Assembly: GCF_900499075.1 (NCBI RefSeq)
Contig: NZ_UIHC01000016.1
Span: 1 to 64,000, forward strand
Length of the DNA stretch: 64,000 nt
Reading direction: 5' to 3'
From: Roseinatronobacter ekhonensis
GTDB taxonomy: Bacteria; Pseudomonadota; Alphaproteobacteria; Rhodobacterales; Rhodobacteraceae
Made by a program: the position numbers and the translations under genes. Positions 1 to 64,000 of the stretch are shown here, piece by piece; positions within the stretch are counted from its first letter, which is position 1, and each line of letters begins with the position of its first letter. The notes beneath the pieces were generated by a model, which saw only the letters and a list, made by a program, of their open reading frames with translations, did not search any database and had not been told where the DNA came from.

Positions 1-189
1 CGCAAGCCTCAAGCTCGAGGCGGGCTGGTGAGGAAAGAAAGTCAGGGCGGATCATAAGCAATAGCTGAATCGTTCCAAACCCAGCAGTCAAGTCAACAAA
101 TTCGGCTTCTGCAGGACTCGGAGTATAACCGATTTATCGCGCTGCACATTGGCGCTGTTGTTGCGCTGACAGCACTTGCAACTGCAGAC

Positions 190-564
190 ATGGCACAGGC
201 GACAGATGTCGACGCCTCGCGCGCGCGGGTCGAAACCGCCAGTTTGACACTGCCCGCCAGCCCGAACCGGGCTTGCTGGGCGCGCTACTCTACAAGCGGT
301 GCGGCCCCGACAAATGGCGTGATTGAGGAAACTGCTTTCCGCGTGCCCTGCCCGGAAACGGTGACAAGCGTGTTCGTGGCAAGCCTGCAACGCGCTTTGC
401 AGGCGCGCGACTACTATTCCGGACCAATCACCGGGCGACCGGATTCGGCCACCCGCGATGCGGTCCGCGCGTTCCAGCGCGCGACCGGGTTCGACAGCCC
501 GATCCTCACCTTAGAGACCGCACAACGGCTCGGTTTGTCACCCCGCGACTTCGGCCGCAACTGA
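190..564 (+). CDS. peptidoglycan-binding domain protein; start codon apparently lost upstream
   Basis: A small exported-type protein. Its C-terminal half reads as a PG_binding_1 domain (ALQARDYYSGPITGRPDSAT, then AVRAFQRATGF), which in this family binds peptidoglycan. The first ATG, at 190, has no upstream Shine-Dalgarno and would give a cytoplasmic 124-residue product. The same frame stays open back to position 58 and encodes a good signal peptide (RFIALHIGAVVALTALA) just upstream, but no ATG, GTG or TTG starts it. At 113-129 an AGGA is followed by AT-AACCGA; one inserted G after 126 would give ATG AAC CGA in frame at normal spacing. The gene may therefore be start-defective, or the base may be a sequencing error. 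The domain call is fairly safe; the start is uncertain. Confidence 0.6.
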   Translation: MAQATDVDASRARVETASLTLPASPNRACWARYSTSGAAPTNGVIEETAFRVPCPETVTSVFVASLQRALQARDYYSGPITGRPDSATRDAVRAFQRATGFDSPILTLETAQRLGLSPRDFGRN

Positions 565-584
565 GCCTAGAATTTTCGCATGAA

Positions 585-612
585 AAACGCGCGCCACTCT
601 GGGCGCGCGTTT
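585..612. terminator. bidirectional hairpin terminator
   Basis: A perfect 11-bp stem, AAACGCGCGCC at 585-595 and GGCGCGCGTTT at 602-612, closes a 6-base loop between two convergent genes. Read on the minus strand it is followed by a T run (from AAAAA at 583-587), which suits termination of degP. On the plus strand the tail is weaker. Confidence 0.75.
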
Positions 613-632
613 CTCGTTTCCGTTCGGTGGCG

Positions 633-2108
633 TCACTCTTCGAGGCTAAGCGCCACGAACCGGGGATCACCGCCACGGCGCAACAAGACCAAAAGCGACT
701 TGCGCCCCGCCTCTCGGGCCGCTTCGGCCCGTTCGCGAAGGTCGGTGACGTTGTTCACAGGTTGCTGGTTGGCCTCTGTGATCAGATCACCGGGTAGAAT
801 CCCTTTGCTACCCGCGTCGCTGTCAGGCTCGACGGAGCCGACAACAAGACCGCGCATACCGGCGGGCAAATCCATTTCGACCCGCAGCGCATCGGTTATC
901 GGCGCAAGCTCCATCCCCAGAAAGCTCGAGGGTTCGGGGTTCGGCTCTGGCATTCCGGGACCGTCGCTATTGGCCGCCGCCAGTTCGCGTTGACCCAATG
1001 TAACGGACACCGTCTGCTCCGAACCATCGCGGAAAACGACCACATCTACCGCGCGCCCCACACCGGCGTCAGCAACCCGACGCACCAGCATGTTGCTATC
1101 CGCGACATTGCCGCCGTCAAATTCGAGAATGACATCGCCGGCCAGGATTCCCGCCTCTTTGGACGGTCCATCCATCACCTCTGTGACCATCGCACCGCGG
1201 GCTTCTTCCAGCCCGACCGCTTCGGCCATCTCGTCAGAGACGTTCTGGATGCGCACACCCAGCCAACCGCGGCGCGTGCTGCCGAATTCGCGCAACTGAT
1301 CAACCACGCCGGTCACGACGTTGGAGGACATGGCAAACCCGATCCCGATAGAGCCGCCGGTGGGCGACAGGATCGCGGTGTTCACACCGATGACATCGCC
1401 ATCCATATTGAACAACGGACCACCGGAATTGCCACGGTTAATGGCGGCATCGGTCTGGATATAATCATCGTAATTGCCTTGCAGCGCACGTCCGCGCGCC
1501 GAGATGATGCCGGCACTGACCGAGAAGCCCTGCCCCAGCGGATTGCCGACGGCCATCACCCAGTCGCCCACGCGCGTGGCTTCGGCATCGCCAAAGCCGA
1601 CATGGGGCAGCTCTTCGTCGTGGTCGACTTTGAGCAAAGCAATGTCGGTCGCCGGGTCGGTGCCCACCAATGTGGCTTCCAGCGTCAGACCAGAGAAAAA
1701 CTCGATCTGGATCTCATCGGCGCCGTCAATGACGTGGTTGTTCGTCACGATGTATCCCTCGGACGAAATCACGAAGCCGGAGCCCAGCGCCTGACCCTGA
1801 CGTGGCCGTTGTGGCGCGCCCGGACCGCGTGGATCATCCAGAAAATCGCGGAAGAAATCTTCGAACGGGGACCCTTCGGGCAGTTGCGGACGATCATCCA
1901 TCCGCGCCGCTACAGTGGTGGTCGTGGTAATGTTGACCACGGCGGGGCTGACTCGCTCTGCAAGATCAGCAAAACTTTCGGGGCGGTCTTGGGCCAACAG
2001 AACGGTGGCTTGAGCCAAGGTCAGCACAAGCGCCAGCATGGTCAGACGGACCAGCCGGAACAGCCCCGCGCTGTCATGTTGGCGCGCTATCGCGACGGTG
2101 GAAGGCAT
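633..2108 (-). CDS. degP: periplasmic serine endoprotease DegP/HtrA (Do-like)
   Basis: Encodes an HtrA-family protease and chaperone that degrades misfolded envelope proteins. The N-terminus carries a signal-anchor-like hydrophobic stretch (residues 17-39). The trypsin-like domain shows the catalytic triad His125 (TNNHVIDGADE), Asp155 (DPATDIALLKV) and Ser228 (NRGNSGGPLF). Two PDZ domains follow, one around residues 270-370 (RRGWLGVRIQ) and one at the C-terminus (GMRGLVVGSVEPDS). The length of 491 residues is normal for Do-like proteases. It is the last gene of the hflK-hflC-DUF2065-degP run, although 122 bases separate it from the preceding gene, enough for a promoter of its own. The symbol degP is a family name; DegQ or MucD would be equally acceptable. 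Confidence 0.93.
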   Translation of the reverse strand: MPSTVAIARQHDSAGLFRLVRLTMLALVLTLAQATVLLAQDRPESFADLAERVSPAVVNITTTTTVAARMDDRPQLPEGSPFEDFFRDFLDDPRGPGAPQRPRQGQALGSGFVISSEGYIVTNNHVIDGADEIQIEFFSGLTLEATLVGTDPATDIALLKVDHDEELPHVGFGDAEATRVGDWVMAVGNPLGQGFSVSAGIISARGRALQGNYDDYIQTDAAINRGNSGGPLFNMDGDVIGVNTAILSPTGGSIGIGFAMSSNVVTGVVDQLREFGSTRRGWLGVRIQNVSDEMAEAVGLEEARGAMVTEVMDGPSKEAGILAGDVILEFDGGNVADSNMLVRRVADAGVGRAVDVVVFRDGSEQTVSVTLGQRELAAANSDGPGMPEPNPEPSSFLGMELAPITDALRVEMDLPAGMRGLVVGSVEPDSDAGSKGILPGDLITEANQQPVNNVTDLRERAEAAREAGRKSLLVLLRRGGDPRFVALSLEE

Positions 2109-2230
2109 ATGTGAACTCCTCTTTCACTGTCATGATCGGCGGGCATTGGCCCACACTCTGTTGCATAGATATGGCAGATCAGGACAAACGCAATTCGTGA
2201 AATGATATTTCAACCAAAGGTGAGAGCAGG

Positions 2231-2443
2231 TTACGGCGCCGCGATCATCCCGGACAGGGTGAACAGAAGGACGCCCAAAACCAAGGCAAGCGCCCCGATC
2301 AGGCGGCGCGCACCTTCTGGCAACTGCGACAGCGCGCGCAACAGGTCTTCAACGCGGGAAGGGGCCAGTGCGAACACCAGCCCCTCCAGAATAAGCACCA
2401 ATCCAAGGGCAAGGACGAGCGTGGATAAATTCACGCCGACCAT
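2231..2443 (-). CDS. DUF2065 (YjeT-like) small membrane protein
   Basis: A 70-residue protein with two hydrophobic helices (LSTLVLALGLVLILEGLVFA and LIGALALVLGVLLFTLSGMI) joined by a short charged loop containing the family's LSQLPEGARRLIG signature. It belongs to the DUF2065/YjeT family, which is regularly found beside hflKC. It starts 3 bases after the hflC stop, so it is almost certainly co-transcribed with it. The molecular role is unknown; an accessory function for the HflKC complex is only an inference from gene order. Confidence 0.85.
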   Translation of the reverse strand: MVGVNLSTLVLALGLVLILEGLVFALAPSRVEDLLRALSQLPEGARRLIGALALVLGVLLFTLSGMIAAP

Positions 2444-2446
2444 CCC

Positions 2447-3451
2447 TTAATTGCTTATCATATCTTCAAGCTCGCGCACCGACTCCGGCTCTTCCGCGCT
2501 GGGTTCAGGCAGGCGTTCGCGCGCGGCTTCGGGGTTCTCCTCCAACTCGCGGGCAAAGGCTTCGGCAGCGGCGAGCGACTCTCCGCTCAGGCCATCCGTG
2601 CGCAGGAAGTTGAAGAACTCGCTATCCGGGCTGAGTACCATGGTCGAATTCTCACCCCGCAGCGCCGCCGCGTAGCTTTGCATGGAGCGCGAGAAGGCGA
2701 AGAATTCCGGGTCCAGATTATAGGCGTCAGCATAAATCCGGTTGCGTTCGGCATCGGCCTCACCGCGCACGATTTCGGCATCACGCTGCGCGCTCGACAC
2801 CAGTTCGGTCACGGTCCGATCGGCCAGCGCGCGCACACGCTGCGCGGCTTCGTTACCGCGCGCGCGCTCGTCCGCGGCTTCGCGTTCGCGCTCGGCGCGC
2901 ATCCGGGCAAAGGTCGCTTCAAGGTTCTCTTGCGGCAGGTCAGTACGCGTCAGACGCACATCGACCACTTCGATGCCCAAAGAGTCCGCCTGACGCCGCG
3001 CCAGATCGCGAATGCGGTTCATCAACCCGGTACGATCCTCCGACAGCACAGAGTTGGACGGCACCGAGCCCAAGACTTCGCGGATCGACGCGTTCATGAT
3101 GCTTTCGATCCGGCCTTGCGCACCGCGCACACCGTCAAGACCCACCGCTTCGCGGAAGTCGCTGACATCGCGCAGGCGCCAGCGCAGGAACGCGTCAACA
3201 ACAAGACGACGGTCATCCAATGGGGTGACTTCCAAGGGTTGGGTTTGCAGGCCAAGAATACGCGCGTCGTAGCGCACCACTTCCTGAATGAACGGCACCT
3301 TGAACCCAAGGCCCGGTTCCGTGATTTCCTGTTTCACCTGACCGAATTGCAGCACAAGCACGTTTTCACGTTCATCCACGATGAACAGCGACGAAAACGC
3401 AAGCACCACGGCCACGGCGATGACTGGCAATATAAGACCAGCTTTTTTCAT
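2447..3451 (-). CDS. hflC: HflC, FtsH protease modulator subunit
   Basis: A band 7/SPFH protein of 334 residues with a single N-terminal membrane anchor (LILPVIAVAVVLAFSSLF) followed by the SPFH domain (ENVLVLQFGQVKQ) and a long helical coiled region rich in Arg, Glu and Ala (residues 180-260). HflC pairs with HflK in a large periplasmic-facing ring that modulates the AAA protease FtsH. Its ATG overlaps the hflK stop by one base (TGATG), consistent with translational coupling. The acidic C-terminal tail (residues 300-334) is longer than in E. coli, as is common in alphaproteobacteria. Confidence 0.93.
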   Translation of the reverse strand: MKKAGLILPVIAVAVVLAFSSLFIVDERENVLVLQFGQVKQEITEPGLGFKVPFIQEVVRYDARILGLQTQPLEVTPLDDRRLVVDAFLRWRLRDVSDFREAVGLDGVRGAQGRIESIMNASIREVLGSVPSNSVLSEDRTGLMNRIRDLARRQADSLGIEVVDVRLTRTDLPQENLEATFARMRAEREREAADERARGNEAAQRVRALADRTVTELVSSAQRDAEIVRGEADAERNRIYADAYNLDPEFFAFSRSMQSYAAALRGENSTMVLSPDSEFFNFLRTDGLSGESLAAAEAFARELEENPEAARERLPEPSAEEPESVRELEDMISN

Positions 3452-4590
3452 CAGTTTGCACTCCTCTGGCGGCCAAGTTCATTCAGCGGCAGGTATGGCA
3501 GAACGCCGGTACCCGACTCGCCACCAGTTACGTTGTCCAGAATTGTCAGGTTCATATCGCCCAGAACCTGTTCCATGGTTTCCAGATACATGCGTTTGCG
3601 CGTCACTTCGGGCGCATTGACGTATTCGGTGTAGACAGACACGAAGCGGCTGGCCTCACCCTGCGCGGTGTTGACCACCTGCGCACGGTAACCTTCGGCC
3701 TCTTCGCGAAGCTGTGCAGCCTGGCCACGCGCCTCTGCAAGCACGCGGTTGGCGTAGGCATCGGCCTCACGCTCCAGCCGGTCACGTTCCTGACGGGCGG
3801 TCTGCACGTCGCGGAAGGCACTGATCACCTGCTCTGGCGGGTCGGCCTTGTCGAAGTTCACACGAATTACGTTGATGCCTGCATCATAGCTGTCGAGCAA
3901 ATCCTGCACCGCGCCCTGAAGGTCGGCCGCAATGGCACCACGGTCACGGTTCAGAATTGGCGACAGTTCTGTACGCGCGATAATGTCACGCATCGCGGAT
4001 TCCGCAGACGCGCGCACCGTTTCGCGCGGATCGGCCAAGTTGAACAGGAAGCGCGCGGGATCGGCAATGTTCCAGACAACCTGGAATTCGATATCCACAA
4101 CCGCTTCGTCGCGCGTCAGCATCAGGCCAGTGTCAAGGTTTGACCGCCCGGTGCCCACTTCGGTCACACGTTCGGTCGTCACCTGCACCACTTCGCTGCT
4201 GACCACGGGCCAAGGCGCAAAGTTCAGACCGGGGTTGCCGGTCTGGTAATATTGGCCGAACAGCAGTTCGACCGACCGCTCTTCGGGGCGAACCGTGTAG
4301 AACGATGCAAATGCCCAAGCCGCCACCAGCGCGACGAGGCCCAACAACACACCGCGTTTGCTGAAACCACCGCCGCCGCCATCGCCGGACGGGCCGTTAT
4401 TGCCACCACCGCGACCGCCCATCAGGACGCGCAGTTGTTCTTGGCCCTTCTTCACGATCTCTTCGATTTCGGGAACCTGCTGGCCACCACCACCGCGCGG
4501 GCCATTATTGCCGTTGTTGCCGCCATCGCCGCCGCGGTTTCCACCGCCGCGATTGCCGCCTCCCCATGGCCCTCCGTTATTTCCGGACAT
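3451..4590 (-). CDS. hflK: HflK, FtsH protease modulator subunit
   Basis: A 379-residue SPFH protein, partner of HflC. The first 75 residues are a cytoplasmic Gly/Asn-rich tail broken by a short helix (QVPEIEEIVKKGQEQLRVLM), the usual HflK N-terminal domain. Then come one membrane helix (VLLGLVALVAAWAFASFYTV), the SPFH domain starting at EERSVELLFGQYYQ, and a helical region with many Arg and Glu. It is the first gene of the operon, starting 65 bases after the gor stop codon on the same strand. Assignment as HflK rather than HflC rests on the glycine-rich N-terminus and gene order. Confidence 0.93.
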   Translation of the reverse strand: MSGNNGGPWGGGNRGGGNRGGDGGNNGNNGPRGGGGQQVPEIEEIVKKGQEQLRVLMGGRGGGNNGPSGDGGGGGFSKRGVLLGLVALVAAWAFASFYTVRPEERSVELLFGQYYQTGNPGLNFAPWPVVSSEVVQVTTERVTEVGTGRSNLDTGLMLTRDEAVVDIEFQVVWNIADPARFLFNLADPRETVRASAESAMRDIIARTELSPILNRDRGAIAADLQGAVQDLLDSYDAGINVIRVNFDKADPPEQVISAFRDVQTARQERDRLEREADAYANRVLAEARGQAAQLREEAEGYRAQVVNTAQGEASRFVSVYTEYVNAPEVTRKRMYLETMEQVLGDMNLTILDNVTGGESGTGVLPYLPLNELGRQRSAN

Positions 4591-4655
4591 CTGGACTCCA
4601 TTCCTGATTTACAGCTTTGTCTGACAAGTGGGTTCATAACCCTCGAATTCAACCC

Positions 4656-6020
4656 TTAGCGCGCATGGCTGCGGATGGCTTTCCGCATTGTGACCAGTTC
4701 CTCGGCCATTGACGGATGCACCGCCAAGGTCGCGTCGAACTGCGCTTTTGTCGCCCCCATGGACACCGCGACGCCGGCAAGCTGGATCATCTCTCCCGCG
4801 CCATCCGCGACGATGTGACACCCCAGCACGCGGTCGGTCGTCTGGCACACGATCAATTTCATCATTGCCCGCGAATTGCGGCCTGCAAACAGGCTATGCA
4901 TGGGGCGGAACGCGGCACAATACACATCGACCGGGCCTTGGTCGCGGGCTTCTTCCTCGGTCATTCCGACAGTGCCGAATTCGGGACGTGTGAAAACCGC
5001 CGTCGGGATCAGCCCATGGTCGAAATAGCGCGGCGTGCCACCAAAGACGGTATCGGCAAAGGCATGCCCCTCGCGGATCGCGACCGGCGTGAGATTGGCA
5101 CGATCCGTCACATCACCCACGGCATAGACCGAGGGGATTGCGGTCTGGCTGTAGTTGTCCACCGGGATCGCGCCGCCCGGCCCAAGCTCCAGCCCCAGCT
5201 TGTCCAGCCCCAGCCCGTCGGTGTTGGGCCTGCGCCCCGTGGCGAACATCACCGCATCGTAAGTGCCGTCATGGCCGGTGGTCGCCTTGACGAAGGTCTG
5301 GTCGCCCTCGGCGCGCATCTCGACCACATCCGTGCCCAGATGCAGGTCAACGCCATTGGCCGCCATTTCGTCCGCGATATGCCCACGCGCTTCCTCATCG
5401 AACCCGCGCAGGATTTGCGCGCCGCGATAGAATTGCGTGGTTTTTACGCCCAGCCCGTTAAAGATGCAGGCAAATTCACTGGCAATATAGCCGCCGCCCA
5501 CGATCAGCATGGATTTGGGCAGGCGGTCCATCAAGAACACCTCGTTCGAGGTGAGAACATTGTGCCCCTGCCATTGGTCCGGCACGACCGGCGCGCCGCC
5601 GGTGGCGATCAGGATATGGCGCGCGGTGATCTTGCGGCCATCGGCCAGTTCCACCGTGTGGGGGTCATCGGGCGTGGCGCGGCAGTCGAAGACCGTCACG
5701 CCCGCGCTGTCCAGCCCCTTACGATACGCCGATTCCAGCCGGGTCAATTCCGTATCCAGTTTTGACCGGAACGCGCCCCAATCGAACGCGCCGATCTGCG
5801 CATCCCAGCCATAGGCCTGCGCATCGGCCACGCGGCCGGGAAATTCCGAGGCAAACACCATCAGCTTTTTCGGCACGCAACCGCGAATGACGCAAGTGCC
5901 ACCCATGCGGTATTCTTCAGCCAGCGCGACCTTTGCGCCATGTTCACTGGCGGCAATGCGCGCCGCGCGCACACCGCCGGACCCGCCGCCGATCACGAAC
6001 AGATCATAGTCGAATGGCAT
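4656..6020 (-). CDS. gor: glutathione-disulfide reductase
   Basis: An FAD and NADPH-dependent flavoprotein disulfide reductase of 454 residues that reduces GSSG to glutathione in the cytoplasm. The FAD-binding Rossmann motif is near the N-terminus (DLFVIGGGSGGVRAA). The redox-active disulfide is Cys43/Cys48 in GGTCVIRGCVPKK, the form seen in glutathione reductases rather than in lipoamide dehydrogenases. A second Rossmann motif binds NADPH (IVGGGYIASEFACIF). The C-terminal VHPSMAEELVTM supplies the catalytic His/Glu of the partner subunit. It starts 9 bases after the rpiA stop, so rpiA-gor form an operon; RpiA is a pentose-phosphate pathway enzyme, the route that also yields NADPH. Confidence 0.93.
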   Translation of the reverse strand: MPFDYDLFVIGGGSGGVRAARIAASEHGAKVALAEEYRMGGTCVIRGCVPKKLMVFASEFPGRVADAQAYGWDAQIGAFDWGAFRSKLDTELTRLESAYRKGLDSAGVTVFDCRATPDDPHTVELADGRKITARHILIATGGAPVVPDQWQGHNVLTSNEVFLMDRLPKSMLIVGGGYIASEFACIFNGLGVKTTQFYRGAQILRGFDEEARGHIADEMAANGVDLHLGTDVVEMRAEGDQTFVKATTGHDGTYDAVMFATGRRPNTDGLGLDKLGLELGPGGAIPVDNYSQTAIPSVYAVGDVTDRANLTPVAIREGHAFADTVFGGTPRYFDHGLIPTAVFTRPEFGTVGMTEEEARDQGPVDVYCAAFRPMHSLFAGRNSRAMMKLIVCQTTDRVLGCHIVADGAGEMIQLAGVAVSMGATKAQFDATLAVHPSMAEELVTMRKAIRSHAR

Positions 6021-6029
6021 GGTGCCCCC

Positions 6030-6818
6030 TTAAATGTCGTCGAAGATATTGCTGGCCTCTGCCAGCTCCACCTGACGGTGGCTGACCTGCGCGGACCCGT
6101 CCGACAGATCGCGCAACTCTACCGCGCCATCGGGATGTCCGATTATGACCTGATCGGCGATGTCCACAAACAGCCCATTTTCAACCACGCCCGGCACTTG
6201 GTTCAGCACCAGCGACAATTGCCGCGCATTGCCGATTCGGCCCAAGGCAAGATCCAGAATGTAATTGCCTTCATCGGTCACATATGGCGCGTCACCATTC
6301 ATGCGCAGACGGGTTTGGCGGTCCAGAACATCCATGCTGGCAAGAATTTCTTCGATCAAGGCTTTAGACGCCTGCCAGCCGAACGGGATCACCTCTACCG
6401 GCAAGGGAAAGGCGCCCAGTGCGTTCACTTCCTTGGCAGGGTCGGTGATGACGATCATCTGGTCCGACGCCGTTGCCACGATCTTTTCGTGCAGCAGCGC
6501 GCCGCCGCCCCCCTTTATCAGGGTCAGTTCGGCATCGAATTCATCGGCCCCGTCTATTGTCAGGTCCAGCCAGCGCGCTTCATCCAGCGAGACAACATTT
6601 ATACCCACCTCGTGCGCAAGCTGCGCTGTCCGGGTCGAGGTCGGCACGGCAATAATACGCAAGCCCTCATTCTTAACCCGCGCGCCCAGACGGCGCACCA
6701 GCCAACTGGCGGTCGATCCGGTGCCAAGGCCCACGCGCATCCCATCCTTGACGAAATCTGCCGCGCAATAGGCACTGGCATATTTGGCACGATCAATCGG
6801 GGTCATCTGGTCGGTCAT
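6030..6818 (-). CDS. rpiA: ribose-5-phosphate isomerase A
   Basis: Interconverts ribose 5-phosphate and ribulose 5-phosphate in the pentose phosphate pathway, and in the Calvin cycle where present. RpiA-family motifs are clear: VGLGTGSTASWLVRRLG near the N-terminus (phosphate loop), LTIDGADEFDAELTLIKGGG in the middle with the catalytic acidic residues, and GNYILDLALG near the end. The 262-residue length is slightly longer than E. coli RpiA because of a C-terminal extension. It is the first gene of an rpiA-gor pair. Confidence 0.93.
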   Translation of the reverse strand: MTDQMTPIDRAKYASAYCAADFVKDGMRVGLGTGSTASWLVRRLGARVKNEGLRIIAVPTSTRTAQLAHEVGINVVSLDEARWLDLTIDGADEFDAELTLIKGGGGALLHEKIVATASDQMIVITDPAKEVNALGAFPLPVEVIPFGWQASKALIEEILASMDVLDRQTRLRMNGDAPYVTDEGNYILDLALGRIGNARQLSLVLNQVPGVVENGLFVDIADQVIIGHPDGAVELRDLSDGSAQVSHRQVELAEASNIFDDI

Positions 6819-6878
6819 GGCGGGCCCTCACAATACTATTGGCCGGGTTATAGGCGCTTTGCCACCAAGGTTTAAGGG

Positions 6879-7265
6879 CTAATCGCCCGTGCGCTGGATG
6901 CTGCGCAGGTAACTGTCCAAAGCAACGATCTTTTCGGGCAGTTCGCGCGACATGCCATCCGGCAATGGCACCCGCGTCAATGGCCCTGTGAGAAGATATC
7001 CGAATTCCGGCATCTTGACGCCCGCATAGGCCGCCTGCCCACGGGCATATCCGTCAAGTTTGTCAAGAACCATCACCTGCGGATACGCGCCGCCCGCCCG
7101 CAGCGCGATGCCCGTCAGGTCTGGCACGGTATCACCGCCGCGGGCATCCGCGCCGTGGCATTGCACACAGTTTTGCGCGAAAAGACTGCGGCCCGCCTGC
7201 GGGCTGGTGGTAGGCGAACAGGCCGCGAGGGCCAAAAGCGGGGCAAGGACAAGCACAGGTTTCAT
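6879..7265 (-). CDS. lipoprotein c-type cytochrome
   Basis: A 128-residue monohaem cytochrome c. I start it at the ATG at 7265 because this gives a lipoprotein signal peptide with lipobox (LAPLLALAAC); a longer frame upstream would put charged sequence before it. The haem motif is CVQCH in FAQNCVQCHGADARGG, and the candidate axial methionine is in GVKMPEFG. It should be lipid-anchored and face the periplasm. It is divergent from sdaA and stands as a single gene. Its redox partner cannot be told from the sequence. Confidence 0.8.
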   Translation of the reverse strand: MKPVLVLAPLLALAACSPTTSPQAGRSLFAQNCVQCHGADARGGDTVPDLTGIALRAGGAYPQVMVLDKLDGYARGQAAYAGVKMPEFGYLLTGPLTRVPLPDGMSRELPEKIVALDSYLRSIQRTGD

Positions 7266-7391
7266 GGCGCAACCCTGCCCCAGCGCGACGCGCCTGCCAA
7301 GGGGTCTTGTTTGGAAGGTGACATGTCGTTTCCCGTGTTGGGATTGGTGCAAACTAAGGTTAGCTTTATCCGAGAAAACGAGGGGTGTGCG

Positions 7392-8762
7392 ATGTTTCTG
7401 TCGGTGTTCGACATGTTCAAGGTGGGGATCGGCCCGTCATCATCCCATACGATGGGGCCGATGGTGGCCGCCGCGCGGTTTCTGGATCACCTGCGCGGCC
7501 TGCCCTTCGGTGTGGCGGGGCTCAAAGCCAGTCTGCATGGCTCGCTCGCGTTTACCGGCGTGGGGCATGCGACGGACCGCGCTGTCATCCTTGGGCTGGC
7601 CGGCTTCATCCCGTCGGCCTATGACGCAACCCGCGCCGATGCCGCACTGGCCCGGATCAAATCCGAGGGGACGGTCGAGGTGGAGGGCCTTGGCACCCTG
7701 CACTTTGCTCCGGATACCGACCTCATATTCGACTACGGCCCGCCCCTGCCTAGCCATGCAAACGGGCTGCGCCTGATGGCGACCGACGCGCAGGGCGACG
7801 TGATCGCGCAAGAGACCTACTTCTCTATCGGGGGCGGTTTCGTTGTGACAGAGACCGAATTGGACGCGGAACCGCCCACGCCCGACGTGGCCTTCCCTTA
7901 CCCTTTCGCCACTGCAAGCGAGATGCTTGAGATGGCACGCGCCTCTGGCAAGACGATTGCACAGATGAAACGTGCCAATGAGTTGGCCACCATGGGGCCA
8001 AACGCGCTGGATGCAGGGCTGCGACGTATCTGGGCGGTCATGCGCGCCTGTATCGACCGGGGTCTGGACAGCGATGGCACCCTGCCCGGCGGGTTGAATG
8101 TGCGCCGGCGCGCGAAGGCGATCCATCAATCCCTTAAAGCCGAAGCCGGGCTGAACCTGACCGCGCCGCATGTGATTAACGACTGGATCAGCATCTATGC
8201 AATGGCCGTCAACGAGGAAAACGCGGCGGGCGGACAGGTCGTGACCGCTCCGACAAACGGAGCGGCGGGTGTGGTGCCCGCCACGATCCGCTACTGGCTG
8301 GACCATGTGCCCGGCGCATCCGAAGCGCGTCTGGGCGATTTCCTGCTGACCGCCGCCGCAATCGGCGGGCTAGTCAAACACAACGCATCTATCTCGGGTG
8401 CGGAATGCGGCTGTCAGGCAGAGGTCGGCGCGGCCTCTGCTATGGCTGCCGCGGGGCTGGCTGCCGTTCTAGGGGCCTCGCCCGAACAGGTGGAAAATGC
8501 GGCCGAAATCGCGCTGGAGCACCATCTGGGCATGACTTGCGACCCTGTCAAAGGGCTGGTGCAGGTGCCGTGCATAGAACGCAACGGCTTGGGCGCGATC
8601 AAGGCAGTCTCCGCCGCATCATTGGCGCTGCGCGGCGATGGCACGCATTTCATGCCGCTTGACAACTGCATCGAGGCGATGCGCCAGACCGGGGCCGATA
8701 TGTCGGAAAAATACAAGGAAACTGCCTTGGGCGGTTTGGCGGTCAATATCCCAAATTGCTGA
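7392..8762 (+). CDS. sdaA: L-serine ammonia-lyase (serine dehydratase), single-chain [4Fe-4S] type
   Basis: Deaminates L-serine to pyruvate and ammonia using a [4Fe-4S] cluster. The start at 7392 gives the canonical N-terminus ([20 protein letters not shown]). The protein is 456 residues, the usual length of the single-chain SdaA with the beta domain at the N-terminus and the alpha domain after it. Conserved cysteines expected to hold the cluster appear in [16 protein letters not shown] and in [19 protein letters not shown]. The glycine-rich [12 protein letters not shown] loop is also present. It is divergent from the cytochrome gene, with 126 bases between the starts. Confidence 0.93.
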
Positions 8763-8811
8763 CACGGCAGGCTCTTCCCGAATTCTGCGCGTTTGGCCGA
8801 GACTGCGCCAT

Positions 8812-8831
8812 GAGTATTTATGGCAAGATGA
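8812..8831 (+). repeat. short intergenic element, GAGTATTTATGGCAAGATGA type
   Basis: The stretch GAGTATTTATGGCAAGATGA in the sdaA 3' spacer closely resembles the AGGATATTTTTGCAAGGATGAA stretch at 54555-54576. From memory, versions of this element occur between genes in many Rhodobacteraceae. Here it lacks the hairpins seen at the second copy. Its function is unknown. Confidence 0.5.
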
Positions 8832-8893
8832 AATCGCTTTTCAGGAATGTGCCCTTGCCCTTACTGTAGCGTGACAAACAAAAAAGGGCGCGT

Positions 8894-9865
8894 ATGGGAA
8901 CGATCCGCAATATCCTGATTGTGGCGCAGAATGGGCGACTGCAATACGAGGCATTGCTTTTCGCCGCGAGCCTGCGGCATGTCGCGGCGAATAGCGGTTT
9001 GCGGCTTGTTGTGGCGGAACCGCAACCGGGGCCGCTTTGGGAAGATGACCCGCGCATCAGTCGCCCCGCGATCCGGCGCGAATTGCGGGCGTTGGGGGCA
9101 GAGATCGTGCCGCTGCACAACAAGGTCTTTGGGGCGCGCTACCCGCAGGGCAACAAGCTGGAAGCGCTGGCCCTGCTACCGGCCGGAGAGCCGTTTGCCT
9201 TTTTCGATACCGACACGCTTGTCACGGGTCCGATTGCCGACGTGGTGGCGGGGCCACCCACGGCTTCGACCATGGTCGAGCCAACATGGCCGCGCGAGCC
9301 GCTTTACGGACCGTCATTGGCGCAGATCTGGGGCGCGCTTTATGACCGTTTCGGGCTGGACATGACGCCCACCCTCGACACGCAATTCGGCGCGGATGAC
9401 TGGCGACGCTACCTGTATTTCAACGCAGGCTGGTTTACCGCAGAGTGCCCGCATCAGTTGGGCACGCGGCTGTTGCATTACGCGCAGGACATCGCGCGCG
9501 ATCCGCCGCCCGAGCTGGCCACGCAAACGCTCTACCCCTGGCTGGACCAGATTGTGCTGCCGCTGGCAGTGGCTGCTTTGGGCGGCGGGCGACGGAACAC
9601 TGGTTTGGACGCGGAAAAATCGCTGCATTACCGCGCACTGCCGGAAATTTATGCCTATGGCTCCGACCATGCGGTGGACATTCTGGAACAGGTCACGCGC
9701 GCCCCGCACCTATGGGATATTTTTAACCAGCATGTCGCGTTCCGGCGCATGATCTTCAAGGAAAACGGCCCCAATTTGCGCCAGATCATGGCAGGCACCC
9801 CGCCGCCCTTCACATATTGGGGGCGCAAGAAGCGGATCATGGATGCGGGGCATTGGATACGATGA
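8894..9865 (+). CDS. putative glycosyltransferase-like protein with DxD motif
   Basis: A 323-residue soluble protein that I do not recognise as a named family. The N-terminus (IRNILIVAQNGRLQYEALLFAASLR) looks like a nucleotide-binding Rossmann-type strand-helix, and FAFFDTDTLVTGP around residue 105 is a DxD motif in the hydrophobic setting typical of GT-A glycosyltransferases such as GT8. There is no signal peptide or membrane helix. The last codons overlap the cutA start (ATGA), so the two are probably co-transcribed, although no functional link is evident. Glycosyltransferase is a fold-level guess; the substrate is unknown. Confidence 0.5.
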   Translation: MGTIRNILIVAQNGRLQYEALLFAASLRHVAANSGLRLVVAEPQPGPLWEDDPRISRPAIRRELRALGAEIVPLHNKVFGARYPQGNKLEALALLPAGEPFAFFDTDTLVTGPIADVVAGPPTASTMVEPTWPREPLYGPSLAQIWGALYDRFGLDMTPTLDTQFGADDWRRYLYFNAGWFTAECPHQLGTRLLHYAQDIARDPPPELATQTLYPWLDQIVLPLAVAALGGGRRNTGLDAEKSLHYRALPEIYAYGSDHAVDILEQVTRAPHLWDIFNQHVAFRRMIFKENGPNLRQIMAGTPPPFTYWGRKKRIMDAGHWIR

Positions 9866-10191
9866 CAGGCGTGATAGAGGTGGAAGTGACCTGCCCGGAC
9901 GAAGACAGCGCGCGCGCTATTGCGCATGCTGCGCTACAGGCGCGGCTGGTGGCCTGCGCCAACATCCTTCCGGGGCTGGAAAGCCTGTTCCACTGGCAAG
10001 GGCAAATAGATTCGGAAAGCGAAGTGCTGTTGCGAATGAAAGCGCCCGCAACACGGTTTGACGCGCTCTGCACCGTCATCTCGGCCAAGCACCCCTACGA
10101 GTTGCCGGCAATCACTGCCCTTCCGCTCTCAGCCATCGGCCCCGGCGTGGCTGACTGGATCGCCGAAGAATGTCAGGTCGCAAAAACCTGA
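9862..10191 (+). CDS. cutA: divalent-cation tolerance protein CutA
   Basis: A 109-residue protein of the CutA1 family, small trimeric ferredoxin-fold proteins linked to copper and other divalent metal tolerance. Family signatures are visible: EVEVTCPDEDSARAIAHAAL, the segment LVACANILPGLESLFHWQG, and HPYELPAITALP. The start at 9862 overlaps the stop of the upstream gene (ATGA). The 3' end overlaps the convergent VOC gene by 19 bases. Confidence 0.9.
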   Translation: MTGVIEVEVTCPDEDSARAIAHAALQARLVACANILPGLESLFHWQGQIDSESEVLLRMKAPATRFDALCTVISAKHPYELPAITALPLSAIGPGVADWIAEECQVAKT

Positions 10192-10586
10192 GCGGCGTCC
10201 GGGTAGCCCTTCACCTCTATCGGGTTGCCCGACGGGTCGCGGAAGAACATGGTCCATTGCTCACCCGGCTCCCCCTTGAACCGTAGGGTCGGCGGAATCA
10301 CGAAATCGACGCCCGCCGCGTCCAACCGCTCGGACAGCGCGCGGAAGCGGTCCACATCCAGTACCAGCCCGAAATGCGGCATCGGCACCATGTGATCGCC
10401 GACCTTACCCGTGGGCGCATTGGCGAAGGGCTCTCCCAGATGCAGGCTGATCTGGTGGCCGAAGAAATCGAAATCGACCCATGTGTCGGTGCTCCGCCCC
10501 TCCGCGCACCCCAGAACCTTGCCGTAAAAGCCGCGCGCGGCGTCCAGATCATGGACATGATAGGCGAAGTGAAAGGGCATCAGCAT
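10173..10586 (-). CDS. VOC-family (glyoxalase/bleomycin-resistance fold) protein
   Basis: A 137-residue protein with the vicinal-oxygen-chelate fold: FHFAYHVHDLDAARGFYGKV at the start, and FRDPSGNPIEVKGY near the end with the usual metal-ligand Glu. The start at 10586 was chosen because it begins the first beta strand; the longer frame upstream adds atypical sequence. Substrates of this superfamily vary (methylglyoxal adducts, catechols, antibiotics), and nothing here defines one. It is convergent with and overlaps cutA. Confidence 0.8.
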   Translation of the reverse strand: MLMPFHFAYHVHDLDAARGFYGKVLGCAEGRSTDTWVDFDFFGHQISLHLGEPFANAPTGKVGDHMVPMPHFGLVLDVDRFRALSERLDAAGVDFVIPPTLRFKGEPGEQWTMFFRDPSGNPIEVKGYPDAAQVFAT

Positions 10587-10717
10587 GTTCGGTCCTCCTG
10601 TTTGTGCCAGTGCTATCCGCAGCGGCCAAAACAGACAAGCACCCCTCTGGACGCTGCGCGAACGCAACCCTATAAGGCGCGCATGGCATATATAGCGATC
10701 ATCCAGCGAATTAGCGT

Positions 10718-10748
10718 CCCGGCACTCTGACGCGCCCGGAGTGCCGGG
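10718..10748 (+). promoter_or_regulatory. perfect 10-bp inverted repeat in the ileS upstream region
   Basis: CCCGGCACTC at 10718-10727 and GAGTGCCGGG at 10739-10748 form a perfect hairpin with an 11-base loop, 47 bases before the ileS start. There is no T run after it, so it is not a standard intrinsic terminator. It could be a leader hairpin, an operator, or a Rho-dependent end signal. Confidence 0.55.
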
Positions 10749-10795
10749 TCAAATTTGCGCTTGCCCGTTCCACAATTTGCGAAAGATCGCCGAAG

Positions 10796-13672
10796 ATGAC
10801 CGACTACAAAGACACGCTTTTCCTGCCCGAAACCGACTTTCCGATGCGCGCGGGCCTGCCTGCGCGCGAACCCGACTGGCTGGCCCGTTGGGAACGGCTT
10901 GGCATTTATGATCGACTGCGCGCTGGTGCCGAGGGTCGCAAGCCTTTCATCCTGCATGACGGCCCGCCCTACGCGAATGGCCACCTGCATATCGGTCACG
11001 CGCTGAACAAGGTGCTGAAGGATTTCATCACCCGCAGCCAGCAAATGCTGGGCCGCGACGCGCGCTATGTGCCGGGTTGGGATTGCCATGGCCTGCCGAT
11101 CGAGTGGAAGATCGAAGAGAAATACCGCGCCGAAGGGCTGGATAAAGATGCGGTCGACGTGGTCGATTTCCGTCAGGAATGCCGCCGCTTCGCCGACCAG
11201 TGGATCGACGTGCAGCGCGAGGAATTCAAGCGTTTGGGCATCACCGGGAAATGGGACAAGCCCTACCTGACCATGGATTACCACGCAGAGGCCGTGATCG
11301 CGGATGAGTTCATGAAGCTGGTGATGAACGGCTCGCTCTATCAGGGGTCAAAGCCCGTGATGTGGTCGCCGGTCGAAAAGACCGCTTTGGCAGAGGCCGA
11401 GGTCGAGTATCACGAGCATACATCGCATACGATCTGGGTGCGGTTCGCGGTGCAGACTAGTGCGCTTGAAGGCGCGTCGGTCGTCATCTGGACCACCACG
11501 CCTTGGACCATCCCGCAAAACCGCGCGGTGTGTTTCGGCCCCGGCATCTCTTACGGCCTCTATGAAGTGAGAGAGGTGCCCGAGGGCGCAAAGATGGATG
11601 CAGCCGAAAAGGTCATCTTGGCCGATGCGCTGGCCGAAAGCGCCTTTGGGCAAGCCAAGGTCACGGCGCAGCGCTTGCGCGATGTATCGGCGGATGAACT
11701 CGGCGCGCTCACACTGGCCCACCCCTTCCGGGGCGTCGAGGGCGCAAACAGCGAATGGGATTTCGATGTGCCCATGCTGCCCGGCGACCATGTGACCGAT
11801 GACGCGGGCACGGGCTTCGTGCACACCGCCCCAAGCCATGGCGATGACGACTATCAGGTCGGCCTGAAACACGGCCTGCCGATGACCTATAATGTGCTGG
11901 AAGATGGCAGCTACCGCGCCGATCTGCCGCTGTTTGGCGGCGAGGTCATCGTCAAACCCGATGGCAAGGAAGGCGGCGCAAACGTGGCCGTCATCAAGCA
12001 ACTGGCCTATGCCGGCGCGCTTTTCGCCAAAGGCAAGCTGAAACACAGCTATCCGCATAGCTGGCGGTCGAAAGCGCCGCTGATCTACCGCAACACTGCG
12101 CAATGGTTCGCCGCCATCGACAAGCCGCTCGATGATGGCATGAATGAGCATGGCGACACGATCCGCGCGCGTGCGCTGGAAAGCATTGATCGGCTGGTGA
12201 AATGGACGCCGCAAACCGGGCGCAACCGCCTTTATTCAATGATCGAAAACCGTCCCGACTGGGTGCTGTCGCGCCAACGCGCTTGGGGCGTGCCGCTCAC
12301 CTGTTTTGTGAAAAAGGGCGCGAAACCGACCGATCCCGATTTCCTTCTACGCGACGAACAGGTCAATGCCCGGATCAAGGCCACCTTCGAGGTCGAAGGG
12401 GCGGATGCATGGTATGTGCAAGGGTTCAAGGAACGTGTCCTTGGAAATCTGCATGACCCAGACGCCTATGATCAGGTTTTTGACATTCTGGATGTGTGGT
12501 TCGATTCCGGATCGACCCACGCCTTCGTGCTGCGCGACCGCGAAGATGGCAGCCCGGACGGGATTGCCGATCTGTATCTGGAAGGCACCGACCAGCACCG
12601 GGGCTGGTTCCATTCGTCGATGCTACAAGCCTGCGCCACCAAGGGCCGCGCGCCCTATCGGGGCGTACTGACACACGGATTCACGCTGGACGAAAAGGGC
12701 ATGAAAATGTCCAAATCGCTCGGCAACACCGTCGCCCCGCAAGAGGTGATCGACCAATATGGCGCGGATATCCTGCGCCTGTGGGTCGCGCAATCCGACT
12801 ACACGGCGGATCTGCGGATTGGCAAGGAAATCCTGAAAGGCGTGGCTGACAGCTACCGCCGCTTGCGCAACACGCTGCGCTTCATGCTGGGCAATCTGGA
12901 CGGCTGGTCGGAAGATGAGCGCGTCGCCCCCGCCGACATGCCCGAACTGGAACGGCTGATGCTACACCGCATGGCAGAGTTGGACGGCATCGTGCGCAAG
13001 GGCTACGACGCCTACGACTTCCAAGGCGTGTTCCAAGCCTTGTTCAATTTTGCAACAACGGACCTGTCAGCCTTCTATTTCGACATCCGCAAAGATGCAC
13101 TTTACTGCGATGCGCCGGATAGCTTGCGCCGCCGCGCCGCGCGCACGGTGCTGGACCTGCTGTTCCACCGCTTGGTGACCTGGTTGGCCCCGATCCTGCC
13201 CTTCACGATGGAAGATGTGTGGCTGTCGCGCTTCCCGTCTGACGATGACAGCGTGCATCTGCACGACATTCCGGCAACTCCGTCGGATTGGTTGGACGAA
13301 GCACTGGCCGAGCGCGCGAAAACCGTGCGGATGGTCCGCCGCGTCGTCACCGGCGCTTTGGAAGCCGAACGCCGCGCCAAAACAATCGGCGCCAGCCTTG
13401 AAGCCGCGCCAATCGTGCATCTGACCGAAGCGCAGGCGCAAATCGTGACCGACCCCGCGACCTTCGCGGACTTGTGCATCACCTCGGGCGTGACGCTGAG
13501 CACCGAAACCGCGCCGGACGGGGCTTTCACGCTGGACGATGCACCGGGCGTTGCGGTTGTGTTTGCACGCGCCGAAGGACAGAAATGTCAGCGCTGCTGG
13601 AAAATCAGCCCAGATGTGGGCAGCCACGCTCACCCCGACACATGTGCGCGATGCAGCGCAGCTTTGGGGTGA
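10796..13672 (+). CDS. ileS: isoleucyl-tRNA synthetase
   Basis: A 958-residue class I aminoacyl-tRNA synthetase that charges tRNA-Ile. The HIGH signature is in PYANGHLHIGHALNK, the editing domain is recognisable (VVIWTTTPWTIPQNR), and the KMSKS loop is in KGMKMSKSLGN. The C-terminus carries the bacterial zinc-binding cysteines (CQRCWKIS and CARC). Domain order and length are normal for a bacterial IleRS. The start follows a GAAAGATCG region with a weak ribosome site. Confidence 0.97.
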   Translation: MTDYKDTLFLPETDFPMRAGLPAREPDWLARWERLGIYDRLRAGAEGRKPFILHDGPPYANGHLHIGHALNKVLKDFITRSQQMLGRDARYVPGWDCHGLPIEWKIEEKYRAEGLDKDAVDVVDFRQECRRFADQWIDVQREEFKRLGITGKWDKPYLTMDYHAEAVIADEFMKLVMNGSLYQGSKPVMWSPVEKTALAEAEVEYHEHTSHTIWVRFAVQTSALEGASVVIWTTTPWTIPQNRAVCFGPGISYGLYEVREVPEGAKMDAAEKVILADALAESAFGQAKVTAQRLRDVSADELGALTLAHPFRGVEGANSEWDFDVPMLPGDHVTDDAGTGFVHTAPSHGDDDYQVGLKHGLPMTYNVLEDGSYRADLPLFGGEVIVKPDGKEGGANVAVIKQLAYAGALFAKGKLKHSYPHSWRSKAPLIYRNTAQWFAAIDKPLDDGMNEHGDTIRARALESIDRLVKWTPQTGRNRLYSMIENRPDWVLSRQRAWGVPLTCFVKKGAKPTDPDFLLRDEQVNARIKATFEVEGADAWYVQGFKERVLGNLHDPDAYDQVFDILDVWFDSGSTHAFVLRDREDGSPDGIADLYLEGTDQHRGWFHSSMLQACATKGRAPYRGVLTHGFTLDEKGMKMSKSLGNTVAPQEVIDQYGADILRLWVAQSDYTADLRIGKEILKGVADSYRRLRNTLRFMLGNLDGWSEDERVAPADMPELERLMLHRMAELDGIVRKGYDAYDFQGVFQALFNFATTDLSAFYFDIRKDALYCDAPDSLRRRAARTVLDLLFHRLVTWLAPILPFTMEDVWLSRFPSDDDSVHLHDIPATPSDWLDEALAERAKTVRMVRRVVTGALEAERRAKTIGASLEAAPIVHLTEAQAQIVTDPATFADLCITSGVTLSTETAPDGAFTLDDAPGVAVVFARAEGQKCQRCWKISPDVGSHAHPDTCARCSAALG

Positions 13673-13677
13673 CATTC

Positions 13678-13723
13678 CTTGTCCGATAACATATTCGAAC
13701 TATTGATTATGTTATCGGACAAG
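13678..13723. promoter_or_regulatory. 16-bp perfect palindrome upstream of the DUF2798 gene
   Basis: CTTGTCCGATAACATA at 13678-13693 is repeated in inverted form, TATGTTATCGGACAAG, at 13708-13723, with a 14-base AT-rich spacer. The right arm ends 10 bases before the ATG at 13734 and abuts its ribosome-binding region, and the left arm begins 5 bases after the ileS stop. It looks like an operator for a dimeric repressor, or possibly an ileS mRNA end structure. No T run follows. Confidence 0.6.
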
Positions 13724-13733
13724 AGAGCAAACC

Positions 13734-13940
13734 ATGAAACTATGCATCTTAACGGGCATGCTAATGGGCACGATCATGTCCTTCATCGTGTCCGGTTTTA
13801 TCACGGCCGTGAATACCGGGTTGGACGCAGGCTATTTCGGGCGTTGGTCTTATGCTTGGGCGGTGGCTTGGGCAATCGCCGTGCCGCTGGCGGTGCTGGT
13901 CGGCCCCTTTGCCCGCAAATGGGCAGAAAGACTGGCCTGA
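13734..13940 (+). CDS. DUF2798 small membrane protein
   Basis: A 68-residue protein with two hydrophobic helices and the DUF2798 pattern MGTIMSFIVSGFITAVNTGL, GRWSYAWAVAWAIAVPLAV and VGPFARKW. It should sit in the inner membrane. The function of the family is not established. It lies directly behind the 13678-13723 palindrome, which may control it. Confidence 0.8.
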   Translation: MKLCILTGMLMGTIMSFIVSGFITAVNTGLDAGYFGRWSYAWAVAWAIAVPLAVLVGPFARKWAERLA

Positions 13941-14016
13941 TATTGATCAGGCTGCGCTTGCATCCGCTGGACCGTCGCGCCGCCCGTTCTAGCTACCGCG
14001 TTGAATAGGAGGCAGC

Positions 14017-14682
14017 ATGCAACAAGCACTGGTGATCGGGGCATCGGGCGGAATAGGCCGGGCGCTGTGCGCGGAGCTGGTTCGGCGCGACTGGCAAGTA
14101 ACGGGTCTGTCGCGCAGCAAAGACGGATTGGACGTCACCGATGCGGCCACCGTCAATAACCAGATGGGGGCGCTGGAAGGCCCCTTTCAGCGCATAATAA
14201 TCGCCACGGGCGCGTTGGAGATCGACAAACACAGCCCGGAAAAGGCACTGAAACACATCACCCCCGAGGGCATGGCCGCACAGTTCGCGCTGAACGCGAC
14301 CGGACCGGCGCTGGTGCTTGCCCACGCTGCGCGCCTTATGCCCCGCGATGCACCCTGCGTTGTGGCCACATTGTCCGCGCGCGTGGGATCAATCGGCGAC
14401 AATCGCGCTGGCGGTTGGCATAGTTACCGCGCGGCCAAGGCGGCGTTGAACCAGATCATTCGCGGCGCGGCGATAGAGCTGGGACGCTCTCACAAGCAGC
14501 TTGCTTGTATTGCCCTGCACCCCGGCACCGTTGCCACGCCCTTTACCGAAAAATACCTTGGGCGCCATCCCGCTGTCGCGCCGGACCATGCCGCCACGCG
14601 CTTGCTGGACGTTATGGATACCCTTGGACCTGAGCAGTCAGGGCAGTTTTTCGACTATGCCGGAAAACCTGTGTCATGGTGA
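14017..14682 (+). CDS. SDR-family oxidoreductase
   Basis: A 221-residue classical short-chain dehydrogenase. It shows the NAD(P)-binding motif VIGASGGIGRALC, the NATGPALV strand, and the catalytic Tyr/Lys in YRAAKAALN. It is shorter than most SDRs and resembles the CsgA-like subgroup. A strong AGGAGG precedes the ATG. The 3' end overlaps the photolyase/cryptochrome gene by 7 bases, so the two are translationally coupled. The substrate is unknown. Confidence 0.85.
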   Translation: MQQALVIGASGGIGRALCAELVRRDWQVTGLSRSKDGLDVTDAATVNNQMGALEGPFQRIIIATGALEIDKHSPEKALKHITPEGMAAQFALNATGPALVLAHAARLMPRDAPCVVATLSARVGSIGDNRAGGWHSYRAAKAALNQIIRGAAIELGRSHKQLACIALHPGTVATPFTEKYLGRHPAVAPDHAATRLLDVMDTLGPEQSGQFFDYAGKPVSW

Positions 14683-16202
14683 AACTGGTATTGGTTCTGG
14701 GCGACCAACTGTCGGATGGGTTGTCGGCGCTGTCCCATGCCGACCCGACGCAAGATGTGGTGGTTATGGCCGAGGTCGCATCCGAAGCGTCTTATGTCCC
14801 GCACCACCCCAAGAAGATAGCCTTCACCTTTACCGCAATGCGCAAGTTTGCAGCGTCATTGCAAGCGCGTGGCTGGCGCGTTGCCTACACCCGGCTGGAT
14901 GACACGGAAAACGCGGGTTCGATTCCCGCCGAATTGCTACGCCGCGCCGAAGAATTCAGAACCGACTGCGTGCTGTGCACCGAACCCGGGGAATGGCGCC
15001 TGATCTTGGCGCTGCGCGATCTGCCCCTGACACTGACAATGTTGGAGGATACGCGCTTCATCTGCGCCCACAGCGAGTTCGAGGCATGGGCGGAGGGCCG
15101 GAAATCCTTGCGGATGGAGTATTTCTACCGCGAGATGCGACGCAAGACTGGCTTGCTTATGGAGGGCGACAAACCCGCGGGCGGCAAGTGGAATTTCGAC
15201 CATGACAACCGCAAACCGGCCAAGGGCGACCTGTTTCGCAACGCCCCGCCAGAGGCGCAGGGCAATCCCGTTCTAGATGAGGTTCTTGACCTCGTCGAAA
15301 CGCGCTTTCCTGACAATTTCGGCACGCTCCGTCCCTTGCGTTTCCAGACCGACCGCGCAGGTGCGTTGCGGGTGCTGGACCATTTTATCACGCATGCGCT
15401 GCCCGATTTCGGCACTTATCAGGATGCGATGCTGACGGATGACCCGTATCTCTACCACGCGGTGATCGGGCTCTATCTGAACGCGGGGCTGTTGGACCCG
15501 CTAGAGGTTTGTGCCCGCGCCGCCAAGGCCTATGACAACGGCAGAGCCCCTCTCAATTCGGTCGAAGGTTTCATCCGGCAGATCATCGGCTGGCGAGAGT
15601 TCATGCGCGGCATCTATTTTCTTGAAGGACCAGACTACACCGGCAGAAATACGCTGGCACATGACCGCGTGCTCCCCGACCTGTTTTGGGGCGCGGAGAC
15701 GCGTATGAATTGCCTGAAGAATGCGGTCGGGCAAACCCGCGATCTGGCTTACGCGCACCATATTCAGCGCCTTATGGTCACGGGAAATTTCGCGTTGCTG
15801 GCAGGCGTTGACCCGGCGCATGTGCATGAATGGTATCTGGCGGTTTACGCCGATGCCTACGAATGGGTCGAAGCGCCCAACGTGATCGGCATGTCGCAAT
15901 TCGCCGATGGCGGTGTGGTCGGATCGAAACCCTATGTAAGCTCCGGCGCCTACATTGATCGGATGTCAGATTATTGCAAGTCATGCGATTACCGTGTGAA
16001 AGACAAGACAGGGCCGCGCGCGTGCCCGTTCAACCTGCTGTACTGGCACTTTCTGATCCGCCACCGGGACCGTTTTTCGCAGAATCCACGCATGGCGCAG
16101 ATGTATCGCACTTTCGACCGTATGGACCCCGATCGCCGCCGAACGGTATTGGCCGAGGCCGACACGTTTTTGCAAAGGCTCGATGACGGCGAAACGGTTT
16201 GA
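14676..16202 (+). CDS. cryB: iron-sulfur bacterial cryptochrome / (6-4) photolyase (FeS-BCP, CryB/PhrB type)
   Basis: A 508-residue flavoprotein of the FeS-BCP group, which binds FAD, a lumazine antenna chromophore and a [4Fe-4S] cluster. The cluster ligands of this family are present at Cys346 (RMNCLKN), Cys434 and Cys437 (SDYCKSC) and Cys450 (GPRACPF). The N-terminal antenna domain begins LVLVLGDQLSDGLSAL. Length and spacing are those I associate with Rhodobacter CryB and Agrobacterium PhrB, which repair (6-4) photoproducts and, in Rhodobacter, influence photosynthesis gene expression. Whether this one repairs DNA, signals, or does both cannot be told from sequence. It is the second gene of an operon with the SDR. 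Confidence 0.9.
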   Translation: MVKLVLVLGDQLSDGLSALSHADPTQDVVVMAEVASEASYVPHHPKKIAFTFTAMRKFAASLQARGWRVAYTRLDDTENAGSIPAELLRRAEEFRTDCVLCTEPGEWRLILALRDLPLTLTMLEDTRFICAHSEFEAWAEGRKSLRMEYFYREMRRKTGLLMEGDKPAGGKWNFDHDNRKPAKGDLFRNAPPEAQGNPVLDEVLDLVETRFPDNFGTLRPLRFQTDRAGALRVLDHFITHALPDFGTYQDAMLTDDPYLYHAVIGLYLNAGLLDPLEVCARAAKAYDNGRAPLNSVEGFIRQIIGWREFMRGIYFLEGPDYTGRNTLAHDRVLPDLFWGAETRMNCLKNAVGQTRDLAYAHHIQRLMVTGNFALLAGVDPAHVHEWYLAVYADAYEWVEAPNVIGMSQFADGGVVGSKPYVSSGAYIDRMSDYCKSCDYRVKDKTGPRACPFNLLYWHFLIRHRDRFSQNPRMAQMYRTFDRMDPDRRRTVLAEADTFLQRLDDGETV

Positions 16203-16244
16203 CACAGGCTTGCCCTGCCGATGTCGCTCGCCTATCCCTGTCGC

Positions 16245-17375
16245 ATGAAAACACCGCGCTTCACCCCGCTGGTCGCTGACCTTCCTGCTACGGTGCCATT
16301 TGTCGGACCAGACGCGCAAATGCGCGCCAATGGACGTCCGTTCAGGGCACGAATCGGCGCCAATGAAAGCGGATTCGGCCCGTCGCCCAAAGCAGTCGAG
16401 GCCATGCGCCGCGCCGCGCCCGAATCCTGGATGTATGGCGATTCCGAGTGCTATGACCTGCGCGCGGCTTTGGCTGAGCACCATGGTGTGACCCCCGCGC
16501 ATATCATCATCGGGGAGGGCATTGACGGGCTGTTGGGAATGTTGGTACGCATGCTGGTCGCGCCGGGCGATCCGGTGGTCACATCGGACGGCGCTTACCC
16601 GACTTTCAGCTACCATGTCGCAGGCTATGGCGGCGTCTTGCACAAAGTGCCCTATCGCGACGATCACGAAGACCCCGGTGCGCTCCTTGCACGGGCGGAT
16701 GAGACGGGGGCAAAACTGCTCTATTTCTGCAATCCCGACAACCCGATGGGCACTTGGCACAGCGCCAGAGTGGTGGAACGCATGATCAAGGCCGTTCCCC
16801 ATGGCACATTGATGGTGCTTGATGAGGCCTATATAGACGCATCTCCCAGCGGCACCGCCCCTGAAATTGACCCGGATAACCCGCATGTTATCCGTATGCG
16901 GACATTTTCCAAACTCTACGGACTGGCGGGGCTTCGGGTTGGCTATGGCATCGGCTCGCCGGACCTGATTGCGATGTTCGACCGCATCCGGAACCATTTC
17001 GGTATGGGCAGGGTCGCACAAGCGGGCGCGCTGGCGGCACTGCAGGACCAGGCATGGCTGCAGAGTGTTCAAGGTGATGTGGCGCGCGCGCGCGCTCGGA
17101 TTGCGCAGATTGCGGCCGATTGCGGGCTCTATGCGCTGCCCTCTGCCGCCAGTTTCGTGGCATTGGATACCGGGCGCGACGGTGATTTTGCCCGACGCCT
17201 CGTCGATGCTTTGATGGCGCGTGATATCTTCGTACGCATGCCCTTTGTCGCACCGCAAGATCGCTGTATCAGGGTCAGCGCGGCACCGGATGGCCCGCTG
17301 GATGCCTTTGAAACCGCTTTGCCAAAAGCGCTCGCAGACTGTGCACACGCCACTAAAGCCCCTCAAAAAACCTGA
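16245..17375 (+). CDS. PLP-dependent aminotransferase, HisC-like (class I/II)
   Basis: A 376-residue fold-type I aminotransferase resembling histidinol-phosphate aminotransferases. The PLP lysine is Lys223 in TFSKLYGLAGLRVGY, and the pocket motifs ANESGFGPSP, CNPDNPMG and LDEAYIDAS are clear. The start at 16245 avoids an atypical N-terminal extension. It lies downstream of the cryptochrome gene on the same strand with no histidine genes around it, so a role in histidine synthesis is doubtful; aromatic or other amino-acid transamination is equally possible. Confidence 0.8.
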   Translation: MKTPRFTPLVADLPATVPFVGPDAQMRANGRPFRARIGANESGFGPSPKAVEAMRRAAPESWMYGDSECYDLRAALAEHHGVTPAHIIIGEGIDGLLGMLVRMLVAPGDPVVTSDGAYPTFSYHVAGYGGVLHKVPYRDDHEDPGALLARADETGAKLLYFCNPDNPMGTWHSARVVERMIKAVPHGTLMVLDEAYIDASPSGTAPEIDPDNPHVIRMRTFSKLYGLAGLRVGYGIGSPDLIAMFDRIRNHFGMGRVAQAGALAALQDQAWLQSVQGDVARARARIAQIAADCGLYALPSAASFVALDTGRDGDFARRLVDALMARDIFVRMPFVAPQDRCIRVSAAPDGPLDAFETALPKALADCAHATKAPQKT

Positions 17376-17407
17376 TCCGCCCCTGTCGAACATATGAGCG
17401 CCCTCTA

Positions 17408-18073
17408 TTAGGCAGGTGTCGGGGCGGGATCGCGTAGCCCGATCACATCTTCACTGTCGACAATCTGACCACCGTCAAGCACCAGCAAAGTATGCCCGCC
17501 ATCAGAGCGCGCCTCGCGCACATTGGCATACCCAAGCACAGGGTTCTCGGCGATTTGCTCGTCATCGCGGTAACTCAGCATCGTGAAGCTGTAAAATTCG
17601 CCTGTTCCGAAAGCGCCCGCCTCGGGCGGAACCTCAAACAGAATTTCGGTGCTACGAGGGTCCACGTCATATCGGCCGATTTCGCGTCCATTGCTGTCGG
17701 TAACCACCAATTCTGCACGGTTCGCCTGCGACACCTCTGGTGGAATAAGCTGCAGGGGCGCACCGTTATATTGCACCGGCGCCGGGCTCAGAACATCGCG
17801 CCCCACCCATGCCGCAAGATCCGCCAGGCCCATTTGCGTTGCCAGACGTCCCAACAATTCATTCGTCTGAACCTGTTGTTCCACTCCGGAAAAGGTTGCA
17901 AGTTGTGCAGCAAAATCAGATGCTTCGATCGGTTCCAATGGGTTCTGGTTTTGCATTTGGGCCGTGAGCATTGTCAGGAATGTCTGAAAATCCCCCGCTT
18001 CGGTCTGATCTGCCGCTGTTTGCGGCACCGCAGAGCGTTGGGGGGTGTTCACAGGAGCAAGCGGGTCCAGCAT
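17408..18073 (-). CDS. flgD: flagellar hook capping protein FlgD
   Basis: A 221-residue FlgD, the scaffold that caps the growing hook. The conserved N-terminal region is clear: FLTMLTAQMQNQNPLEPI and DFAAQLATFSGVEQQVQTN. It is followed by the beta-rich FlgD domain (residues 100-210). The start at 18073 gives the usual N-terminus just before the conserved block. It follows fliK by 39 bases on the minus strand, forming a fliK-flgD operon. Confidence 0.92.
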   Translation of the reverse strand: MLDPLAPVNTPQRSAVPQTAADQTEAGDFQTFLTMLTAQMQNQNPLEPIEASDFAAQLATFSGVEQQVQTNELLGRLATQMGLADLAAWVGRDVLSPAPVQYNGAPLQLIPPEVSQANRAELVVTDSNGREIGRYDVDPRSTEILFEVPPEAGAFGTGEFYSFTMLSYRDDEQIAENPVLGYANVREARSDGGHTLLVLDGGQIVDSEDVIGLRDPAPTPA

Positions 18074-18112
18074 AGGCAGATTTCCTCTATAAAGTTGCAA
18101 CGCAGCTGCGGG

Positions 18113-19504
18113 CTAAAAACGCAGGTCCAAACCGTTCGTTTGGGTTTGGGGCGAAAGGCTTGGCGGCACATCGGTACCAAGCACGGGCATAATCTGAGCG
18201 GGCAAATCGGCATCGCTGGATCGCCCGTTATGCTGTCCGTCCTGATGACCCTGTTCGAATTCGAATCGCGCCCCCGCGAAGCCGAGATCGGACAGATCAC
18301 GAGATAGGGCCGCGATATTTTTACGTAGAAAATCCAGTGTTTCAGGCCGTTCGGTCGCAATCAAAACCTGCAAACCGATCTCGGATTGCTGCAGGTGGAT
18401 ACGGACCCGCCCAAGTTCTTCCGGCGACAGCGTAATCTCGAACACGTCGCCTTTTGTCTGTGCGAGCATCTGGGCGATTTGCGCCGTTGGCGACGGTGGC
18501 GTGGTTGGCGCTGCGAAGTTTTGCGATCCGGAGTGGGCAACTTGGTTTGTCGCATGCGGCGTTGCAAGACCGATGGCATCACGCTCCCTCAGCGGCGCGT
18601 TATGCCAAGGTTCGGGCACTTCGGGAACCAGCAGCGCCGAAGCAGGCTGGGCTATCGGCTTTGTCCCTATGGTGGCCGGTGCGGTGGCGGCAACAGTGCC
18701 CGGCAGGGCTGGTTGCGGCCCCTGAACTGGCACCATGTTACCCGACCGATCCCTTGCAACGCGCTCGAACGACCGCTGGTCTGGCAGGCTTTGCAGTTTG
18801 CGCGGCTCTGGAACGAAAGCGTTCAACACAGCCAAAGCTGGCGCAGCAGGTGACAGGCGCGCGACACCTTGCGCCGTATCCGGACGCAGGGCGAGGGGTG
18901 CGACGGGAATGTGGCTCTCTGCAGAGCGAAAAACCGTTTCAGACTGCGCATTTTGGATTTTTCTGGTTTCCGAAACCTGTGGCATTTCCACTGCTACACC
19001 CTGATCTGGCCCGCCCGATGCGCCTGCGGCTGATCGATGTTCTTGCGGCACCAAGCTCGCTGAACCCTGCGTCAGCGGTAGAACGCGCGCGCCGTCCGCC
19101 TCTAGCGGATGACCGCCAACTTTTAGCGACACGTCTTGGCTATTGCCGGAGAGCGCCACTAGCTGCGCGCCGTCCTTCAACACCTCGCCCGACGCTGACA
19201 AATCGGTTTTCGCCATTTCAGTTTCACGCGAAGAACCCAAAGTCGGGTCAATCCCCTTCGGCAAGTGCCAGAGCGCGGTGTGAGAATCCCTGCGCGCGCT
19301 CCTCCGGTCCGCATCCAAGGTGTCCACCCCATCCTTTTCAACCACCCCGACACGGGTGTGAAGCGCGGCCTGTGGAGTCCCGGCAGCCTGCTCCGGATAT
19401 AGATGCTGTGCGAAGCCTGTATCTTCCGACGGCTGCGTGTCTGCCTTCGTCTGCCGCCCCCTGTGTGGCGGTGTCAAATCTGTTTGCAATGTGAAATCAG
19501 GCAT
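18113..19504 (-). CDS. fliK: flagellar hook-length control protein FliK
   Basis: A 463-residue FliK. The long N-terminal part (residues 1-350) is low in recognisable motifs, as expected of the ruler region, and the C-terminal domain carries the conserved KGDVFEITLSPEELGRVRI and LDFLRKNIAALSRDL. The ATG at 19504 is preceded by a strong GAGGAGG, which decides the start; the frame is open further upstream but would run into the divergent gene. FliK measures hook length and triggers the switch to filament export. It is upstream of flgD. Confidence 0.88.
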   Translation of the reverse strand: MPDFTLQTDLTPPHRGRQTKADTQPSEDTGFAQHLYPEQAAGTPQAALHTRVGVVEKDGVDTLDADRRSARRDSHTALWHLPKGIDPTLGSSRETEMAKTDLSASGEVLKDGAQLVALSGNSQDVSLKVGGHPLEADGARVLPLTQGSASLVPQEHRSAAGASGGPDQGVAVEMPQVSETRKIQNAQSETVFRSAESHIPVAPLALRPDTAQGVARLSPAAPALAVLNAFVPEPRKLQSLPDQRSFERVARDRSGNMVPVQGPQPALPGTVAATAPATIGTKPIAQPASALLVPEVPEPWHNAPLRERDAIGLATPHATNQVAHSGSQNFAAPTTPPSPTAQIAQMLAQTKGDVFEITLSPEELGRVRIHLQQSEIGLQVLIATERPETLDFLRKNIAALSRDLSDLGFAGARFEFEQGHQDGQHNGRSSDADLPAQIMPVLGTDVPPSLSPQTQTNGLDLRF

Positions 19505-19593
19505 AGGCCCCTCCTCGTCAGCATTTTGACACCAACTGCTTACCGAATCTTTACCGACCATCAGGAAAATGGCTGGGTAAGATGGAGAGAATA

Positions 19594-19866
19594 ATGATCG
19601 AATCTGTAACCGCTTTGTCGCGACCGACCCTGCCAGCGGGAAAGCTTCAGACAGTGGCCAACCAGTTTGAGGCTGTTTTTTTGGCTCAAATGCTTTCAGC
19701 GGCGGGTGCCGGCAGTGCATCATCGGAGGGTGGAATTGGCGAGGCGCAGTTCTCGTCATTTCTTTTGAATGCCCAAGCCCAGCAAATCGCTGACCGCGGC
19801 GGCGTCGGCCTGGCCGAAGTGATCATTCGCCACTACACGTCCGACAGCGTTGAGGGGGGCACATGA
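19594..19866 (+). CDS. rod-binding protein (FlgJ N-terminal / CheL-like)
   Basis: A 90-residue protein matching the rod-binding domain: VANQFEAVFLAQMLSAAG and SSFLLNAQAQQIADRGGVGLAEVIIRHY (the second in two conserved blocks). It lacks the muramidase domain of enterobacterial FlgJ, as is normal in Rhodobacterales. I prefer the ATG at 19594, with GGAGAG 4 bases upstream, over the ATG at 19582. It is divergent from fliK with a 77-base spacer that must hold both flagellar promoters. Confidence 0.82.
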   Translation: MIESVTALSRPTLPAGKLQTVANQFEAVFLAQMLSAAGAGSASSEGGIGEAQFSSFLLNAQAQQIADRGGVGLAEVIIRHYTSDSVEGGT

Positions 19867-20204
19867 TGCGCTCCACACCGTTCGAACAGATTCACGCGGT
19901 CCTGATGGCGGAGCAGGCCGCGCTTTTGTCGGGTGATATAGAGTCTCTCGATCAGATCGCGGACCGCAAGGACCGTGCGACCCAGCGCCTTGCAGAGACC
20001 CATCTTGCACCGGCAGAAATGGAGCGCCTTCGCTCGATCACCCAGCGGAATTCCGAATTGCTCCGCATGGTTGCGGACGCGATCAAGACGGCCCGTGCGC
20101 TTGTAACCCGTGACGCGCGCGGTCCTCAGACGCTGGCCTATAGTGCCGATGGAACGCGTCACCCGCTGCAACAATCCACGCGCCAGTTGGTTCAGAAAGC
20201 GTGA
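19863..20204 (+). CDS. FlgN-like flagellar chaperone candidate
   Basis: A 113-residue, mainly helical protein that starts by an ATGA overlap with the rod-binding gene. Its layout (EQIHAVLMAEQAALLSGDIE, then DRKDRATQRLAE, then a C-terminal helix and polar tail) suits FlgN, the export chaperone for hook-filament junction proteins FlgK and FlgL. The match is by pattern and position only. Confidence 0.6.
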   Translation: MMRSTPFEQIHAVLMAEQAALLSGDIESLDQIADRKDRATQRLAETHLAPAEMERLRSITQRNSELLRMVADAIKTARALVTRDARGPQTLAYSADGTRHPLQQSTRQLVQKA

Positions 20205-20416
20205 TGGGGTGTGTTAACCATATGGATGAAAAACCACGCGCACTCTTTGTTTGCTTTGGCCCGGTTCACGACTTCTAAACCGTTCATAGCCAATATGAAG
20301 CCATCGACCGGACTGTCGACCGACCCAAAGCCGGGTCGCCTGCAGAATGCATCTAACCCGCCCGAAAAGGCGATTTATTTCATCGTGCAAAATGCACTCT
20401 TGTGAAAGTAAACACC
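20205..20416 (+). promoter_or_regulatory. flagellin upstream region and mRNA leader
   Basis: This 212-base spacer should contain the flagellin promoter and leader. It has a 6-bp hairpin (CGACCC at 20321-20326, GGGTCG at 20333-20338) and a weak CGCC/GGCG stem closer to the gene. In Caulobacter FlbT acts on the flagellin mRNA leader; flbT is encoded just downstream here, so this leader is a plausible FlbT target. I could not identify promoter boxes with confidence. Confidence 0.4.
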
Positions 20417-21610
20417 ATGTCAAGCATTCTGACCAACTCCAGCGCGATGGTCGCGCTGCAAACGTTGCGCGGCGTCAACAAAGGGCTCGCACAAACGCAA
20501 GCCGAAATTTCTACAGGCAAATCCGTCGGCTCAGCGCGCGACAACGCCGCTGTATGGTCCATTTCCAAAACCATGGAATCGGACGTAAAAGGCTTCAAAG
20601 CCATCTCCGACAGCCTGTCACTGGGCTCTTCCACCATAGGTGTGGCCCGTCAGGCATCCGAAACAGTTACCGATCTGCTCACGCAGATGAAAGGGTTGAT
20701 CGTCGGCGCGCAGGAAGAAAACGTGGACCGCGGAAAGATCCAGACGGATATCGATGCGCTCAGCGAGCAGATCACATCGGTGATCGGTGCGGCACAATTC
20801 AACGGCCTGAACCTATTGACGAACAACGCGACCGTTTCCGTTCTCTCGTCGCTGGATCGTTCCGGGTCGGATGTCACGGCCAGTACAATTGATGTTGCTG
20901 GTCAGGATATGTCGACGGGCGGCTACGCCGCAAAAGCGGCGTTCTCGCTTGCAACGGGCACAGCATCCACAGACCAGGACCGGGCGGCTTTTTCGCTTGA
21001 TGGGGCAGGCGGAACCGAAACCCTGACAATCGAAGATCCGACCTATGTCGCAGGTGACAAGATCGGCCTGCGCATCGGTGATCAGTCAGTCTCTTACACG
21101 GTCAGTCAAAGCGATGTCGATGCGACCACGACCGCAGACCTAGTGGCAGTCGGCCTGAAGAATGCGATTGATGCGCTCGGTGTCGACGGGCTTGAAGTTG
21201 ACTATGACAGCGGAAGCCCGGGTGATTTGGTTTTCACCAATAACGGGACCGATGACGTCGCTGTAACCGCGCAATTCAAAAATGCCGGCGCCGGCGATCT
21301 TGCAACCCTGAGCACGATTGACGTGGAAACCGATGCAGCAGGGGCACTTGGTACGATCGAAACGCTGATCGAGACAGGGATTGACGCAGCAGCGGCCTTT
21401 GGCTCCATCCAAAAGCGGATCGACACCCAGGCCGAGTTTGTCAGCAACCTGACAGACTCTCTGACCACCGGCATTGGCAGTCTTGTAGATGCCGATATGG
21501 AAGCGACATCGGCGCGTTTGCAGGCACTTCAGGTGCAGCAGCAGTTGGCAACCCAATCGCTGTCGATCGCTAACCAGCAACCGCAGAACATTCTGTCCCT
21601 GTTCCGCTAA
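20417..21610 (+). CDS. fliC: flagellin
   Basis: A 397-residue filament subunit. The N-terminal D0/D1 region (MSSILTNSSAMVALQTLRGV, then QAEISTGKSVGSARDNAAVW) and the C-terminal helix (LQVQQQLATQSLSIANQQPQ) are typical of alphaproteobacterial flagellins. The central region (residues 150-310), rich in Ala, Thr, Asp and Gly, is the variable surface domain. I start at 20417 because the longer frame begins with an atypical GTG and MSSILTN is the family N-terminus. flaF and flbT follow. Confidence 0.93.
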   Translation: MSSILTNSSAMVALQTLRGVNKGLAQTQAEISTGKSVGSARDNAAVWSISKTMESDVKGFKAISDSLSLGSSTIGVARQASETVTDLLTQMKGLIVGAQEENVDRGKIQTDIDALSEQITSVIGAAQFNGLNLLTNNATVSVLSSLDRSGSDVTASTIDVAGQDMSTGGYAAKAAFSLATGTASTDQDRAAFSLDGAGGTETLTIEDPTYVAGDKIGLRIGDQSVSYTVSQSDVDATTTADLVAVGLKNAIDALGVDGLEVDYDSGSPGDLVFTNNGTDDVAVTAQFKNAGAGDLATLSTIDVETDAAGALGTIETLIETGIDAAAAFGSIQKRIDTQAEFVSNLTDSLTTGIGSLVDADMEATSARLQALQVQQQLATQSLSIANQQPQNILSLFR

Positions 21611-21618
21611 TAATAACC

Positions 21619-21649
21619 GTCTGGACCCCAGGGACACCGGGGTCCAGAC
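21619..21649 (+). terminator. 11-bp hairpin after flagellin
   Basis: GTCTGGACCCC at 21619-21629 and GGGGTCCAGAC at 21639-21649 form a perfect stem with a 9-base loop, 9 bases after the flagellin stop. No T run follows, so it may stabilise the abundant flagellin mRNA and reduce readthrough into flaF rather than stop transcription fully. Confidence 0.7.
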
Positions 21650-21788
21650 ACCGACTTTCACGGTGAGTTCGACAGACGAAACGGGGCCACAGGCGCCGAA
21701 AACTACGAACCGGCACTAGATGGCAGCGTTTTCGACACCATGGCTGGAGGTCGGCACGCCCAATGCAACCATTTTCGGGGGACATGGA

Positions 21789-22166
21789 ATGAACGCCCAC
21801 GCTCAGGCTCTTGCGGCCTATGGAACACCAAGCAGTTCGCACAAGCCGCCACGGTCCATAGAATACGATGTTTTCGCACAAATCACGGCTCGCTTGCGAA
21901 CCGCTATCGAAGGCGGGGCTACCAATTTTCCCGCGCTCGCAGAGGCTTTGACCGCGAACCGGCGACTATGGACCGAACTTGCGCTGGATTTGGCATCAGA
22001 TGCAAACCGGCTGCCCAAAAACCTCAGAGGACAGTTGCTCGGGTTGGCGCAATTCACCATGACGCACACAGAGGCAGTGTTGCGGGGCGACGAAGATGCA
22101 GAGGTTCTGGTCGATCTGAACATCGCCGTCATGCGCGGCCTGAAAGGCCAGGGAGGGGTGTCATGA
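21789..22166 (+). CDS. flaF: flagellar biosynthesis regulator FlaF
   Basis: A 125-residue FlaF protein, which in Caulobacter promotes flagellin synthesis and export and counteracts FlbT. Family features: NAHAQALAAYG at the start, RSIEYDVFAQITARL, and LAEALTANRRLWTELALDLA. The ATG at 21789 gives the standard N-terminus. It ends in an ATGA overlap with flbT. Confidence 0.9.
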   Translation: MNAHAQALAAYGTPSSSHKPPRSIEYDVFAQITARLRTAIEGGATNFPALAEALTANRRLWTELALDLASDANRLPKNLRGQLLGLAQFTMTHTEAVLRGDEDAEVLVDLNIAVMRGLKGQGGVS

Positions 22167-22567
22167 CGGGTCTTGTCATAAGGCTGGCCCCGCGCGAACG
22201 GGTGCTTCTGAACGGTGCCGTCATCGAGAATGGTGACAAAAGAGCAAGCCTGTCAATTCAAACGCCGAATGCAAAAGTGCTGCGCTTGCGGGACGCGATC
22301 CATCCCGATGAGGCGACCACACCAGTGAAACGAACCTGCTACATGGCGCAGCTTCTATTGTCTGGCGATGCGAAGGTCGAAGACCTGCACACGCCGCTTC
22401 TGCGCGCGATCGAGCAACTCAGTCAGGTCTTTCTGGACCCTGATAGCGACCGATTGCTGAAAGATGCAACAGAGGCGGCGGTTGGTTTCGAGTTTTACCA
22501 AGCTCTCAAATCCCTGCGCGCGCTGTTACCACGCGAGGCACGTCTTTTAGCGGCGCATCGGGTATGA
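22163..22567 (+). CDS. flbT: flagellin synthesis repressor FlbT
   Basis: A 134-residue FlbT, the post-transcriptional repressor of flagellin known from Caulobacter. Recognisable blocks are VIRLAPRERVLLNGAVIENG and the YQALKSLRALLPRE region. It is overlapped on both sides (ATGA with flaF, ATGA with the DUF1217 gene), so the three are a tight translationally coupled unit. Confidence 0.9.
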   Translation: MTGLVIRLAPRERVLLNGAVIENGDKRASLSIQTPNAKVLRLRDAIHPDEATTPVKRTCYMAQLLLSGDAKVEDLHTPLLRAIEQLSQVFLDPDSDRLLKDATEAAVGFEFYQALKSLRALLPREARLLAAHRV

Positions 22568-23361
22568 GCTTTCAACCATTTGTCCCGATTGGCGGTCTTG
22601 CCGGATGGGCGTTTTTGAAACGCACACAAGCCCGCCAAGAAGCCAGTTTTGCCAATAGCCCGCGAATGGAGCGCGTGACACAGAGCTTTCAGCGCGATTT
22701 TTCGGCGATGCGCACAGTTGGTGATCTGGTGGAGAACCTGCAGGCCCTCGATGTTGTGCTGGGCGCTTTCGGGTTGCAAGAGGACCTCGAAAACCGCGCA
22801 TTTATTCGCAAGGTCATATCGGACGGCACGTCGGATCGCTCTGCCCTCGGCAACCGGCTGGCCGATAAACGCTATCTGGCGCTGGCACGCGAAATGGCAC
22901 ATTTAGCGCCAGGAGGAAGCGGCAGCGCGCCAGAGGGTCTGGCAGACCGATTGATCAGTCAATACCAGACCAAGGAATTCGAAATCGCCGTTGGTGACAG
23001 CGAAGAGACGATGCGCTTTTCCTTGGCATTCGAGCGCAGCCTGCCGGAAATCGCGGCTGGCACACGCTCGGACACAGCGCGGTGGTTCGCCGTCTTGGGC
23101 GATCCGCCGACGCGGCGCGTCGTCGAAACGGCCCTTGGCTTGCCCAAGGAATTTGCAGCGCTGGATATCGACGATCAAATCATCCGATTGCAGGACGCAG
23201 CCAGAAACCGGTTCGGAACCGATAGTATTGCCGAACTGGCCCAACCCGAGATGATCGAAACGATCACCCGGCGCTTTCTGCTGATGGATCAACTTCGCGC
23301 CAGCCAAGCGGGGATGAGTGGTGCCGCCGTTGCCTTAAGCCTGTTGTCGGCGACGGGGTGA
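22564..23361 (+). CDS. DUF1217 flagellar-associated protein
   Basis: A 265-residue soluble protein of the DUF1217 family, which is found in flagellar gene clusters of Rhodobacterales and rhizobia. Recurrent DUF1217-like segments appear: QSFQRDFSAMRTVGDLV, ADKRYLALAREMAHL and DTARWFAVLGDPPTRRVVET. Its function is not established. It is the last gene of the plus-strand flagellar block, overlapping flbT by four bases and convergent with the ABC transporter. Confidence 0.82.
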   Translation: MSFQPFVPIGGLAGWAFLKRTQARQEASFANSPRMERVTQSFQRDFSAMRTVGDLVENLQALDVVLGAFGLQEDLENRAFIRKVISDGTSDRSALGNRLADKRYLALAREMAHLAPGGSGSAPEGLADRLISQYQTKEFEIAVGDSEETMRFSLAFERSLPEIAAGTRSDTARWFAVLGDPPTRRVVETALGLPKEFAALDIDDQIIRLQDAARNRFGTDSIAELAQPEMIETITRRFLLMDQLRASQAGMSGAAVALSLLSATG

Positions 23362-23509
23362 CACCGCAGGCGGATTGCCGCGCAAGGCTTGGAGGCGTCA
23401 GACGAGCCGCAAGCACGGATGCCGCGACGCAGTCAGACATTTCAAGCGACCCGCTTTTTGGCGCCGACAAGCCAGGTCCGGGCGATTTGCAAAACGCCCA
23501 GCCCCGTGA

Positions 23510-24607
23510 TCAGGCAAGCCTTTCGCCAGTTTCGGGCGCAAAATACGACGCTTTCGACAAATCGAACCCAAATTCGAGCGCTGCGCCCGCACGGGCCTGC
23601 GTGTCGGCAGAAAGGCGCGAGGTCACTTCCTTGCCACCCAATCGCGCGACGACATATGTGTCGGCACCAGCAGGCTCCACCACATCGACACGCACGGCGC
23701 CGCCCTGCAACGCTTCTCCTGCGCGCGCGGTCGCTTCGTGCATGTCCTCGGGTCGCAGCCCCAAGAGTATCTCTCCGCTCAAACCAGCATGGCGCGGCTC
23801 GTCCAGCCGCAGTGGTTCCGCGCCCTCCCGCGCAATTTCGATCACGCTGCCCTGCCCGTTCGGCGTGGCGCGCGCTGGGATCAGGTTCATTGCGGGCGAG
23901 CCCATGAAATCGGCGACGAAGGTGTTGGCGGGACGCGTATAAATCTCATGCGGGGTGCCAATCTGCTGGATAATGCCGCCTTTCATGACCACAATCTTGG
24001 TCGCCAGCGTCATCGCTTCGATCTGGTCATGGGTCACGTAGACCATGCTTGCCCCGAGGTCTTGGTGCAAGCGCTTGATCTCTGTGCGCATTTCAACACG
24101 CAGCTTGGCATCAAGGTTCGACAGTGGTTCGTCGAACAAAAACAACGCCGGGTCGCGCACCAGTGCCCGGCCCATTGCGACGCGCTGGCGCTGGCCGCCC
24201 GACAACTGGCCTGGACGCCGGTTCAACAGTGGTTCGATCTGCAACTGGCGCGCCACATCGGCCAACTTGGCGGACTGTGTGGCCTTGTCCACGCCACGCA
24301 CCTGCATGCCGAAGGTGATGTTCTTGGCCACGCTCATTGTGGGGTAGAGCGCGTAGCTTTGGAACACCATGGCGATATTGCGGTCCTTGGGGCTGACCTC
24401 GGTCATGTCCTGTCCCGCGATTCGGATCGCACCGCCGGTGATCGGCTCCAACCCCGCAATGCAGTTCAGAAGCGTGGATTTCCCGCAGCCCGAAGGACCA
24501 ACCAGAACCAGAAATTCGCCCTTGTCGATGCTGACATTTATGTCTTTGAGGATCTCGGTCGCACCATAGCTTTTGAACAGGCCGTCGACCTCTAGGATAT
24601 GGGACAT
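23510..24607 (-). CDS. sugar ABC transporter ATP-binding protein (MalK/UgpC/MsmK type)
   Basis: A 365-residue ATPase of a CUT1-family sugar importer. Walker A is GPSGCGKSTLL, the signature motif is LSGGQRQRVAMGRAL, Walker B is ALFLFDEPLSNLD, and the switch His is in YVTHDQIEAMT. The C-terminal 120 residues form the TOBE/regulatory domain (LLGLRPEDMH). It is the last gene of the SBP-permease-permease-ATPase operon; by gene order it corresponds to GtsD of the glucose/mannose transporter of pseudomonads. Confidence 0.93.
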   Translation of the reverse strand: MSHILEVDGLFKSYGATEILKDINVSIDKGEFLVLVGPSGCGKSTLLNCIAGLEPITGGAIRIAGQDMTEVSPKDRNIAMVFQSYALYPTMSVAKNITFGMQVRGVDKATQSAKLADVARQLQIEPLLNRRPGQLSGGQRQRVAMGRALVRDPALFLFDEPLSNLDAKLRVEMRTEIKRLHQDLGASMVYVTHDQIEAMTLATKIVVMKGGIIQQIGTPHEIYTRPANTFVADFMGSPAMNLIPARATPNGQGSVIEIAREGAEPLRLDEPRHAGLSGEILLGLRPEDMHEATARAGEALQGGAVRVDVVEPAGADTYVVARLGGKEVTSRLSADTQARAGAALEFGFDLSKASYFAPETGERLA

Positions 24608-24611
24608 GGGA

Positions 24612-25502
24612 TTAACCTTTCACAGAGCCTGCGGTCAGCCCGCGGATGAAGTATTTCCCGGCGACGACATAAACCAGCAATGTCGGCAGCGCGGCGATGA
24701 TCGCGGCGGCCATGTCGACATTATAGGCTTTCACGCCGGTGGTGGAGTTTACGATATTGTTCAGCGCAACCGTGATCGGCTGGGTGCCCGCCTGACTGAA
24801 GGACACACCGAACAGGAAATCATTCCAGATCTGGGTGAATTGCCAAATGACGGTCACAACGATGATCGGCAGAGACAGCGGCAGGAAGATCGACCAGAAG
24901 ATGCGGAAGAACCCCGCCCCGTCGATTTTTGCAGCCTTGGTCAATTCTGCCGGGATCGTCACGTAGTAGTTACGGAAAAACAGCGTGGTGAACCCGATAC
25001 CATAGACGACATGCACAAAGATCAGCCCCGGAATGCTACCCGCGATATTCAAGATGCCGAGCGTGCGCGCCATGGGCAACAGCACCACTTGGAACGGAAT
25101 AAAACAGCCGAACAGCATCAACGCGAAGATGATATTCGCGCCGCGAAATTGCCATTGCGCAACGACATAGCCGTTCATGGCACCAAGAACCGTCGAGATC
25201 ATGACAGCCGGAACGGCCAGCATGACCGAGTTCCAGAAATAGGGCTGCAACCCTTCGCACTGAATGCCGGTGCAGGCCCCTGACCAGGCGGTGCGCCACG
25301 CGTCGAATGTTACTTCGCGCGGAAGGGCGATCAGGCTGCCGGTGCGGATTTCTTCGAGGCTTTTCAACGAGGTCGTCAGCATCACGAACAAGGGCAGCAG
25401 ATACCAGACCGCGAATACGCCCAGCATTAGGTAAAGCCCCCAGCGCAGCGCGATTTTCAGACCACGAGATTGGGTCGGCGGGGCATAGGATGTATCAGTC
25501 AT
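24612..25502 (-). CDS. sugar ABC transporter permease (MalG type)
   Basis: A 296-residue inner-membrane permease with six predicted helices, beginning with LYLMLGVFAVWYLLPLFVML. The EAA loop that contacts the ATPase is in PAELTKAAKIDGAGFFRIFW. It corresponds to GtsC by position. It starts inside the upstream permease gene (8-base overlap) and ends 4 bases before the ATPase gene. Confidence 0.92.
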   Translation of the reverse strand: MTDTSYAPPTQSRGLKIALRWGLYLMLGVFAVWYLLPLFVMLTTSLKSLEEIRTGSLIALPREVTFDAWRTAWSGACTGIQCEGLQPYFWNSVMLAVPAVMISTVLGAMNGYVVAQWQFRGANIIFALMLFGCFIPFQVVLLPMARTLGILNIAGSIPGLIFVHVVYGIGFTTLFFRNYYVTIPAELTKAAKIDGAGFFRIFWSIFLPLSLPIIVVTVIWQFTQIWNDFLFGVSFSQAGTQPITVALNNIVNSTTGVKAYNVDMAAAIIAALPTLLVYVVAGKYFIRGLTAGSVKG

Positions 25503-26364
25503 GTTTCGCCCTCAGCTCTGAATAGAGGTATGGCACCACGATCGCGAAGACGATCATCATCATGATCATCGCGCTTGACGCAGCCTGCCCGATATCGCCG
25601 CGCGAAAACGCCATGGCATACATGTAGGTGGCGGGCAGGTCGGTCGCGTAGCCGGGGCCACCGCCGGTCAGTGCAATGACCAGGTCGAAGCTTTTGATCG
25701 CCAGATGCGACAGCACGATAAAGGCCGACAGGAAGATCGGGGCCATGCTTGGAATGATGATCGCGGTATAGATGCGGTGGGTCGGAATGCCGTCGACCTG
25801 CGCGGCCTTGATGATCTCGCCATCGACCGAGCGCAGCCCAGCCAGAAACAGCGCCATCACAAAGCCCGATGCCTGCCAGACACCGGCGATGACCACGGTG
25901 TAAATGGCCATGTCGGGATCAGTGATCCAAGTGAAGGAGAAGGTCTCGAACCCCCAGCCGCGCACCATGGATTCCAGCCCCAGACCGGGGTTCAGCATCC
26001 ATTTCCACGCGGTGCCGGTCACGATCAGCGACAGCGCCATCGGATACAGGTAGATCGTGCGAAGCACGCCTTCGGTGCGAATTTTCTGATCCAGAAAAAT
26101 CGCAAGAAGCAGACCCAGCAGCATCGCGACGCCGATGAACAGAACACCGAACACGAACAGGTTGTTCAGCGCGACTTCCCAGCGCGGAGAGGCGAAGAGA
26201 CGCTCATACTGGATGGTGCCAACAAGGTCGTAATTCGGCAGCAAGCGCGAACGGGTGAAGCTGACCCATGCCGTCCAGCCGATAAAGCCGTAGACGAAAA
26301 GCAGGGCTGCGATGAAACTGGGTGCCAGAACAAGCTTCGGCACATGGCGTTCAAGCCATTGCAT
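25495..26364 (-). CDS. sugar ABC transporter permease (MalF type)
   Basis: A 289-residue inner-membrane permease, partner of the MalG-type protein. It has about six helices (LAPSFIAALLFVYGFIGWTA at the start) and the EAA loop DGEIIKAAQVDGIPTHRIYT. By gene order it corresponds to GtsB. The GC-rich hairpin at 26430-26455 separates it from the binding-protein gene, which usually allows the binding protein to be made in excess. Confidence 0.92.
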   Translation of the reverse strand: MQWLERHVPKLVLAPSFIAALLFVYGFIGWTAWVSFTRSRLLPNYDLVGTIQYERLFASPRWEVALNNLFVFGVLFIGVAMLLGLLLAIFLDQKIRTEGVLRTIYLYPMALSLIVTGTAWKWMLNPGLGLESMVRGWGFETFSFTWITDPDMAIYTVVIAGVWQASGFVMALFLAGLRSVDGEIIKAAQVDGIPTHRIYTAIIIPSMAPIFLSAFIVLSHLAIKSFDLVIALTGGGPGYATDLPATYMYAMAFSRGDIGQAASSAMIMMMIVFAIVVPYLYSELRAKHD

Positions 26365-26429
26365 GGGAAGCCTCCCTTCGGTTGGGGAATGGGATGGCGC
26401 AAGGCCACTGGCGGCGCGGTGCCGCGCGT

Positions 26430-26455
26430 GGGCCGGGGGCAGATGCCCCCGGCCC
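26430..26455 (-). terminator. intercistronic GC hairpin after the binding-protein gene
   Basis: GGGCCGGGGGC (26430-26440) and GCCCCCGGCCC (26445-26455) form an 11-bp stem with an AGAT loop, 8 bases beyond the binding-protein stop. There is no T run. It likely acts as a partial terminator or mRNA stabiliser within the transporter operon. Confidence 0.7.
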
Positions 26456-26463
26456 GATTGGCG

Positions 26464-27708
26464 TTACATCGAGTTGGCGACTGCGTCGGCCAGCATTTGC
26501 ACAGCATCGTCCGATGACATGTCGCTGTTGAAATGCGCGGTCACAACGTCGGTGATCGCCCCGGCCTGCGCGCCGCGCAGCGCCATGCCATGCGCGTAGG
26601 ATGGCAGCAGCGAACCGGCTTCGGACGTGGCGGCCATGTCATTGGACGATGTCACAGCGCAAGAATCGAACTCGTCGAGCGACACGTCGCTGCGCACCGG
26701 GATCGACCCTTTGTTCAGGTTGAACACTTTCTGGAAGTTCTGACCGACGATCAGCTCTGCCAGCAATGCCTGACCGGCCTGCGCGTCTTCGCCGTCCACT
26801 TCGAACATCGCGAAGCTGTCGACGTTGTAAAGATAGCCGTCACCGGGGGTCGAGCCGCAAAGGAAGTCTTCGCCCGGAACCTGACCGGCGGCCAGGAATT
26901 CGCCCTTGGCCCAGTCGCCCATGATCTGGAAGGCGGCTTCACCGTTCATGACCATCGCGGTGGCAAGGTTCCAGTCACGGCCTGAGAAATTGGCATCGAC
27001 ATATCCGCGCATGGTGCGCATCTGGTCGAAGGCAGCTTTCATCGTGTCGGATGTCAGCGCGTCCATATCCAGGTCGATCAGCGCCGAGCGGAAGAAATCC
27101 GGCCCGCCAAGCCCCAGAACGACGGTTTCAAAAACGGTCGCGTCCTGCCAAGCCTGACCACCATGCGCCAGCGGCGTGATGCCTGCGGCTTGCAGCTTGT
27201 CGGCCGCGGCGTTGAACTCGTCCCACGTGGTGGGCATGGCAATACCGTGCTCGTCCAGGATCGCCTTGTTGGCCCAGACCCAGTCCACACGGTGCACGTT
27301 CACGGGCGCAGCACACCATGTGCCCTCGCACTGCATGTGACCGGCAATGGATGCGGGCAGGATGTCTGCCCAGCCTTCGGCCTCTGCCACATCGGAAATA
27401 TCGGCCAAAACGCCCTCAGCGTACCACTCCTGAATGGCGGGGCCTTTCAGTTGCACAGCGGTCGGCGCATTGCCCGACAGCACACGGGCACGCAAGGCAG
27501 TCATGGCCGCATCGCCACCGCCGCCGGCCACGGGCATGTCGGTCCATTCGCCGCCACGGCTGGCGAATTCTTGCTGCAACACGGCAACAGCGCGGGCTTC
27601 GCCGCCCGAGGTCCACCAATGCAGAACTTCTGCCTGAGGCTCTGCGAGCGCAGCACCGGCCATGCAGAAAGAAGCGACCGACGTCGCAAGAATCGTCTTC
27701 ATATTCAT
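26464..27708 (-). CDS. sugar ABC transporter substrate-binding protein (glucose/mannose type)
   Basis: A 414-residue periplasmic binding protein with a cleavable signal peptide (ATSVASFCMAGAALA). The mature protein opens with AEVLHWWTSGGEARAVAVL, a pattern I associate with the glucose/mannose-binding GtsA subgroup of CUT1 proteins. GGGAGG is 6 bases before the ATG at 27708, which fixes the start. It is the first gene of a four-gene import operon. A divergent two-component system next to it matches the gltR/gltS-gtsABCD arrangement of pseudomonads, so glucose or mannose is the likely but unproven substrate. Confidence 0.88.
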   Translation of the reverse strand: MNMKTILATSVASFCMAGAALAEPQAEVLHWWTSGGEARAVAVLQQEFASRGGEWTDMPVAGGGGDAAMTALRARVLSGNAPTAVQLKGPAIQEWYAEGVLADISDVAEAEGWADILPASIAGHMQCEGTWCAAPVNVHRVDWVWANKAILDEHGIAMPTTWDEFNAAADKLQAAGITPLAHGGQAWQDATVFETVVLGLGGPDFFRSALIDLDMDALTSDTMKAAFDQMRTMRGYVDANFSGRDWNLATAMVMNGEAAFQIMGDWAKGEFLAAGQVPGEDFLCGSTPGDGYLYNVDSFAMFEVDGEDAQAGQALLAELIVGQNFQKVFNLNKGSIPVRSDVSLDEFDSCAVTSSNDMAATSEAGSLLPSYAHGMALRGAQAGAITDVVTAHFNSDMSSDDAVQMLADAVANSM

Positions 27709-27822
27709 GATCATCCTCCCAGATGGTTGGCGGGACATCCGCCAGACCCTCGCACCATGACGCAAGCGACGGGCATCACGCAACGGCCTTGCAGTCCGCA
27801 ATTGACGGATTTTGCGGCACCT

Positions 27823-27839
27823 TGTTACAGGCTGTTACA
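27823..27839. promoter_or_regulatory. TGTTACA direct repeat, candidate response-regulator site
   Basis: TGTTACA occurs at 27823-27829 and again at 27833-27839, a direct repeat with a 10-base period. That spacing is typical of OmpR-family tandem dimer sites. It lies in the spacer between the transporter operon and the divergent response-regulator gene. Confidence 0.5.
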
Positions 27840-27894
27840 AAACCCGTGCGGATGGTGCTACACCAAGCCAGACGCGACGTGCAGGAGAGCGCGA

Positions 27895-28626
27895 ATGGCC
27901 ATTCCCCGCCTGTTGGTGGTCGATGATGACGAAGACATGTGCGCCATGATGGTCGGCTGGTTGCAACGCAACGGGTTTGCCGTCGCAGGCGCGCGTGACG
28001 GCGCGGGTGTGGCACAGCAAATGGCGGCGGGGCGCGTGGACCTGATCTTGCTGGATGTGATGCTGGGCGATGAAAGCGGGTTACGCATCTGCCAGCAATT
28101 GCGGCAGGAACACGATGTTCCGATCATCATGGTCTCGGCACTCTCCGCTGATGACAACCGCATGGCAGGCTATCGCTCTGGGGCCGATGATTATATCGCC
28201 AAACCCTTCAATCCCGATTTGCTGGTCGCCCGTGTGCGCGCTGTGCTGCGCCGCGCGCGGCGAGCCGCATCGCTCGCTTACCGCAGACAGGCGCGGGTTT
28301 ACCGGTTTGCGGGCTGGCGCTTCGACACCAGAGAGGCCAGCGCCCACGCGCCGGGCGGCTACGAGGTGGCACTCTCGACGCGCGAACGCCAGTTGTTGCA
28401 GGTTTTTCTGGCCAACCCGGAAATCCCTCTTTCGCGCGACGAAATCGCAGAAGCGATGGATGTTCTGGGGGAAGGGGCCACCGACCCCGCTGAAGGCCGC
28501 GCCATCGACATGCTGGTGGGCCGCTTGCGCAGCAAGATAGAGGACGCGCCGAAAGACCCGGTCCTGATCCATACTGCGCGCGGTGTGGGCTATGTGCTGG
28601 CCTGTCCGGTCGAGGTCGAGGCATGA
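27895..28626 (+). CDS. OmpR-family response regulator
   Basis: A 243-residue two-component regulator. The receiver domain has the acidic pocket VVDDDEDM, the phospho-acceptor Asp54 in LILLDVMLGD, and Lys103 in YIAKPFNP. The C-terminal winged helix (ALSTRERQLLQVFLANPE, and DMLVGRLRSKIED with HTARGVGYVL) is OmpR/PhoB type. The start at 27895 is preceded by GCAGGAGAG. It overlaps the kinase gene (ATGA). From context it probably controls the divergent sugar transporter, as GltR does. Confidence 0.92.
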   Translation: MAIPRLLVVDDDEDMCAMMVGWLQRNGFAVAGARDGAGVAQQMAAGRVDLILLDVMLGDESGLRICQQLRQEHDVPIIMVSALSADDNRMAGYRSGADDYIAKPFNPDLLVARVRAVLRRARRAASLAYRRQARVYRFAGWRFDTREASAHAPGGYEVALSTRERQLLQVFLANPEIPLSRDEIAEAMDVLGEGATDPAEGRAIDMLVGRLRSKIEDAPKDPVLIHTARGVGYVLACPVEVEA

Positions 28627-30077
28627 TCCGCAGCCTGCGCGGCTGGGCCAGCCTGTGGATTCTGGCGGCCATGGGTGCAGGCGTCGTAGCAGCCTGGCTG
28701 TGGCTCTCCTCGACTCAGGCATGGCGGAGCCATCTGGACAATGCCGCCCAAACAGGCCGCGACTTGGCAGGAACCGTGTTGTTGGGCGCGCCCCTGTCGG
28801 GAGAAACGCGGCTGGTCGCACTTGGGCGCAGCGCCCCAACCGCGCCCCCGCCCGGTGCGACAGAGGCCGGGCTACCGTCCTCCGCGCGCATCACATCGCT
28901 GGCCTTTCGCCAGCCCGGCCCCGATGGGGCGGGCCAAGGCGGCGGGGTGCGTTTGCAGGTGCAAGTGGTCAGCGCCAGCCTGCAATACCCCGTTGCCGAT
29001 TTGGGGGCGGAGGCCGGAGCCTATGGCGGCATGGCGGCGCTGTCGCGCAAGCTGGGCCAGCTTTGCTCGGACCCTGTTGTTTTCCTGCGCGCCGACAACG
29101 GTCCATGGTGGCGGGTCGAAAGCCCGCTATGGTCCTGCGCCGCTCAACCGCGCGACTGGCGCATCGGGGCCCTGGCACTCGCTGGCGTCGCATTGATGGC
29201 GCTGCTGTCGCATGCTGCTGACACTGCGGGCGGATTCCGCGATTTCGCGCGCGGGTTGGCCGCGCGCCGCCGGCCGGGCCAAACCGCAGATCTGGCCCTG
29301 ACCGGCCCAGAGGAATTGCGCGCCACCATCACTGCCGTGAATGGCTATCTGGCCGACGAACGCGCTCGACTGGCGCGGCGTGCGATGGTGCTGTCGGGCG
29401 TCAGCCATGATCTTGGAACCCCTGCCACGCGCCTGCGCCTTCGGGCGGCGCTGATAGAGGATACCGAGTTGCGCGCGCGGTTCGAGGATGATCTGGACCG
29501 CATGGGCGCAATGATCGAGGAAGTCCTGACCTTTACCCGCGCCGAGATCGCCGCAGAGGGCGCGCGCGAATTCTGTCTGGCCGCCCTGACCGAAGCCGTG
29601 GTCGATGATTATCGCGACACAGGCCGTCCCGTCGGCATGACGCTCGCCGCGCCGGCCAGTATGGACACGGCACAAACCGTCTTTGCGCTAGGGCGCCCTC
29701 GCCGCATGGCATTGCCCGAAGCGCGGCGTTTGCTGTTCACCGGCCGCCCTCTGGCGCTGGAGCGGGCGCTGTCGAACCTGATAGAGAATGCCCTGAAATA
29801 CGGTCGGCGCGCCGACATTACCCTGCGCGCCTATTCAGAGCGCGTGGTGCTGGAGGTGCAGGATGCCGGCCGCGAATTGGATGCTGACAGCCTGCGCCGA
29901 CTGACAAATCCGTTCCAGCGTGGCGACAATTTAACCGATGCCGATGGCACACCGATTTCGGGTTTTGGCATGGGCCTGAGTATTGTGGCAACCATCGCGG
30001 CGCAGCATGGGGGCGAGCTGGAATTTGAGCAACGCCCCCAAGGTTTATGTGCGCGGCTGATCCTGCCGCGTGGCTAG
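28623..30077 (+). CDS. sensor histidine kinase
   Basis: A 484-residue membrane kinase. One helix lies at residues 7-29, a periplasmic sensor region spans about 30-180, and a second helix is at 181-196 (GALALAGVALMALL). A HAMP-like segment follows. The phospho-acceptor is His262 in GVSHDLGTPATRLR, and the ATPase domain has the N box LSNLIENALKYG, the G1 box VQDAGREL and the G2 box GFGMGLSIVA. The usual HELRTP is replaced by HDLGTP, found in some EnvZ-like kinases. It should phosphorylate the upstream regulator in response to sugar or a related signal. Confidence 0.9.
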   Translation: MIRSLRGWASLWILAAMGAGVVAAWLWLSSTQAWRSHLDNAAQTGRDLAGTVLLGAPLSGETRLVALGRSAPTAPPPGATEAGLPSSARITSLAFRQPGPDGAGQGGGVRLQVQVVSASLQYPVADLGAEAGAYGGMAALSRKLGQLCSDPVVFLRADNGPWWRVESPLWSCAAQPRDWRIGALALAGVALMALLSHAADTAGGFRDFARGLAARRRPGQTADLALTGPEELRATITAVNGYLADERARLARRAMVLSGVSHDLGTPATRLRLRAALIEDTELRARFEDDLDRMGAMIEEVLTFTRAEIAAEGAREFCLAALTEAVVDDYRDTGRPVGMTLAAPASMDTAQTVFALGRPRRMALPEARRLLFTGRPLALERALSNLIENALKYGRRADITLRAYSERVVLEVQDAGRELDADSLRRLTNPFQRGDNLTDADGTPISGFGMGLSIVATIAAQHGGELEFEQRPQGLCARLILPRG

Positions 30078-30079
30078 GC

Positions 30080-30973
30080 TCAGTCCTGCGCTTGCGCAGC
30101 CAGAAACCCGATGATGTCGATACGCTCCTGCTCGGAGCGGACACCGGGGTAAATCATGCGATTGCCAGGGAGATAGTCGTCGGGGTTGGTCAGCCATGCA
30201 TTCAGGCGCTCTGGGGTCCAGACGCCCTCGGCATCCAGCAACGCATCGGAATAACGCCAGTCATCGACCGCGCCGATGTCACGCCCGACAATACCCACAA
30301 GATGCGGACCAGCACCGTTGCGTTCATTCTCGTATTGGTGGCAGGCAGAACACTGGCGGAATGCGCTTTCGCCGCTCTCGATATCGGCACTGGCCAGAAA
30401 GGTGGACTCCGCCATCGGGTCCGCTGCAGAGGCGTCAGCCTCGGACGTGGCAGCATCCGCTGATGCGGCGTCTGCTTGTGCGACTTCGGCCTCTGCCACC
30501 GTGCCGCTCTCCGCCACTTCGGGCTCGGGTGCGGCGGCGTCTGCTTCGGCTGCCATTTCAGTCTCTTCGACCGCTTCGGCAGTCGCTTCCGGCTCGGCAC
30601 TCTCGGCCTCGGGCGCGGCTTCGGTTGTCTCGGCCTCGGGCGCGGCATCAGCCGTTTCGACCTCCGCTTCTGCAACCTCGACCTCGGGGACTTCCTCGGC
30701 CTCAGGTGCCTCGGCAATGTCGGCAGGCTCTTCGGTCGCTTCCTCTTGTGGCGTGGCATCCGCCATTTCGGTCGCCGACGACTCTTCTGCCGTCTGGTCC
30801 GGCGCCTCTTGCGAGGCCTCTGCCACTTGCGGCGCGTCTTGCGGGCCGGGACCGTCGCTGAAGCTACGCACGGTCACCAGCAACAACAAGAGCGCGAAAC
30901 CGCCAAAAGTGCCAACCCGCAGCAATTTATCTGCGGGGCTCATAGAGTTTATCGAATCATGGCGCTGGGGCAT
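30080..30973 (-). CDS. membrane-anchored cytochrome c with long Ala/Glu-rich spacer
   Basis: A 297-residue class I cytochrome c. One N-terminal helix (FGGFALLLLLVTVRSF, residues 24-39) anchors it. About 140 residues of low-complexity acidic sequence (Ala, Glu, Pro, Val, Thr) follow. The C-terminal haem domain of about 100 residues has CSACH and the methionine ligand in PGNRMIYPG. The architecture is that of cytochrome c-y/c552 electron carriers, which shuttle electrons between the bc1 complex, oxidases and photosynthetic reaction centres, but the spacer here is much longer than the roughly 70 residues I remember for cytochrome c-y. AGAGG 5 bases upstream supports the start at 30973. It is convergent with the kinase gene, 2 bases apart. 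Confidence 0.85.
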   Translation of the reverse strand: MPQRHDSINSMSPADKLLRVGTFGGFALLLLLVTVRSFSDGPGPQDAPQVAEASQEAPDQTAEESSATEMADATPQEEATEEPADIAEAPEAEEVPEVEVAEAEVETADAAPEAETTEAAPEAESAEPEATAEAVEETEMAAEADAAAPEPEVAESGTVAEAEVAQADAASADAATSEADASAADPMAESTFLASADIESGESAFRQCSACHQYENERNGAGPHLVGIVGRDIGAVDDWRYSDALLDAEGVWTPERLNAWLTNPDDYLPGNRMIYPGVRSEQERIDIIGFLAAQAQD

Positions 30974-31070
30974 TTCATCCTCTGTGTTTACGCGACTGTT
31001 AGATAGGTGTTGGGCGAAACTAATCGCCTAAGCCGTTATGTAAACACCAAGCCATGCCCCGAGCCTGATT

Positions 31071-32063
31071 TTAGCCGTTCACGTCCACCACAACGCGCCC
31101 TTTAACCTGACCTTTCAGGATATCCGCGCCAAGCTGCGGCAGATCGGCCAGAGTGGCGGGCTGAACCATCGCGTCCAGCTTGTCCATTGGCAGGTCGGCG
31201 GCAATGCGCCGCCACGCGCGCAGGCGATTGTCATAGGGTTGCAAGACCGAATCGATCCCCAATAGGTTCACGCCCCGCAACAGGAAGGGAACCACAGTCG
31301 CGGGCAATCCCGCACCGCCCGCCAGCCCCACGGCGGCGACCGACGCGCGGTATTTCATCTGCCCCAACACACGCGCCAGCATGGCACCGCCCACGGCATC
31401 GACACAGCCTGCCCATGTTTCCGATTCCAGCGGGCGTTTGACGGTTTCGTTCAACTCTTCGCGCGGGACAATCTGGGTCGCCCCAAGTGCGCGCAGGTAG
31501 CCTTCGGTTTCTGGCCGTCCTGTCACCGCCGCGACCTCATGGCCCAGCGCCGACAGGATCGCAACTGCGACAGAGCCGACACCGCCCGCAGCCCCTGTCA
31601 CAAGCACCGGCCCATGCCCCGGCACCAGCCCGTGATCCTCAAGGGCCATGACGGCGAGCATGGCGGTGAAGCCTGCAGTGCCCACGGCCATCGCCTGCCG
31701 TGCGGTGATCCCCTCTGGCAGTGGCACAAGCCAGTCAGCTTTGACGCGGGCTTTCTGGGCGTAGCCGCCCCAATGCGCCTCGCCCACGCGCCAGCCGGTC
31801 AGAACAACCGCGTCGCCGGGTTTATAGCGGGGGTCATCCGACGCCTCTACCGTGCCGGCAAAGTCGATGCCCGGCACATGCGGATAGGTCCGCACCAACC
31901 CGCCACCCGGCCCAACGCACAGGCCATCCTTGTAGTTCACCGTGGAATACTCAACCGCGACCGTCACCTCACCTGCGGGCAGGCGGTCCTCGGTCATTTC
32001 CTGCACGGTGGCCTTGGTCGTGCCGTCTTCCAGCTTGTCGACAACGAGCGCCTTGAATGTCAT
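31071..32063 (-). CDS. acuI: acryloyl-CoA reductase (AcuI/YhdH family, MDR)
   Basis: A 330-residue NADPH-dependent zinc-free medium-chain dehydrogenase of the YhdH/AcuI family. Signature segments are YSTVNYKDGLC, VPGIDFAGTVEASDD, GWRVGEAHWGGYAQ and the nucleotide loop VTGAAGGVGSVAVAIL. AcuI reduces acryloyl-CoA to propionyl-CoA in DMSP breakdown and 3-hydroxypropionate assimilation in Rhodobacterales. The start at 32063 gives the family N-terminus MTFKALVV. It stands alone here; propionyl-CoA, its product, is a possible co-substrate of the operon at 54.6-61 kb. Confidence 0.85.
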   Translation of the reverse strand: MTFKALVVDKLEDGTTKATVQEMTEDRLPAGEVTVAVEYSTVNYKDGLCVGPGGGLVRTYPHVPGIDFAGTVEASDDPRYKPGDAVVLTGWRVGEAHWGGYAQKARVKADWLVPLPEGITARQAMAVGTAGFTAMLAVMALEDHGLVPGHGPVLVTGAAGGVGSVAVAILSALGHEVAAVTGRPETEGYLRALGATQIVPREELNETVKRPLESETWAGCVDAVGGAMLARVLGQMKYRASVAAVGLAGGAGLPATVVPFLLRGVNLLGIDSVLQPYDNRLRAWRRIAADLPMDKLDAMVQPATLADLPQLGADILKGQVKGRVVVDVNG

Positions 32064-32247
32064 GCTTGGTCCCTTCCTAATAGTTGTGCGGAGCCTAATG
32101 CAGCACATCCGGCAAAGCCATGCCTACCCTGCGACTTTTTGCATCGCGCCGTTTTCCTACCGGTTTCCCTGCCCAATTTGCCATTGTGACGCCCGCCAAT
32201 TTCAGACTTAACTGCCGAAAACCGCCCTCACATCTCAAAGGCCCTGC

Positions 32248-34023
32248 ATGAGCTTCGAGCAGATCTTCGTCCTTCTGGTTCTGGCGGCTGTGTTGTTCAG
32301 CTTCTTCAAGGAAATCTACCCGCCGGAGGTGACGGCGTTGGGCGCATCTGCCGCGATGCTGGTCAGTGGCATCTTGCCGACGGGAGATTTCCTGCAAGTC
32401 TTCGCGTCGCCCGCACCGATCACGATTGCGATGATGTTCATCCTGTCTGCCGCATTGGAACGCACCGGCGTGCTGGAGATATTGGGCGCATGGTTGCGGA
32501 CACAGGCGCGGGGGTCTTACCTGCGTGCCATCGTTCTGATGATGGGCGGGGCCATGGTGGCCTCGGCCTTCATGAACAACACGCCCGTTGTCATTTTGCT
32601 GACGCCAGTGATGATTTCTATTGCAGGGTCTATCGGGGTTGCGCCCTCGCGCATGTTGATCCCGCTATCTTATGCCGCGATCTTCGGGGGCACGCTGACG
32701 CTGGTGGGCACCTCGACCAATATCCTGATGAGCGGTGTGGCCACGGACGCCGGCCAGCCCCCGATCACCATGTTCGAAATGACCTTGCCTGCATTGGCCA
32801 TGGCGACGGTGGCCCTGGCCTACATGATGGTCGCAGGCCGCTACCTGCTTCCCGACCGCACTTCGATGGCGTCGATGCTGGGGCAGGACGGCAAACGCAA
32901 GTTCATGGCGCGCCTGCTTATCCCGGCCGGATCGACCTATATTGGCCAAACGCTGGCCGACCTGCCCTTCAACAGCCGTGCGGCGCGGGTGCTGGACGTG
33001 GTGCGCGGCGAAGTGTCTTTGCGGCGCAAACTGGACGACGTGGTGCTGGAAGCGGGCGACCGCGTGGTTATCAAGACCGACACCGGAGAGATTCTGGGGC
33101 TGAAGGAAGACGGCGAGATCGAATTCCGCGACATGGCCGATAGCGGCTTTGCCCCTGTCACCGCCGACCGCACCATCACGATGGAGGCCAGTATCGGTCC
33201 CAATTCGCACCTGCGCGGGCGGCCTATCAAGGCGCTGAAACTGCGGCGGCGCTATGGTGTCTACCTGATGGCGGTCCACCGGCAAGAGCGCAACATCTCT
33301 GACGAGGTGCAGGAACTGCGTTTGCAGTTTGCCGACACGCTCCTGCTGGAAGGCCCCCCAGAGGGTATTCAACGCATGATCGAGGATGGTGGCATCGTCA
33401 ATCTGACCCAGCCCTCGGAACAACCGGTGCGGCGCGGCAAGGCCCCGATCGCGATTGGCGTGGTTCTGGGCGTGGTGATACTGGCCGCCCTGAATGTCAT
33501 GCCCATCGCCGGGCTGGCCGTGATCGGCGCGGTGGCGGTGATGCTAACGCGCTGCGTGGACCCAGAAGAAGCGTTTGACGCGATTGACTGGCGTATCCTG
33601 TTCCTGATCTTCGGCATGCTGGGCCTGAGCATGGGGTTGTCTGCAACGGGAACGGCTGAATTGCTGGTCAAGCAAACCGTCGGCCTTGTCGGCGGTCTGG
33701 GACCAGTGGCTATTCTGGCGGCGGTCTATGTGCTGACCAATGCGCTGACGGAAATGGTGTCAAACAACGCCGTCGCGGTGTTGGTCGGCCCCATCGTAAT
33801 CGCACTGGCGCTGGAACTGGGCTACGATCCGCGGCCCTTCATCATCGCGGTGATGTTCGCGGCCTCTGCCAGCTTCGCCACGCCCATCGGCTACCAGACA
33901 AACACGTTCGTCTATAGCGCCGGGGGCTACAAGTTCGCCGATTTTCTACGCGTGGGCCTGCCTTTGAACCTGCTCTATGCCGCAATGGCGGTGTTTATCA
34001 TCCCGCTGTTCTTTCCGTTTTAG
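32248..34023 (+). CDS. SLC13/DASS-type permease with two TrkA-C domains
   Basis: A 591-residue membrane protein with about 11-12 helices in two halves, separated by a soluble central part (residues 215-390) holding two RCK-C (TrkA-C) regulatory domains (FNSRAARVLDVVRGEVSL and LRRRYGVYLMAVHRQERN). Transport motifs include SAFMNNTPVVILLTPV in the first half and TEMVSNNAVAVLVGPIV in the second, each with the paired Asn/Thr of this superfamily. Relatives move dicarboxylates, sulfate or other anions with sodium; the substrate here is not clear. It is a single gene divergent from acuI. Confidence 0.85.
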   Translation: MSFEQIFVLLVLAAVLFSFFKEIYPPEVTALGASAAMLVSGILPTGDFLQVFASPAPITIAMMFILSAALERTGVLEILGAWLRTQARGSYLRAIVLMMGGAMVASAFMNNTPVVILLTPVMISIAGSIGVAPSRMLIPLSYAAIFGGTLTLVGTSTNILMSGVATDAGQPPITMFEMTLPALAMATVALAYMMVAGRYLLPDRTSMASMLGQDGKRKFMARLLIPAGSTYIGQTLADLPFNSRAARVLDVVRGEVSLRRKLDDVVLEAGDRVVIKTDTGEILGLKEDGEIEFRDMADSGFAPVTADRTITMEASIGPNSHLRGRPIKALKLRRRYGVYLMAVHRQERNISDEVQELRLQFADTLLLEGPPEGIQRMIEDGGIVNLTQPSEQPVRRGKAPIAIGVVLGVVILAALNVMPIAGLAVIGAVAVMLTRCVDPEEAFDAIDWRILFLIFGMLGLSMGLSATGTAELLVKQTVGLVGGLGPVAILAAVYVLTNALTEMVSNNAVAVLVGPIVIALALELGYDPRPFIIAVMFAASASFATPIGYQTNTFVYSAGGYKFADFLRVGLPLNLLYAAMAVFIIPLFFPF

Positions 34024-34127
34024 GGCTACGTCACTCGATGCGGAATGCCCAAGGTCGGGTCAGAGCCCATCTTGCAGATTTGATTAAATGCAGCGAATGT
34101 CAGGTTCGGTTGCTGATCGGGGGCTTT

Positions 34128-34928
34128 ATGGAAATTATGTGCCTAAACGGCTGGGGTGGAAAGCTCCACAAATACCTGCTGCCCTACGTCCAAGCTGCCT
34201 CTCCAGAAATTCTATGCTTGCAAGAGGTCGTCCATAGCCCAACCTCGGACAAAGATTGGCTGACGTATCGTGACGGGGACCACATTCTGCAGCAACGCGC
34301 AAATTTCTTCCGCGATGTATCCAGAGCTTTGCCAGATCATGTCGCTATTTTCTGTCCAGCCGCGCAGGGCGTTTTATGGGATGAAGACCAGTCCATCCCG
34401 TCGCAATGGGGGTTGGCGACATTTGTCCATAAATCCGTTCCGATCATTGGTCAGGTTCAAGATTTTGTACACAAGACATTTTCACCAGTTGGCTACGGTG
34501 AACACCCTCGGTCCCGCAGTGCGCATGGCGTGCGCGTGTACGATTACAATTCCAATCGTTCCATCAGTGTTACGCATATGCATGGCTTGCGCGATTTAGA
34601 TGGGAAAATGGATACACCCGAACGCGCGGATCAGGCGCAGCGCTTGCTTGATCTTTCGGGGCGAGTATCAACGCCAGAGGACGTGCGAGTGATTTGCGGC
34701 GATTTCAATGTTGAGCCGGAAAGCGAAACGCTTCAGATTCTAGCCAATGCAGGTTTTTGTGAACTGGTGACAGGACACGGATTTACCAGCACCCGAAACT
34801 CTCAATACAAGAAACCGGGCAGATTTGCCGATTATATGATGATCAGCGATGCTGATGTGGTGCAGAAATTTGATTTGGTCTACGATCCAGAGGTTTCAGA
34901 TCACTGCCCGCTTGTTTTGAACATTTGA
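34128..34928 (+). CDS. endonuclease/exonuclease/phosphatase-fold hydrolase
   Basis: A 266-residue EEP-superfamily enzyme. Metal and catalytic residues are in SPEILCLQEV (Glu), THMHGL (His), ICGDFNVEPES (Asp/Asn) and the terminal SDHCPLVLNI (Asp-His). The superfamily includes DNases, sphingomyelinases and inositol phosphatases, and nothing narrows it further. There is no signal peptide. The start at 34128 follows GGGGGC. Base composition and third-position bias are visibly lower in G+C than in the neighbours, suggesting acquisition by transfer. Confidence 0.75.
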   Translation: MEIMCLNGWGGKLHKYLLPYVQAASPEILCLQEVVHSPTSDKDWLTYRDGDHILQQRANFFRDVSRALPDHVAIFCPAAQGVLWDEDQSIPSQWGLATFVHKSVPIIGQVQDFVHKTFSPVGYGEHPRSRSAHGVRVYDYNSNRSISVTHMHGLRDLDGKMDTPERADQAQRLLDLSGRVSTPEDVRVICGDFNVEPESETLQILANAGFCELVTGHGFTSTRNSQYKKPGRFADYMMISDADVVQKFDLVYDPEVSDHCPLVLNI

Positions 34929-34991
34929 CAAGAGCAGCCCTTCAACTCTTTGACGCCAACGGCTACTTCGTCGGCAAAGCTGTCATTGCGC

Positions 34992-36488
34992 CTAGCTGCG
35001 CGCGCCCATCAGCCGCGCGATCGGGACATAGTCATCGGTCAGTATAACGGTGCTCTCGCGCGCGACCAGATCACGGATGGACGCTCCGCCCACCCGCACG
35101 ACCTGCCGCGCTTCAGGGTGCATGTGGGTAAAGCGGCTGACCGGCGTTGGCGCATCGCCTGCCACCATGATGAACACGCGCCGGTCCTCTGACGGGTCAT
35201 GCAGCGGGTCGGCCCAAACCTCTACCACGTCGAACACCTGCTCGGCGGTGGCGACCACGGATGCCAACGCTTCCAACCGGTCCATATGGTCAATCACGTT
35301 CATGATATACGCACCGCCGGTATTGAGCCTGTCATTGACGAGCGAAAAGAACTCGCGGGTGATCAAGTGTTCCGGTACTGCGATGTCTGTGAAGGCGTCG
35401 CCAATCACGATGTCATAGCTTGCGTTGTCCTGATACAAGACACGGCGGGCATCGGCATGGATGACATTGGCGGTGTCCGGGTCGAACCAGAATTGTTCCG
35501 CCGCGATCCGCGTCACTTCGGGGTCCATCTCTGCCACGGTTGCATCCACGGGTGCGCCATGCGCGGCCCATGCGCGTGGCAGAGCGTAATTGCCCCCGCC
35601 GATCAGGAAAGCAGACCAAGCCGAGCGCCCGTCCATCCGCAGGCGGGCAAGACCGTCGAGCATCATGGCATGTGGCGTCAGCATGGCGCGCGGGTCATCC
35701 GCGACCGAAACCCCGTGCACCAGATGGTCCAGCACCATCAAACGCTCTGCCACGGCACCAGAGGGTTCGACAACGCGGATACAGAAGTAATTGCTTTCGA
35801 CGCTACATGGGTCGGGGCGCGTCAGCGTCGCGCCGGTCAGCGCCAGCGGCACAAGCGCGGCGATGGTGCCTTGGGTCATCCAGCGTCCGAACCCGCGCGC
35901 TGCCCACAGGCTATGCAGCCCCAAAAGGGTATAGACCACCGTCACCACCACCAGTGTGCCGGTGCTGCCCAGCCAAGAGATGAACACGAACCCTGCCGCC
36001 AAGGTGCCAAGAATCGCGCCCCACGCGCCTGCGGCAAACATCGCGCCCAGCGCGCGGCCCGCGCGGTCGGGGTGGCGCAGAACGGCCACATGGCTAAGGA
36101 TGGGCGCGGGAATGCCGGCAAAGAATGACGGCAGGAAAAACACCAGCGTGGTCAGCACCACGATGACCGCTACAGGGTGTTCAAACGTGGTGATCACTGG
36201 ACCGGCCACGCCGCGCAACAGGAACAGCGCTCCGCCCGTCGTCAGCGCTGCGGCAAGCATCGCCCAGCCATTCGCGCGCAACGCCTGATCGGGCGACAGT
36301 TCCGCCAACCGTCCGCCCGCCCAATGCCCCGCCGAGAACCCCGCCAGCACGACGGCAATGATAGAGGTCCATGTATAAAGCGACATTCCCACATAGGGGG
36401 CCAGCATCCGGCCCGCGACAATCTCTACCACAAGGCTCGCGGCGGCGACGGTGGCCTGCACCGCGATCAATATCCAAAGCTTGTGCAT
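34992..36488 (-). CDS. membrane protein fused to a spermidine-synthase-like methyltransferase-fold domain
   Basis: A 498-residue fusion. The N-terminal part (residues 1-210) has about six to seven helices (LVVEIVAGRMLAPYVGMSLY is the usual entry motif). The C-terminal 250 residues have the polyamine-synthase/methyltransferase fold (FLIGGGNYALPRAW, VAEMDPEVTRIAAE, YDIVIGDAFTD). Such proteins are often annotated as fused MFS/spermidine synthase, but the function is largely untested. The ATG at 36488 with GGGGGC upstream is preferred over a TTG 12 bases earlier. It is the downstream partner of the metallopeptidase gene, 60 bases after it. Confidence 0.85.
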   Translation of the reverse strand: MHKLWILIAVQATVAAASLVVEIVAGRMLAPYVGMSLYTWTSIIAVVLAGFSAGHWAGGRLAELSPDQALRANGWAMLAAALTTGGALFLLRGVAGPVITTFEHPVAVIVVLTTLVFFLPSFFAGIPAPILSHVAVLRHPDRAGRALGAMFAAGAWGAILGTLAAGFVFISWLGSTGTLVVVTVVYTLLGLHSLWAARGFGRWMTQGTIAALVPLALTGATLTRPDPCSVESNYFCIRVVEPSGAVAERLMVLDHLVHGVSVADDPRAMLTPHAMMLDGLARLRMDGRSAWSAFLIGGGNYALPRAWAAHGAPVDATVAEMDPEVTRIAAEQFWFDPDTANVIHADARRVLYQDNASYDIVIGDAFTDIAVPEHLITREFFSLVNDRLNTGGAYIMNVIDHMDRLEALASVVATAEQVFDVVEVWADPLHDPSEDRRVFIMVAGDAPTPVSRFTHMHPEARQVVRVGGASIRDLVARESTVILTDDYVPIARLMGARS

Positions 36489-36548
36489 ACGCGCCCCCAA
36501 AAGACCACTCGACGATAGAACCGCCCGCCCGGCCTGACAAGCCAGAGC

Positions 36549-36962
36549 CTAATCCATCCAAGGCGCGATACGTGCGATATCGGCATCCGACCAGCCAAAA
36601 TGATGCGCCAGTTCGTGCAGGTAGACATGCGCGACCAGATGACCGAGGGGAACATCCCCCCGCGCGACCCATTCATCCAGAATTGGACGACGAAACAGCC
36701 AGATCGTATCGGGGCCAAGCGCCTGCTCGCCCAGTTTGTCGGGCAAGGGCGTGCCGTCATAGAGACCAGTCAACTCGAACGGGTCTTCGATGCCCATTTC
36801 GTCCAGAATGGCATCAGGCGCGAAATCGACGACCTGAACCGCGACCGCGCGGGCATGGGCATCGAAAGGCGCGGGCAAATCCGCGATGGCGGTCGTGACC
36901 AGCGCCAGAAACGCGGCATCATCCGGGGGCAGGCTGTTGGTCCATGGGGCTTGATCGCTCAT
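36549..36962 (-). CDS. zincin-like metallopeptidase family protein (DUF1025/MpsA-like)
   Basis: A 137-residue protein with the metal-binding motif HVYLHELAHHFGWSD near the C-terminus (HExxHH form) and the family segment DEMGIEDPFELTGLYDGTPL. Members of this short 'minigluzincin' group are predicted metalloproteases. I start at 36962 (an in-frame ATG lies 6 bases upstream). Divergent from gltX, with 66 bases between the starts. Confidence 0.8.
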   Translation of the reverse strand: MSDQAPWTNSLPPDDAAFLALVTTAIADLPAPFDAHARAVAVQVVDFAPDAILDEMGIEDPFELTGLYDGTPLPDKLGEQALGPDTIWLFRRPILDEWVARGDVPLGHLVAHVYLHELAHHFGWSDADIARIAPWMD

Positions 36963-37028
36963 GCCCATGGTCTTGCATGCGCGCGGGGCTTGTGAAAGAG
37001 GAAAGCGCATAGAAAAGGGGTTTCCACC

Positions 37029-38360
37029 ATGTCCAGCATCGTCACCCGCTTCGCGCCTTCGCCCACCGGGTATTTGCATATCGGCAACCTACGCACCGCA
37101 CTGTTCAACTACCTGATCGCGCGGAAACAGGGTGGCACATTCGTGCTGCGGCTGGACGATACCGACCCCGAACGCTCCAAGCAGGAATACATCGACGCCA
37201 TCCAGTTCGATCTTGAGTGGCTGGGCCTGACATGGGACCGGGTCGAACAACAGTCGAAACGACTGGACCGCTACCAGGCCGCTGCCGACAAGCTGCGCGC
37301 GGATGGTCGGTTTTACGAGTGTTTCGAGACACCGTCAGAACTGGACCTGAAACGCAAAAAGCAACTGAATATGGGGCGCCCACCGGTCTATGATCGCGCC
37401 GCACTCGGGCTGGATGAGTCGGCGCGTGAACGACTGCGCGCAGAACGCGCGGGCTATTGGCGTTTCAAGCTGGACCAAAGCCGGATCGAATGGAACGACG
37501 GTATTCTGGGCCCCTTGTCAATCGACGCGGCCAGCGTGTCCGACCCGGTGCTGATCCGCGCGGATGGGCAGGTGTTGTATACTCTGGCCTCGGTGGTCGA
37601 TGACACGGATATGGGCATTACCCATGTCGTGCGCGGGTCCGACCATGTGACGAACACTGCCACACAAATCCAGATCATCGAAGCATTGGGCGGCACCGTC
37701 CCCAGCTTTGCCCATCATTCGCTTCTGACTGGCCCACAAGGCGAGGCGCTGTCGAAACGGCTTGGCGTGCTGTCCTTGCGCGACCTGCGCGCGCAAGGCG
37801 TCACGCCGAATGCGCTTTTGTCGCTGATGGCGCGGCTTGGGTCCAGCCAGCCGGTGGAGTTGCGTGCGTCGCTCGACGAAATCGCCGACGGGTTCGACCT
37901 GTCGCAATTCGGCTCTGCCCCCACCAAGTTCGATGCCGAAGACCTGTGGCCGCTGACGCGTGGCGACCTGCAAGCGCGGCCGTATGCGGCGGTGGCCGAT
38001 ACCATCCGCGCGCTTGGCGTGCCGGATGACCTCGCCCCCCAATTCTGGGAGGTTGCGCGCGAAAACATCACAACATTGGATGACCTGTCCGGTTGGTGGG
38101 CGCTTTGCCGCGACGGGGCCACACCGGTCATCGCCGACGAAGACGCGGAGTTCATCGCTCAAGCCATGACCTTGTTGCCGCCCCCACCCTATGACGCAAC
38201 GGCTTGGAAAGACTGGACCGATGCGGTCAAGTCCGCCACGGGGCGCAAGGGAAAAGGATTGTTCATGCCCCTGCGGCTGGCCTTGACCGGCCAAGCGCGC
38301 GGGCCGGAAATGGCACAGTTGATGCCGCTTTTGCAGCGCGTTCCCGCCCGCGAGGGCTGA
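37029..38360 (+). CDS. gltX: glutamyl-tRNA synthetase, second (short) paralogue type
   Basis: A 443-residue class I synthetase that charges tRNA with glutamate. The HIGH motif is in RFAPSPTGYLHIGNLRTALF, and RLDDTDPERS is characteristic. The second signature reads EALSKRLGVLS, keeping the lysine of the KLSKR loop but with Ala in place of its first Lys. That pattern and the short length are typical of the GltX2 paralogue that many alphaproteobacteria carry beside a standard GltX. GltX2 may have a biased tRNA preference, including misacylation of tRNA-Gln. It is convergent with metK. Confidence 0.92.
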   Translation: MSSIVTRFAPSPTGYLHIGNLRTALFNYLIARKQGGTFVLRLDDTDPERSKQEYIDAIQFDLEWLGLTWDRVEQQSKRLDRYQAAADKLRADGRFYECFETPSELDLKRKKQLNMGRPPVYDRAALGLDESARERLRAERAGYWRFKLDQSRIEWNDGILGPLSIDAASVSDPVLIRADGQVLYTLASVVDDTDMGITHVVRGSDHVTNTATQIQIIEALGGTVPSFAHHSLLTGPQGEALSKRLGVLSLRDLRAQGVTPNALLSLMARLGSSQPVELRASLDEIADGFDLSQFGSAPTKFDAEDLWPLTRGDLQARPYAAVADTIRALGVPDDLAPQFWEVARENITTLDDLSGWWALCRDGATPVIADEDAEFIAQAMTLLPPPPYDATAWKDWTDAVKSATGRKGKGLFMPLRLALTGQARGPEMAQLMPLLQRVPAREG

Positions 38361-38370
38361 ACACGAAAAA

Positions 38371-38396
38371 AGCCGGGTGCAACGCTGCGCCCGGCT
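38371..38396. terminator. bidirectional terminator between gltX and metK
   Basis: AGCCGGG (38371-38377) pairs with CCCGGCT (38390-38396). On the minus strand the stem is followed by TTTTTT, a strong intrinsic terminator for metK. On the plus strand it lies 11 bases after the gltX stop. Confidence 0.8.
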
Positions 38397-38420
38397 CTGC
38401 TTTCGATTGAAAAAGCCGCA

Positions 38421-39587
38421 TTATAGCGATTTTTTCAGGGCCTCTGCCAGATCGGTGCGCTCCCAGCTAAAGCCACCATCGGCTTCGGGTTCGCGCCCGA
38501 AATGGCCGTAAGCTGCGGTGCGCTCGTATATCGGACGGTTCAGACCCAGATGGGTGCGAATGCCCAAGGGCGTCAGGTCCATGGACTTGGCAACGGCGCG
38601 CTCGATCTGAGCGTCATCCACCTGCCCCGTGCCATGCGTATCGACATAGATCGACAGCGGTCTGGCGATGCCGATGGCATAGGACAGTTGCAATGTGCAG
38701 CGTGTCGCAATGCCAGCCGCAACGATGTTCTTGGCCAGATAGCGCGCAGCATAAGCTGCGGACCGATCCACCTTGGTCGGGTCTTTGCCCGAGAACGCGC
38801 CGCCGCCATGCGGGGCCGCGCCGCCATAGGTGTCCACGATGATCTTGCGCCCGGTCAGGCCTGCATCGCCATCGGGGCCGCCGATTACGAACGTGCCGGT
38901 CGGGTTGACCCACCACTCGGTCTTGTCTGTCAGCCATTCGCTCGGCACAACCTCACGGATATAAGGTTCGACCATCGCGCGGATGTCGTCAGAGCTTTGA
39001 GCCTCGCTGTCATGCTGGGTCGATAGCACAAGCTGAGTCACTTCGACCGGACGGCCGTTTTCATAGCGCAGGGATAGCTGGGTTTTCGCATCGGGGCGCA
39101 GGTGGGGTTCGACGCCGGATTTGCGCGCCTCTGCCAGACGGCGCAAAATCTTGTGCGAATACTGGATGGGCGCCGGCATCAGTTCGGGTGTTTCATCCAC
39201 TGCGTAGCCGAACATGATCCCCTGATCGCCCGCACCATCCCGATCCACGCCCTGGCTGATATGCGCGGATTGTTCATGCAGGAAGTTCAGCACATGACAG
39301 GTATTCCAGTGGAATTTTTCCTGCTCGTAGCCGATATCCTTGATGCAATCGCGCGCGATCTGCGGAATGCGCCCCATGTAATCCTTCAGCCGTTCCGGGT
39401 TCGACAGGCCAATCTCTCCGCCGATCACCACCAAGGACGAGGTCGCGAAGGTCTCGCAGGCGACGCGTGCATTTTCTTCTTCCGCCAGAAGTGTGTCCAG
39501 CACCGCGTCGGATATACGGTCACAGAGCTTGTCGGGGTGTCCTTCGGAAACAGATTCGGAGGTGAAAATATAGTCGTTCCGCGCCAT
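38421..39587 (-). CDS. metK: S-adenosylmethionine synthetase
   Basis: Makes S-adenosylmethionine from methionine and ATP. The start at 39587 gives the standard N-terminus [20 protein letters not shown]. The protein is 388 residues, with the substrate-binding [16 protein letters not shown], the methionine-loop region [12 protein letters not shown], and the phosphate-loop [26 protein letters not shown] precedes the ATG. The 112-base leader between the tesA stop and metK has weak hairpins, but I could not match it to a SAM riboswitch. Confidence 0.96.
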
Positions 39588-39699
39588 GTCATTTCCTTCG
39601 TCGGGGCTGGATCGCCCACAGGTTCCGCGGCCCGCGCCGCCACAAAGTCCAACGCGGCTTACCAAAGCCCGTTTCAGGCCACAACTGGATTCAGCCGTT

Positions 39700-40419
39700 T
39701 CAGTCGCCCTGCGCGGTTGCCGCCTCTAAAAGCTGCATGACATCTGGACCCATCGCTTCGACAATCAAGTCAACACCCTGCGCGTTCGGGTGGATATTGT
39801 CGTCCTGCATCAGGTCGCGAAACGACATGCCGGCATCGGCCTTTTCCGACAGGGGGCGCAAGAAATCGGGATAGAGGGGCACGTCGTATTTCGCAGCCAG
39901 ATCGACATACATGGCCTCGAACGCGTTCTTGAACTCCGGTCCGTAATTGCCGGGCGCGGGCAAACCGACCAGCAGCGCGGGAATACCTTCCAATTCCAGG
40001 CGGTTCAGAATACCGTCAAGGTTCTCGCGGCTGGTGCGAGGGCTTAGGCCGCGCAGCAGGTCATTGCCGCCCAGTGCCACGATCATAGCGTCAACGGGCT
40101 CTGCCAAGGTCCAGTCCATGCGCGCCAGACCGCCTGCGGTGGTGTCGCCCGAAACACCCGCGTTGATGACAGTCACATCTGCGCCGCGCTCTTGCAACCA
40201 TGCTTCCAGCACGGGCACAAACCCTTTGCCCTCGGGCAACCCGTAACCTTGGGTCAGGCTGTCGCCCAGTGCCACCAGCCGGACCGGCTCTGCGATCGCG
40301 GGCGCGACGGAAAACGCACAGATTGCCGTTAAACCCAAAACCCCGGCCCGCACGCGGTTGCCAGTGGCGCAGAGCACACCATATGCGAAGGAAGTAAAAT
40401 GACTCAGGACGATTTTCAT
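39700..40419 (-). CDS. tesA: arylesterase / lysophospholipase TesA (SGNH-GDSL hydrolase)
   Basis: A 239-residue secreted esterase. After a long signal region (h-region [17 protein letters not shown]) comes the SGNH core: [11 protein letters not shown] (nucleophile Ser), [16 protein letters not shown], and NIHPNAQG with the catalytic Asp/His. GGAG lies 6 bases before the ATG at 40419. Its start codon overlaps that of the divergent ybbA-like gene within one CATG. The pairing tesA / ybbA-ybbP is the same as in E. coli. Confidence 0.9.
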
Positions 40420-41119
40420 GGCTGACTCCGTGCTCTCATTATCAAATGTTGGTTTGACCCTTGCAGGAAATGCGGGGGCGGTCACTATTCTGCGTGACAT
40501 CACTCTCGACATTGTGCGCGGGCAGACTGTGGGTATGGTCGGGCCGTCCGGTTCTGGCAAATCGTCGCTCCTGATGCTGATGGGCGGGTTGGAACGCGCC
40601 ACCGAAGGGCAGATCACCGCACTTGGCCACGACCTGACCACGCTGAACGAAGATGCGCTTGCCCGTTTCCGCAGGGATCATATGGGGGTGGTGTTTCAGT
40701 CTTTCCACCTCATCCCCACAATGACGGCACTGGAAAACGTCGCGACACCTATGGAACTGGCGGGCAAGTCCGACGCGTTCGACCGCGCAGCAGAAGAGCT
40801 GGACACTGTGGGGCTTGGCCACCGGATGGACCATTACCCCGCACAAATGTCGGGCGGCGAGCAGCAGCGCGTCGCGCTTGCCCGCGCCGCTGCCCCGCGC
40901 CCCGATATCCTGTTGGCAGATGAACCCACCGGAAATCTGGACGGGCCGAACGGACAGGCGATCATGGATCTGTTGTTCGGGTTGCGCGACCGGCACGGGG
41001 CGACGCTTATGCTGGTGACGCACGCGCCCGACCTTGCCGCACGGTGTGACCGCGTCATCCATCTGGCCGACGGGTTGGTTGCGCAGGATAATCCGCGCGC
41101 CGCAAAGGCCGCGGAATGA
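40418..41119 (+). CDS. ybbA: ABC transporter ATP-binding protein (YbbA/LolD family)
   Basis: A 233-residue MacB/LolD-type ATPase. It has Walker A GPSGSGKSSLL, signature MSGGEQQRVALARA, Walker B ILLADEPTGNLD and the H-loop MLVTHAPDLA. AGGA lies 9 bases before the ATG. It overlaps the permease gene by four bases (ATGA). In E. coli the YbbAP-TesA set is thought to act in extracting or hydrolysing hydrophobic compounds from the membrane; the same role is likely here by synteny. Confidence 0.9.
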   Translation: MADSVLSLSNVGLTLAGNAGAVTILRDITLDIVRGQTVGMVGPSGSGKSSLLMLMGGLERATEGQITALGHDLTTLNEDALARFRRDHMGVVFQSFHLIPTMTALENVATPMELAGKSDAFDRAAEELDTVGLGHRMDHYPAQMSGGEQQRVALARAAAPRPDILLADEPTGNLDGPNGQAIMDLLFGLRDRHGATLMLVTHAPDLAARCDRVIHLADGLVAQDNPRAAKAAE

Positions 41120-43650
41120 TGCGGGTCGCATGGAACATTGCCCGGCGCGAATTGCGCGGGGGGCTACGCGGGTTCTGGGTGTTTCTAGCCTGCCTCGCGC
41201 TTGGTGTGGGTGCGATTGCGGCAATCGGGTCCATCCGAAGCGCGATCGACGCAGGGCTGGAACGCGAGGGTGCTACGCTTCTGGGCGGGGATGCAGAGCT
41301 GCGCTTCACCTACCGCAACGCCACGGACGAAGAACGCGCCTTCATCGACGACTTCGCCAGCGAAGTATCAGAGGTCTATGATTTCCGGTCCATGGCCGTT
41401 GCGGGCACGGGCGGCGAGGATGCCGAGCGCGCGATCACGCAGGTAAAAGCCGTGGACAGCGCCTATCCGCTTGTAGGCGAGTTACGGCTTGATCCGGCCA
41501 TGCCGCTGGCAGATGCACTGGCAGGCACGGACGACCTGCCCGGCGGTGTGATGGAACCGATCTTGGCCGACCGGCTGGGTCTGGCGATTGGCGACACGTT
41601 TCGCCTTGGTGTGCAGGATTTCGTGCTGAGCGCACATATCACGCGCGAGCCCGACGGGTTTGGCGGCAATTTCGGCTTTGGCCCGCGCAGCTTGGTGCGG
41701 ACATCCGACTTGGCCAATGCCGAACTACTGGGGCCGGGCACCTTGTATGAGGTGAATTACCGCCTGCTGCTGCCCGACAGCGATCTGGATGCCGCGCGCG
41801 AAGAGGCCCTTGAAGGGCTGGAAAGCGCGGGGGTTCGTTGGCGTGACAGCCGCAACGCGGCCCCGCAGGTGCGCCGGGTCATCGACCGTGTGTCGTCCTT
41901 CCTTGTGCTGGTGGGACTGGCAGGGCTGGCCGTGGGCGGCGTGGGCGTGTCTGCTGCGGTGCGCACCTATCTGGACGGAAAAACCAACGTCATCGCCACG
42001 CTGAAAACACTGGGCGCGCAAAGCCGCACCATCTTTACCGTCTACCTGATGCAGATCGGTGTTTTGACAGGCTTGGGTCTGGCCGTGGGGCTGACGCTGG
42101 GCGCGTTGGTGCCGTTCATTGTCGCGCCCTTGGTGGCCGACCAATTGCCGGTATCTTTGCAAATATCGCTATCGCCCTCTGCGTTGGCAGAAGCCGCGAT
42201 TTACGGCGCGCTGACCGCCCTTATTTTCACGCTCTGGCCGCTTGCGCGCACCGAACATGTGCGCGCCGCAACCATTTTTCGCGGCGCGGCAGAGGCCACG
42301 CAAAGCTGGCCCCGCCTGCCGTATCTGGTTGTTATCGCCATGCTTGTGGTTGCACTTGTGCTGATCTCTGCGGCTTTTGCTGCGGCGCCGCGTCTGGCCT
42401 ATGCCACGGCGGGCGGCGTGCTGGGCGCGCTGGTGGTTCTCGCTCTTGCGGCCATTGGCGTGCGGGCCTTGGCCCGGCGCTTGGCACGGTCGCGCGCGCT
42501 GCGCGGGCGGACAGCACTGCGCATGGCGATGGGGGCCATTTCCAACCCGCGAGAGGGCGCAGGTGCGGTTATCCTATCGCTGGGGCTAGGCTTGACGGTG
42601 CTGGCTGCCGTGGGCCAGATTGATCACAACCTGCGCAACGCCATTGCCACCGACCTGCCCGACCGCGCGCCAAGCTACTTCTTCCTGGATATCCAGAATG
42701 CTCAACTCGACGGGTTCCTTGGGCGCCTGGCCGAAGACCCGGATGTCGAAGATGTGCAAACCGCGCCCATGCTGCGCGGCGTCGTCACGGCACTGAACGG
42801 CATCCCGGCGAACGCGCACCCCAATTCCGGGCACTGGGTGCTGCGCGGCGATCGCGGCGTGTCCTATTCCGCAGCGCTGCCGGACAGTGCGACGCTGACC
42901 GCCGGGGAATGGTGGGCCGAGGATTATTCTGGGCCGCCGCTGATAAGTTTCGCACAGGAAGAGGCCGATGAGCTGGGCCTGACCCTTGGCGATACCGTCA
43001 CAGTCAACGTGCTTGGGCGCGAAATTACCGCCACCATCGCCAGCCTGCGCGAGGTTGATTTTTCGACCGGCGGTATCGGCTTTGTCATGGTCATGTCCCC
43101 CATGCCGATCTCCGCTGCCCCGCACACGCATATCGCAACCGTCTACGCCGCAGAAGCGGCCGAAGGCGCGATCCTGCGGGATCTGTCCAACATGTTCCCG
43201 AACGTGACCGCGATCCGCGTGCGCGAGGCTGCCGAACGGGTGACGGAAGCCCTATCGACCATGGCCACCGCGACCAGCTACGCGGCGCTGGCCACATTGC
43301 TGACCGGCTTTGTCGTGCTGATCGGGGCGGCAGCGGCGGGCGAACGCGCCCGCGTGTTCGAAGCGGCGGTGATGAAAACCCTTGGTGCCAGCCGACGCGC
43401 GATCCTGACCAGCTTTGCCCTACGCTCGGCGCTCATGGGCGCCGCAGCGGGTATTGTGGCGCTCGGCGCGGGCGCGCTGGCAAGCTGGGCGGTCATGCGT
43501 TTCGTGATGGAAAGCCCCTACCGGTTCGAGCCCTACTCTGCCCTTGGCATCATCGCGGGAGGGGTGATCGCGACACTTGTTGCAGGGCTGCTCTTTGCCA
43601 TGCGGCCCTTGAGCGCGCGCCCCGCCAGCATTCTGCGGGCGCAGGATTAA
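41116..43650 (+). CDS. ybbP: FtsX-family ABC permease (YbbP-like)
   Basis: An 844-residue permease with an N-terminal helix (GFWVFLACLALGVGAIAAIG), a large periplasmic MacB-like domain (residues 45-240), and two FtsX units, each with several helices (around residues 255-410 and 700-835). The layout is the YbbP type with ten helices. It partners the YbbA-like ATPase and lies divergent from tesA. The substrate is unknown. Confidence 0.9.
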   Translation: MMRVAWNIARRELRGGLRGFWVFLACLALGVGAIAAIGSIRSAIDAGLEREGATLLGGDAELRFTYRNATDEERAFIDDFASEVSEVYDFRSMAVAGTGGEDAERAITQVKAVDSAYPLVGELRLDPAMPLADALAGTDDLPGGVMEPILADRLGLAIGDTFRLGVQDFVLSAHITREPDGFGGNFGFGPRSLVRTSDLANAELLGPGTLYEVNYRLLLPDSDLDAAREEALEGLESAGVRWRDSRNAAPQVRRVIDRVSSFLVLVGLAGLAVGGVGVSAAVRTYLDGKTNVIATLKTLGAQSRTIFTVYLMQIGVLTGLGLAVGLTLGALVPFIVAPLVADQLPVSLQISLSPSALAEAAIYGALTALIFTLWPLARTEHVRAATIFRGAAEATQSWPRLPYLVVIAMLVVALVLISAAFAAAPRLAYATAGGVLGALVVLALAAIGVRALARRLARSRALRGRTALRMAMGAISNPREGAGAVILSLGLGLTVLAAVGQIDHNLRNAIATDLPDRAPSYFFLDIQNAQLDGFLGRLAEDPDVEDVQTAPMLRGVVTALNGIPANAHPNSGHWVLRGDRGVSYSAALPDSATLTAGEWWAEDYSGPPLISFAQEEADELGLTLGDTVTVNVLGREITATIASLREVDFSTGGIGFVMVMSPMPISAAPHTHIATVYAAEAAEGAILRDLSNMFPNVTAIRVREAAERVTEALSTMATATSYAALATLLTGFVVLIGAAAAGERARVFEAAVMKTLGASRRAILTSFALRSALMGAAAGIVALGAGALASWAVMRFVMESPYRFEPYSALGIIAGGVIATLVAGLLFAMRPLSARPASILRAQD

Positions 43651-43798
43651 CGCGGCCGAAGCCGACTGTCACCTTCGCGCAACAAACGTACCGTTCTGGT
43701 GATGGCGGCCAAAACCACGCTGAAACGGTCTAAAATCGGGTGTATCCTAATATCGCGCGGTTATTTGGCCACGCTACGGAGATTTTATGCAAGAGACC

Positions 43799-43873
43799 CG
43801 GGCATAAGCCCGTTCCCGGCCCAAGGCTAGGGGAACGCGAGACCGAGAGGCCACTCAGGCGGAGCGCCGAGTG
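43799..43873 (+). ncRNA. structured leader or small RNA upstream of yjhX
   Basis: Three potential hairpins lie in a row: CGGGC/GCCCG (43799-43812, ATAA loop), CGTTCCC/GGGAACG (43811-43837), and CACTC-A-GGCG/CGCC-GAGTG (43852-43873, GAG loop, one bulged A), followed by a fairly U-rich stretch. The first two share two bases, so they may be alternatives. This could be an mRNA leader, an attenuator or a separate RNA. No known RNA family was recognised. Confidence 0.4.
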
Positions 43874-43910
43874 ACCCGTCTTTGTGTGTTCATAAAATCG
43901 AGACACTGCC

Positions 43911-44168
43911 GTGAATATTTCAAAGCACGAACAACGTGTTTTGCACGAACTCGCCCTTGGCGGGATGATCCACCATGAACGGTGCGACCGTGGCAAGATA
44001 CGCGCCATCACCTGCGTTACACGCGAAGGGTTTGTCCTGTCGGACTGCACCCTCAAGCTGTTTCTTAGGCTGAAAAAACGCCGCTTCATCCGTTCTCAGA
44101 ACGGTCAGCCCTACCGCGTATCGCGGCAGGGAATCGAAGCCGTGCGCGCCCAACTCAACCAACGCTGA
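43911..44168 (+). CDS. yjhX: YjhX-family toxin (TopAI-like)
   Basis: An 85-residue protein that matches the YjhX/UPF0386 family throughout: NISKHEQRVLHELALGGMI, REGFVLSDCTLKLFLRLKK and SQNGQPYRVSRQGIEAVRAQ. The length equals that of E. coli YjhX. E. coli YjhX (TopAI) binds and inhibits topoisomerase I, and the adjacent acetyltransferase YjhQ acts as antitoxin. Here too a GNAT gene follows after 13 bases. The start is a GTG with a weak ribosome site, which would keep expression low. Confidence 0.85.
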   Translation: MNISKHEQRVLHELALGGMIHHERCDRGKIRAITCVTREGFVLSDCTLKLFLRLKKRRFIRSQNGQPYRVSRQGIEAVRAQLNQR

Positions 44169-44181
44169 AAAGGAAAACAGA

Positions 44182-44718
44182 ATGGAATTCACAACGGAGA
44201 CCACCCAAGCACAGGCCATTGTCGACCTGTTTCGCGCCACTTTCACCGACTCGGAAGGGGCGGATGAGGGCGCGGTGATCGGCGATTTCGTCGCGGCGCT
44301 TCTGTCCACCACCCCGGCAAGGGACATATTCGTGTTCTCTGCACTGGATGGCGACACGGTGCAGGCCAGCGCCATCTTTACCCGCTTGCGCTTCCAAGAC
44401 GATGCGCGCACCGCGTTCATCCTGTCGCCCATGGCGGTCGCCACCGACCGGCAAGGCAAAGGGCTGGGGCAAAAGCTACTGCATCACGCCTTGCAACAGT
44501 TGCGCGACGCGGGCGTGGCTGTAGCGCTGACCTATGGCGATATCAATTTCTACGGCCGTGTGGGCTTTCGGCAGATAGACGAGACGGTGGCAAAGGCGCC
44601 CTTGCCCCTCAGCTTTCCCGAAGGCTGGCTGGCGCAATCGCTGACAGAGGCAGAGTTGACGCCGCTGAAGGGCGCATCCACATGCGTTGAAGCGCTGAAC
44701 GATCCGGCGCTGTGGTAG
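44182..44718 (+). CDS. GNAT-family N-acetyltransferase, candidate antitoxin partner of YjhX
   Basis: A 178-residue GNAT protein of the YhbS-like group. The acetyl-CoA motif is ILSPMAVATDRQGKGLGQKL, and the C-terminal part has VALTYGDINFYGRVGFRQID. AAAAGGAAAAC gives a strong ribosome site. Co-directional with and 13 bases after yjhX; E. coli YjhQ, the antitoxin of TopAI, is also a GNAT-like protein of about 180 residues. The antitoxin role is an inference from gene order; it could be an ordinary small-molecule acetyltransferase. Confidence 0.8.
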   Translation: MEFTTETTQAQAIVDLFRATFTDSEGADEGAVIGDFVAALLSTTPARDIFVFSALDGDTVQASAIFTRLRFQDDARTAFILSPMAVATDRQGKGLGQKLLHHALQQLRDAGVAVALTYGDINFYGRVGFRQIDETVAKAPLPLSFPEGWLAQSLTEAELTPLKGASTCVEALNDPALW

Positions 44719-44725
44719 AACCAGA

Positions 44726-44748
44726 GCATCCGGGCACCGCCCGGATGC
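44726..44748. terminator. hairpin between the GNAT gene and dxs
   Basis: GCATCCGGGC (44726-44735) and GCCCGGATGC (44739-44748) form a perfect 10-bp stem with a 3-base loop. It follows the GNAT stop by 7 bases, with TTATT after it on the plus strand, and lies 12 bases beyond the dxs stop on the minus strand. Confidence 0.75.
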
Positions 44749-44760
44749 TTATTGCCGCGC

Positions 44761-46677
44761 TCAGGCCGACTGCGCGCGGCTGTCTTCGCCCAGAACCGAC
44801 AGAACCTTGTCCACGATCTGGGGTGCGTTCATGGCGGCCACGTTATACATCGCCGCCGGGCTGGCCTGGTCGATGAAAATATCGGGCAGCACCATAGAGC
44901 GAAATTTCAGACCGTGGTCGAACACGCCTTCATCGGCCAGTAGCTGCGCGACATGGCTGCCGAAGCCTCCGATAGCGCCTTCCTCTATTGTGATCAGCGC
45001 CTCATGGTCGCGCGCCAAACCCAAAATCATCTCGCGGTCGAGCGGTTTGGCGAAGCGGGCATCGGCCACGGTCGGGGTGACGCCCTTTGCCGAGAGTGTC
45101 TCGCAAGCCTTTTGCACCTCTCCCAGACGGGTGCCGAAGGACAGGATTGCCACGCGGCTGCCCTGACGGATCATCCGGCCCTTTCCGATTTCAATCGGCA
45201 CCCCGCGTTCGGGCATCTCGACGCCCTCGCCCTCGCCGCGCGGGTAGCGAAACGCGATGGGGCCATCATCATGCGCGACGGCGGTGGCGACCATGTGGAC
45301 AAGTTCCGCCTCATCCGCGGCGGCCATGACGGTAAAGCCCGGCAGGTTCGCCAGATAGGCCACATCGAAACTGCCGGCATGGGTCGCACCATCCGCGCCC
45401 ACAAGCCCGGCGCGATCAATCGCAAAGCGGACGGGCAGACGTTGGATGGCCACGTCATGCACAACCTGGTCGTAACCACGCTGCAGAAAGGTCGAATAAA
45501 GAGCGCAAAACGGCTTCATGCCGCCCGCCGCCAGCCCTGCGCAAAAGGTCACGCCATGCTGTTCGGCAATCGCCACATCGAACATCCGGTCGGGATGGGC
45601 GTTCGCGAACAGGTCCAGCCCCGTGCCATCGGGCATGGCGGCGGTTACGGCGACAACATTGGGATCGCGCCCCGCTTCGTCAATCAGCGCCTGCGCGAAG
45701 ACCTTGGTATAGCCGGGCGCGTTGGGCTTGGCTTTTTGCTGCTTGCCCGTGACCACGTCAAACTTGGCGCGGGCATGGCCGCGGTCAGCGGCATCTTCGG
45801 CAGGGCCATACCCTTTGCCCTTTTTGGTCAGCACATGGATCAGTACCGGTTCATCCGCGCGCGCCTGCACAGTGCGCAGAACCCAAAGCAGTTGGTCCAT
45901 GTCATGCCCATCAATCGGGCCGATGTAATTAAAGCCCAATTCTTCGAACAGGGTGCCCCCGACCGTTGCGTGCTTCAGCAAGTCCTTGGCGCGCCGCGCC
46001 CCTTCCTGAATGGGCCCGGGCATGTAGGACAGAGCGCCTTTCACGGCATGTTTGAGGTCTTGCACCGGCTTGTCGGTATAAATGCGCGACAGATAGCTGG
46101 ACATCGCGCCGGTGGGCGGAGCGATAGACATTTCGTTGTCGTTCAGGATTACGAACATACGTTTGCGCAGGTGGCCGGCGTTGTTCAGCGCTTCATAGGC
46201 CATGCCCGCGCTGATCGCGCCGTCCCCGATCACGGCAATCGCATCGCCAAGTGCCGGGTCTGGCGCGCCACCAAGCTCACGCGCCATGGTAAAGCCCAAG
46301 GCGGCAGAAATACTGGTCGAGCTATGCGCGGCCCCGAACGGATCATAGGGCGATTCCGAGCGTTTGGTGAAGCCCGACAGCCCGCCTTCCTGACGCAAGC
46401 TGCGCATCCGATCACGCCGACCTGTCAGTATCTTATGCGGGTAGCATTGGTGCGAAACATCCCAGATCAGCCGGTCGCGCGGCGTGTCGAACACCGCGTG
46501 CAGCGCGACGGTCAGTTCCACAACGCCAAGACCTGCCCCCAGATGACCACCGGTCTGCGACACGCTGGCGATCGTTTCGGCGCGCAGCTCATCAGCGACT
46601 TGCCGCAACTGGGCATCGGTCAACCCGCGCAGGTCTGCGGGGCTTTGGACCTTGTCCAGTAAGGGAGTGTCAGGCAT
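44761..46677 (-). CDS. dxs: 1-deoxy-D-xylulose-5-phosphate synthase
   Basis: A 638-residue thiamine-diphosphate enzyme, the first step of the MEP isoprenoid pathway. TPP-binding features are [20 protein letters not shown] and [13 protein letters not shown]. The N-terminal [18 protein letters not shown] and the central [21 protein letters not shown] are Dxs-typical. The start at 46677 removes a non-family extension. It is the last gene of the deacetylase-xseB-ispA-dxs operon, so it supplies the precursors used by IspA. Confidence 0.96.
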
Positions 46678-46707
46678 CGGTCTTGGTCCTTCGCTGTCGC
46701 GCACGTG

Positions 46708-47583
46708 TCACGCTTTGCGGGCAATAACGAATTGCGCGGCTTGTCGCAAGATATCGGCCCTTGCGCCATACGGGGCAAGGGCATCTTGGGCTTGCGCGAC
46801 CAAGTGGCGCGCGCGCGTCTTGGCACCCTCGACCCCCAGAAGCGACACGAAGGTCGCCTTGCCCGCTGCGATATCTTTTTGCAGGCGTTTGCCCGCAAGG
46901 GCCGCATCACCCTCTATGTCCAGCAGGTCATCGGCAATCTGAAAGGCCAACCCTAGCGCCTGCGCATAGGCTGCAAGCGGTGCGGGATCGGCCCCCGCCA
47001 TGCGCGCGCCTGCGCAGGCCGACCACGCGATCAGCGCGCCGGTCTTGCCGCGCTGCAAGTCGGTAATTGCGGCCAGGTCCAAAGGGTCGATGGCGGTTTC
47101 AGCGGAAATGTCCAACGCCTGCCCCAGCACCATCCCAGCCCCGCCAGAGGCATGGGCGAGCGTGCCGAGCAGCGCCAGCCGTCCCGCATCATCGGGCGCG
47201 GCATCCTCACTGGCCAGCAGGCCGAAGGCCAATGTTTGCAGCGCGTCGCCGGTCAGGATGGCGGTTGCCTCGTCCCATTTGACATGAACTGTGGGTTGGC
47301 CCCGGCGCAGATCGTCGTCATCCATGGCGGGCAAGTCATCATGCACCAGCGAATAGGCGTGGATCGCTTCGATCGCTGCGGCAGCCGCCACCGCCCGATC
47401 CGGCCCGATCCCGTGCAGCCGCGCGCTTTCCAGAACCAGAAACCCGCGCAGCTTTTTGCCACCCCGTGCAGCATACGCCATGGCATCGCGCACAGTGCTT
47501 TGCGGCAGCGAAGCGATTTCGGCTTGCAACCGCGTTTCGACCCGTTCGGCAGCCGCGCTCAGGGCGGCGGGGAAGTCGGTCAT
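46708..47583 (-). CDS. ispA: polyprenyl (farnesyl/geranylgeranyl) diphosphate synthase
   Basis: A 291-residue trans-prenyltransferase. The first aspartate-rich motif is HDDLPAMDDDDLRRG and the second is QIADDLLDIEGD. GGKKLRGFLVLESA is the substrate-binding region. The short-chain length and position next to dxs and xseB favour IspA (farnesyl diphosphate synthase). Its ATG overlaps the xseB stop. Confidence 0.92.
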   Translation of the reverse strand: MTDFPAALSAAAERVETRLQAEIASLPQSTVRDAMAYAARGGKKLRGFLVLESARLHGIGPDRAVAAAAAIEAIHAYSLVHDDLPAMDDDDLRRGQPTVHVKWDEATAILTGDALQTLAFGLLASEDAAPDDAGRLALLGTLAHASGGAGMVLGQALDISAETAIDPLDLAAITDLQRGKTGALIAWSACAGARMAGADPAPLAAYAQALGLAFQIADDLLDIEGDAALAGKRLQKDIAAGKATFVSLLGVEGAKTRARHLVAQAQDALAPYGARADILRQAAQFVIARKA

Positions 47584-47819
47584 GGGTTGAACGGTTCCGT
47601 GCCTTTGGGAGTGCCGTCTTCGGCCAGCCGGATCGCTTCTACGCGCATCTGGGCGGCGGCCAGACGTGCTTCGCAATGTGCTTTCAGTTTCGCGCCGCGC
47701 TCATACAGCGTGATCGAATCCTCCAAAGGCACATCGCCCCGTTCCAGCCGGGTGACAACCTGCTCCAACTCGGCAAGCGCCGCTTCGAAGGTCATATCGT
47801 CAATCGGGGTGTCGCTCAT
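47580..47819 (-). CDS. xseB: exodeoxyribonuclease VII small subunit
   Basis: A 79-residue XseB with the family core MTFEAALAELEQVVTRLERG and LEDSITLYERGAKLKAHCEA. It binds XseA, encoded elsewhere, to form exonuclease VII. It overlaps its neighbours by ATGA on both sides, and sits between the deacetylase and ispA as in most Rhodobacterales. Confidence 0.93.
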   Translation of the reverse strand: MSDTPIDDMTFEAALAELEQVVTRLERGDVPLEDSITLYERGAKLKAHCEARLAAAQMRVEAIRLAEDGTPKGTEPFNP

Positions 47820-48751
47820 GCCGCGCGCTCCATCAAAACCTTGACATGCGCCGCGACGGAACGGCCCAGCGCCGGCAGGTCATAGCCCCCTTCCAACACA
47901 GAGACCAGCCGACCGTCACAGTGCTTTGCGGCGATGTCACACAGCGCGCCCGTGACCCATGCGAAATCCTCCTCCAGCAACTCTAGCTGGGCAAGAGGAT
48001 CGTCGCGGTGGGCATCAAACCCGGCAGAGACACTGACAAGTTCGGGCGCAAAACGGTCTAGCTGCGGCAGAACCGCATCTTCATACACCCGTCGGAAGCT
48101 GGCCCCATCAGTGCCCGGCTTTAACGGCACATTCATGACATTGTCATGCGCGCCGCGTTCATCCGCCGCACCTGTGCCCGGCCAGAGTGGCATCTGGTGG
48201 CTGGAGATGAAGAGCGCGCCGCTTTCGTCCCACAACAGGTCTTGCGTGCCATTGCCGTGATGCACATCAAAATCCACCACCGCGACACGGCTCAGCCCAT
48301 ACATCTGCATGGCGTATTTTGCGGCAATCGCCACAGTGCCGAACAGGCAAAACCCCATCGGCTTTTCCGTCTCTGCATGGTGTCCCGGCGGGCGCATCGC
48401 AACAAAGGCATTTCCCCCTGTCGACCCCATAACACGGTCGACGCCGGCGCAAGCCCCGCCGACGGCACGCAATGCGGCCTGCATCGACATGTTCGAGACA
48501 TGCGTATCGGCATCCAACTGATAAATTCCAGCGGCGGGCAACGCACGGCGAATACGGTCGATATAGGCTTGCGGATGGCACAAAAGCAGCCGTTCTTCCA
48601 TCGCAAGCGGCGCGGATTGACGGTCAAGCATAGCAAAATCCGGCGCAGCAAGCGCTTCGGCTATCGCAGCAAGCCGCGCGGGCGCTTCGGGGTGGCCGGG
48701 CGGGGTCTGATGCGCCTCGCCATCGGCATGGGTAAAAAATGCGGTTGTCAT
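47816..48751 (-). CDS. histone deacetylase-family (acetoin utilization/APAH-like) protein
   Basis: A 311-residue zinc-dependent deacetylase-fold protein. Metal and catalytic residues appear in RPPGHHAE, VAVVDFDVHHGNGTQD and VSVSAGFDAHRDDPLAQL. Bacterial members deacetylate acetylpolyamines or proteins; the substrate is not known here. It is the first gene of the operon with xseB, ispA and dxs, and is divergent from amn with 113 bases between the starts. Confidence 0.9.
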   Translation of the reverse strand: MTTAFFTHADGEAHQTPPGHPEAPARLAAIAEALAAPDFAMLDRQSAPLAMEERLLLCHPQAYIDRIRRALPAAGIYQLDADTHVSNMSMQAALRAVGGACAGVDRVMGSTGGNAFVAMRPPGHHAETEKPMGFCLFGTVAIAAKYAMQMYGLSRVAVVDFDVHHGNGTQDLLWDESGALFISSHQMPLWPGTGAADERGAHDNVMNVPLKPGTDGASFRRVYEDAVLPQLDRFAPELVSVSAGFDAHRDDPLAQLELLEEDFAWVTGALCDIAAKHCDGRLVSVLEGGYDLPALGRSVAAHVKVLMERAA

Positions 48752-48864
48752 GGCCAGACGGTATTCGATTGGGATGCGGGGGGGAAGGGCAATTTGTGGC
48801 GGCGACCGCTTGTCGCGGGCCGGGCCTTCGGGCAAGCTGCCCGAAAGCCCGAATTGGACATGAC

Positions 48865-50337
48865 ATGACCCCTTCCGACATTCTGACGCCACCCGATACG
48901 TCCCATGCCAGCTTTACCGATCCTGATGCGGCGGTGGCCCGGCTGGAGGAGCTGTATCACGATGCGCGACACTTCTTGATCACGTCGTTCAATGCGCTGG
49001 CAAAAGGCGGCGCGCCGCAGGGGCGCTACCGCGCATTCTATCCCGAAATCCGGTTTGTCAGCACACGGTTCGACAAGGTGGATTCGCGCCTGAGCTTTGG
49101 CCATGTGGCCGAACCCGGCGAATATGCCACCACCGTCACCCGCCCCGACCTGTTTCGCCACTACCTGCGCCAGCAGATCGCACTGCTGATGGAAAACCAC
49201 GGAATGCCGGTCCAGATCGGCCCGTCCGCAACCCCGATCCCGCTGCATTTTGCCATGGCTGGCCGCGGCGATGTGACCCTGCCGGATGGCGGCGAGATGG
49301 CCCTGTCCTTGCGCGATGTATTCGATGTGCCGGATCTGGACACGACCAATGACGACATCGTCAATGGCGACCGGGTGCGCAACCCGGACGGGTCGCTGCC
49401 CTTGGCGCTATTCTCGGCGCAACGCGTGGATTATTCGCTTGCGCGGCTGGCGCATTACACCGCAACCACGCCAGAGCATTTCCAGAACCATATCCTGTTC
49501 ACCAACTACCAGTTCTATGTCGACGAGTTCGAGGCCTTCGCCCGAGACATGCTACGCGACGAGAGCAGTGGCTACACCGCCTTTGTGGCGCCCGGTGACG
49601 CTGTTATAACAGAGGCGCACGCCCACATACCGACGCTGCCGCGCCTGCCGCAAATGCCCACCTACCACCTGAAACGCGCCAAGGGGGCGGGGATTACGCT
49701 GGTGAATATCGGGGTTGGCCCGTCGAACGCGAAAACCGCGACCGACCATATTGCGGTGCTGCGCCCACATGCGTGGCTGATGGTCGGCCATTGCGCGGGG
49801 CTGCGCAACTCTCAGGCGCTTGGCGACTTCGTTCTGGCCCATGCGTACCTGCGCGAGGACAACGTACTGGATGCCGATTTGCCGGTCTGGGTGCCCATTC
49901 CGGCGCTTGCGGAAATCCAGATCGCGCTGCAAGACGCCGTGGCGCAGGTCACGAAACTGGACGGCTACGGGCTGAAGCAGATCATGCGCACCGGCACGGT
50001 CGCGACCATCGACAACCGCAACTGGGAATTGCGCGACCAGTCGGGACCGGTGCAGCGTCTGTCGCAATCGCGCGCAATCGCGCTGGACATGGAAAGCGCC
50101 ACGATTGCCGCCAACGGGTTCCGGTTCCGTGTGCCCTATGGCACGCTTCTATGCGTGTCCGACAAGCCGCTTCATGGAGAGTTGAAGCTGCCCGGAATGG
50201 CATCGAGCTTTTACAAAACGCAGGTCGCGCGGCATTTGCAGATCGGCATCCGCGCTATGGAATTGTTGCGCGACATGCCGCTCGACCGCATTCACAGCCG
50301 GAAGTTGCGCAGCTTCAGCGAGACTGCGTTTCTGTGA
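48865..50337 (+). CDS. amn: AMP nucleosidase
   Basis: A 490-residue enzyme that hydrolyses AMP to adenine and ribose 5-phosphate. The N-terminal regulatory domain (RYRAFYPEIRFVSTRFDKVD) and the C-terminal nucleoside phosphorylase-like domain (AWLMVGHCAGLRNSQALGDF, then ALDMESATIAANGFRFRVPY) match Amn along the full length. The ATG at 48865 matches the length of other Amn proteins. It is a single gene. Confidence 0.92.
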   Translation: MTPSDILTPPDTSHASFTDPDAAVARLEELYHDARHFLITSFNALAKGGAPQGRYRAFYPEIRFVSTRFDKVDSRLSFGHVAEPGEYATTVTRPDLFRHYLRQQIALLMENHGMPVQIGPSATPIPLHFAMAGRGDVTLPDGGEMALSLRDVFDVPDLDTTNDDIVNGDRVRNPDGSLPLALFSAQRVDYSLARLAHYTATTPEHFQNHILFTNYQFYVDEFEAFARDMLRDESSGYTAFVAPGDAVITEAHAHIPTLPRLPQMPTYHLKRAKGAGITLVNIGVGPSNAKTATDHIAVLRPHAWLMVGHCAGLRNSQALGDFVLAHAYLREDNVLDADLPVWVPIPALAEIQIALQDAVAQVTKLDGYGLKQIMRTGTVATIDNRNWELRDQSGPVQRLSQSRAIALDMESATIAANGFRFRVPYGTLLCVSDKPLHGELKLPGMASSFYKTQVARHLQIGIRAMELLRDMPLDRIHSRKLRSFSETAFL

Positions 50338-50522
50338 CGCGGGCTTGGGTTTTTGCCTGTCGGACCATCAAAACAGGGCTGATTTGGCCATTTTCCTGAC
50401 CAAAACCCGAAATTACGCGCTTCAAGGAATTGTCACCACCCCGAAAACAAGGCTAGATGCACCTCGCAAATCAGTTCACGGCTGCGCGAGTACTGCAGCG
50501 AAACGCTAACATGGAGAGAAGA

Positions 50523-50813
50523 ATGACCGTCAAACCGATGACCAAGACCCAGCTTGTCGCCGCCCTGGCAGAAGAGATGCACGCCGACAAGAAAACCGCG
50601 AATGCCGCGCTGGATGCCATTTCTGCGCTGGTCATGCGCGAGGTCGCGGCCGGTGGCGCGGTCACGCTGCCCGGTATCGGCAAAGTCATGTGCCGCGCAC
50701 GCCCCGAGCGTCAGGTCCGCAATCCCGCCACCGGCGAGACGATGACGAAAGAAGCCGACCGCGCCGTGAAGGTGACCATCGCCAAGGCCCTGAAAGACGC
50801 CGTCAACAGCTAA
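50523..50813 (+). CDS. HU-family DNA-binding protein
   Basis: A 96-residue nucleoid protein. It has the HU helical base (MTKTQLVAALAEEMHADKKT), the strand region GGAVTLPGIGKVMCRARPER and the arm QVRNPATGETM. It is a divergent member: the usual KKAA is replaced by KKTA and the arm is close to IHF-like forms. GAGAGAAG precedes the ATG at 50523, and a terminator follows. Confidence 0.88.
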   Translation: MTVKPMTKTQLVAALAEEMHADKKTANAALDAISALVMREVAAGGAVTLPGIGKVMCRARPERQVRNPATGETMTKEADRAVKVTIAKALKDAVNS

Positions 50814-50830
50814 GCGCTGATTGACACGAC

Positions 50831-50864
50831 AAAGGGCGGGTCAGCGCAAGCGGCCCGCCTTTTG
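50831..50864 (+). terminator. intrinsic terminator after the HU-like gene
   Basis: AAAGGGCGGG at 50831-50840 pairs, with one bulged G, with CCCGCCTTTT at 50854-50863. The T run and the position 17 bases after the stop make it a typical intrinsic terminator. Confidence 0.8.
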
Positions 50865-50931
50865 CATGCGCGCGCCCTCTGGCCAAGGGGCAGGTCGCGG
50901 TCTAATCTCTGCCCAAACGGGAGGAGCGACA

Positions 50932-52101
50932 ATGACCAAAGCGCAGATCATAGGCTGGAGCCATACACCCTTCGGCAAGTCCGAGGCAGAGACAACCGAA
51001 GCCCTCATGGCCGAAGCTCTGCCCCCCGCGTTGGAACATGCGGGCATCGGCGCAGAAGATGTCGACGGCATTTTTGTGGGCGTCTACAACAACGGCTTTT
51101 CCCGCCAAGATTTCCAAGGCGCACTCGTCGCCATGGCGGACACGCGTTTCGCCCATACACCCGCCACGCGCTATGAAAACGCCTGTGCAACCGGATCGGC
51201 AGCCCTGCATGGCGCGATGGATTTCATCGAATCCGGGCGTGGGCGCATTGCGCTGGTCGTGGGTGCCGAAAAGATGACCGCCACCCCGATTGCAGAGGTC
51301 GGTGATATCCTTTTGGGGGCCAGCTACCGTGCCGAGGAAGCCGAGGTTGATGGTGGCTTCGCCGGCCTGTTCGGTCAGATCGCCGCCGGCTATTTCCAGC
51401 GTTATGGCGACAAATCCGAAGAACTGGCGATGATCGCCGCCAAGAACCACGCAAACGGCATGGCGAACCCTATGGCGCATATGCGCAAACCGTTTGACGT
51501 GGCGTTTTGCAACACGGTGTCCGACAAGAACCCGCGCGTGGCTGGTCCTTTGCGGCGCACCGATTGCTCGCTGGTCAGCGACGGCGCGGCGGTGCTGGTG
51601 TTGGCGGATGACGAAACAGCAGCAAGCATGGCCCGCGCGATAGCCTTTCGCGCGCGCGCGCAGGCCAATGACATCATGGCGCTGTCGCGCCGCGATGTGC
51701 TGGAATTCAAGGGCGCGCGCATGGCATGGGGGCAGGCCTTGGCCGATGCGGGTGTCACGCTGGACGACCTGTCCTTGGTCGAGTCGCATGACTGTTTTAC
51801 CATTGCCGAGATGCTGGAATATGAGGCGATGGGGCTGGCGGGACCGGGCCAAGGCGGCCGCGTGATCCGCGACGGCATTACCGCCAAGGATGGGCGCTTG
51901 CCGGTGAACCCATCTGGCGGGCTGAAATCCAAGGGCCACCCCATCGGGGCCACGGGTGTGTCGATGCATGTCATGGCCGCGCAACAGTTGACGCAGGATG
52001 CAGGCGACATGCAGATCCCAGGTGCGACCATGGCAGGCGTGTTCAACATGGGCGGGGCGGCGGTCACCAACTACGTGTCGATCATGGAGCGGGTGAAGTG
52101 A
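50932..52101 (+). CDS. acetyl-CoA acetyltransferase-like thiolase (SCP-x/non-decarboxylating type)
   Basis: A 389-residue thiolase-superfamily protein. The active cysteine is Cys85 in ENACATGSAALHGAM, and the C-terminal His is in KGHPIGATGVSMHVMA. HDCFTIAEMLEYE is typical of SCP-x-type thiolases. It probably forms or cleaves a 3-ketoacyl-CoA, although many members have no proven activity. It is the first gene of a three-gene operon (ligase, PPC protein) with overlapping ends. GGAGG is 6 bases before the ATG at 50932. Confidence 0.85.
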   Translation: MTKAQIIGWSHTPFGKSEAETTEALMAEALPPALEHAGIGAEDVDGIFVGVYNNGFSRQDFQGALVAMADTRFAHTPATRYENACATGSAALHGAMDFIESGRGRIALVVGAEKMTATPIAEVGDILLGASYRAEEAEVDGGFAGLFGQIAAGYFQRYGDKSEELAMIAAKNHANGMANPMAHMRKPFDVAFCNTVSDKNPRVAGPLRRTDCSLVSDGAAVLVLADDETAASMARAIAFRARAQANDIMALSRRDVLEFKGARMAWGQALADAGVTLDDLSLVESHDCFTIAEMLEYEAMGLAGPGQGGRVIRDGITAKDGRLPVNPSGGLKSKGHPIGATGVSMHVMAAQQLTQDAGDMQIPGATMAGVFNMGGAAVTNYVSIMERVK

Positions 52102-53672
52102 GCATGGACCTGTCGCAAGGCATGACGCCGGTTTCGACCCGCGTGATGAACCTGTCGCATCTGCTGTCTGAGAGCGCGCGCCGCGCGCCCGACGACATTG
52201 GGCTGGTCTGGGGTGACCAGTCCTGGACATGGGCCGAACTGGACGCCCGCGCCACCGCCTTTGCCCACGTTCTGGTGCAGGAATATGGCGTGGCCAAGGG
52301 CGACCGCGTGCTGGTGCAATCCGCGAATTGCAACCAGATGTTCGAAGCGGTCTTTGGCTGCTGGCGCGCGGGCGCCGTTTGGGTGCCTGCCAATTACCGC
52401 CAATCACCAGAGGATGTGGCTTTCCTTGCGCAATCGTCGGGCGCGAAGCTGCTGTTGTGCGGGGCGGAATTCGCGGATCACGCGAGCGCCTGCAACCTGC
52501 CAACCATCGCCATCGGGCAGGCCGCGTTCGGGCCGGACTATGACGCGCTGATCACGCCGCATATGGGCCAGCCGCAGCCGGTGGCAGAAGTTTGCCGAGA
52601 CGATCCGTGCTGGTTTTTCTTCACCTCCGGCACCACAGGGCGGCCCAAGGCGGCGGTGCTGACGCATGGGCAGATGGCCTTCGTCATCACCAACCACCTG
52701 TGTGACCTGATGCCCGCGACCGGGCCGGAGGATGCGTCGCTGGTCGTGGCACCACTGTCGCATGGCGCAGGCGTGCATCAACTGAGCCAAGTGGCGCACG
52801 GGGTGAAAACCATCCTGCCCGTAGGCGCGAAATTCGACCCGGACGAGTTGTGGGCGCTGGTCGCCAAATGGCGCGTGACCAACATGTTCACCGTGCCGAC
52901 AATCGTGAAGCTGCTGGTCGAACACCCGGCGGTGGATGCGCATGACCATGCATCCTTGCGCTATGTCATCTATGCAGGCGCGCCGATGTATCGCGCCGAC
53001 CAGATCCGCGCGCTGGAAAAGCTGGGTCCGGTACTGGTTCAGTATTTCGGCCTTGGCGAGGTGACGGGTAACATTACCGTCCTGCCGCCCGCGCATCACC
53101 ACATTGATGACGACACCATGCGCATTGGAACATGCGGCTTTGCCCGCACTGGCATGCATGTGCAGATACAGGATGCAGAAGGGCGCGAGGTCGCGGCAGG
53201 TGAGACAGGCGAGATTGCCGTCATCGGCCCCGCTGTGTTTGCAGGCTATTTCAACAACCCCAAGGCCAATGCCAAATCCTTCCGGGGTGGCTGGTTCCTG
53301 ACCGGTGATCTGGGGCATATGGACGAAGCTGGATTCGTCTATCTGACCGGGCGCGCATCGGACATGTATATCTCTGGCGGGTCGAACATCTACCCGCGCG
53401 AGATTGAAGAAAAGCTGCTGATGCACCCTGCGATTTCCGAAGTCGCGGTGCTGGGTGTGCCGGACCCGGTCTGGGGCGAAGTGGGGATGGCGGTCTGTGT
53501 GTGCACCGGCGCCCCGCCCGCCGACCTGCTGGACTGGTTGTCGGGCAAGATTGCCCGCTACAAGCTGCCGCGCCATGTGGTGTTCTGGGACGCATTGCCC
53601 AAATCCGCCTATGGCAAGATCACGAAAAAGATGATCCGCGACGAACTGGACGCGCGCGGACAATTGCCATGA
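52098..53672 (+). CDS. acyl-CoA synthetase (AMP-forming)
   Basis: A 524-residue ANL-superfamily ligase. The P-loop is FFFTSGTTGRPKAAVLTHGQ, the adenylate motif YFGLGEVTGN, the hinge YLTGRASDMYISGGSNIYPR, and the catalytic lysine lies near the end in KSAYGKITKKM. It activates a carboxylic acid to its CoA ester; the acid is not evident. The start may be the GTG at 52098 overlapping the thiolase stop, or the ATG at 52104. It overlaps the PPC gene by ATGA. Confidence 0.88.
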   Translation: MSMDLSQGMTPVSTRVMNLSHLLSESARRAPDDIGLVWGDQSWTWAELDARATAFAHVLVQEYGVAKGDRVLVQSANCNQMFEAVFGCWRAGAVWVPANYRQSPEDVAFLAQSSGAKLLLCGAEFADHASACNLPTIAIGQAAFGPDYDALITPHMGQPQPVAEVCRDDPCWFFFTSGTTGRPKAAVLTHGQMAFVITNHLCDLMPATGPEDASLVVAPLSHGAGVHQLSQVAHGVKTILPVGAKFDPDELWALVAKWRVTNMFTVPTIVKLLVEHPAVDAHDHASLRYVIYAGAPMYRADQIRALEKLGPVLVQYFGLGEVTGNITVLPPAHHHIDDDTMRIGTCGFARTGMHVQIQDAEGREVAAGETGEIAVIGPAVFAGYFNNPKANAKSFRGGWFLTGDLGHMDEAGFVYLTGRASDMYISGGSNIYPREIEEKLLMHPAISEVAVLGVPDPVWGEVGMAVCVCTGAPPADLLDWLSGKIARYKLPRHVVFWDALPKSAYGKITKKMIRDELDARGQLP

Positions 53673-54481
53673 TGCGCCACGTTGTGCACCCCGGCCCGGC
53701 GGTGGAACCGCGCGCAACTGCACTGCCGGTGCAGGCGCATCCGGTAGAGGTGGTGCTGCGCGCTGGTCTGCCCATTGGGCAGGCGGTGGCGCAGGCGCTG
53801 GACGGGTTCGATGGCGGGTTTCTGGACCTGCGCGACGTAGGTATGGACCCGCTGGCCTACGTAATCCCCGGCCCCGCGCAGAACGGTCACGCGGCGTGGT
53901 ATAGCGAAACGCACATGATGGGTGCGGGCGCAACTATCTTGCGGGGCTGCGTGCATATGGGCTGGCGCGAGGGCGCGCGGTTCACGCATACGCATGGCAT
54001 TTGGACCGACGCGAGCGGCAGGCGGCATATGGGGCATATCCTGCCGGATCAGGCGGAGGTCGCGCGCGATTGCACGGTGCGTGGATGGGGGCTGTCGGGC
54101 GGGTGTCTGGAGGCACGTCCCGACCCCGAAACGGCGTTTACGCTCTTCCGGCCAGAGCCACACCCGCGGCGCACAGGCGGCACCCCAGCGCATCTGGTTA
54201 CGCTGCGGCCCAATCAGGATATCGGCGCAGCGCTGGTCGGCCTGGGGCTGACTGGCCGCGTAATGGGCTTGGGAAGCCTGATCGGAACACGGATGCAGGA
54301 TGGCACGGCGTTGGAGAGCTATGCGACTGAGATATTTCTGACCGACGGGCATATCAGCCCAATGGGCGCACAGCTGGATGCCGCCAGCATAGGGTTGGAT
54401 GGGCGCATGATAGAGGGACGGTTGGCAGAGGGTGTGAATGCGGTTCTGGTCACAGCGGAGCTGTTGGTGCTGACCAAATAG
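53669..54481 (+). CDS. tandem PPC/DUF296-domain protein
   Basis: A 270-residue protein with two copies of the PPC (DUF296) fold. The first (residues 20-150) has FTHTHGIWTDASGRRHMGHI, with the histidines that bind metal in prokaryotic PPC proteins. The second (residues 160-268) has EIFLTDGHISPMGAQLDA and GRMIEGRLAEGVNAVLVTAE but lacks the full His set. The ATG at 53669 overlaps the ligase stop. PPC proteins are poorly understood in bacteria. The position in a thiolase-ligase operon suggests a role in the same pathway, with no defined function. Confidence 0.78.
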   Translation: MMRHVVHPGPAVEPRATALPVQAHPVEVVLRAGLPIGQAVAQALDGFDGGFLDLRDVGMDPLAYVIPGPAQNGHAAWYSETHMMGAGATILRGCVHMGWREGARFTHTHGIWTDASGRRHMGHILPDQAEVARDCTVRGWGLSGGCLEARPDPETAFTLFRPEPHPRRTGGTPAHLVTLRPNQDIGAALVGLGLTGRVMGLGSLIGTRMQDGTALESYATEIFLTDGHISPMGAQLDAASIGLDGRMIEGRLAEGVNAVLVTAELLVLTK

Positions 54482-54507
54482 CGGGCTGCGCCCAAGTCTA
54501 TCGTTTA

Positions 54508-54576
54508 GGGGGCTTTGCCCCCGTCCGACCCCTGTGCGGGGTCGGACTCCCCCAGGATATTTTTGCAAGGATGAAG
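54508..54576. repeat. double-hairpin intergenic element with AGGATATTTTTGCAAGGATGAA tail
   Basis: Two hairpins adjoin: GGGGGC/GCCCCC (54508-54522) and GTCCGACCCC/GGGGTCGGAC (54523-54547). They are followed by CCCCCAGGATATTTTTGCAAGGATGAA. The element separates two convergent operons and probably acts as a terminator in both directions. The tail matches the stretch at 8812-8831. From memory it belongs to a repeated intergenic family in Rhodobacteraceae. Confidence 0.65.
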
Positions 54577-54579
54577 GGG

Positions 54580-55800
54580 CTAGGCTTTGCCCTGCTTGAC
54601 CACGCCTGCGTCGAAGAGCGACGCGATTTCATTGTCGGGCAGGCCGATCACATCGCCGAGGATTGCTTCGGTATGTTCGCCCAGAACCGGCGCACGCGCG
54701 GGCGCTTCGCGCGGGTCGTGGCTGAACGCCATGGGCGTGCCGGGCACGCGGTAGCGCCCGATACCGGGCTGGTCGAGTTCGCTGAACATGGGGTTGTTGA
54801 GGGACATGTCATCGTCTTCGGCCACGGCCTCTTTGAAGTTGCGGAATTGCGACCATGTCACGCCCGCATCCTCGAAGGCCTGGGCGAAATCGGCGACCTT
54901 TCGGGCCGCGAACCACGGCCGCAGAATCTCGGTGATGGCGTGGCGGTGTTCCCAGCGCGCACCCTCGTCTGCCAGCGAGGTGCCAAGCTGCGCTTCGAGC
55001 GCGGCAATTGCCTCTGTCGTGCCGGTGACTTTTTGCAGCCCGCGCCATTGCCGGTCGGTCAGGCCAATGACCATGACGCGCTTGCCATCGGCGCAGAGGA
55101 AATCCTGCCCATAAGCGCCGTAAAGCGCGTTGCCGGATTTGGGGCGCGAGATACCGTTGACCTCGACCTCGCCGATCACGCCCAGATGCCCAAGCATGGC
55201 GGCGGCGACATCTTTCAGCGCCAGATCAACCGCCGACCCGTGGCCGTGGCGCAGGCGCTTTCGCTCTGCCGCCAGCAGCGCAGAGACGACCATGTTGCCC
55301 GCGATGCAGTCCCATGCGGGCAGCGCGTGGGCGACCGGGTCGGTGGAGCCTTCGGGCCCCGTCGCCATGGGAAAGCCCAAGCTGGGGTTGACGGTGTAGT
55401 CCACCGCCGGGCGGCCATGACGGTCGCCGGACAGCGTGACCATGCACAGGTCGGGGCGGCGAGCCGACAGCGTTTCATGATCCATCCAGCCGCGCACGCG
55501 CAGGTTGGTGATGAACAGCCCTGCATCCTCGCCCGGCGCGCAGATCAGTTCCGAAATGATCTCGCGCCCGCGGGGATGTTTCATGTCGATGGCGATGGAG
55601 CGTTTGCCCTTGTTCATGCCCGCCCAGAACATGCTTTGGCCAGAGGCGGCCACGGGCCAGCGCCCGGCATCAAGCCCGCCTTCGATCCGGTCGAAGCGGA
55701 TGACATCCGCCCCCATCTGCGCCAGCGTCATGCCCGCCAGCGGCACGGCCACGAAAGCCGAGCCTTCGACCACGCGCATACCTTTCAGGATGCCGCTCAT
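54580..55800 (-). CDS. mct: CaiB/BaiF CoA transferase, probable mesaconyl-CoA C1:C4 CoA transferase
   Basis: A 406-residue type III CoA transferase. The N-terminus (GMRVVEGSAFVAVPLAGMTL, then QMGADVIRFDRIEGGLDAGR) and the segment APGEDAGLFITNLRVRGW closely resemble, from memory, the Chloroflexus Mct, which moves CoA within mesaconyl-CoA from C1 to C4. The candidate catalytic Asp is Asp164 in LPAWD. It is the last gene of the sgaA-mcl-mtkAB-meh-mct operon and overlaps the hydratase gene by ATGA. A succinyl-CoA:itaconate or other dicarboxylate CoA transferase is the main alternative. Confidence 0.72.
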   Translation of the reverse strand: MSGILKGMRVVEGSAFVAVPLAGMTLAQMGADVIRFDRIEGGLDAGRWPVAASGQSMFWAGMNKGKRSIAIDMKHPRGREIISELICAPGEDAGLFITNLRVRGWMDHETLSARRPDLCMVTLSGDRHGRPAVDYTVNPSLGFPMATGPEGSTDPVAHALPAWDCIAGNMVVSALLAAERKRLRHGHGSAVDLALKDVAAAMLGHLGVIGEVEVNGISRPKSGNALYGAYGQDFLCADGKRVMVIGLTDRQWRGLQKVTGTTEAIAALEAQLGTSLADEGARWEHRHAITEILRPWFAARKVADFAQAFEDAGVTWSQFRNFKEAVAEDDDMSLNNPMFSELDQPGIGRYRVPGTPMAFSHDPREAPARAPVLGEHTEAILGDVIGLPDNEIASLFDAGVVKQGKA

Positions 55801-56678
55801 GCGGACCACTCCATCCGGGCCTGCATGCATTGATGGTTCGACGTGGCGGCCACGCTGAACAGGTCGACCGCCGGGGCGGCGGCGTCCATCTGGCCGACAA
55901 GGGCGGTGTCCTCTGTATGGAACATCGGGTGCACTCCTTTAAAGCGGAAGCGTTTGGGTGTCTGGCCGGTATGGCGACACGCGGCTTCCATCAGCAGGCA
56001 GGCCTGCATGGGGCCATGCACGATCAGGGCGGGATATTTCTCGACCTCGCGCGCGTAGGGCATGTCGTAATGAATGCGGTGCGCGTTGAAGGTCACCGCG
56101 GAAAAACGGAACAGGCGTGCTTCGTTCATCGGCACGACCTCGCGGAAATCGGGGGTGTCGGGCGCGGGAATGGCACGCGGCGGGCGGAATTCCTCGGGCA
56201 TGTCCAGGTAGACGATGTCCTGTTCCTCTCGGATGGACCCGTTCTTGCCGTGCAGATCATGGCCCACGCGGACGAAATACATGGACCCGGTGCTGCCCTG
56301 TTTTTCGGTCACGGCCAAGATTTCGGAGCGGCGGTGCAGGGTTTCCCCCACCTCTAGCGCACCCGTCCATTCCAGCTTGCCCCCCGCCCACATGCGGCGC
56401 GGATAGGGCAAGGGCGGCAGGAACCGCCCCAGCGCCGGGTGCCCGTCGCTGCCCAGTTCCGACAGCGGCACGAATTCGGGAAACGCGATCCAGTGCCACA
56501 AGGGCGGCAGGGGCGCGCCAATGCGCAGATCATGCGCGGGTGCCGCTGCGTGCGACAAGGTCGCGCCCATCATGCCCGCCAGGTTCGGCGTCAGTGCGCC
56601 ATCGTGTTCTTCCACGCGGCCGACCCATGCTTGGGGGTCGGCCACGGTCTTTTCGTCATACCCTTCGGGGTGCATCAT
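55797..56678 (-). CDS. meh: MaoC-fold hydratase, probable mesaconyl-C4-CoA (or itaconyl-CoA) hydratase
   Basis: A 293-residue protein with an N-terminal FAS1-like dehydratase domain (residues 15-160, GALTPNLAGMMGAT) and a C-terminal MaoC/hydratase-2 motif (FSAVTFNAHRIHYDMPYA, with candidate catalytic His203 and Asp205). This two-part form is that of mesaconyl-C4-CoA hydratase (Meh) of the 3-hydroxypropionate bi-cycle and of itaconyl-CoA hydratase; both give (S)-citramalyl-CoA. The neighbouring Mct-like and Mcl genes favour Meh. It overlaps mtkB and mct by four bases on each side. Confidence 0.7.
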   Translation of the reverse strand: MMHPEGYDEKTVADPQAWVGRVEEHDGALTPNLAGMMGATLSHAAAPAHDLRIGAPLPPLWHWIAFPEFVPLSELGSDGHPALGRFLPPLPYPRRMWAGGKLEWTGALEVGETLHRRSEILAVTEKQGSTGSMYFVRVGHDLHGKNGSIREEQDIVYLDMPEEFRPPRAIPAPDTPDFREVVPMNEARLFRFSAVTFNAHRIHYDMPYAREVEKYPALIVHGPMQACLLMEAACRHTGQTPKRFRFKGVHPMFHTEDTALVGQMDAAAPAVDLFSVAATSNHQCMQARMEWSA

Positions 56679-57571
56679 GCAGCAGCCTTTTTGCCAAGTA
56701 TCTCTGCCACCGTCACCCCCATGGAGGACGGGTTCGGCGCGACCTTGATGCCTGCTTCCTGCAAGATGACAACCTTTTCCTGCGCGCTTTCGCCAAAGGC
56801 AGAGATGATAGCGCCAGCATGGCCCATCTTCCGGCCCTTGGGCGCGGACAGCCCTGCGATATAGGCCGCGACCGGCTTGGTCATGTGATCGCGGATATAC
56901 TCGGCGGCTTCGGCTTCCTGTGGGCCACCGATTTCGCCGATCATCATCACGGCATCGGTGTCGGGATCATTCTCGAACAGTTCCAGAATGTCACGGAAGC
57001 TGGACCCGTTGATCGGGTCGCCACCAATGCCGACAGAGGTGGACACGCCAATGCCAAGTTCCTTCATCTGGCTGGCGGCCTCGTAGCCCAGCGTGCCGGA
57101 ACGGCCCACAATGCCCACGCGGCCCGGCATGTAGATATGCGGCGGCATGATGCCCATGAAGCCTACGCCGGGGCTGATAACGCCCGCGCAATTCGGCCCG
57201 ATCAGGCGCATCTTGCGGGTCTGCTTGTAGCGGCGCAGGAAGCGTTTGACCTTCATCATGTCTTGCGCCGGGATACCATCGGCCACGCTGACGGCCACGC
57301 GGATGCCCGCATCGGCGGCTTCCATCATCGCATCAGCGGCAACGGGCGGGGGCACAAACATCAAGGAGGCATCGGCGCCGGTTGCTTCCACCGCTTCGCG
57401 CACGGTGTTGAACACGGGCTTGCCCAGCACGGTGGTGCCGCCGCGACCCGGCGTCACGCCGCCCACGACATTGGTGCCGGTTTCGATCATTTCCTGCGCG
57501 TGGAACTGGCCGATCCGGCCAGAAATGCCCTGCACGATGATCTTGGTCTCGGGGGTGATTAGGATAGCCAT
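56675..57571 (-). CDS. mtkB: malate-CoA ligase (malate thiokinase) alpha subunit
   Basis: A 298-residue SucD-family subunit. It carries the CoA-binding region [18 protein letters not shown] and the phosphohistidine His251 in [13 protein letters not shown]. It differs from housekeeping SucD in segments such as [17 protein letters not shown] and [13 protein letters not shown], which I recognise from Methylobacterium MtkB. With MtkA it forms malyl-CoA from malate, CoA and ATP. A second succinyl-CoA synthetase is the alternative, but the adjacent malyl-CoA lyase argues for malate. Confidence 0.85.
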
Positions 57572-57586
57572 TGTGATGGTCCTTTC

Positions 57587-58759
57587 TTATGCAGCGGCAG
57601 CATTGGGGCGCGCCTTGACGGCAGCCTCTGCGGCTTCGGCAAGGGTGCCTGCGGTGATGATCGGCACATCGGCGGTTTCGAGGATGCGGCGACCTTCTTC
57701 CACATTCGTGCCCGCCAAACGGACGACCACGGGAATGGTCATGCCCACTTCTTTATAGGCTTGTACCACCCCTGCCGCGATCCAGTCGCAACGGTTGATG
57801 CCCGCGAAAATGTTGACAAGGATCACGCTCACATTCGGGTCGGTCAGAACCGTGCGGAACGCGGTCACAACGCGCTCTGCGCTGGCACCACCGCCGATGT
57901 CGAGGAAGTTGGCGGGTTCAGCGCCTGCCAGCTTGATCATGTCCATCGTGGCCATGGCCAGGCCGGCCCCGTTGATAATGCAGCCGATATCGCCGTCCAA
58001 CCCGATATAGGACAGGTCGGACTGTGCCGCCATCGCCTCGCGCGGGTCTTCCTGAGACAGGTCACGCAATGCTGCCACTTCGGGGCGGCGGAACATGGCG
58101 TTGGTGTCAAAGCTCATCTTGGCATCCAGCGCCACCAGATCGCCCGAGCCGGTGATGGCAAGCGGGTTGATCTCTACCATAGTTGCGTCCAGATCGCGGT
58201 AAGCGCGGTAGCAAGCGCGCAGGGTGTTGACCATCTGCCCGATCTGCGGACCCGACATGCCCAGACGGAATGCCAGCTCACGGGCCTCGAAATCACACAG
58301 CCCGCTTGCCGGATCGACAATCATGCGCACAAGGCTATCGGGGTCGTTTTCGGCCAGATCCTCAATCTCCATCCCGCCCGCGCCAGAGGCCACGATCATG
58401 ATGCGTTCCGATTTGCGGTCCAGCACGAACCCAAGATAGATTTCCTGCGCAATGTCAGTCGCCGCCTCTACCCAAAGGCGGTAGACGCCTTTGCCTGCTG
58501 GCCCGCTTTGCTTGGTCACAAGCTGGCGGCCAAGGATATCAGCAGCGAACTGACGGACTTCTTCGTCGGTGCGGCAGAACTTGACACCGCCCGCTTCACC
58601 GCGCCCACCCGAATGGATCTGCGCCTTAATAACGACCGGCAGACCGATCTCGCGCGCCTGAAAGGCGGCTTGCTCGGGCGAGTATGCCAGACCGCCTTGC
58701 GGCACCGGCACGCCGAATTTGGCCAGAATGTCCTTGGCTTGATGTTCGTGAATATCCAT
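57587..58759 (-). CDS. mtkA: malate-CoA ligase (malate thiokinase) beta subunit
   Basis: A 390-residue ATP-grasp subunit of the SucC family. It starts with MDIHEHQAKDILAKFGVPVP. The ATP-grasp region runs about residues 10-240 (VIKAQIHSGGRGEAGGVKFC and VEINPLAITGSGDLVALDAK), and the ligase domain has NGAGLAMATMDMIKLAGAEP and VNIFAGINRCDWIAAGVV. The length and several segments match Methylobacterium MtkA as I remember it. It is separated from mtkB by 15 bases. Generates malyl-CoA for the lyase encoded just upstream. Confidence 0.87.
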   Translation of the reverse strand: MDIHEHQAKDILAKFGVPVPQGGLAYSPEQAAFQAREIGLPVVIKAQIHSGGRGEAGGVKFCRTDEEVRQFAADILGRQLVTKQSGPAGKGVYRLWVEAATDIAQEIYLGFVLDRKSERIMIVASGAGGMEIEDLAENDPDSLVRMIVDPASGLCDFEARELAFRLGMSGPQIGQMVNTLRACYRAYRDLDATMVEINPLAITGSGDLVALDAKMSFDTNAMFRRPEVAALRDLSQEDPREAMAAQSDLSYIGLDGDIGCIINGAGLAMATMDMIKLAGAEPANFLDIGGGASAERVVTAFRTVLTDPNVSVILVNIFAGINRCDWIAAGVVQAYKEVGMTIPVVVRLAGTNVEEGRRILETADVPIITAGTLAEAAEAAVKARPNAAAA

Positions 58760-58786
58760 GGTCTCTCCTCCCTATGGAATGGGGTC

Positions 58787-59728
58787 TCAGCCCTTGGCCG
58801 CGATGGCTTCGGCCACGTCGATCAGGTTGCGCGCCATCTTCTCGGATGCGGCATCAATCATCTTGCCGTCCAGCGATGCAGCGCCTTTACCGGCTGCTTC
58901 GGCTTTCTTCAGCTCTTCGATGATGCGGTGCGCCTTGGTCACTTCGGATTCCGGCGGGCTGAACACTTCGTTCGCCAGCGCGATCTGGCTGGGGTGAATG
59001 GCCCATTTTCCTTCGCAGCCCAAAGCCGCCGCACGGCGCGCCCCGGCCTTATAGCCCTCTGGGTCCGAGAAGTCGCCAAACGGCCCGTCGACCGCGCGCA
59101 ACCCGTAAGCGCGGCAGGCCACGACCATACGGGTGATGGATGCGTGCCATTGGTCGCCCGGATAATCGGGGTTCAGACCGCCGATATTCGTGGTGCGGGC
59201 GCGCATGGATGCCGCGTAATCAGCAACCCCGAAATGCAGACATTCCAGACGCCCGCCAAACTGCGCAATGGCTTCGACATTGGCCATGCCCAGCGCGGTC
59301 TCGATCAGCGCTTCCAGACCGACGCGGGTTTTCAGACCGCAACCTTGCTCGATCTGGTTGACCATGGCCTCGACCATATACAGGTCCGACGGCACACCCA
59401 CTTTCGGCACCAGAAGCGTATGCACCCGGTCGCCAGCCTGTTCCATGATATCGACCACGTCGCGATACATGTAATGCGTGTCCAGACCGTTGATGCGCAC
59501 CGACACTGTCTTGCCCTTGGCAGCCCAGTCGATGTCGTTCAACAACTGCACGGCATTCTTGCGCGCTTGCTCTTTCTCTGGCGGCGCGACCGCGTCTTCT
59601 AGGTCCAGAAACACCACGTCGGCATCGCTGTCGGCGGCCTTTACCACCATGTCAATGTTGGATGCAGGCACGGCCAGTTCGGACCGGTGCAAACGCTGCC
59701 GCCGCAGCGGGTATAAAGTATGTGACAT
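58787..59728 (-). CDS. mcl: L-malyl-CoA / beta-methylmalyl-CoA lyase (HpcH/HpaI family)
   Basis: A 313-residue CitE-like lyase. Metal and substrate residues lie in VVFLDLEDAVAPPEKEQARK, INGLDTHYMYRDVVDI, ETALGMANVEAIAQ and VDGPFGDFSDPEGY. These are the hallmarks of malyl-CoA lyase of the serine cycle and of Rhodobacter Mcl1. It splits malyl-CoA to acetyl-CoA and glyoxylate, and can condense glyoxylate with propionyl-CoA to beta-methylmalyl-CoA. In Chloroflexus the homologue also cleaves citramalyl-CoA; whether this one does is the key open question. Confidence 0.9.
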   Translation of the reverse strand: MSHTLYPLRRQRLHRSELAVPASNIDMVVKAADSDADVVFLDLEDAVAPPEKEQARKNAVQLLNDIDWAAKGKTVSVRINGLDTHYMYRDVVDIMEQAGDRVHTLLVPKVGVPSDLYMVEAMVNQIEQGCGLKTRVGLEALIETALGMANVEAIAQFGGRLECLHFGVADYAASMRARTTNIGGLNPDYPGDQWHASITRMVVACRAYGLRAVDGPFGDFSDPEGYKAGARRAAALGCEGKWAIHPSQIALANEVFSPPESEVTKAHRIIEELKKAEAAGKGAASLDGKMIDAASEKMARNLIDVAEAIAAKG

Positions 59729-59752
59729 GCTATGTCCCTTTCTAGGATATGT

Positions 59753-60970
59753 TTATTCAGCCGCGATCGGGGTGCTTTCCACCACGCGGGGGCGGTCGCG
59801 GCGCTTGCCGTCCGACCAATAGCGTTGCGCGGCAGCAATGCCTGCGCCCAACTCGATATCGACACCCGCGCGCCACAAGGCCATTTCGGCCATGGACACC
59901 GCACCGGTAAGCGAGCCCTCATTCACCCAGCCCAAATGGCCGACGCGGAACACCCGCCCCGCCAAGCGGCCCAAGCCACCGCCGAAGGATGCGCCAAGCT
60001 CATCATGCGCGATGGCGATCACTTCGCGCGCATCTATGTGGATCGGTGTGCGAATGGCGGTCACGGTGTTGGAATATAACGTCGGGTGCTCGGCGACCAT
60101 CTCCAGCCCCCAAGCCTGCACAGCGGCGCGCACGCCGGTTGCCATGCGGGCATGGCGGGCAATGACGTTGTCCATCCCTTCGGTCTGCAACAGGTTTATG
60201 GCCGCGCGCATCCCGTGCAACAGCGGAATCGGCGGCGTGTATGGGAAAAACCCCTCGGTTTGCAGGTTCACCATATCGGCAAATTCGAAATAGGCGCGGC
60301 GCATGGTGGCGGTTTTCGCAGCCGCCATCGCTTTGTCGCTGACGCCAAGAATACCCAGACCCGCCGGACACATCAGACCTTTCTGGCTGCCGGTGACAGC
60401 CAGATCGACACCCCAGTCGGCCATCCGAAACTCGATAGAGCCGATGGACGACACGCCATCGACGAACAAGAGCGCGTCATGGAAACTCATGTCCAGCGCA
60501 CGGCGCACGGCGGCCACGTCAGAAGTGACACCCGTAGCCGTTTCATTATGCGTGACAAAGACAGCCTTGATGCTGTCGTCCTTGTCTGCGCCCAAACGGC
60601 GCTCGATTTCCTTCACTGGGCAGCCTGCGCCCCAAGCGACGTCGATCAACTCGACATCCAGCCCAAGGCGTTCGGCCATCTGCGCCCAAAGCACAGAGAA
60701 ATGGCCGTGACGCGCCATCAGCACGCGGTCCCCGGGGTTGAGCGTGTTTGTGATCGCGGCCTCCCATGCCGCAGAGCCGGAGCCGGGGAACAGGAACACA
60801 TTGCCCCCGTCCATGCGCAGAATCTCACGCAGGCCTGCGGTGATCTCGGTGGCCAGCGCCCCGAAACCGGGGGCGCGATGATCCTCTGCCGCCACATTCA
60901 TGGCGCGGCGCACCGCTTCTGGAATCGGCGTCGGGCCGGGGGTGAATAGATGTGTTTGTCCGATGGTCAT
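59753..60970 (-). CDS. sgaA: serine-glyoxylate aminotransferase
   Basis: A 405-residue class V PLP enzyme. The start at 60970 yields the family N-terminus QTHLFTPGPTPIPEAVRRAM. The PLP lysine is Lys197 in AVTGSQKGLMCP, and the loop FPGSGSAAWEAAITN is typical of SgaA/AGXT proteins. It transfers the amino group of serine to glyoxylate, giving hydroxypyruvate and glycine, a serine-cycle step. First gene of the minus-strand operon, divergent from the ScfR-type regulator. Confidence 0.9.
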   Translation of the reverse strand: MTIGQTHLFTPGPTPIPEAVRRAMNVAAEDHRAPGFGALATEITAGLREILRMDGGNVFLFPGSGSAAWEAAITNTLNPGDRVLMARHGHFSVLWAQMAERLGLDVELIDVAWGAGCPVKEIERRLGADKDDSIKAVFVTHNETATGVTSDVAAVRRALDMSFHDALLFVDGVSSIGSIEFRMADWGVDLAVTGSQKGLMCPAGLGILGVSDKAMAAAKTATMRRAYFEFADMVNLQTEGFFPYTPPIPLLHGMRAAINLLQTEGMDNVIARHARMATGVRAAVQAWGLEMVAEHPTLYSNTVTAIRTPIHIDAREVIAIAHDELGASFGGGLGRLAGRVFRVGHLGWVNEGSLTGAVSMAEMALWRAGVDIELGAGIAAAQRYWSDGKRRDRPRVVESTPIAAE

Positions 60971-61044
60971 GGCGGCGTCCTCCCAAACGCGATGACTGAC
61001 TATGCGGCACAAATAAGCTTTCGTGAATTCTTTCCGCGTCCTGC

Positions 61045-61097
61045 TGTAAATGCGAAGATTTACATGATATGATTTATGTAAATCTGTGAAATTTACA
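61045..61097. promoter_or_regulatory. four TGTAAAT/ATTTACA half-sites between sgaA and the regulator gene
   Basis: TGTAAAT (61045-61051) and ATTTACA (61058-61064) form one inverted repeat with a 6-base spacer. TGTAAAT (61077-61083) and ATTTACA (61091-61097) form a second with a 7-base spacer. The two left arms are 32 bases apart, about three helical turns. In addition GATTTACAT and ATGTAAATC pair across the middle. The second site overlaps the ribosome-binding site of the regulator (AGGA at 61097-61100), which suggests autorepression. The likely ligand protein is the regulator encoded next to it. Confidence 0.75.
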
Positions 61098-61109
61098 GGA
61101 CACAATCGT

Positions 61110-62516
61110 ATGCTGAAAACCTTTATCGGCCCCCGCCTGCGACGCCTGCGGCAGGAACACGGGCAGACCCAAAGCCAAATGGCGCGCGCGCTCGGGATTT
61201 CGACATCCTATGTCAACCTATTGGAAAAAAACGAAAGATCGGTTTCTGTTCCGGTATTGCTCAAGATATTCGAAACCTATGGCGTGGAATGGCGCGACAT
61301 CGCGGAAGATGACGACACCGCCACGCTGGCCGACCTGCGCGCAGCCCTTCATGACAATCTTTTCGACTCTGATCGCCCCGATTTGCCGCAACTGCGCGCG
61401 GCACAAATTCACAGCCCCGACCTTGTGGCGTCCTTCCTGACATTGCACCGCGCCTATCAGGCTGCGACAGATCAACTCATGTCGCTCGCCACCAGTGGAA
61501 CGGATGAAGGCGACGTGCTGCCCAGTTCGCCCGAAGCGGCGGTGCATAACTTCTTCCGGCGCAATCACAACCATTTCGCCGTGCTCGAATCGGTTGCGGC
61601 AGAGTTCTGGGGCGGCAAGGTCATTCCGGCAGATGACACCTACAGCGCCCTGAAAGGGCTGCTGCGCGACCGTCTGGGGCTGCATGTGCGGCTGGTCACG
61701 ACCGCAGACATGCCCGACACGCTGCGCGAATATGACGAAGCCGCTCGCGAGGTGCGGCTGTCAGAAGCGCTGGACCATCCCAACCGGGTGTTCCAGCTTG
61801 TGCATGTGGCCGGGCTGATCGAACATGCCGAACTGCTCGACAAGCTGCTGTCGCAATCGCGCATCACAGACCCGCATGGTCTGGCGCGCTGTCGGGTCGA
61901 ACTGACAAACTACTTCGCCGCAGCGGTGCTCATGCCCTACGGTGCGTTTCTGTCAGAGGCGCTGGCCTCGAAATACGATTTCACCCATCTGTCCACCCGC
62001 TTTGGTGTCAGCTTCGAGCAGGCATGCCACCGCGCCACCACATTGCAGCGCGCAGGCGCACAAGGGGTGCCGTTCTTCTTCGTGCGCATGGACAAGGCGG
62101 GGAATGTAACTAAGCGCTTCAACGCGACCGATTTTCACTTGGCCGAATATGGCGGGGCCTGTCCGCGTCTGGATGTACACACGTCGTTTCGCACGCCGGG
62201 CCAGATTGTACCGCAATTTGTGGAAATGCCGGATCGCAGCCAGTTCTTCGTCTTTTCCTGCTCTGTGGACCGTCCCAGCCTGTCGCGCCATGCAACCGAC
62301 GTTCGTTTGGCCGTGGCCATGGGCTGCGATGTCGAGCATGCGGCCCAGATCGGCTATGCTGAAAGCCTGCGTGCCAGCAAGACGCGGCCCGTACCCATCG
62401 GGATCAACTGCCGCACTTGCCCGCGCGTGGGCTGTGACCAGCGGGCGCATAACGCGGTGGTGTTGTCGAAGCCGGTCGATGCAAGACGGCGCGGGGCCAC
62501 GCGCTATGCAAGCTGA
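61110..62516 (+). CDS. short-chain acyl-CoA regulator (ScfR/PccR/RamB-like) transcription factor
   Basis: A 468-residue regulator with an N-terminal XRE-type helix-turn-helix (residues 5-65, TQSQMARALGISTSYVNLLE), a central region related to the ImmA/IrrE domain (VFQLVHVAGLIEHAELLDKL, with a degenerate metal motif), and a C-terminal domain ending in the cysteine cluster NCRTCPRVGCDQRAH. This is the ScfR layout, which includes PccR (propionyl-CoA carboxylase control in Rhodobacter) and RamB. These proteins sense short-chain acyl-CoAs. The start at 61110 has AGGA 9 bases upstream; a GTG at 61086 would lie within the operator. It is divergent from the mcl/mtk operon. Confidence 0.88.
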   Translation: MLKTFIGPRLRRLRQEHGQTQSQMARALGISTSYVNLLEKNERSVSVPVLLKIFETYGVEWRDIAEDDDTATLADLRAALHDNLFDSDRPDLPQLRAAQIHSPDLVASFLTLHRAYQAATDQLMSLATSGTDEGDVLPSSPEAAVHNFFRRNHNHFAVLESVAAEFWGGKVIPADDTYSALKGLLRDRLGLHVRLVTTADMPDTLREYDEAAREVRLSEALDHPNRVFQLVHVAGLIEHAELLDKLLSQSRITDPHGLARCRVELTNYFAAAVLMPYGAFLSEALASKYDFTHLSTRFGVSFEQACHRATTLQRAGAQGVPFFFVRMDKAGNVTKRFNATDFHLAEYGGACPRLDVHTSFRTPGQIVPQFVEMPDRSQFFVFSCSVDRPSLSRHATDVRLAVAMGCDVEHAAQIGYAESLRASKTRPVPIGINCRTCPRVGCDQRAHNAVVLSKPVDARRRGATRYAS

Positions 62517-62540
62517 CTGGGACGAGATGCCGCCGCTTTC

Positions 62541-63473
62541 TCAAAAGACCGCGTGATCGCCCAGATCGGTCACGGCATCGCCGCGCAACAGCGCCGCGTA
62601 ATGGTCGCGTAGCGTATCGGTGCCGAATTCGGGCGTGGCGTCTGCGTCGTATCGGCTGCCGTCCCAGACCAGCATCGATTCGGTCGCGTAATACCTACCG
62701 ATGCGCGCGAAATCGGCTTTGGCACGCAAACCGGGCACCATTCGCCCGCCCAAAGACAGTCCGGCGATAATCGCATCCATCACACCGACGGGCAGGCTGC
62801 GGAACTTGGGCGCTTTGCCCGTCATCTCAAACAGCATGTCGGCCTGCGCGCGCGGCGTGATCGCCGGTCCCGGCCCGCCAATCGGCAGAACGCCGACGCG
62901 CGCGGGGTCATCCAGACACCCGACGATGTATGCGGCCAGATCGCGGTCGGATATCGGCTTGCACGCGGTCAACCGCCCGTCGCCGAACAGCAGGAACGGT
63001 TTGCCCGCCTGCACCCGCGCCACCTGTCCCGAAAGCGATTTGAAAAACGCGGTCGGGCGAATGATGGAATGGCGCAGGCCGGATTGGGTCAGTTCCTGCT
63101 CGAACGCCAGTTTCGCGCGCTGGAATTCCAGAAGCGGCTTCTGGACGCATATGGCCGAGAGCAGCACAAAGTGTCGCACGCCCGCGCTTTGCGCCGCGCG
63201 CAGCAGCGCCAGATGGGCATCATGGTCCACCGCCCAAGCATCTGCAGGCGCACCGCTGCGCGACGCCATGCACGACATAACAGTCTCTACCCCCTCAAGC
63301 GCATCGGGCAAGAGCGCGTTTGGCTTGGTCAGGTCAGCCTCCAGCCTGCCCACCCCATCGGGCAAGGCGCGGCGTGACCGTGACAGGCAGGTTACAGAAT
63401 GCCCGTCGGCCAAGAGCCGGTCCAGAACCGCACGTCCGATGGTTCCGGTCGCACCCGCTAGTAGCACTTTCAT
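62541..63473 (-). CDS. bciA: divinyl (proto)chlorophyllide a 8-vinyl-reductase (BciA type)
   Basis: A 310-residue atypical SDR/NmrA-like reductase. It has the nucleotide loop KVLLAGATGTIGRAVLDRLL and segments I associate with BciA: SAICVQKPLLEFQRAKLAFE, IIRPTAFFKSLSGQV and FGDGRLTACKPISDRDLAAY. BciA reduces the 8-vinyl group of divinyl chlorophyllide during (bacterio)chlorophyll synthesis. It suggests a phototrophic organism. It overlaps the upstream LysR-type gene by four bases, which is unusual, as bciA is generally outside the main photosynthesis cluster. Confidence 0.85.
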   Translation of the reverse strand: MKVLLAGATGTIGRAVLDRLLADGHSVTCLSRSRRALPDGVGRLEADLTKPNALLPDALEGVETVMSCMASRSGAPADAWAVDHDAHLALLRAAQSAGVRHFVLLSAICVQKPLLEFQRAKLAFEQELTQSGLRHSIIRPTAFFKSLSGQVARVQAGKPFLLFGDGRLTACKPISDRDLAAYIVGCLDDPARVGVLPIGGPGPAITPRAQADMLFEMTGKAPKFRSLPVGVMDAIIAGLSLGGRMVPGLRAKADFARIGRYYATESMLVWDGSRYDADATPEFGTDTLRDHYAALLRGDAVTDLGDHAVF

Positions 63474-64000
63474 GCCGCCCCCTCGCGCGCTTTCGACAAG
63501 CGCCGCGCCTGTGCCAGAAGTGCGGCCAGAACCGGCGTGTGCGGTTCACGGTACGGGGCGATCAGCCCGACCTCTTTCGCGCCCTGCCCGCCTTGCAGCG
63601 GAATCGCAGATAGTTCCGGGCGCGCGGCGAGCAGCGCCGCGGTGTCGGCATTCACGATGCTGACCCACTCGCCGGTCAGGACATGCGCCACCAGCGCAAT
63701 GATAGAGTTGGATTCGATGCGCGGCGTGATCGGCACGCCTGCCTGAGTCAGTTCATGATTGATGATGCGGCGGTTTTGCATGTCATCGGTCAAAAGACAC
63801 AGCGGCAACCCGGCCAGATCGGCCCATCCCAAAGCCGATTGCTGCGCGCAGGGGCGGCTTTTGGCGGTCAAAAGCAGGTAGCGTTCGGTGTAGAGCGGTT
63901 CGGTCACGACACGGCCCAGAGGTTCGTTATCCAGATAGCTGATGCCCGCATCCAGCCGCAAGTCATCGATCTGTTGCAATATCTCTATGGAACTGCGTGA
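63470..64000 (-). CDS. LysR-family transcriptional regulator, 3' part (truncated by the window end)
   Basis: The visible 177 residues or so are the substrate-binding domain of a LysR-type regulator: RLDAGISYLDNEPLGRVVTE, PLYTERYLLLTAK and NSIIALVAHVLTGEWVSIVN. The N-terminal helix-turn-helix lies beyond position 64000. The ATG at 63979 is internal. It overlaps bciA by ATGA, so the two are probably co-transcribed. The effector is unknown; the domain looks like the formate-dehydrogenase or nitrogen-type LysR subgroup but this is uncertain. Confidence 0.85.
   Translation of the reverse strand, partial: SRSSIEILQQIDDLRLDAGISYLDNEPLGRVVTEPLYTERYLLLTAKSRPCAQQSALGWADLAGLPLCLLTDDMQNRRIINHELTQAGVPITPRIESNSIIALVAHVLTGEWVSIVNADTAALLAARPELSAIPLQGGQGAKEVGLIAPYREPHTPVLAALLAQARRLSKAREGAA

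Follow-up and report, generated by a model that had tools for sequence, protein, structure and literature searches.

Why should genes that would cleave malate share an operon with homologues of enzymes from the second half of the 3-hydroxypropionate bi-cycle? The question is raised by six genes on the minus strand at positions 54580-60970 of the window, the whole stretch of 64,000 nucleotides analysed here. The reading we favour, with a probability of roughly 0.68, is that the operon ties the ATP-dependent cleavage of malate to an exit of mesaconyl-CoA toward pyruvate and acetyl-CoA.

Gene layout and the malate-cleaving genes

The operon, its divergent neighbour and the promoter between them are composed as follows, in the order of transcription for the six minus-strand genes:

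59753..60970, minus strand: class V aminotransferase, glyoxylate type (SgaA/BhcA-like)
58787..59728, minus strand: mcl, malyl-CoA/beta-methylmalyl-CoA lyase of the Methylobacterium/Rhodobacter type
57587..58759, minus strand: mtkB, malate thiokinase beta
56675..57571, minus strand: mtkA, malate thiokinase alpha
55797..56678, minus strand: meh-like, MaoC/FAS1-DH hydratase, probable mesaconyl-C4-CoA hydratase (citramalyl-CoA forming)
54580..55800, minus strand: mct-like, mesaconyl-CoA C1-C4 transferase-like protein
61044..61097, no strand assigned: divergent promoter with two boxes, probable regulator operator
61110..62516, plus strand: ScfR-family acyl-CoA responsive transcription regulator (RamB-like)

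All six minus-strand reading frames of the original prediction were recovered at their positions, the mct-like frame being open from 55830. The four-base overlaps it described were also present as ATGA, the meh start lying on the mtkA stop and the mct ATG on the meh stop. The arrangement looks real and is not due to chance, because the same order recurs in 8 of the 198 genomes sampled from the family, one of them that of the window. Seven of these have Meh; in the eighth operon (L066) no Meh stands beside Mct, and the best Meh-like match of that genome is 37%.

The best solved structure for the aminotransferase was the serine-glyoxylate aminotransferase 6pk1 (383 bits). The name sgaA given to it earlier is loose, the best NCBIfam model being BhcA (L-aspartate-glyoxylate aminotransferase, NF045640; 536 bits, under the cut-off of 650). 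MtkB passed the curated malate-CoA ligase beta model PRK14046 (658 bits, cut-off 604). MtkA passed two succinate-CoA ligase alpha cut-offs (PRK05678, 417 bits against 336; sucCoAalpha, 389 against 353) and is called malate thiokinase alpha because its partner is MtkB.

The closest structure to the lyase was the malyl-CoA/beta-methylmalyl-CoA lyase 5ugr (396 bits), which we take to be from Methylobacterium, followed by 4l9y (294 bits) and the Chloroflexus-type 4l7z (170 bits). In the lyase tree the window copy grouped with the Methylobacterium and Rhodobacter lyases. It fell outside the trifunctional Chloroflexus-type clade, which counts against the favoured reading. Identity to Rhodobacter Mcl, an enzyme that can also form citramalyl-CoA (PMC3832036), was 48%, and all eight tabulated positions were identical to 4l9y: D42, E44, D45, R76, E141, A167, D168 and D299 (Rhodobacter numbering). 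The key sites described for the Rhodobacter enzyme are the Mg ligands Glu141 and Asp168, Arg76, Asp299 and the small Ala167 (PMC3832036). The window lyase carries the catalytic set as well as the small Ala typical of propionyl-CoA-accepting lyases.

Aminotransferase, mtkA, mtkB and malyl-CoA lyase are shared with the serine-cycle genes of methylotrophs, and the lyase is nearest to 5ugr by score. Scans of 30 window proteins turned up no further serine-cycle gene.

Partner genes and the predicted route

Mch alone had been thought missing, which holds for the operon, and a genome without Mch had been named as grounds for abandoning the route. Mch was found elsewhere in the genome (G000:C114:46586-47515), where it matched solved structures of the Mch type at 440 and 415 bits. 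The search proposed for mch, ccr and pcc thus found all three: the ethylmalonyl-CoA (EMC) pathway is represented by Ccr over its curated cut-off (616 bits, cut-off 379), Mch and Mcl1, and propionyl-CoA carboxylase is also encoded. The C5-branch gene set of Mct-like and Meh-like proteins, Mch and lyase is complete in one genome when Mch is added to the window genes. A search of the window genome for PrpB, at E <= 1e-40, was negative. The three PF03328 proteins of the genome comprise two of the lyase type and a third (Mcl2, thioesterase type) with the Glu of malyl-CoA thioesterases. Since all three scored 159-183 bits on the RipC/Ccl model, below its cut-off of 375, the cleavage of citramalyl-CoA would have to fall to one of the two Mcl lyases.

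From enzyme families, gene order, conserved residues, the presence of partner genes and co-occurrence, all read from sequence, we infer each reaction of the following route and its direction. Malate thiokinase and the lyase would convert malate by way of malyl-CoA to acetyl-CoA and glyoxylate, and the aminotransferase could form glycine from glyoxylate. Glyoxylate and propionyl-CoA would be joined by this lyase, or by Mcl1 of the EMC pathway, to give beta-methylmalyl-CoA, which Mch would interconvert with mesaconyl-C1-CoA. Mct would then shift the CoA of mesaconyl-CoA from C1 to C4, Meh would hydrate mesaconyl-C4-CoA to (S)-citramalyl-CoA, and a lyase would split this to pyruvate and acetyl-CoA. 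In effect, the later half of the 3-hydroxypropionate bi-cycle would be grafted on the EMC pathway at the level of mesaconyl-C1-CoA; malate thiokinase would replace succinyl-CoA:malate CoA-transferase, and the ScfR regulator would act as the switch. What stands of the route first proposed are the enzyme families, the presence of Mch, Ccr and propionyl-CoA carboxylase, the negative searches for PrpB and isocitrate lyase, and an Mct that is not of the itaconate type. Propionyl-CoA and glyoxylate may be its feed, but mesaconyl-C1-CoA derived from acetate by the EMC pathway would be drained equally.

Distribution and alternative functions

Mct-like genes were present in 31 of the 198 family genomes, and Meh adjoined Mct at 26 of the 31 loci, whereas in other alphaproteobacterial families just 9 of 30 Mct-like loci had a Meh-like neighbour. 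The lyase/thiokinase operon and Mct occurred together more often than expected (15/22 against 16/176, p = 2e-9), also when the 8 linked genomes were left out (8/14 against 16/176, p = 4e-5), both by Fisher tests that ignore descent. A single clade of joined copies, a group named after the first trees had been viewed, was rejected for Mct (p-AU 9e-10; Meh, 0.037), so the joined Mct copies have more than one origin. By recurrence as well as by co-occurrence, the Mct-Meh pair is thus tied non-randomly to the malate-cleaving genes. The unlinked co-occurrence and the different origins of the joined copies suggest a functional tie between the modules.

A different main feed is possible, though short of probable. 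Acetate would pass through Ccr and methylsuccinyl-CoA to mesaconyl-C1-CoA, from which Mct, Meh and a malyl/citramalyl-CoA lyase would form pyruvate and acetyl-CoA, the lyase and thiokinase genes handling the malyl-CoA side. By our own derivation, acetyl-CoA, CO2 and 2 NADPH would give pyruvate, CoA and one reduced ETF; neither ATP nor the decarboxylation of a C4 intermediate would be needed. This fits the 20 of 31 family loci where Meh-Mct stands without malate-cleaving neighbours, nearly all in genomes with Ccr and several in the tuf-nusG-ribosomal protein region (gene names assigned by eye). At four of the 20 (L047, L067, L068 and L073) a contig ends just upstream, and in their genomes (G486, G418, G347 and G403) no lyase of the window type was found. 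Searches for isocitrate lyase were negative for the window genome and for all 21 genomes tested. The regulator described here belongs to the family of Paracoccus RamB, which prefers beta-methylmalyl-CoA and is responsive to CoA esters of the EMC pathway; neither propionate nor glyoxylate, alone or combined, induced the RamB target (PMC10370305). Ccr was found in 30 of the 31 Mct-bearing genomes, but with Ccr in 180 of all 198 this is no enrichment (30/31 against 150/167, p = 0.32), and an acetate-fed exit leaves the joining of Mct-Meh to malate thiokinase unexplained.

Tentatively, Meh-Mct may be regarded as a two-gene graft that would make the EMC pathway a natural, oxygen-tolerant route from acetyl-CoA and CO2 to pyruvate without ATP or a C4 acid made and then decarboxylated. 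The version with the malate-lyase operon would add a regulated entry of C4 acids and propionyl-CoA to this exit. The natural routes listed in a 2024 paper on synthetic conversion of acetyl-CoA to pyruvate, the EMC pathway included, are described there as reaching C4 compounds that need decarboxylation to C3 (PMC11599936).

It is rather unlikely that two unrelated functions share a promoter, one a glyoxylate/glycine module resembling the serine cycle and the other a separate module for C5 acids. Meh-Mct does stand alone at most Mct-bearing family loci, and the lyase/thiokinase operon has a role of its own, since 6 of 22 genomes carry it without Mct. Yet both the unlinked co-occurrence and the separate origins of the joined copies speak against independence, as do acetyl-CoA, glyoxylate and the lyase, which are common to both modules.

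Flow in the reverse direction, in which acetyl-CoA and pyruvate would form citramalyl-CoA and finally propionyl-CoA and glyoxylate for anaplerosis, is very unlikely. Malyl-CoA lyase reactions are reversible, Rhodobacter Mcl made citramalyl-CoA from acetyl-CoA and excess pyruvate (PMC3832036), and a citramalate cycle was reported in Rhodospirillum rubrum and proposed in Rhodobacter sphaeroides (PMC8307300). However, the pyruvate excess used was 200-fold, and the EMC-pathway genes already in the genome lead to the same products.

The transferase, the hydratase and the regulator

The best NCBIfam match of the Mct-like protein was over the full length of TIGR04253, mesaconyl-CoA isomerase (532 bits, below the cut-off of 725), and its structure matches were 7xkg (516 bits) and 8apq (502 bits), the next PDB family scoring 113. 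In a scan of nine other copies, loci from Roseiflexus, Chloroploca and Accumulibacter reached 781-864 bits, a Burkholderiales copy within a Mct-lyase-Mch cluster 695 and the copy at L112 493. Copies beside Meh in Contendobacter (Competibacteraceae), Rhodoplanes and Roseospira were also below the cut-off (587-606 bits), as was a Pseudonocardiales copy without adjacent Meh, which at 613 bits lay above them. Identity of the window copy was 58% with a Roseiflexus Mct, against 26% with putative itaconate CoA-transferases (Ict references named by gene neighbourhood). In the tree it belonged to a sister clade apart from Chloroflexus and Accumulibacter and far from the Ict references, which answers in the negative the earlier concern that it might group with itaconate enzymes. 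L43, R47, N100 and D165 were found in the window copy and in 7 of 7 joined copies aligned, but are no proof of substrate because almost every row in each Mct-like group of the alignment carries them too. Positions 132 and 133 are unlike the Roseiflexus enzyme. Two other CoA-transferases of the genome, 34-35% identical to Ict, may have an Ict-like function.

The Meh-like protein matched PF13452 weakly (37 bits) and two solved chains, both at 192 bits, the itaconyl-CoA hydratase 8khg and 8huc, named a MaoC_dehydrat_N protein. In a tree whose sample was collected through Mct, it was placed in a clade of 43 hydratases from Mct loci (support 100/99) that joined neither the Chloroflexus/Accumulibacter clade nor the Ich-type rows. 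The tree sets it with Mct-adjacent hydratases, whereas its identity is no closer to Meh (40% to Roseiflexus Meh) than to Ich-type hydratases of Pseudomonas and Variovorax (43-44%). It is probably a mesaconyl-C4-CoA hydratase. By identity alone, Meh and itaconyl-CoA hydratase are not separable.

Degradation of itaconate (or mesaconate) by an itaconate CoA-transferase, an itaconyl-CoA hydratase and a citramalyl-CoA lyase would share with the Ict-Ich-Ccl pathway a homologous hydratase and the citramalyl-CoA intermediate, but is highly improbable: the Ich-type identity and Ich-type PDB matches of Meh, and the RipC/Ccl model as top NCBIfam score of the window lyase, are set against a distant transferase, three transferase reference rows that have D, D and G where L43 stands (the third, L250, unannotated), and the lack of any PF03328 protein above the RipC/Ccl cut-off.

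The preferred coupling of malate cleavage to mesaconyl-CoA exit would make the operon a variant of a known module, built with enzyme types familiar from the carbon-fixation cycle of Chloroflexus. Mct, Meh, Mch and a malyl-CoA-type lyase are shared with the C5 reactions of the bi-cycle in Chloroflexus and the Accumulibacter genes, and the chemistry is predicted to be alike. Among 80 scanned loci, the bi-cycle-type order Mct-lyase-Mch was seen in 23, of which 20 have a divergent Meh gene upstream. Here, in contrast, Mch lies elsewhere in the genome, malate would be activated by an ATP-dependent thiokinase instead of CoA transfer, and the lyase falls in the Rhodobacter/Methylobacterium part of its tree and Mct and Meh in other clades. 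Partial bi-cycles were described in the heterotrophs Kentron, Thiosymbion, Competibacter, Riegeria and Accumulibacter (PMC6593406). Meh-lyase-Mct operons of Competibacteraceae, Rhodoplanes and a few others (15 of the 80 loci) have Meh and Mct in the window's clades, but their lyase is of another clade and neither a thiokinase nor a ScfR gene was found at these loci. If the preferred reading is true, a sizeable minority of the family (the 31 of 198 with Mct-like genes) would have a direct link from acetate and propionate pathways to pyruvate, in some genomes under its own CoA-ester-sensing switch. Flux models for the use of acetate and propionate in these bacteria would change, synthetic acetyl-CoA-to-pyruvate designs would gain a natural counterpart, and there would be a clean setting in which to ask when bi-cycle enzymes serve heterotrophs.

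The divergent ScfR gene and its promoter box were absent from the original prediction. The reading frame, open from 61086, matched PF09856 (ScfRs, 188 bits), PF06114 and HTH_3, and scored 344 bits on the RamB model NF038139, under the cut-off of 700. The regulator probably senses one of the CoA esters of the predicted route. Like acetate and propionate pathways under ScfR regulation of the RamB/PccR type (PMC10370305), the operon combines a divergent ScfR gene with two similar promoter boxes; here, however, the predicted regulator faces the lyase/thiokinase/Mct operon, there the glyoxylate cycle. The boxes are inverted repeats of the form TGTAAAT-N6/7-ATTTACA at 61045-61064 and 61077-61097 and are probably the operator of the regulator. 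The pattern, derived from the aligned promoters themselves, occurs once in the window, and the first box was kept, with variation, in 16 of 16 of these promoters (the window's and 15 others).

Operon layout and partner genes

The operon consists of six genes in a row on the minus strand. The genes mct and meh are named by similarity, and their products, together with the lyase, would provide an exit from the ethylmalonyl-CoA (EMC) pathway leading from mesaconyl-C1-CoA to pyruvate and acetyl-CoA. The four-base overlaps claimed in the original prediction were read from the sequence as ATGA at the mtkA/meh and meh/mct junctions. The host assembly (G000; alphaproteobacterial, 3.9 Mb, 196 contigs, given as 100% complete) contains the window as contig C134.

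The operon and its partner genes in the host genome
60970-54580, minus strand, window: aminotransferase, mcl, mtkB, mtkA, meh and mct
61110-62516, plus strand, window: ScfR-family regulator gene, divergent from the operon (PF09856, 188 bits; RamB model, 344 bits, under cut-off)
G000:C114:46586-47515: Mch (440 bits to 4e3e, 415 to 8hgn), beside a Mcl2-like gene
G000:C109: Mcl1
G000:C97: Ccr (616 bits)

The divergent ScfR-family gene had no place in the original prediction. Mch had been expected elsewhere in the genome and was located there; 8hgn is named beta-methylmalyl-CoA dehydratase, and 4e3e is the Chloroflexus enzyme. The description of the organism as Rhodobacteraceae-type is reasonable, since its Mcl1 shares 86% identity with that of Rhodobacter sphaeroides. 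A proposed search for ccr, pcc and methylcitrate-cycle genes returned both Ccr and propionyl-CoA carboxylase, the latter in 20 of 21 selected genomes including that of the window. PrpB was not found above the cut-off in any of the 21, weaker matches occurring in nine and none in the window genome, and isocitrate lyase was absent from all 21, the window genome included.

Just beyond mct and facing it lies a reading frame (53657-54481, plus strand) without a Pfam or NCBIfam match at 1e-5, which has a counterpart in the same-genus locus L062. A thiolase-like protein (PRK07516) and an acyl-CoA synthetase (PRK07470) are encoded convergent on the operon (50935-53672, plus strand); this pair is found at the equivalent place in L062 with 93-94% identity and is absent from the other joined loci. 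An Rfam search of window positions 52000-64000 gave no match.

Distribution and joining of the two modules

Mct-like proteins were detected at E <= 1e-60 in 31 of 198 genomes of the same family as the window and in 39 of 289 genomes of the class. Thirty further family loci were fetched from 29 genomes, giving 31 loci with the window; a copy split over contig ends (genome G327) and a second, 43% copy in genome G445 were left out. Meh adjoined Mct in 26 of the 31. The order aminotransferase-lyase-thiokinase-Mct was present in seven loci and a lone Meh-Mct pair without the malate genes in 20, while Mct lacked an adjoining Meh in five, locus L066 included. Four of the 20 lone-pair loci lie at a contig end that falls immediately upstream of Meh, but those genomes gave no lyase of the window type. 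An eighth joined operon, L238, came from the lyase search, and its Mct is cut by a contig end. Outside the family, 9 of the 30 class loci fetched had a Meh-like neighbour.

In the joined operon L066 (genome G449), Mct directly follows mtkA with neither Meh nor a ScfR match alongside, and the best Meh-like protein elsewhere in that genome is 37% identical. The neighbours of lone pairs, named by eye, were tuf, nusG and ribosomal genes, a penicillin-acylase-like protein and potassium uptake genes, and proved uninformative as a functional clue. The tuf-nusG-ribosomal protein region harboured the pair in several genera (L065, L069, L072 and relatives; named by eye) and looks like an insertion site.

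A lyase at least 69% identical to that of the window was found in 22 of the 198 family genomes. At these loci mtkB followed in 22/22 and mtkA in 21/22, the contig ending in the remaining one, with the aminotransferase upstream in 19/22 and ScfR in 16/22. Mct occurred in 15 of the 22 lyase-type genomes versus 16 of the 176 others (Fisher p = 2e-9, shared descent ignored). When the eight linked genomes were removed the counts were 8/14 versus 16/176 (p = 4e-5), and when G373, with its divergent Mct, was removed as well, 7/13 (p = 2e-4), shared descent being ignored in both. No enrichment of Ccr with Mct was found (p = 0.32).

The Mct and Meh trees speak against a single origin of the joined operon, although the lyase and thiokinase backbone groups the joined copies together. 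One clade of joined copies was rejected for Mct at p-AU 9e-10 and for Meh at 0.037, with 34 Mct and 30 Meh rows from the family and four outgroup loci, the divergent L090 left out and the group named after the first trees had been seen. The lyase and thiokinase proteins of all joined genomes form a group that also takes in those of a single unjoined genome, L231, and is weakly supported inside. From these trees, two joinings are possible, as is one joining followed by Meh-Mct replacement and a split. Either history can be read as pointing to some benefit of the combination.

Possible feeds of the mesaconyl-C1-CoA pool and probable regulation

Two leading readings have all their enzymes in common and differ solely in what feeds the mesaconyl-C1-CoA pool. 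In the first, which was the original prediction, the pool is filled by propionyl-CoA and glyoxylate; in the second it is filled by acetyl-CoA through Ccr, and on a balance derived from pathway chemistry, acetyl-CoA, CO2 and 2 NADPH would give pyruvate, CoA and one reduced ETF. Co-assimilation of propionyl-CoA and glyoxylate is favoured by the joined operon, whereas the lone Meh-Mct pairs favour the acetyl-CoA feed instead. The original prediction is partly supported. Ccr itself cannot discriminate between the two, since it is present in 180 of the 198 family genomes.

The promoter carries two boxes, TGTAAAT-N6-ATTTACA and TGTAAAT-N7-ATTTACA. The first, GCTGTRA...TTYACA, was kept in 16/16 aligned promoters, namely that of the window and those of the 15 further lyase operons that have a ScfR gene, whether or not Mct is joined to them. 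The pattern drawn from these promoters occurred once in the window at <=3 mismatches, with 0.06 expected by chance. RamB of Paracoccus, a ScfR-family member, has a pair of similar boxes as its binding sites, and its strongest response is to beta-methylmalyl-CoA (PMC10370305), the compound that the lyase is predicted to form. The same paper describes the RamB target as induced by acetate and not by propionate, glyoxylate or both. The window ScfR would probably sense a CoA ester of these pathways.

The co-assimilation idea was reportedly put forward for Chloroflexus by Zarzycki and Fuchs in 2011. Bi-cycle enzymes are already known in heterotrophs (PMC6593406; PMC10674011 for Porphyrobacter). Searches of openly licensed PMC papers gave no recognised description of this operon or of Mct and Meh as a way out of the EMC pathway. 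As far as these searches go, the malate thiokinase joining beside a ScfR gene in the family and the lone Meh-Mct pairs in EMC-pathway genomes are apparently new.

Assignment of the enzymes and a possible itaconate route

MtkB scored over the cut-off of the curated malate-CoA ligase model. Among PDB entries the window lyase scored highest with 5ugr, a malyl-CoA/beta-methylmalyl-CoA lyase, and it keeps the catalytic residues named in PMC3832036 as well as the alanine making room for propionyl-CoA. In a tree of hand-picked rows it fell within the Methylobacterium/Rhodobacter part, away from the Chloroflexus-type clade. This position is compatible with the last step, since the Rhodobacter lyase also forms citramalyl-CoA (PMC3832036). 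Mcl2 rows, chosen by likeness to the Mcl2 of G000, and citramalyl-CoA lyase (Ccl) rows lay on one side of the tree. The Mcl2-like protein of G000 has Glu at position 299, where lyases have Asp299; PMC3832036 gives this Glu as a mark of malyl-CoA thioesterases.

An itaconate route, in place of the mesaconyl-CoA exit, was examined through sequence identities, trees, key residues and the set of lyases in G000, and is unlikely on these comparisons: the only PDB matches of Meh are of the Ich type, but Mct is 58% identical to a Roseiflexus Mct versus 26% to putative itaconate CoA-transferases, and none of the three PF03328 proteins in G000 is over the RipC/Ccl cut-off.

The best PDB scores of Mct were 516 bits (7xkg) and 502 bits (8apq, deposited as 2-methylfumaryl-CoA isomerase), the next family reaching 113. 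Against TIGR04253 it scored 532 bits and missed the cut-off of 725. In calibration, three Chloroflexota and Accumulibacter copies gave 781-864 bits, a Burkholderiales copy from a Mct-lyase-Mch cluster 695, a Pseudonocardiales copy that lacks a Meh neighbour 613, copies from Contendobacter, Rhodoplanes and Roseospira 587-606 and locus L112 493. In the tree, which used 26 of the best 80 of 571 relatives, the window protein fell in a 43-row clade (100/100) beside the Chloroflexus/Accumulibacter clade, with a support of 80/60 for their union; the 80 were ranked by likeness to Roseiflexus Mct and are no fair sample. On this basis the transferase is called Mct-like. Leu43, Arg47, Asn100 and Asp165 are present, and positions 132 and 133 differ. 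Nearly all aligned Mct-like rows carry these four residues, and the diagnostic value of Leu43 and Arg47 is therefore weaker than structural papers suggest. Position 314, Arg in Roseiflexus and Gly or Lys in joined copies, was rejected as evidence, as Gly or Lys also occurs in 10/34 Chloroflexus/Accumulibacter-range rows.

Meh, the only Meh-like protein in G000, had no NCBIfam match. In a tree of 80 rows (matches <190 residues left out) it belonged to a 43-row clade (100/99) of hydratases of Mct loci from the window's own family, Competibacteraceae, Rhodoplanes and Roseospira, separate from the Chloroflexus/Accumulibacter clade and from Ich-type rows. The five ich rows take their name from homology with the Pseudomonas gene. 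Of these, the Pseudomonas one alone comes from a cluster with the gene layout published for itaconate degradation, while the Paracoccus and Sulfitobacter ones sit in clusters of a different kind. Mesaconyl-C4-CoA is also a substrate of an itaconyl-CoA hydratase (PMC12290011), so that either ancestry of Meh predicts the same step.

Other arrangements were noticed among the loci. One alphaproteobacterial Mct (L095 and L134, identical in sequence) is 75% identical to Roseiflexus Mct, perhaps through horizontal transfer, and the Meh beside it groups apart from the Chloroflexus clade. Among the best 80 of 571 loci, 15 had compact Meh-lyase-Mct operons, mainly in Competibacteraceae and Rhodoplanes, with a lyase forming its own clade (L155-L157, L159, L163, L164, L170-L173, L175, L176, L191, L192, L198). 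In 18 others of these 80 a Mct-like gene, without a Meh match, follows one for a protein 27-32% identical to Mch (L150, L161, L162, L166-L168, L174, L178-L180, L185, L187, L189, L190, L194, L196, L197, L199). They come from Actinomycetota, soil Proteobacteria and others, with a lyase match nearby in 5/18, and perhaps represent another use of Mct-type transferases.
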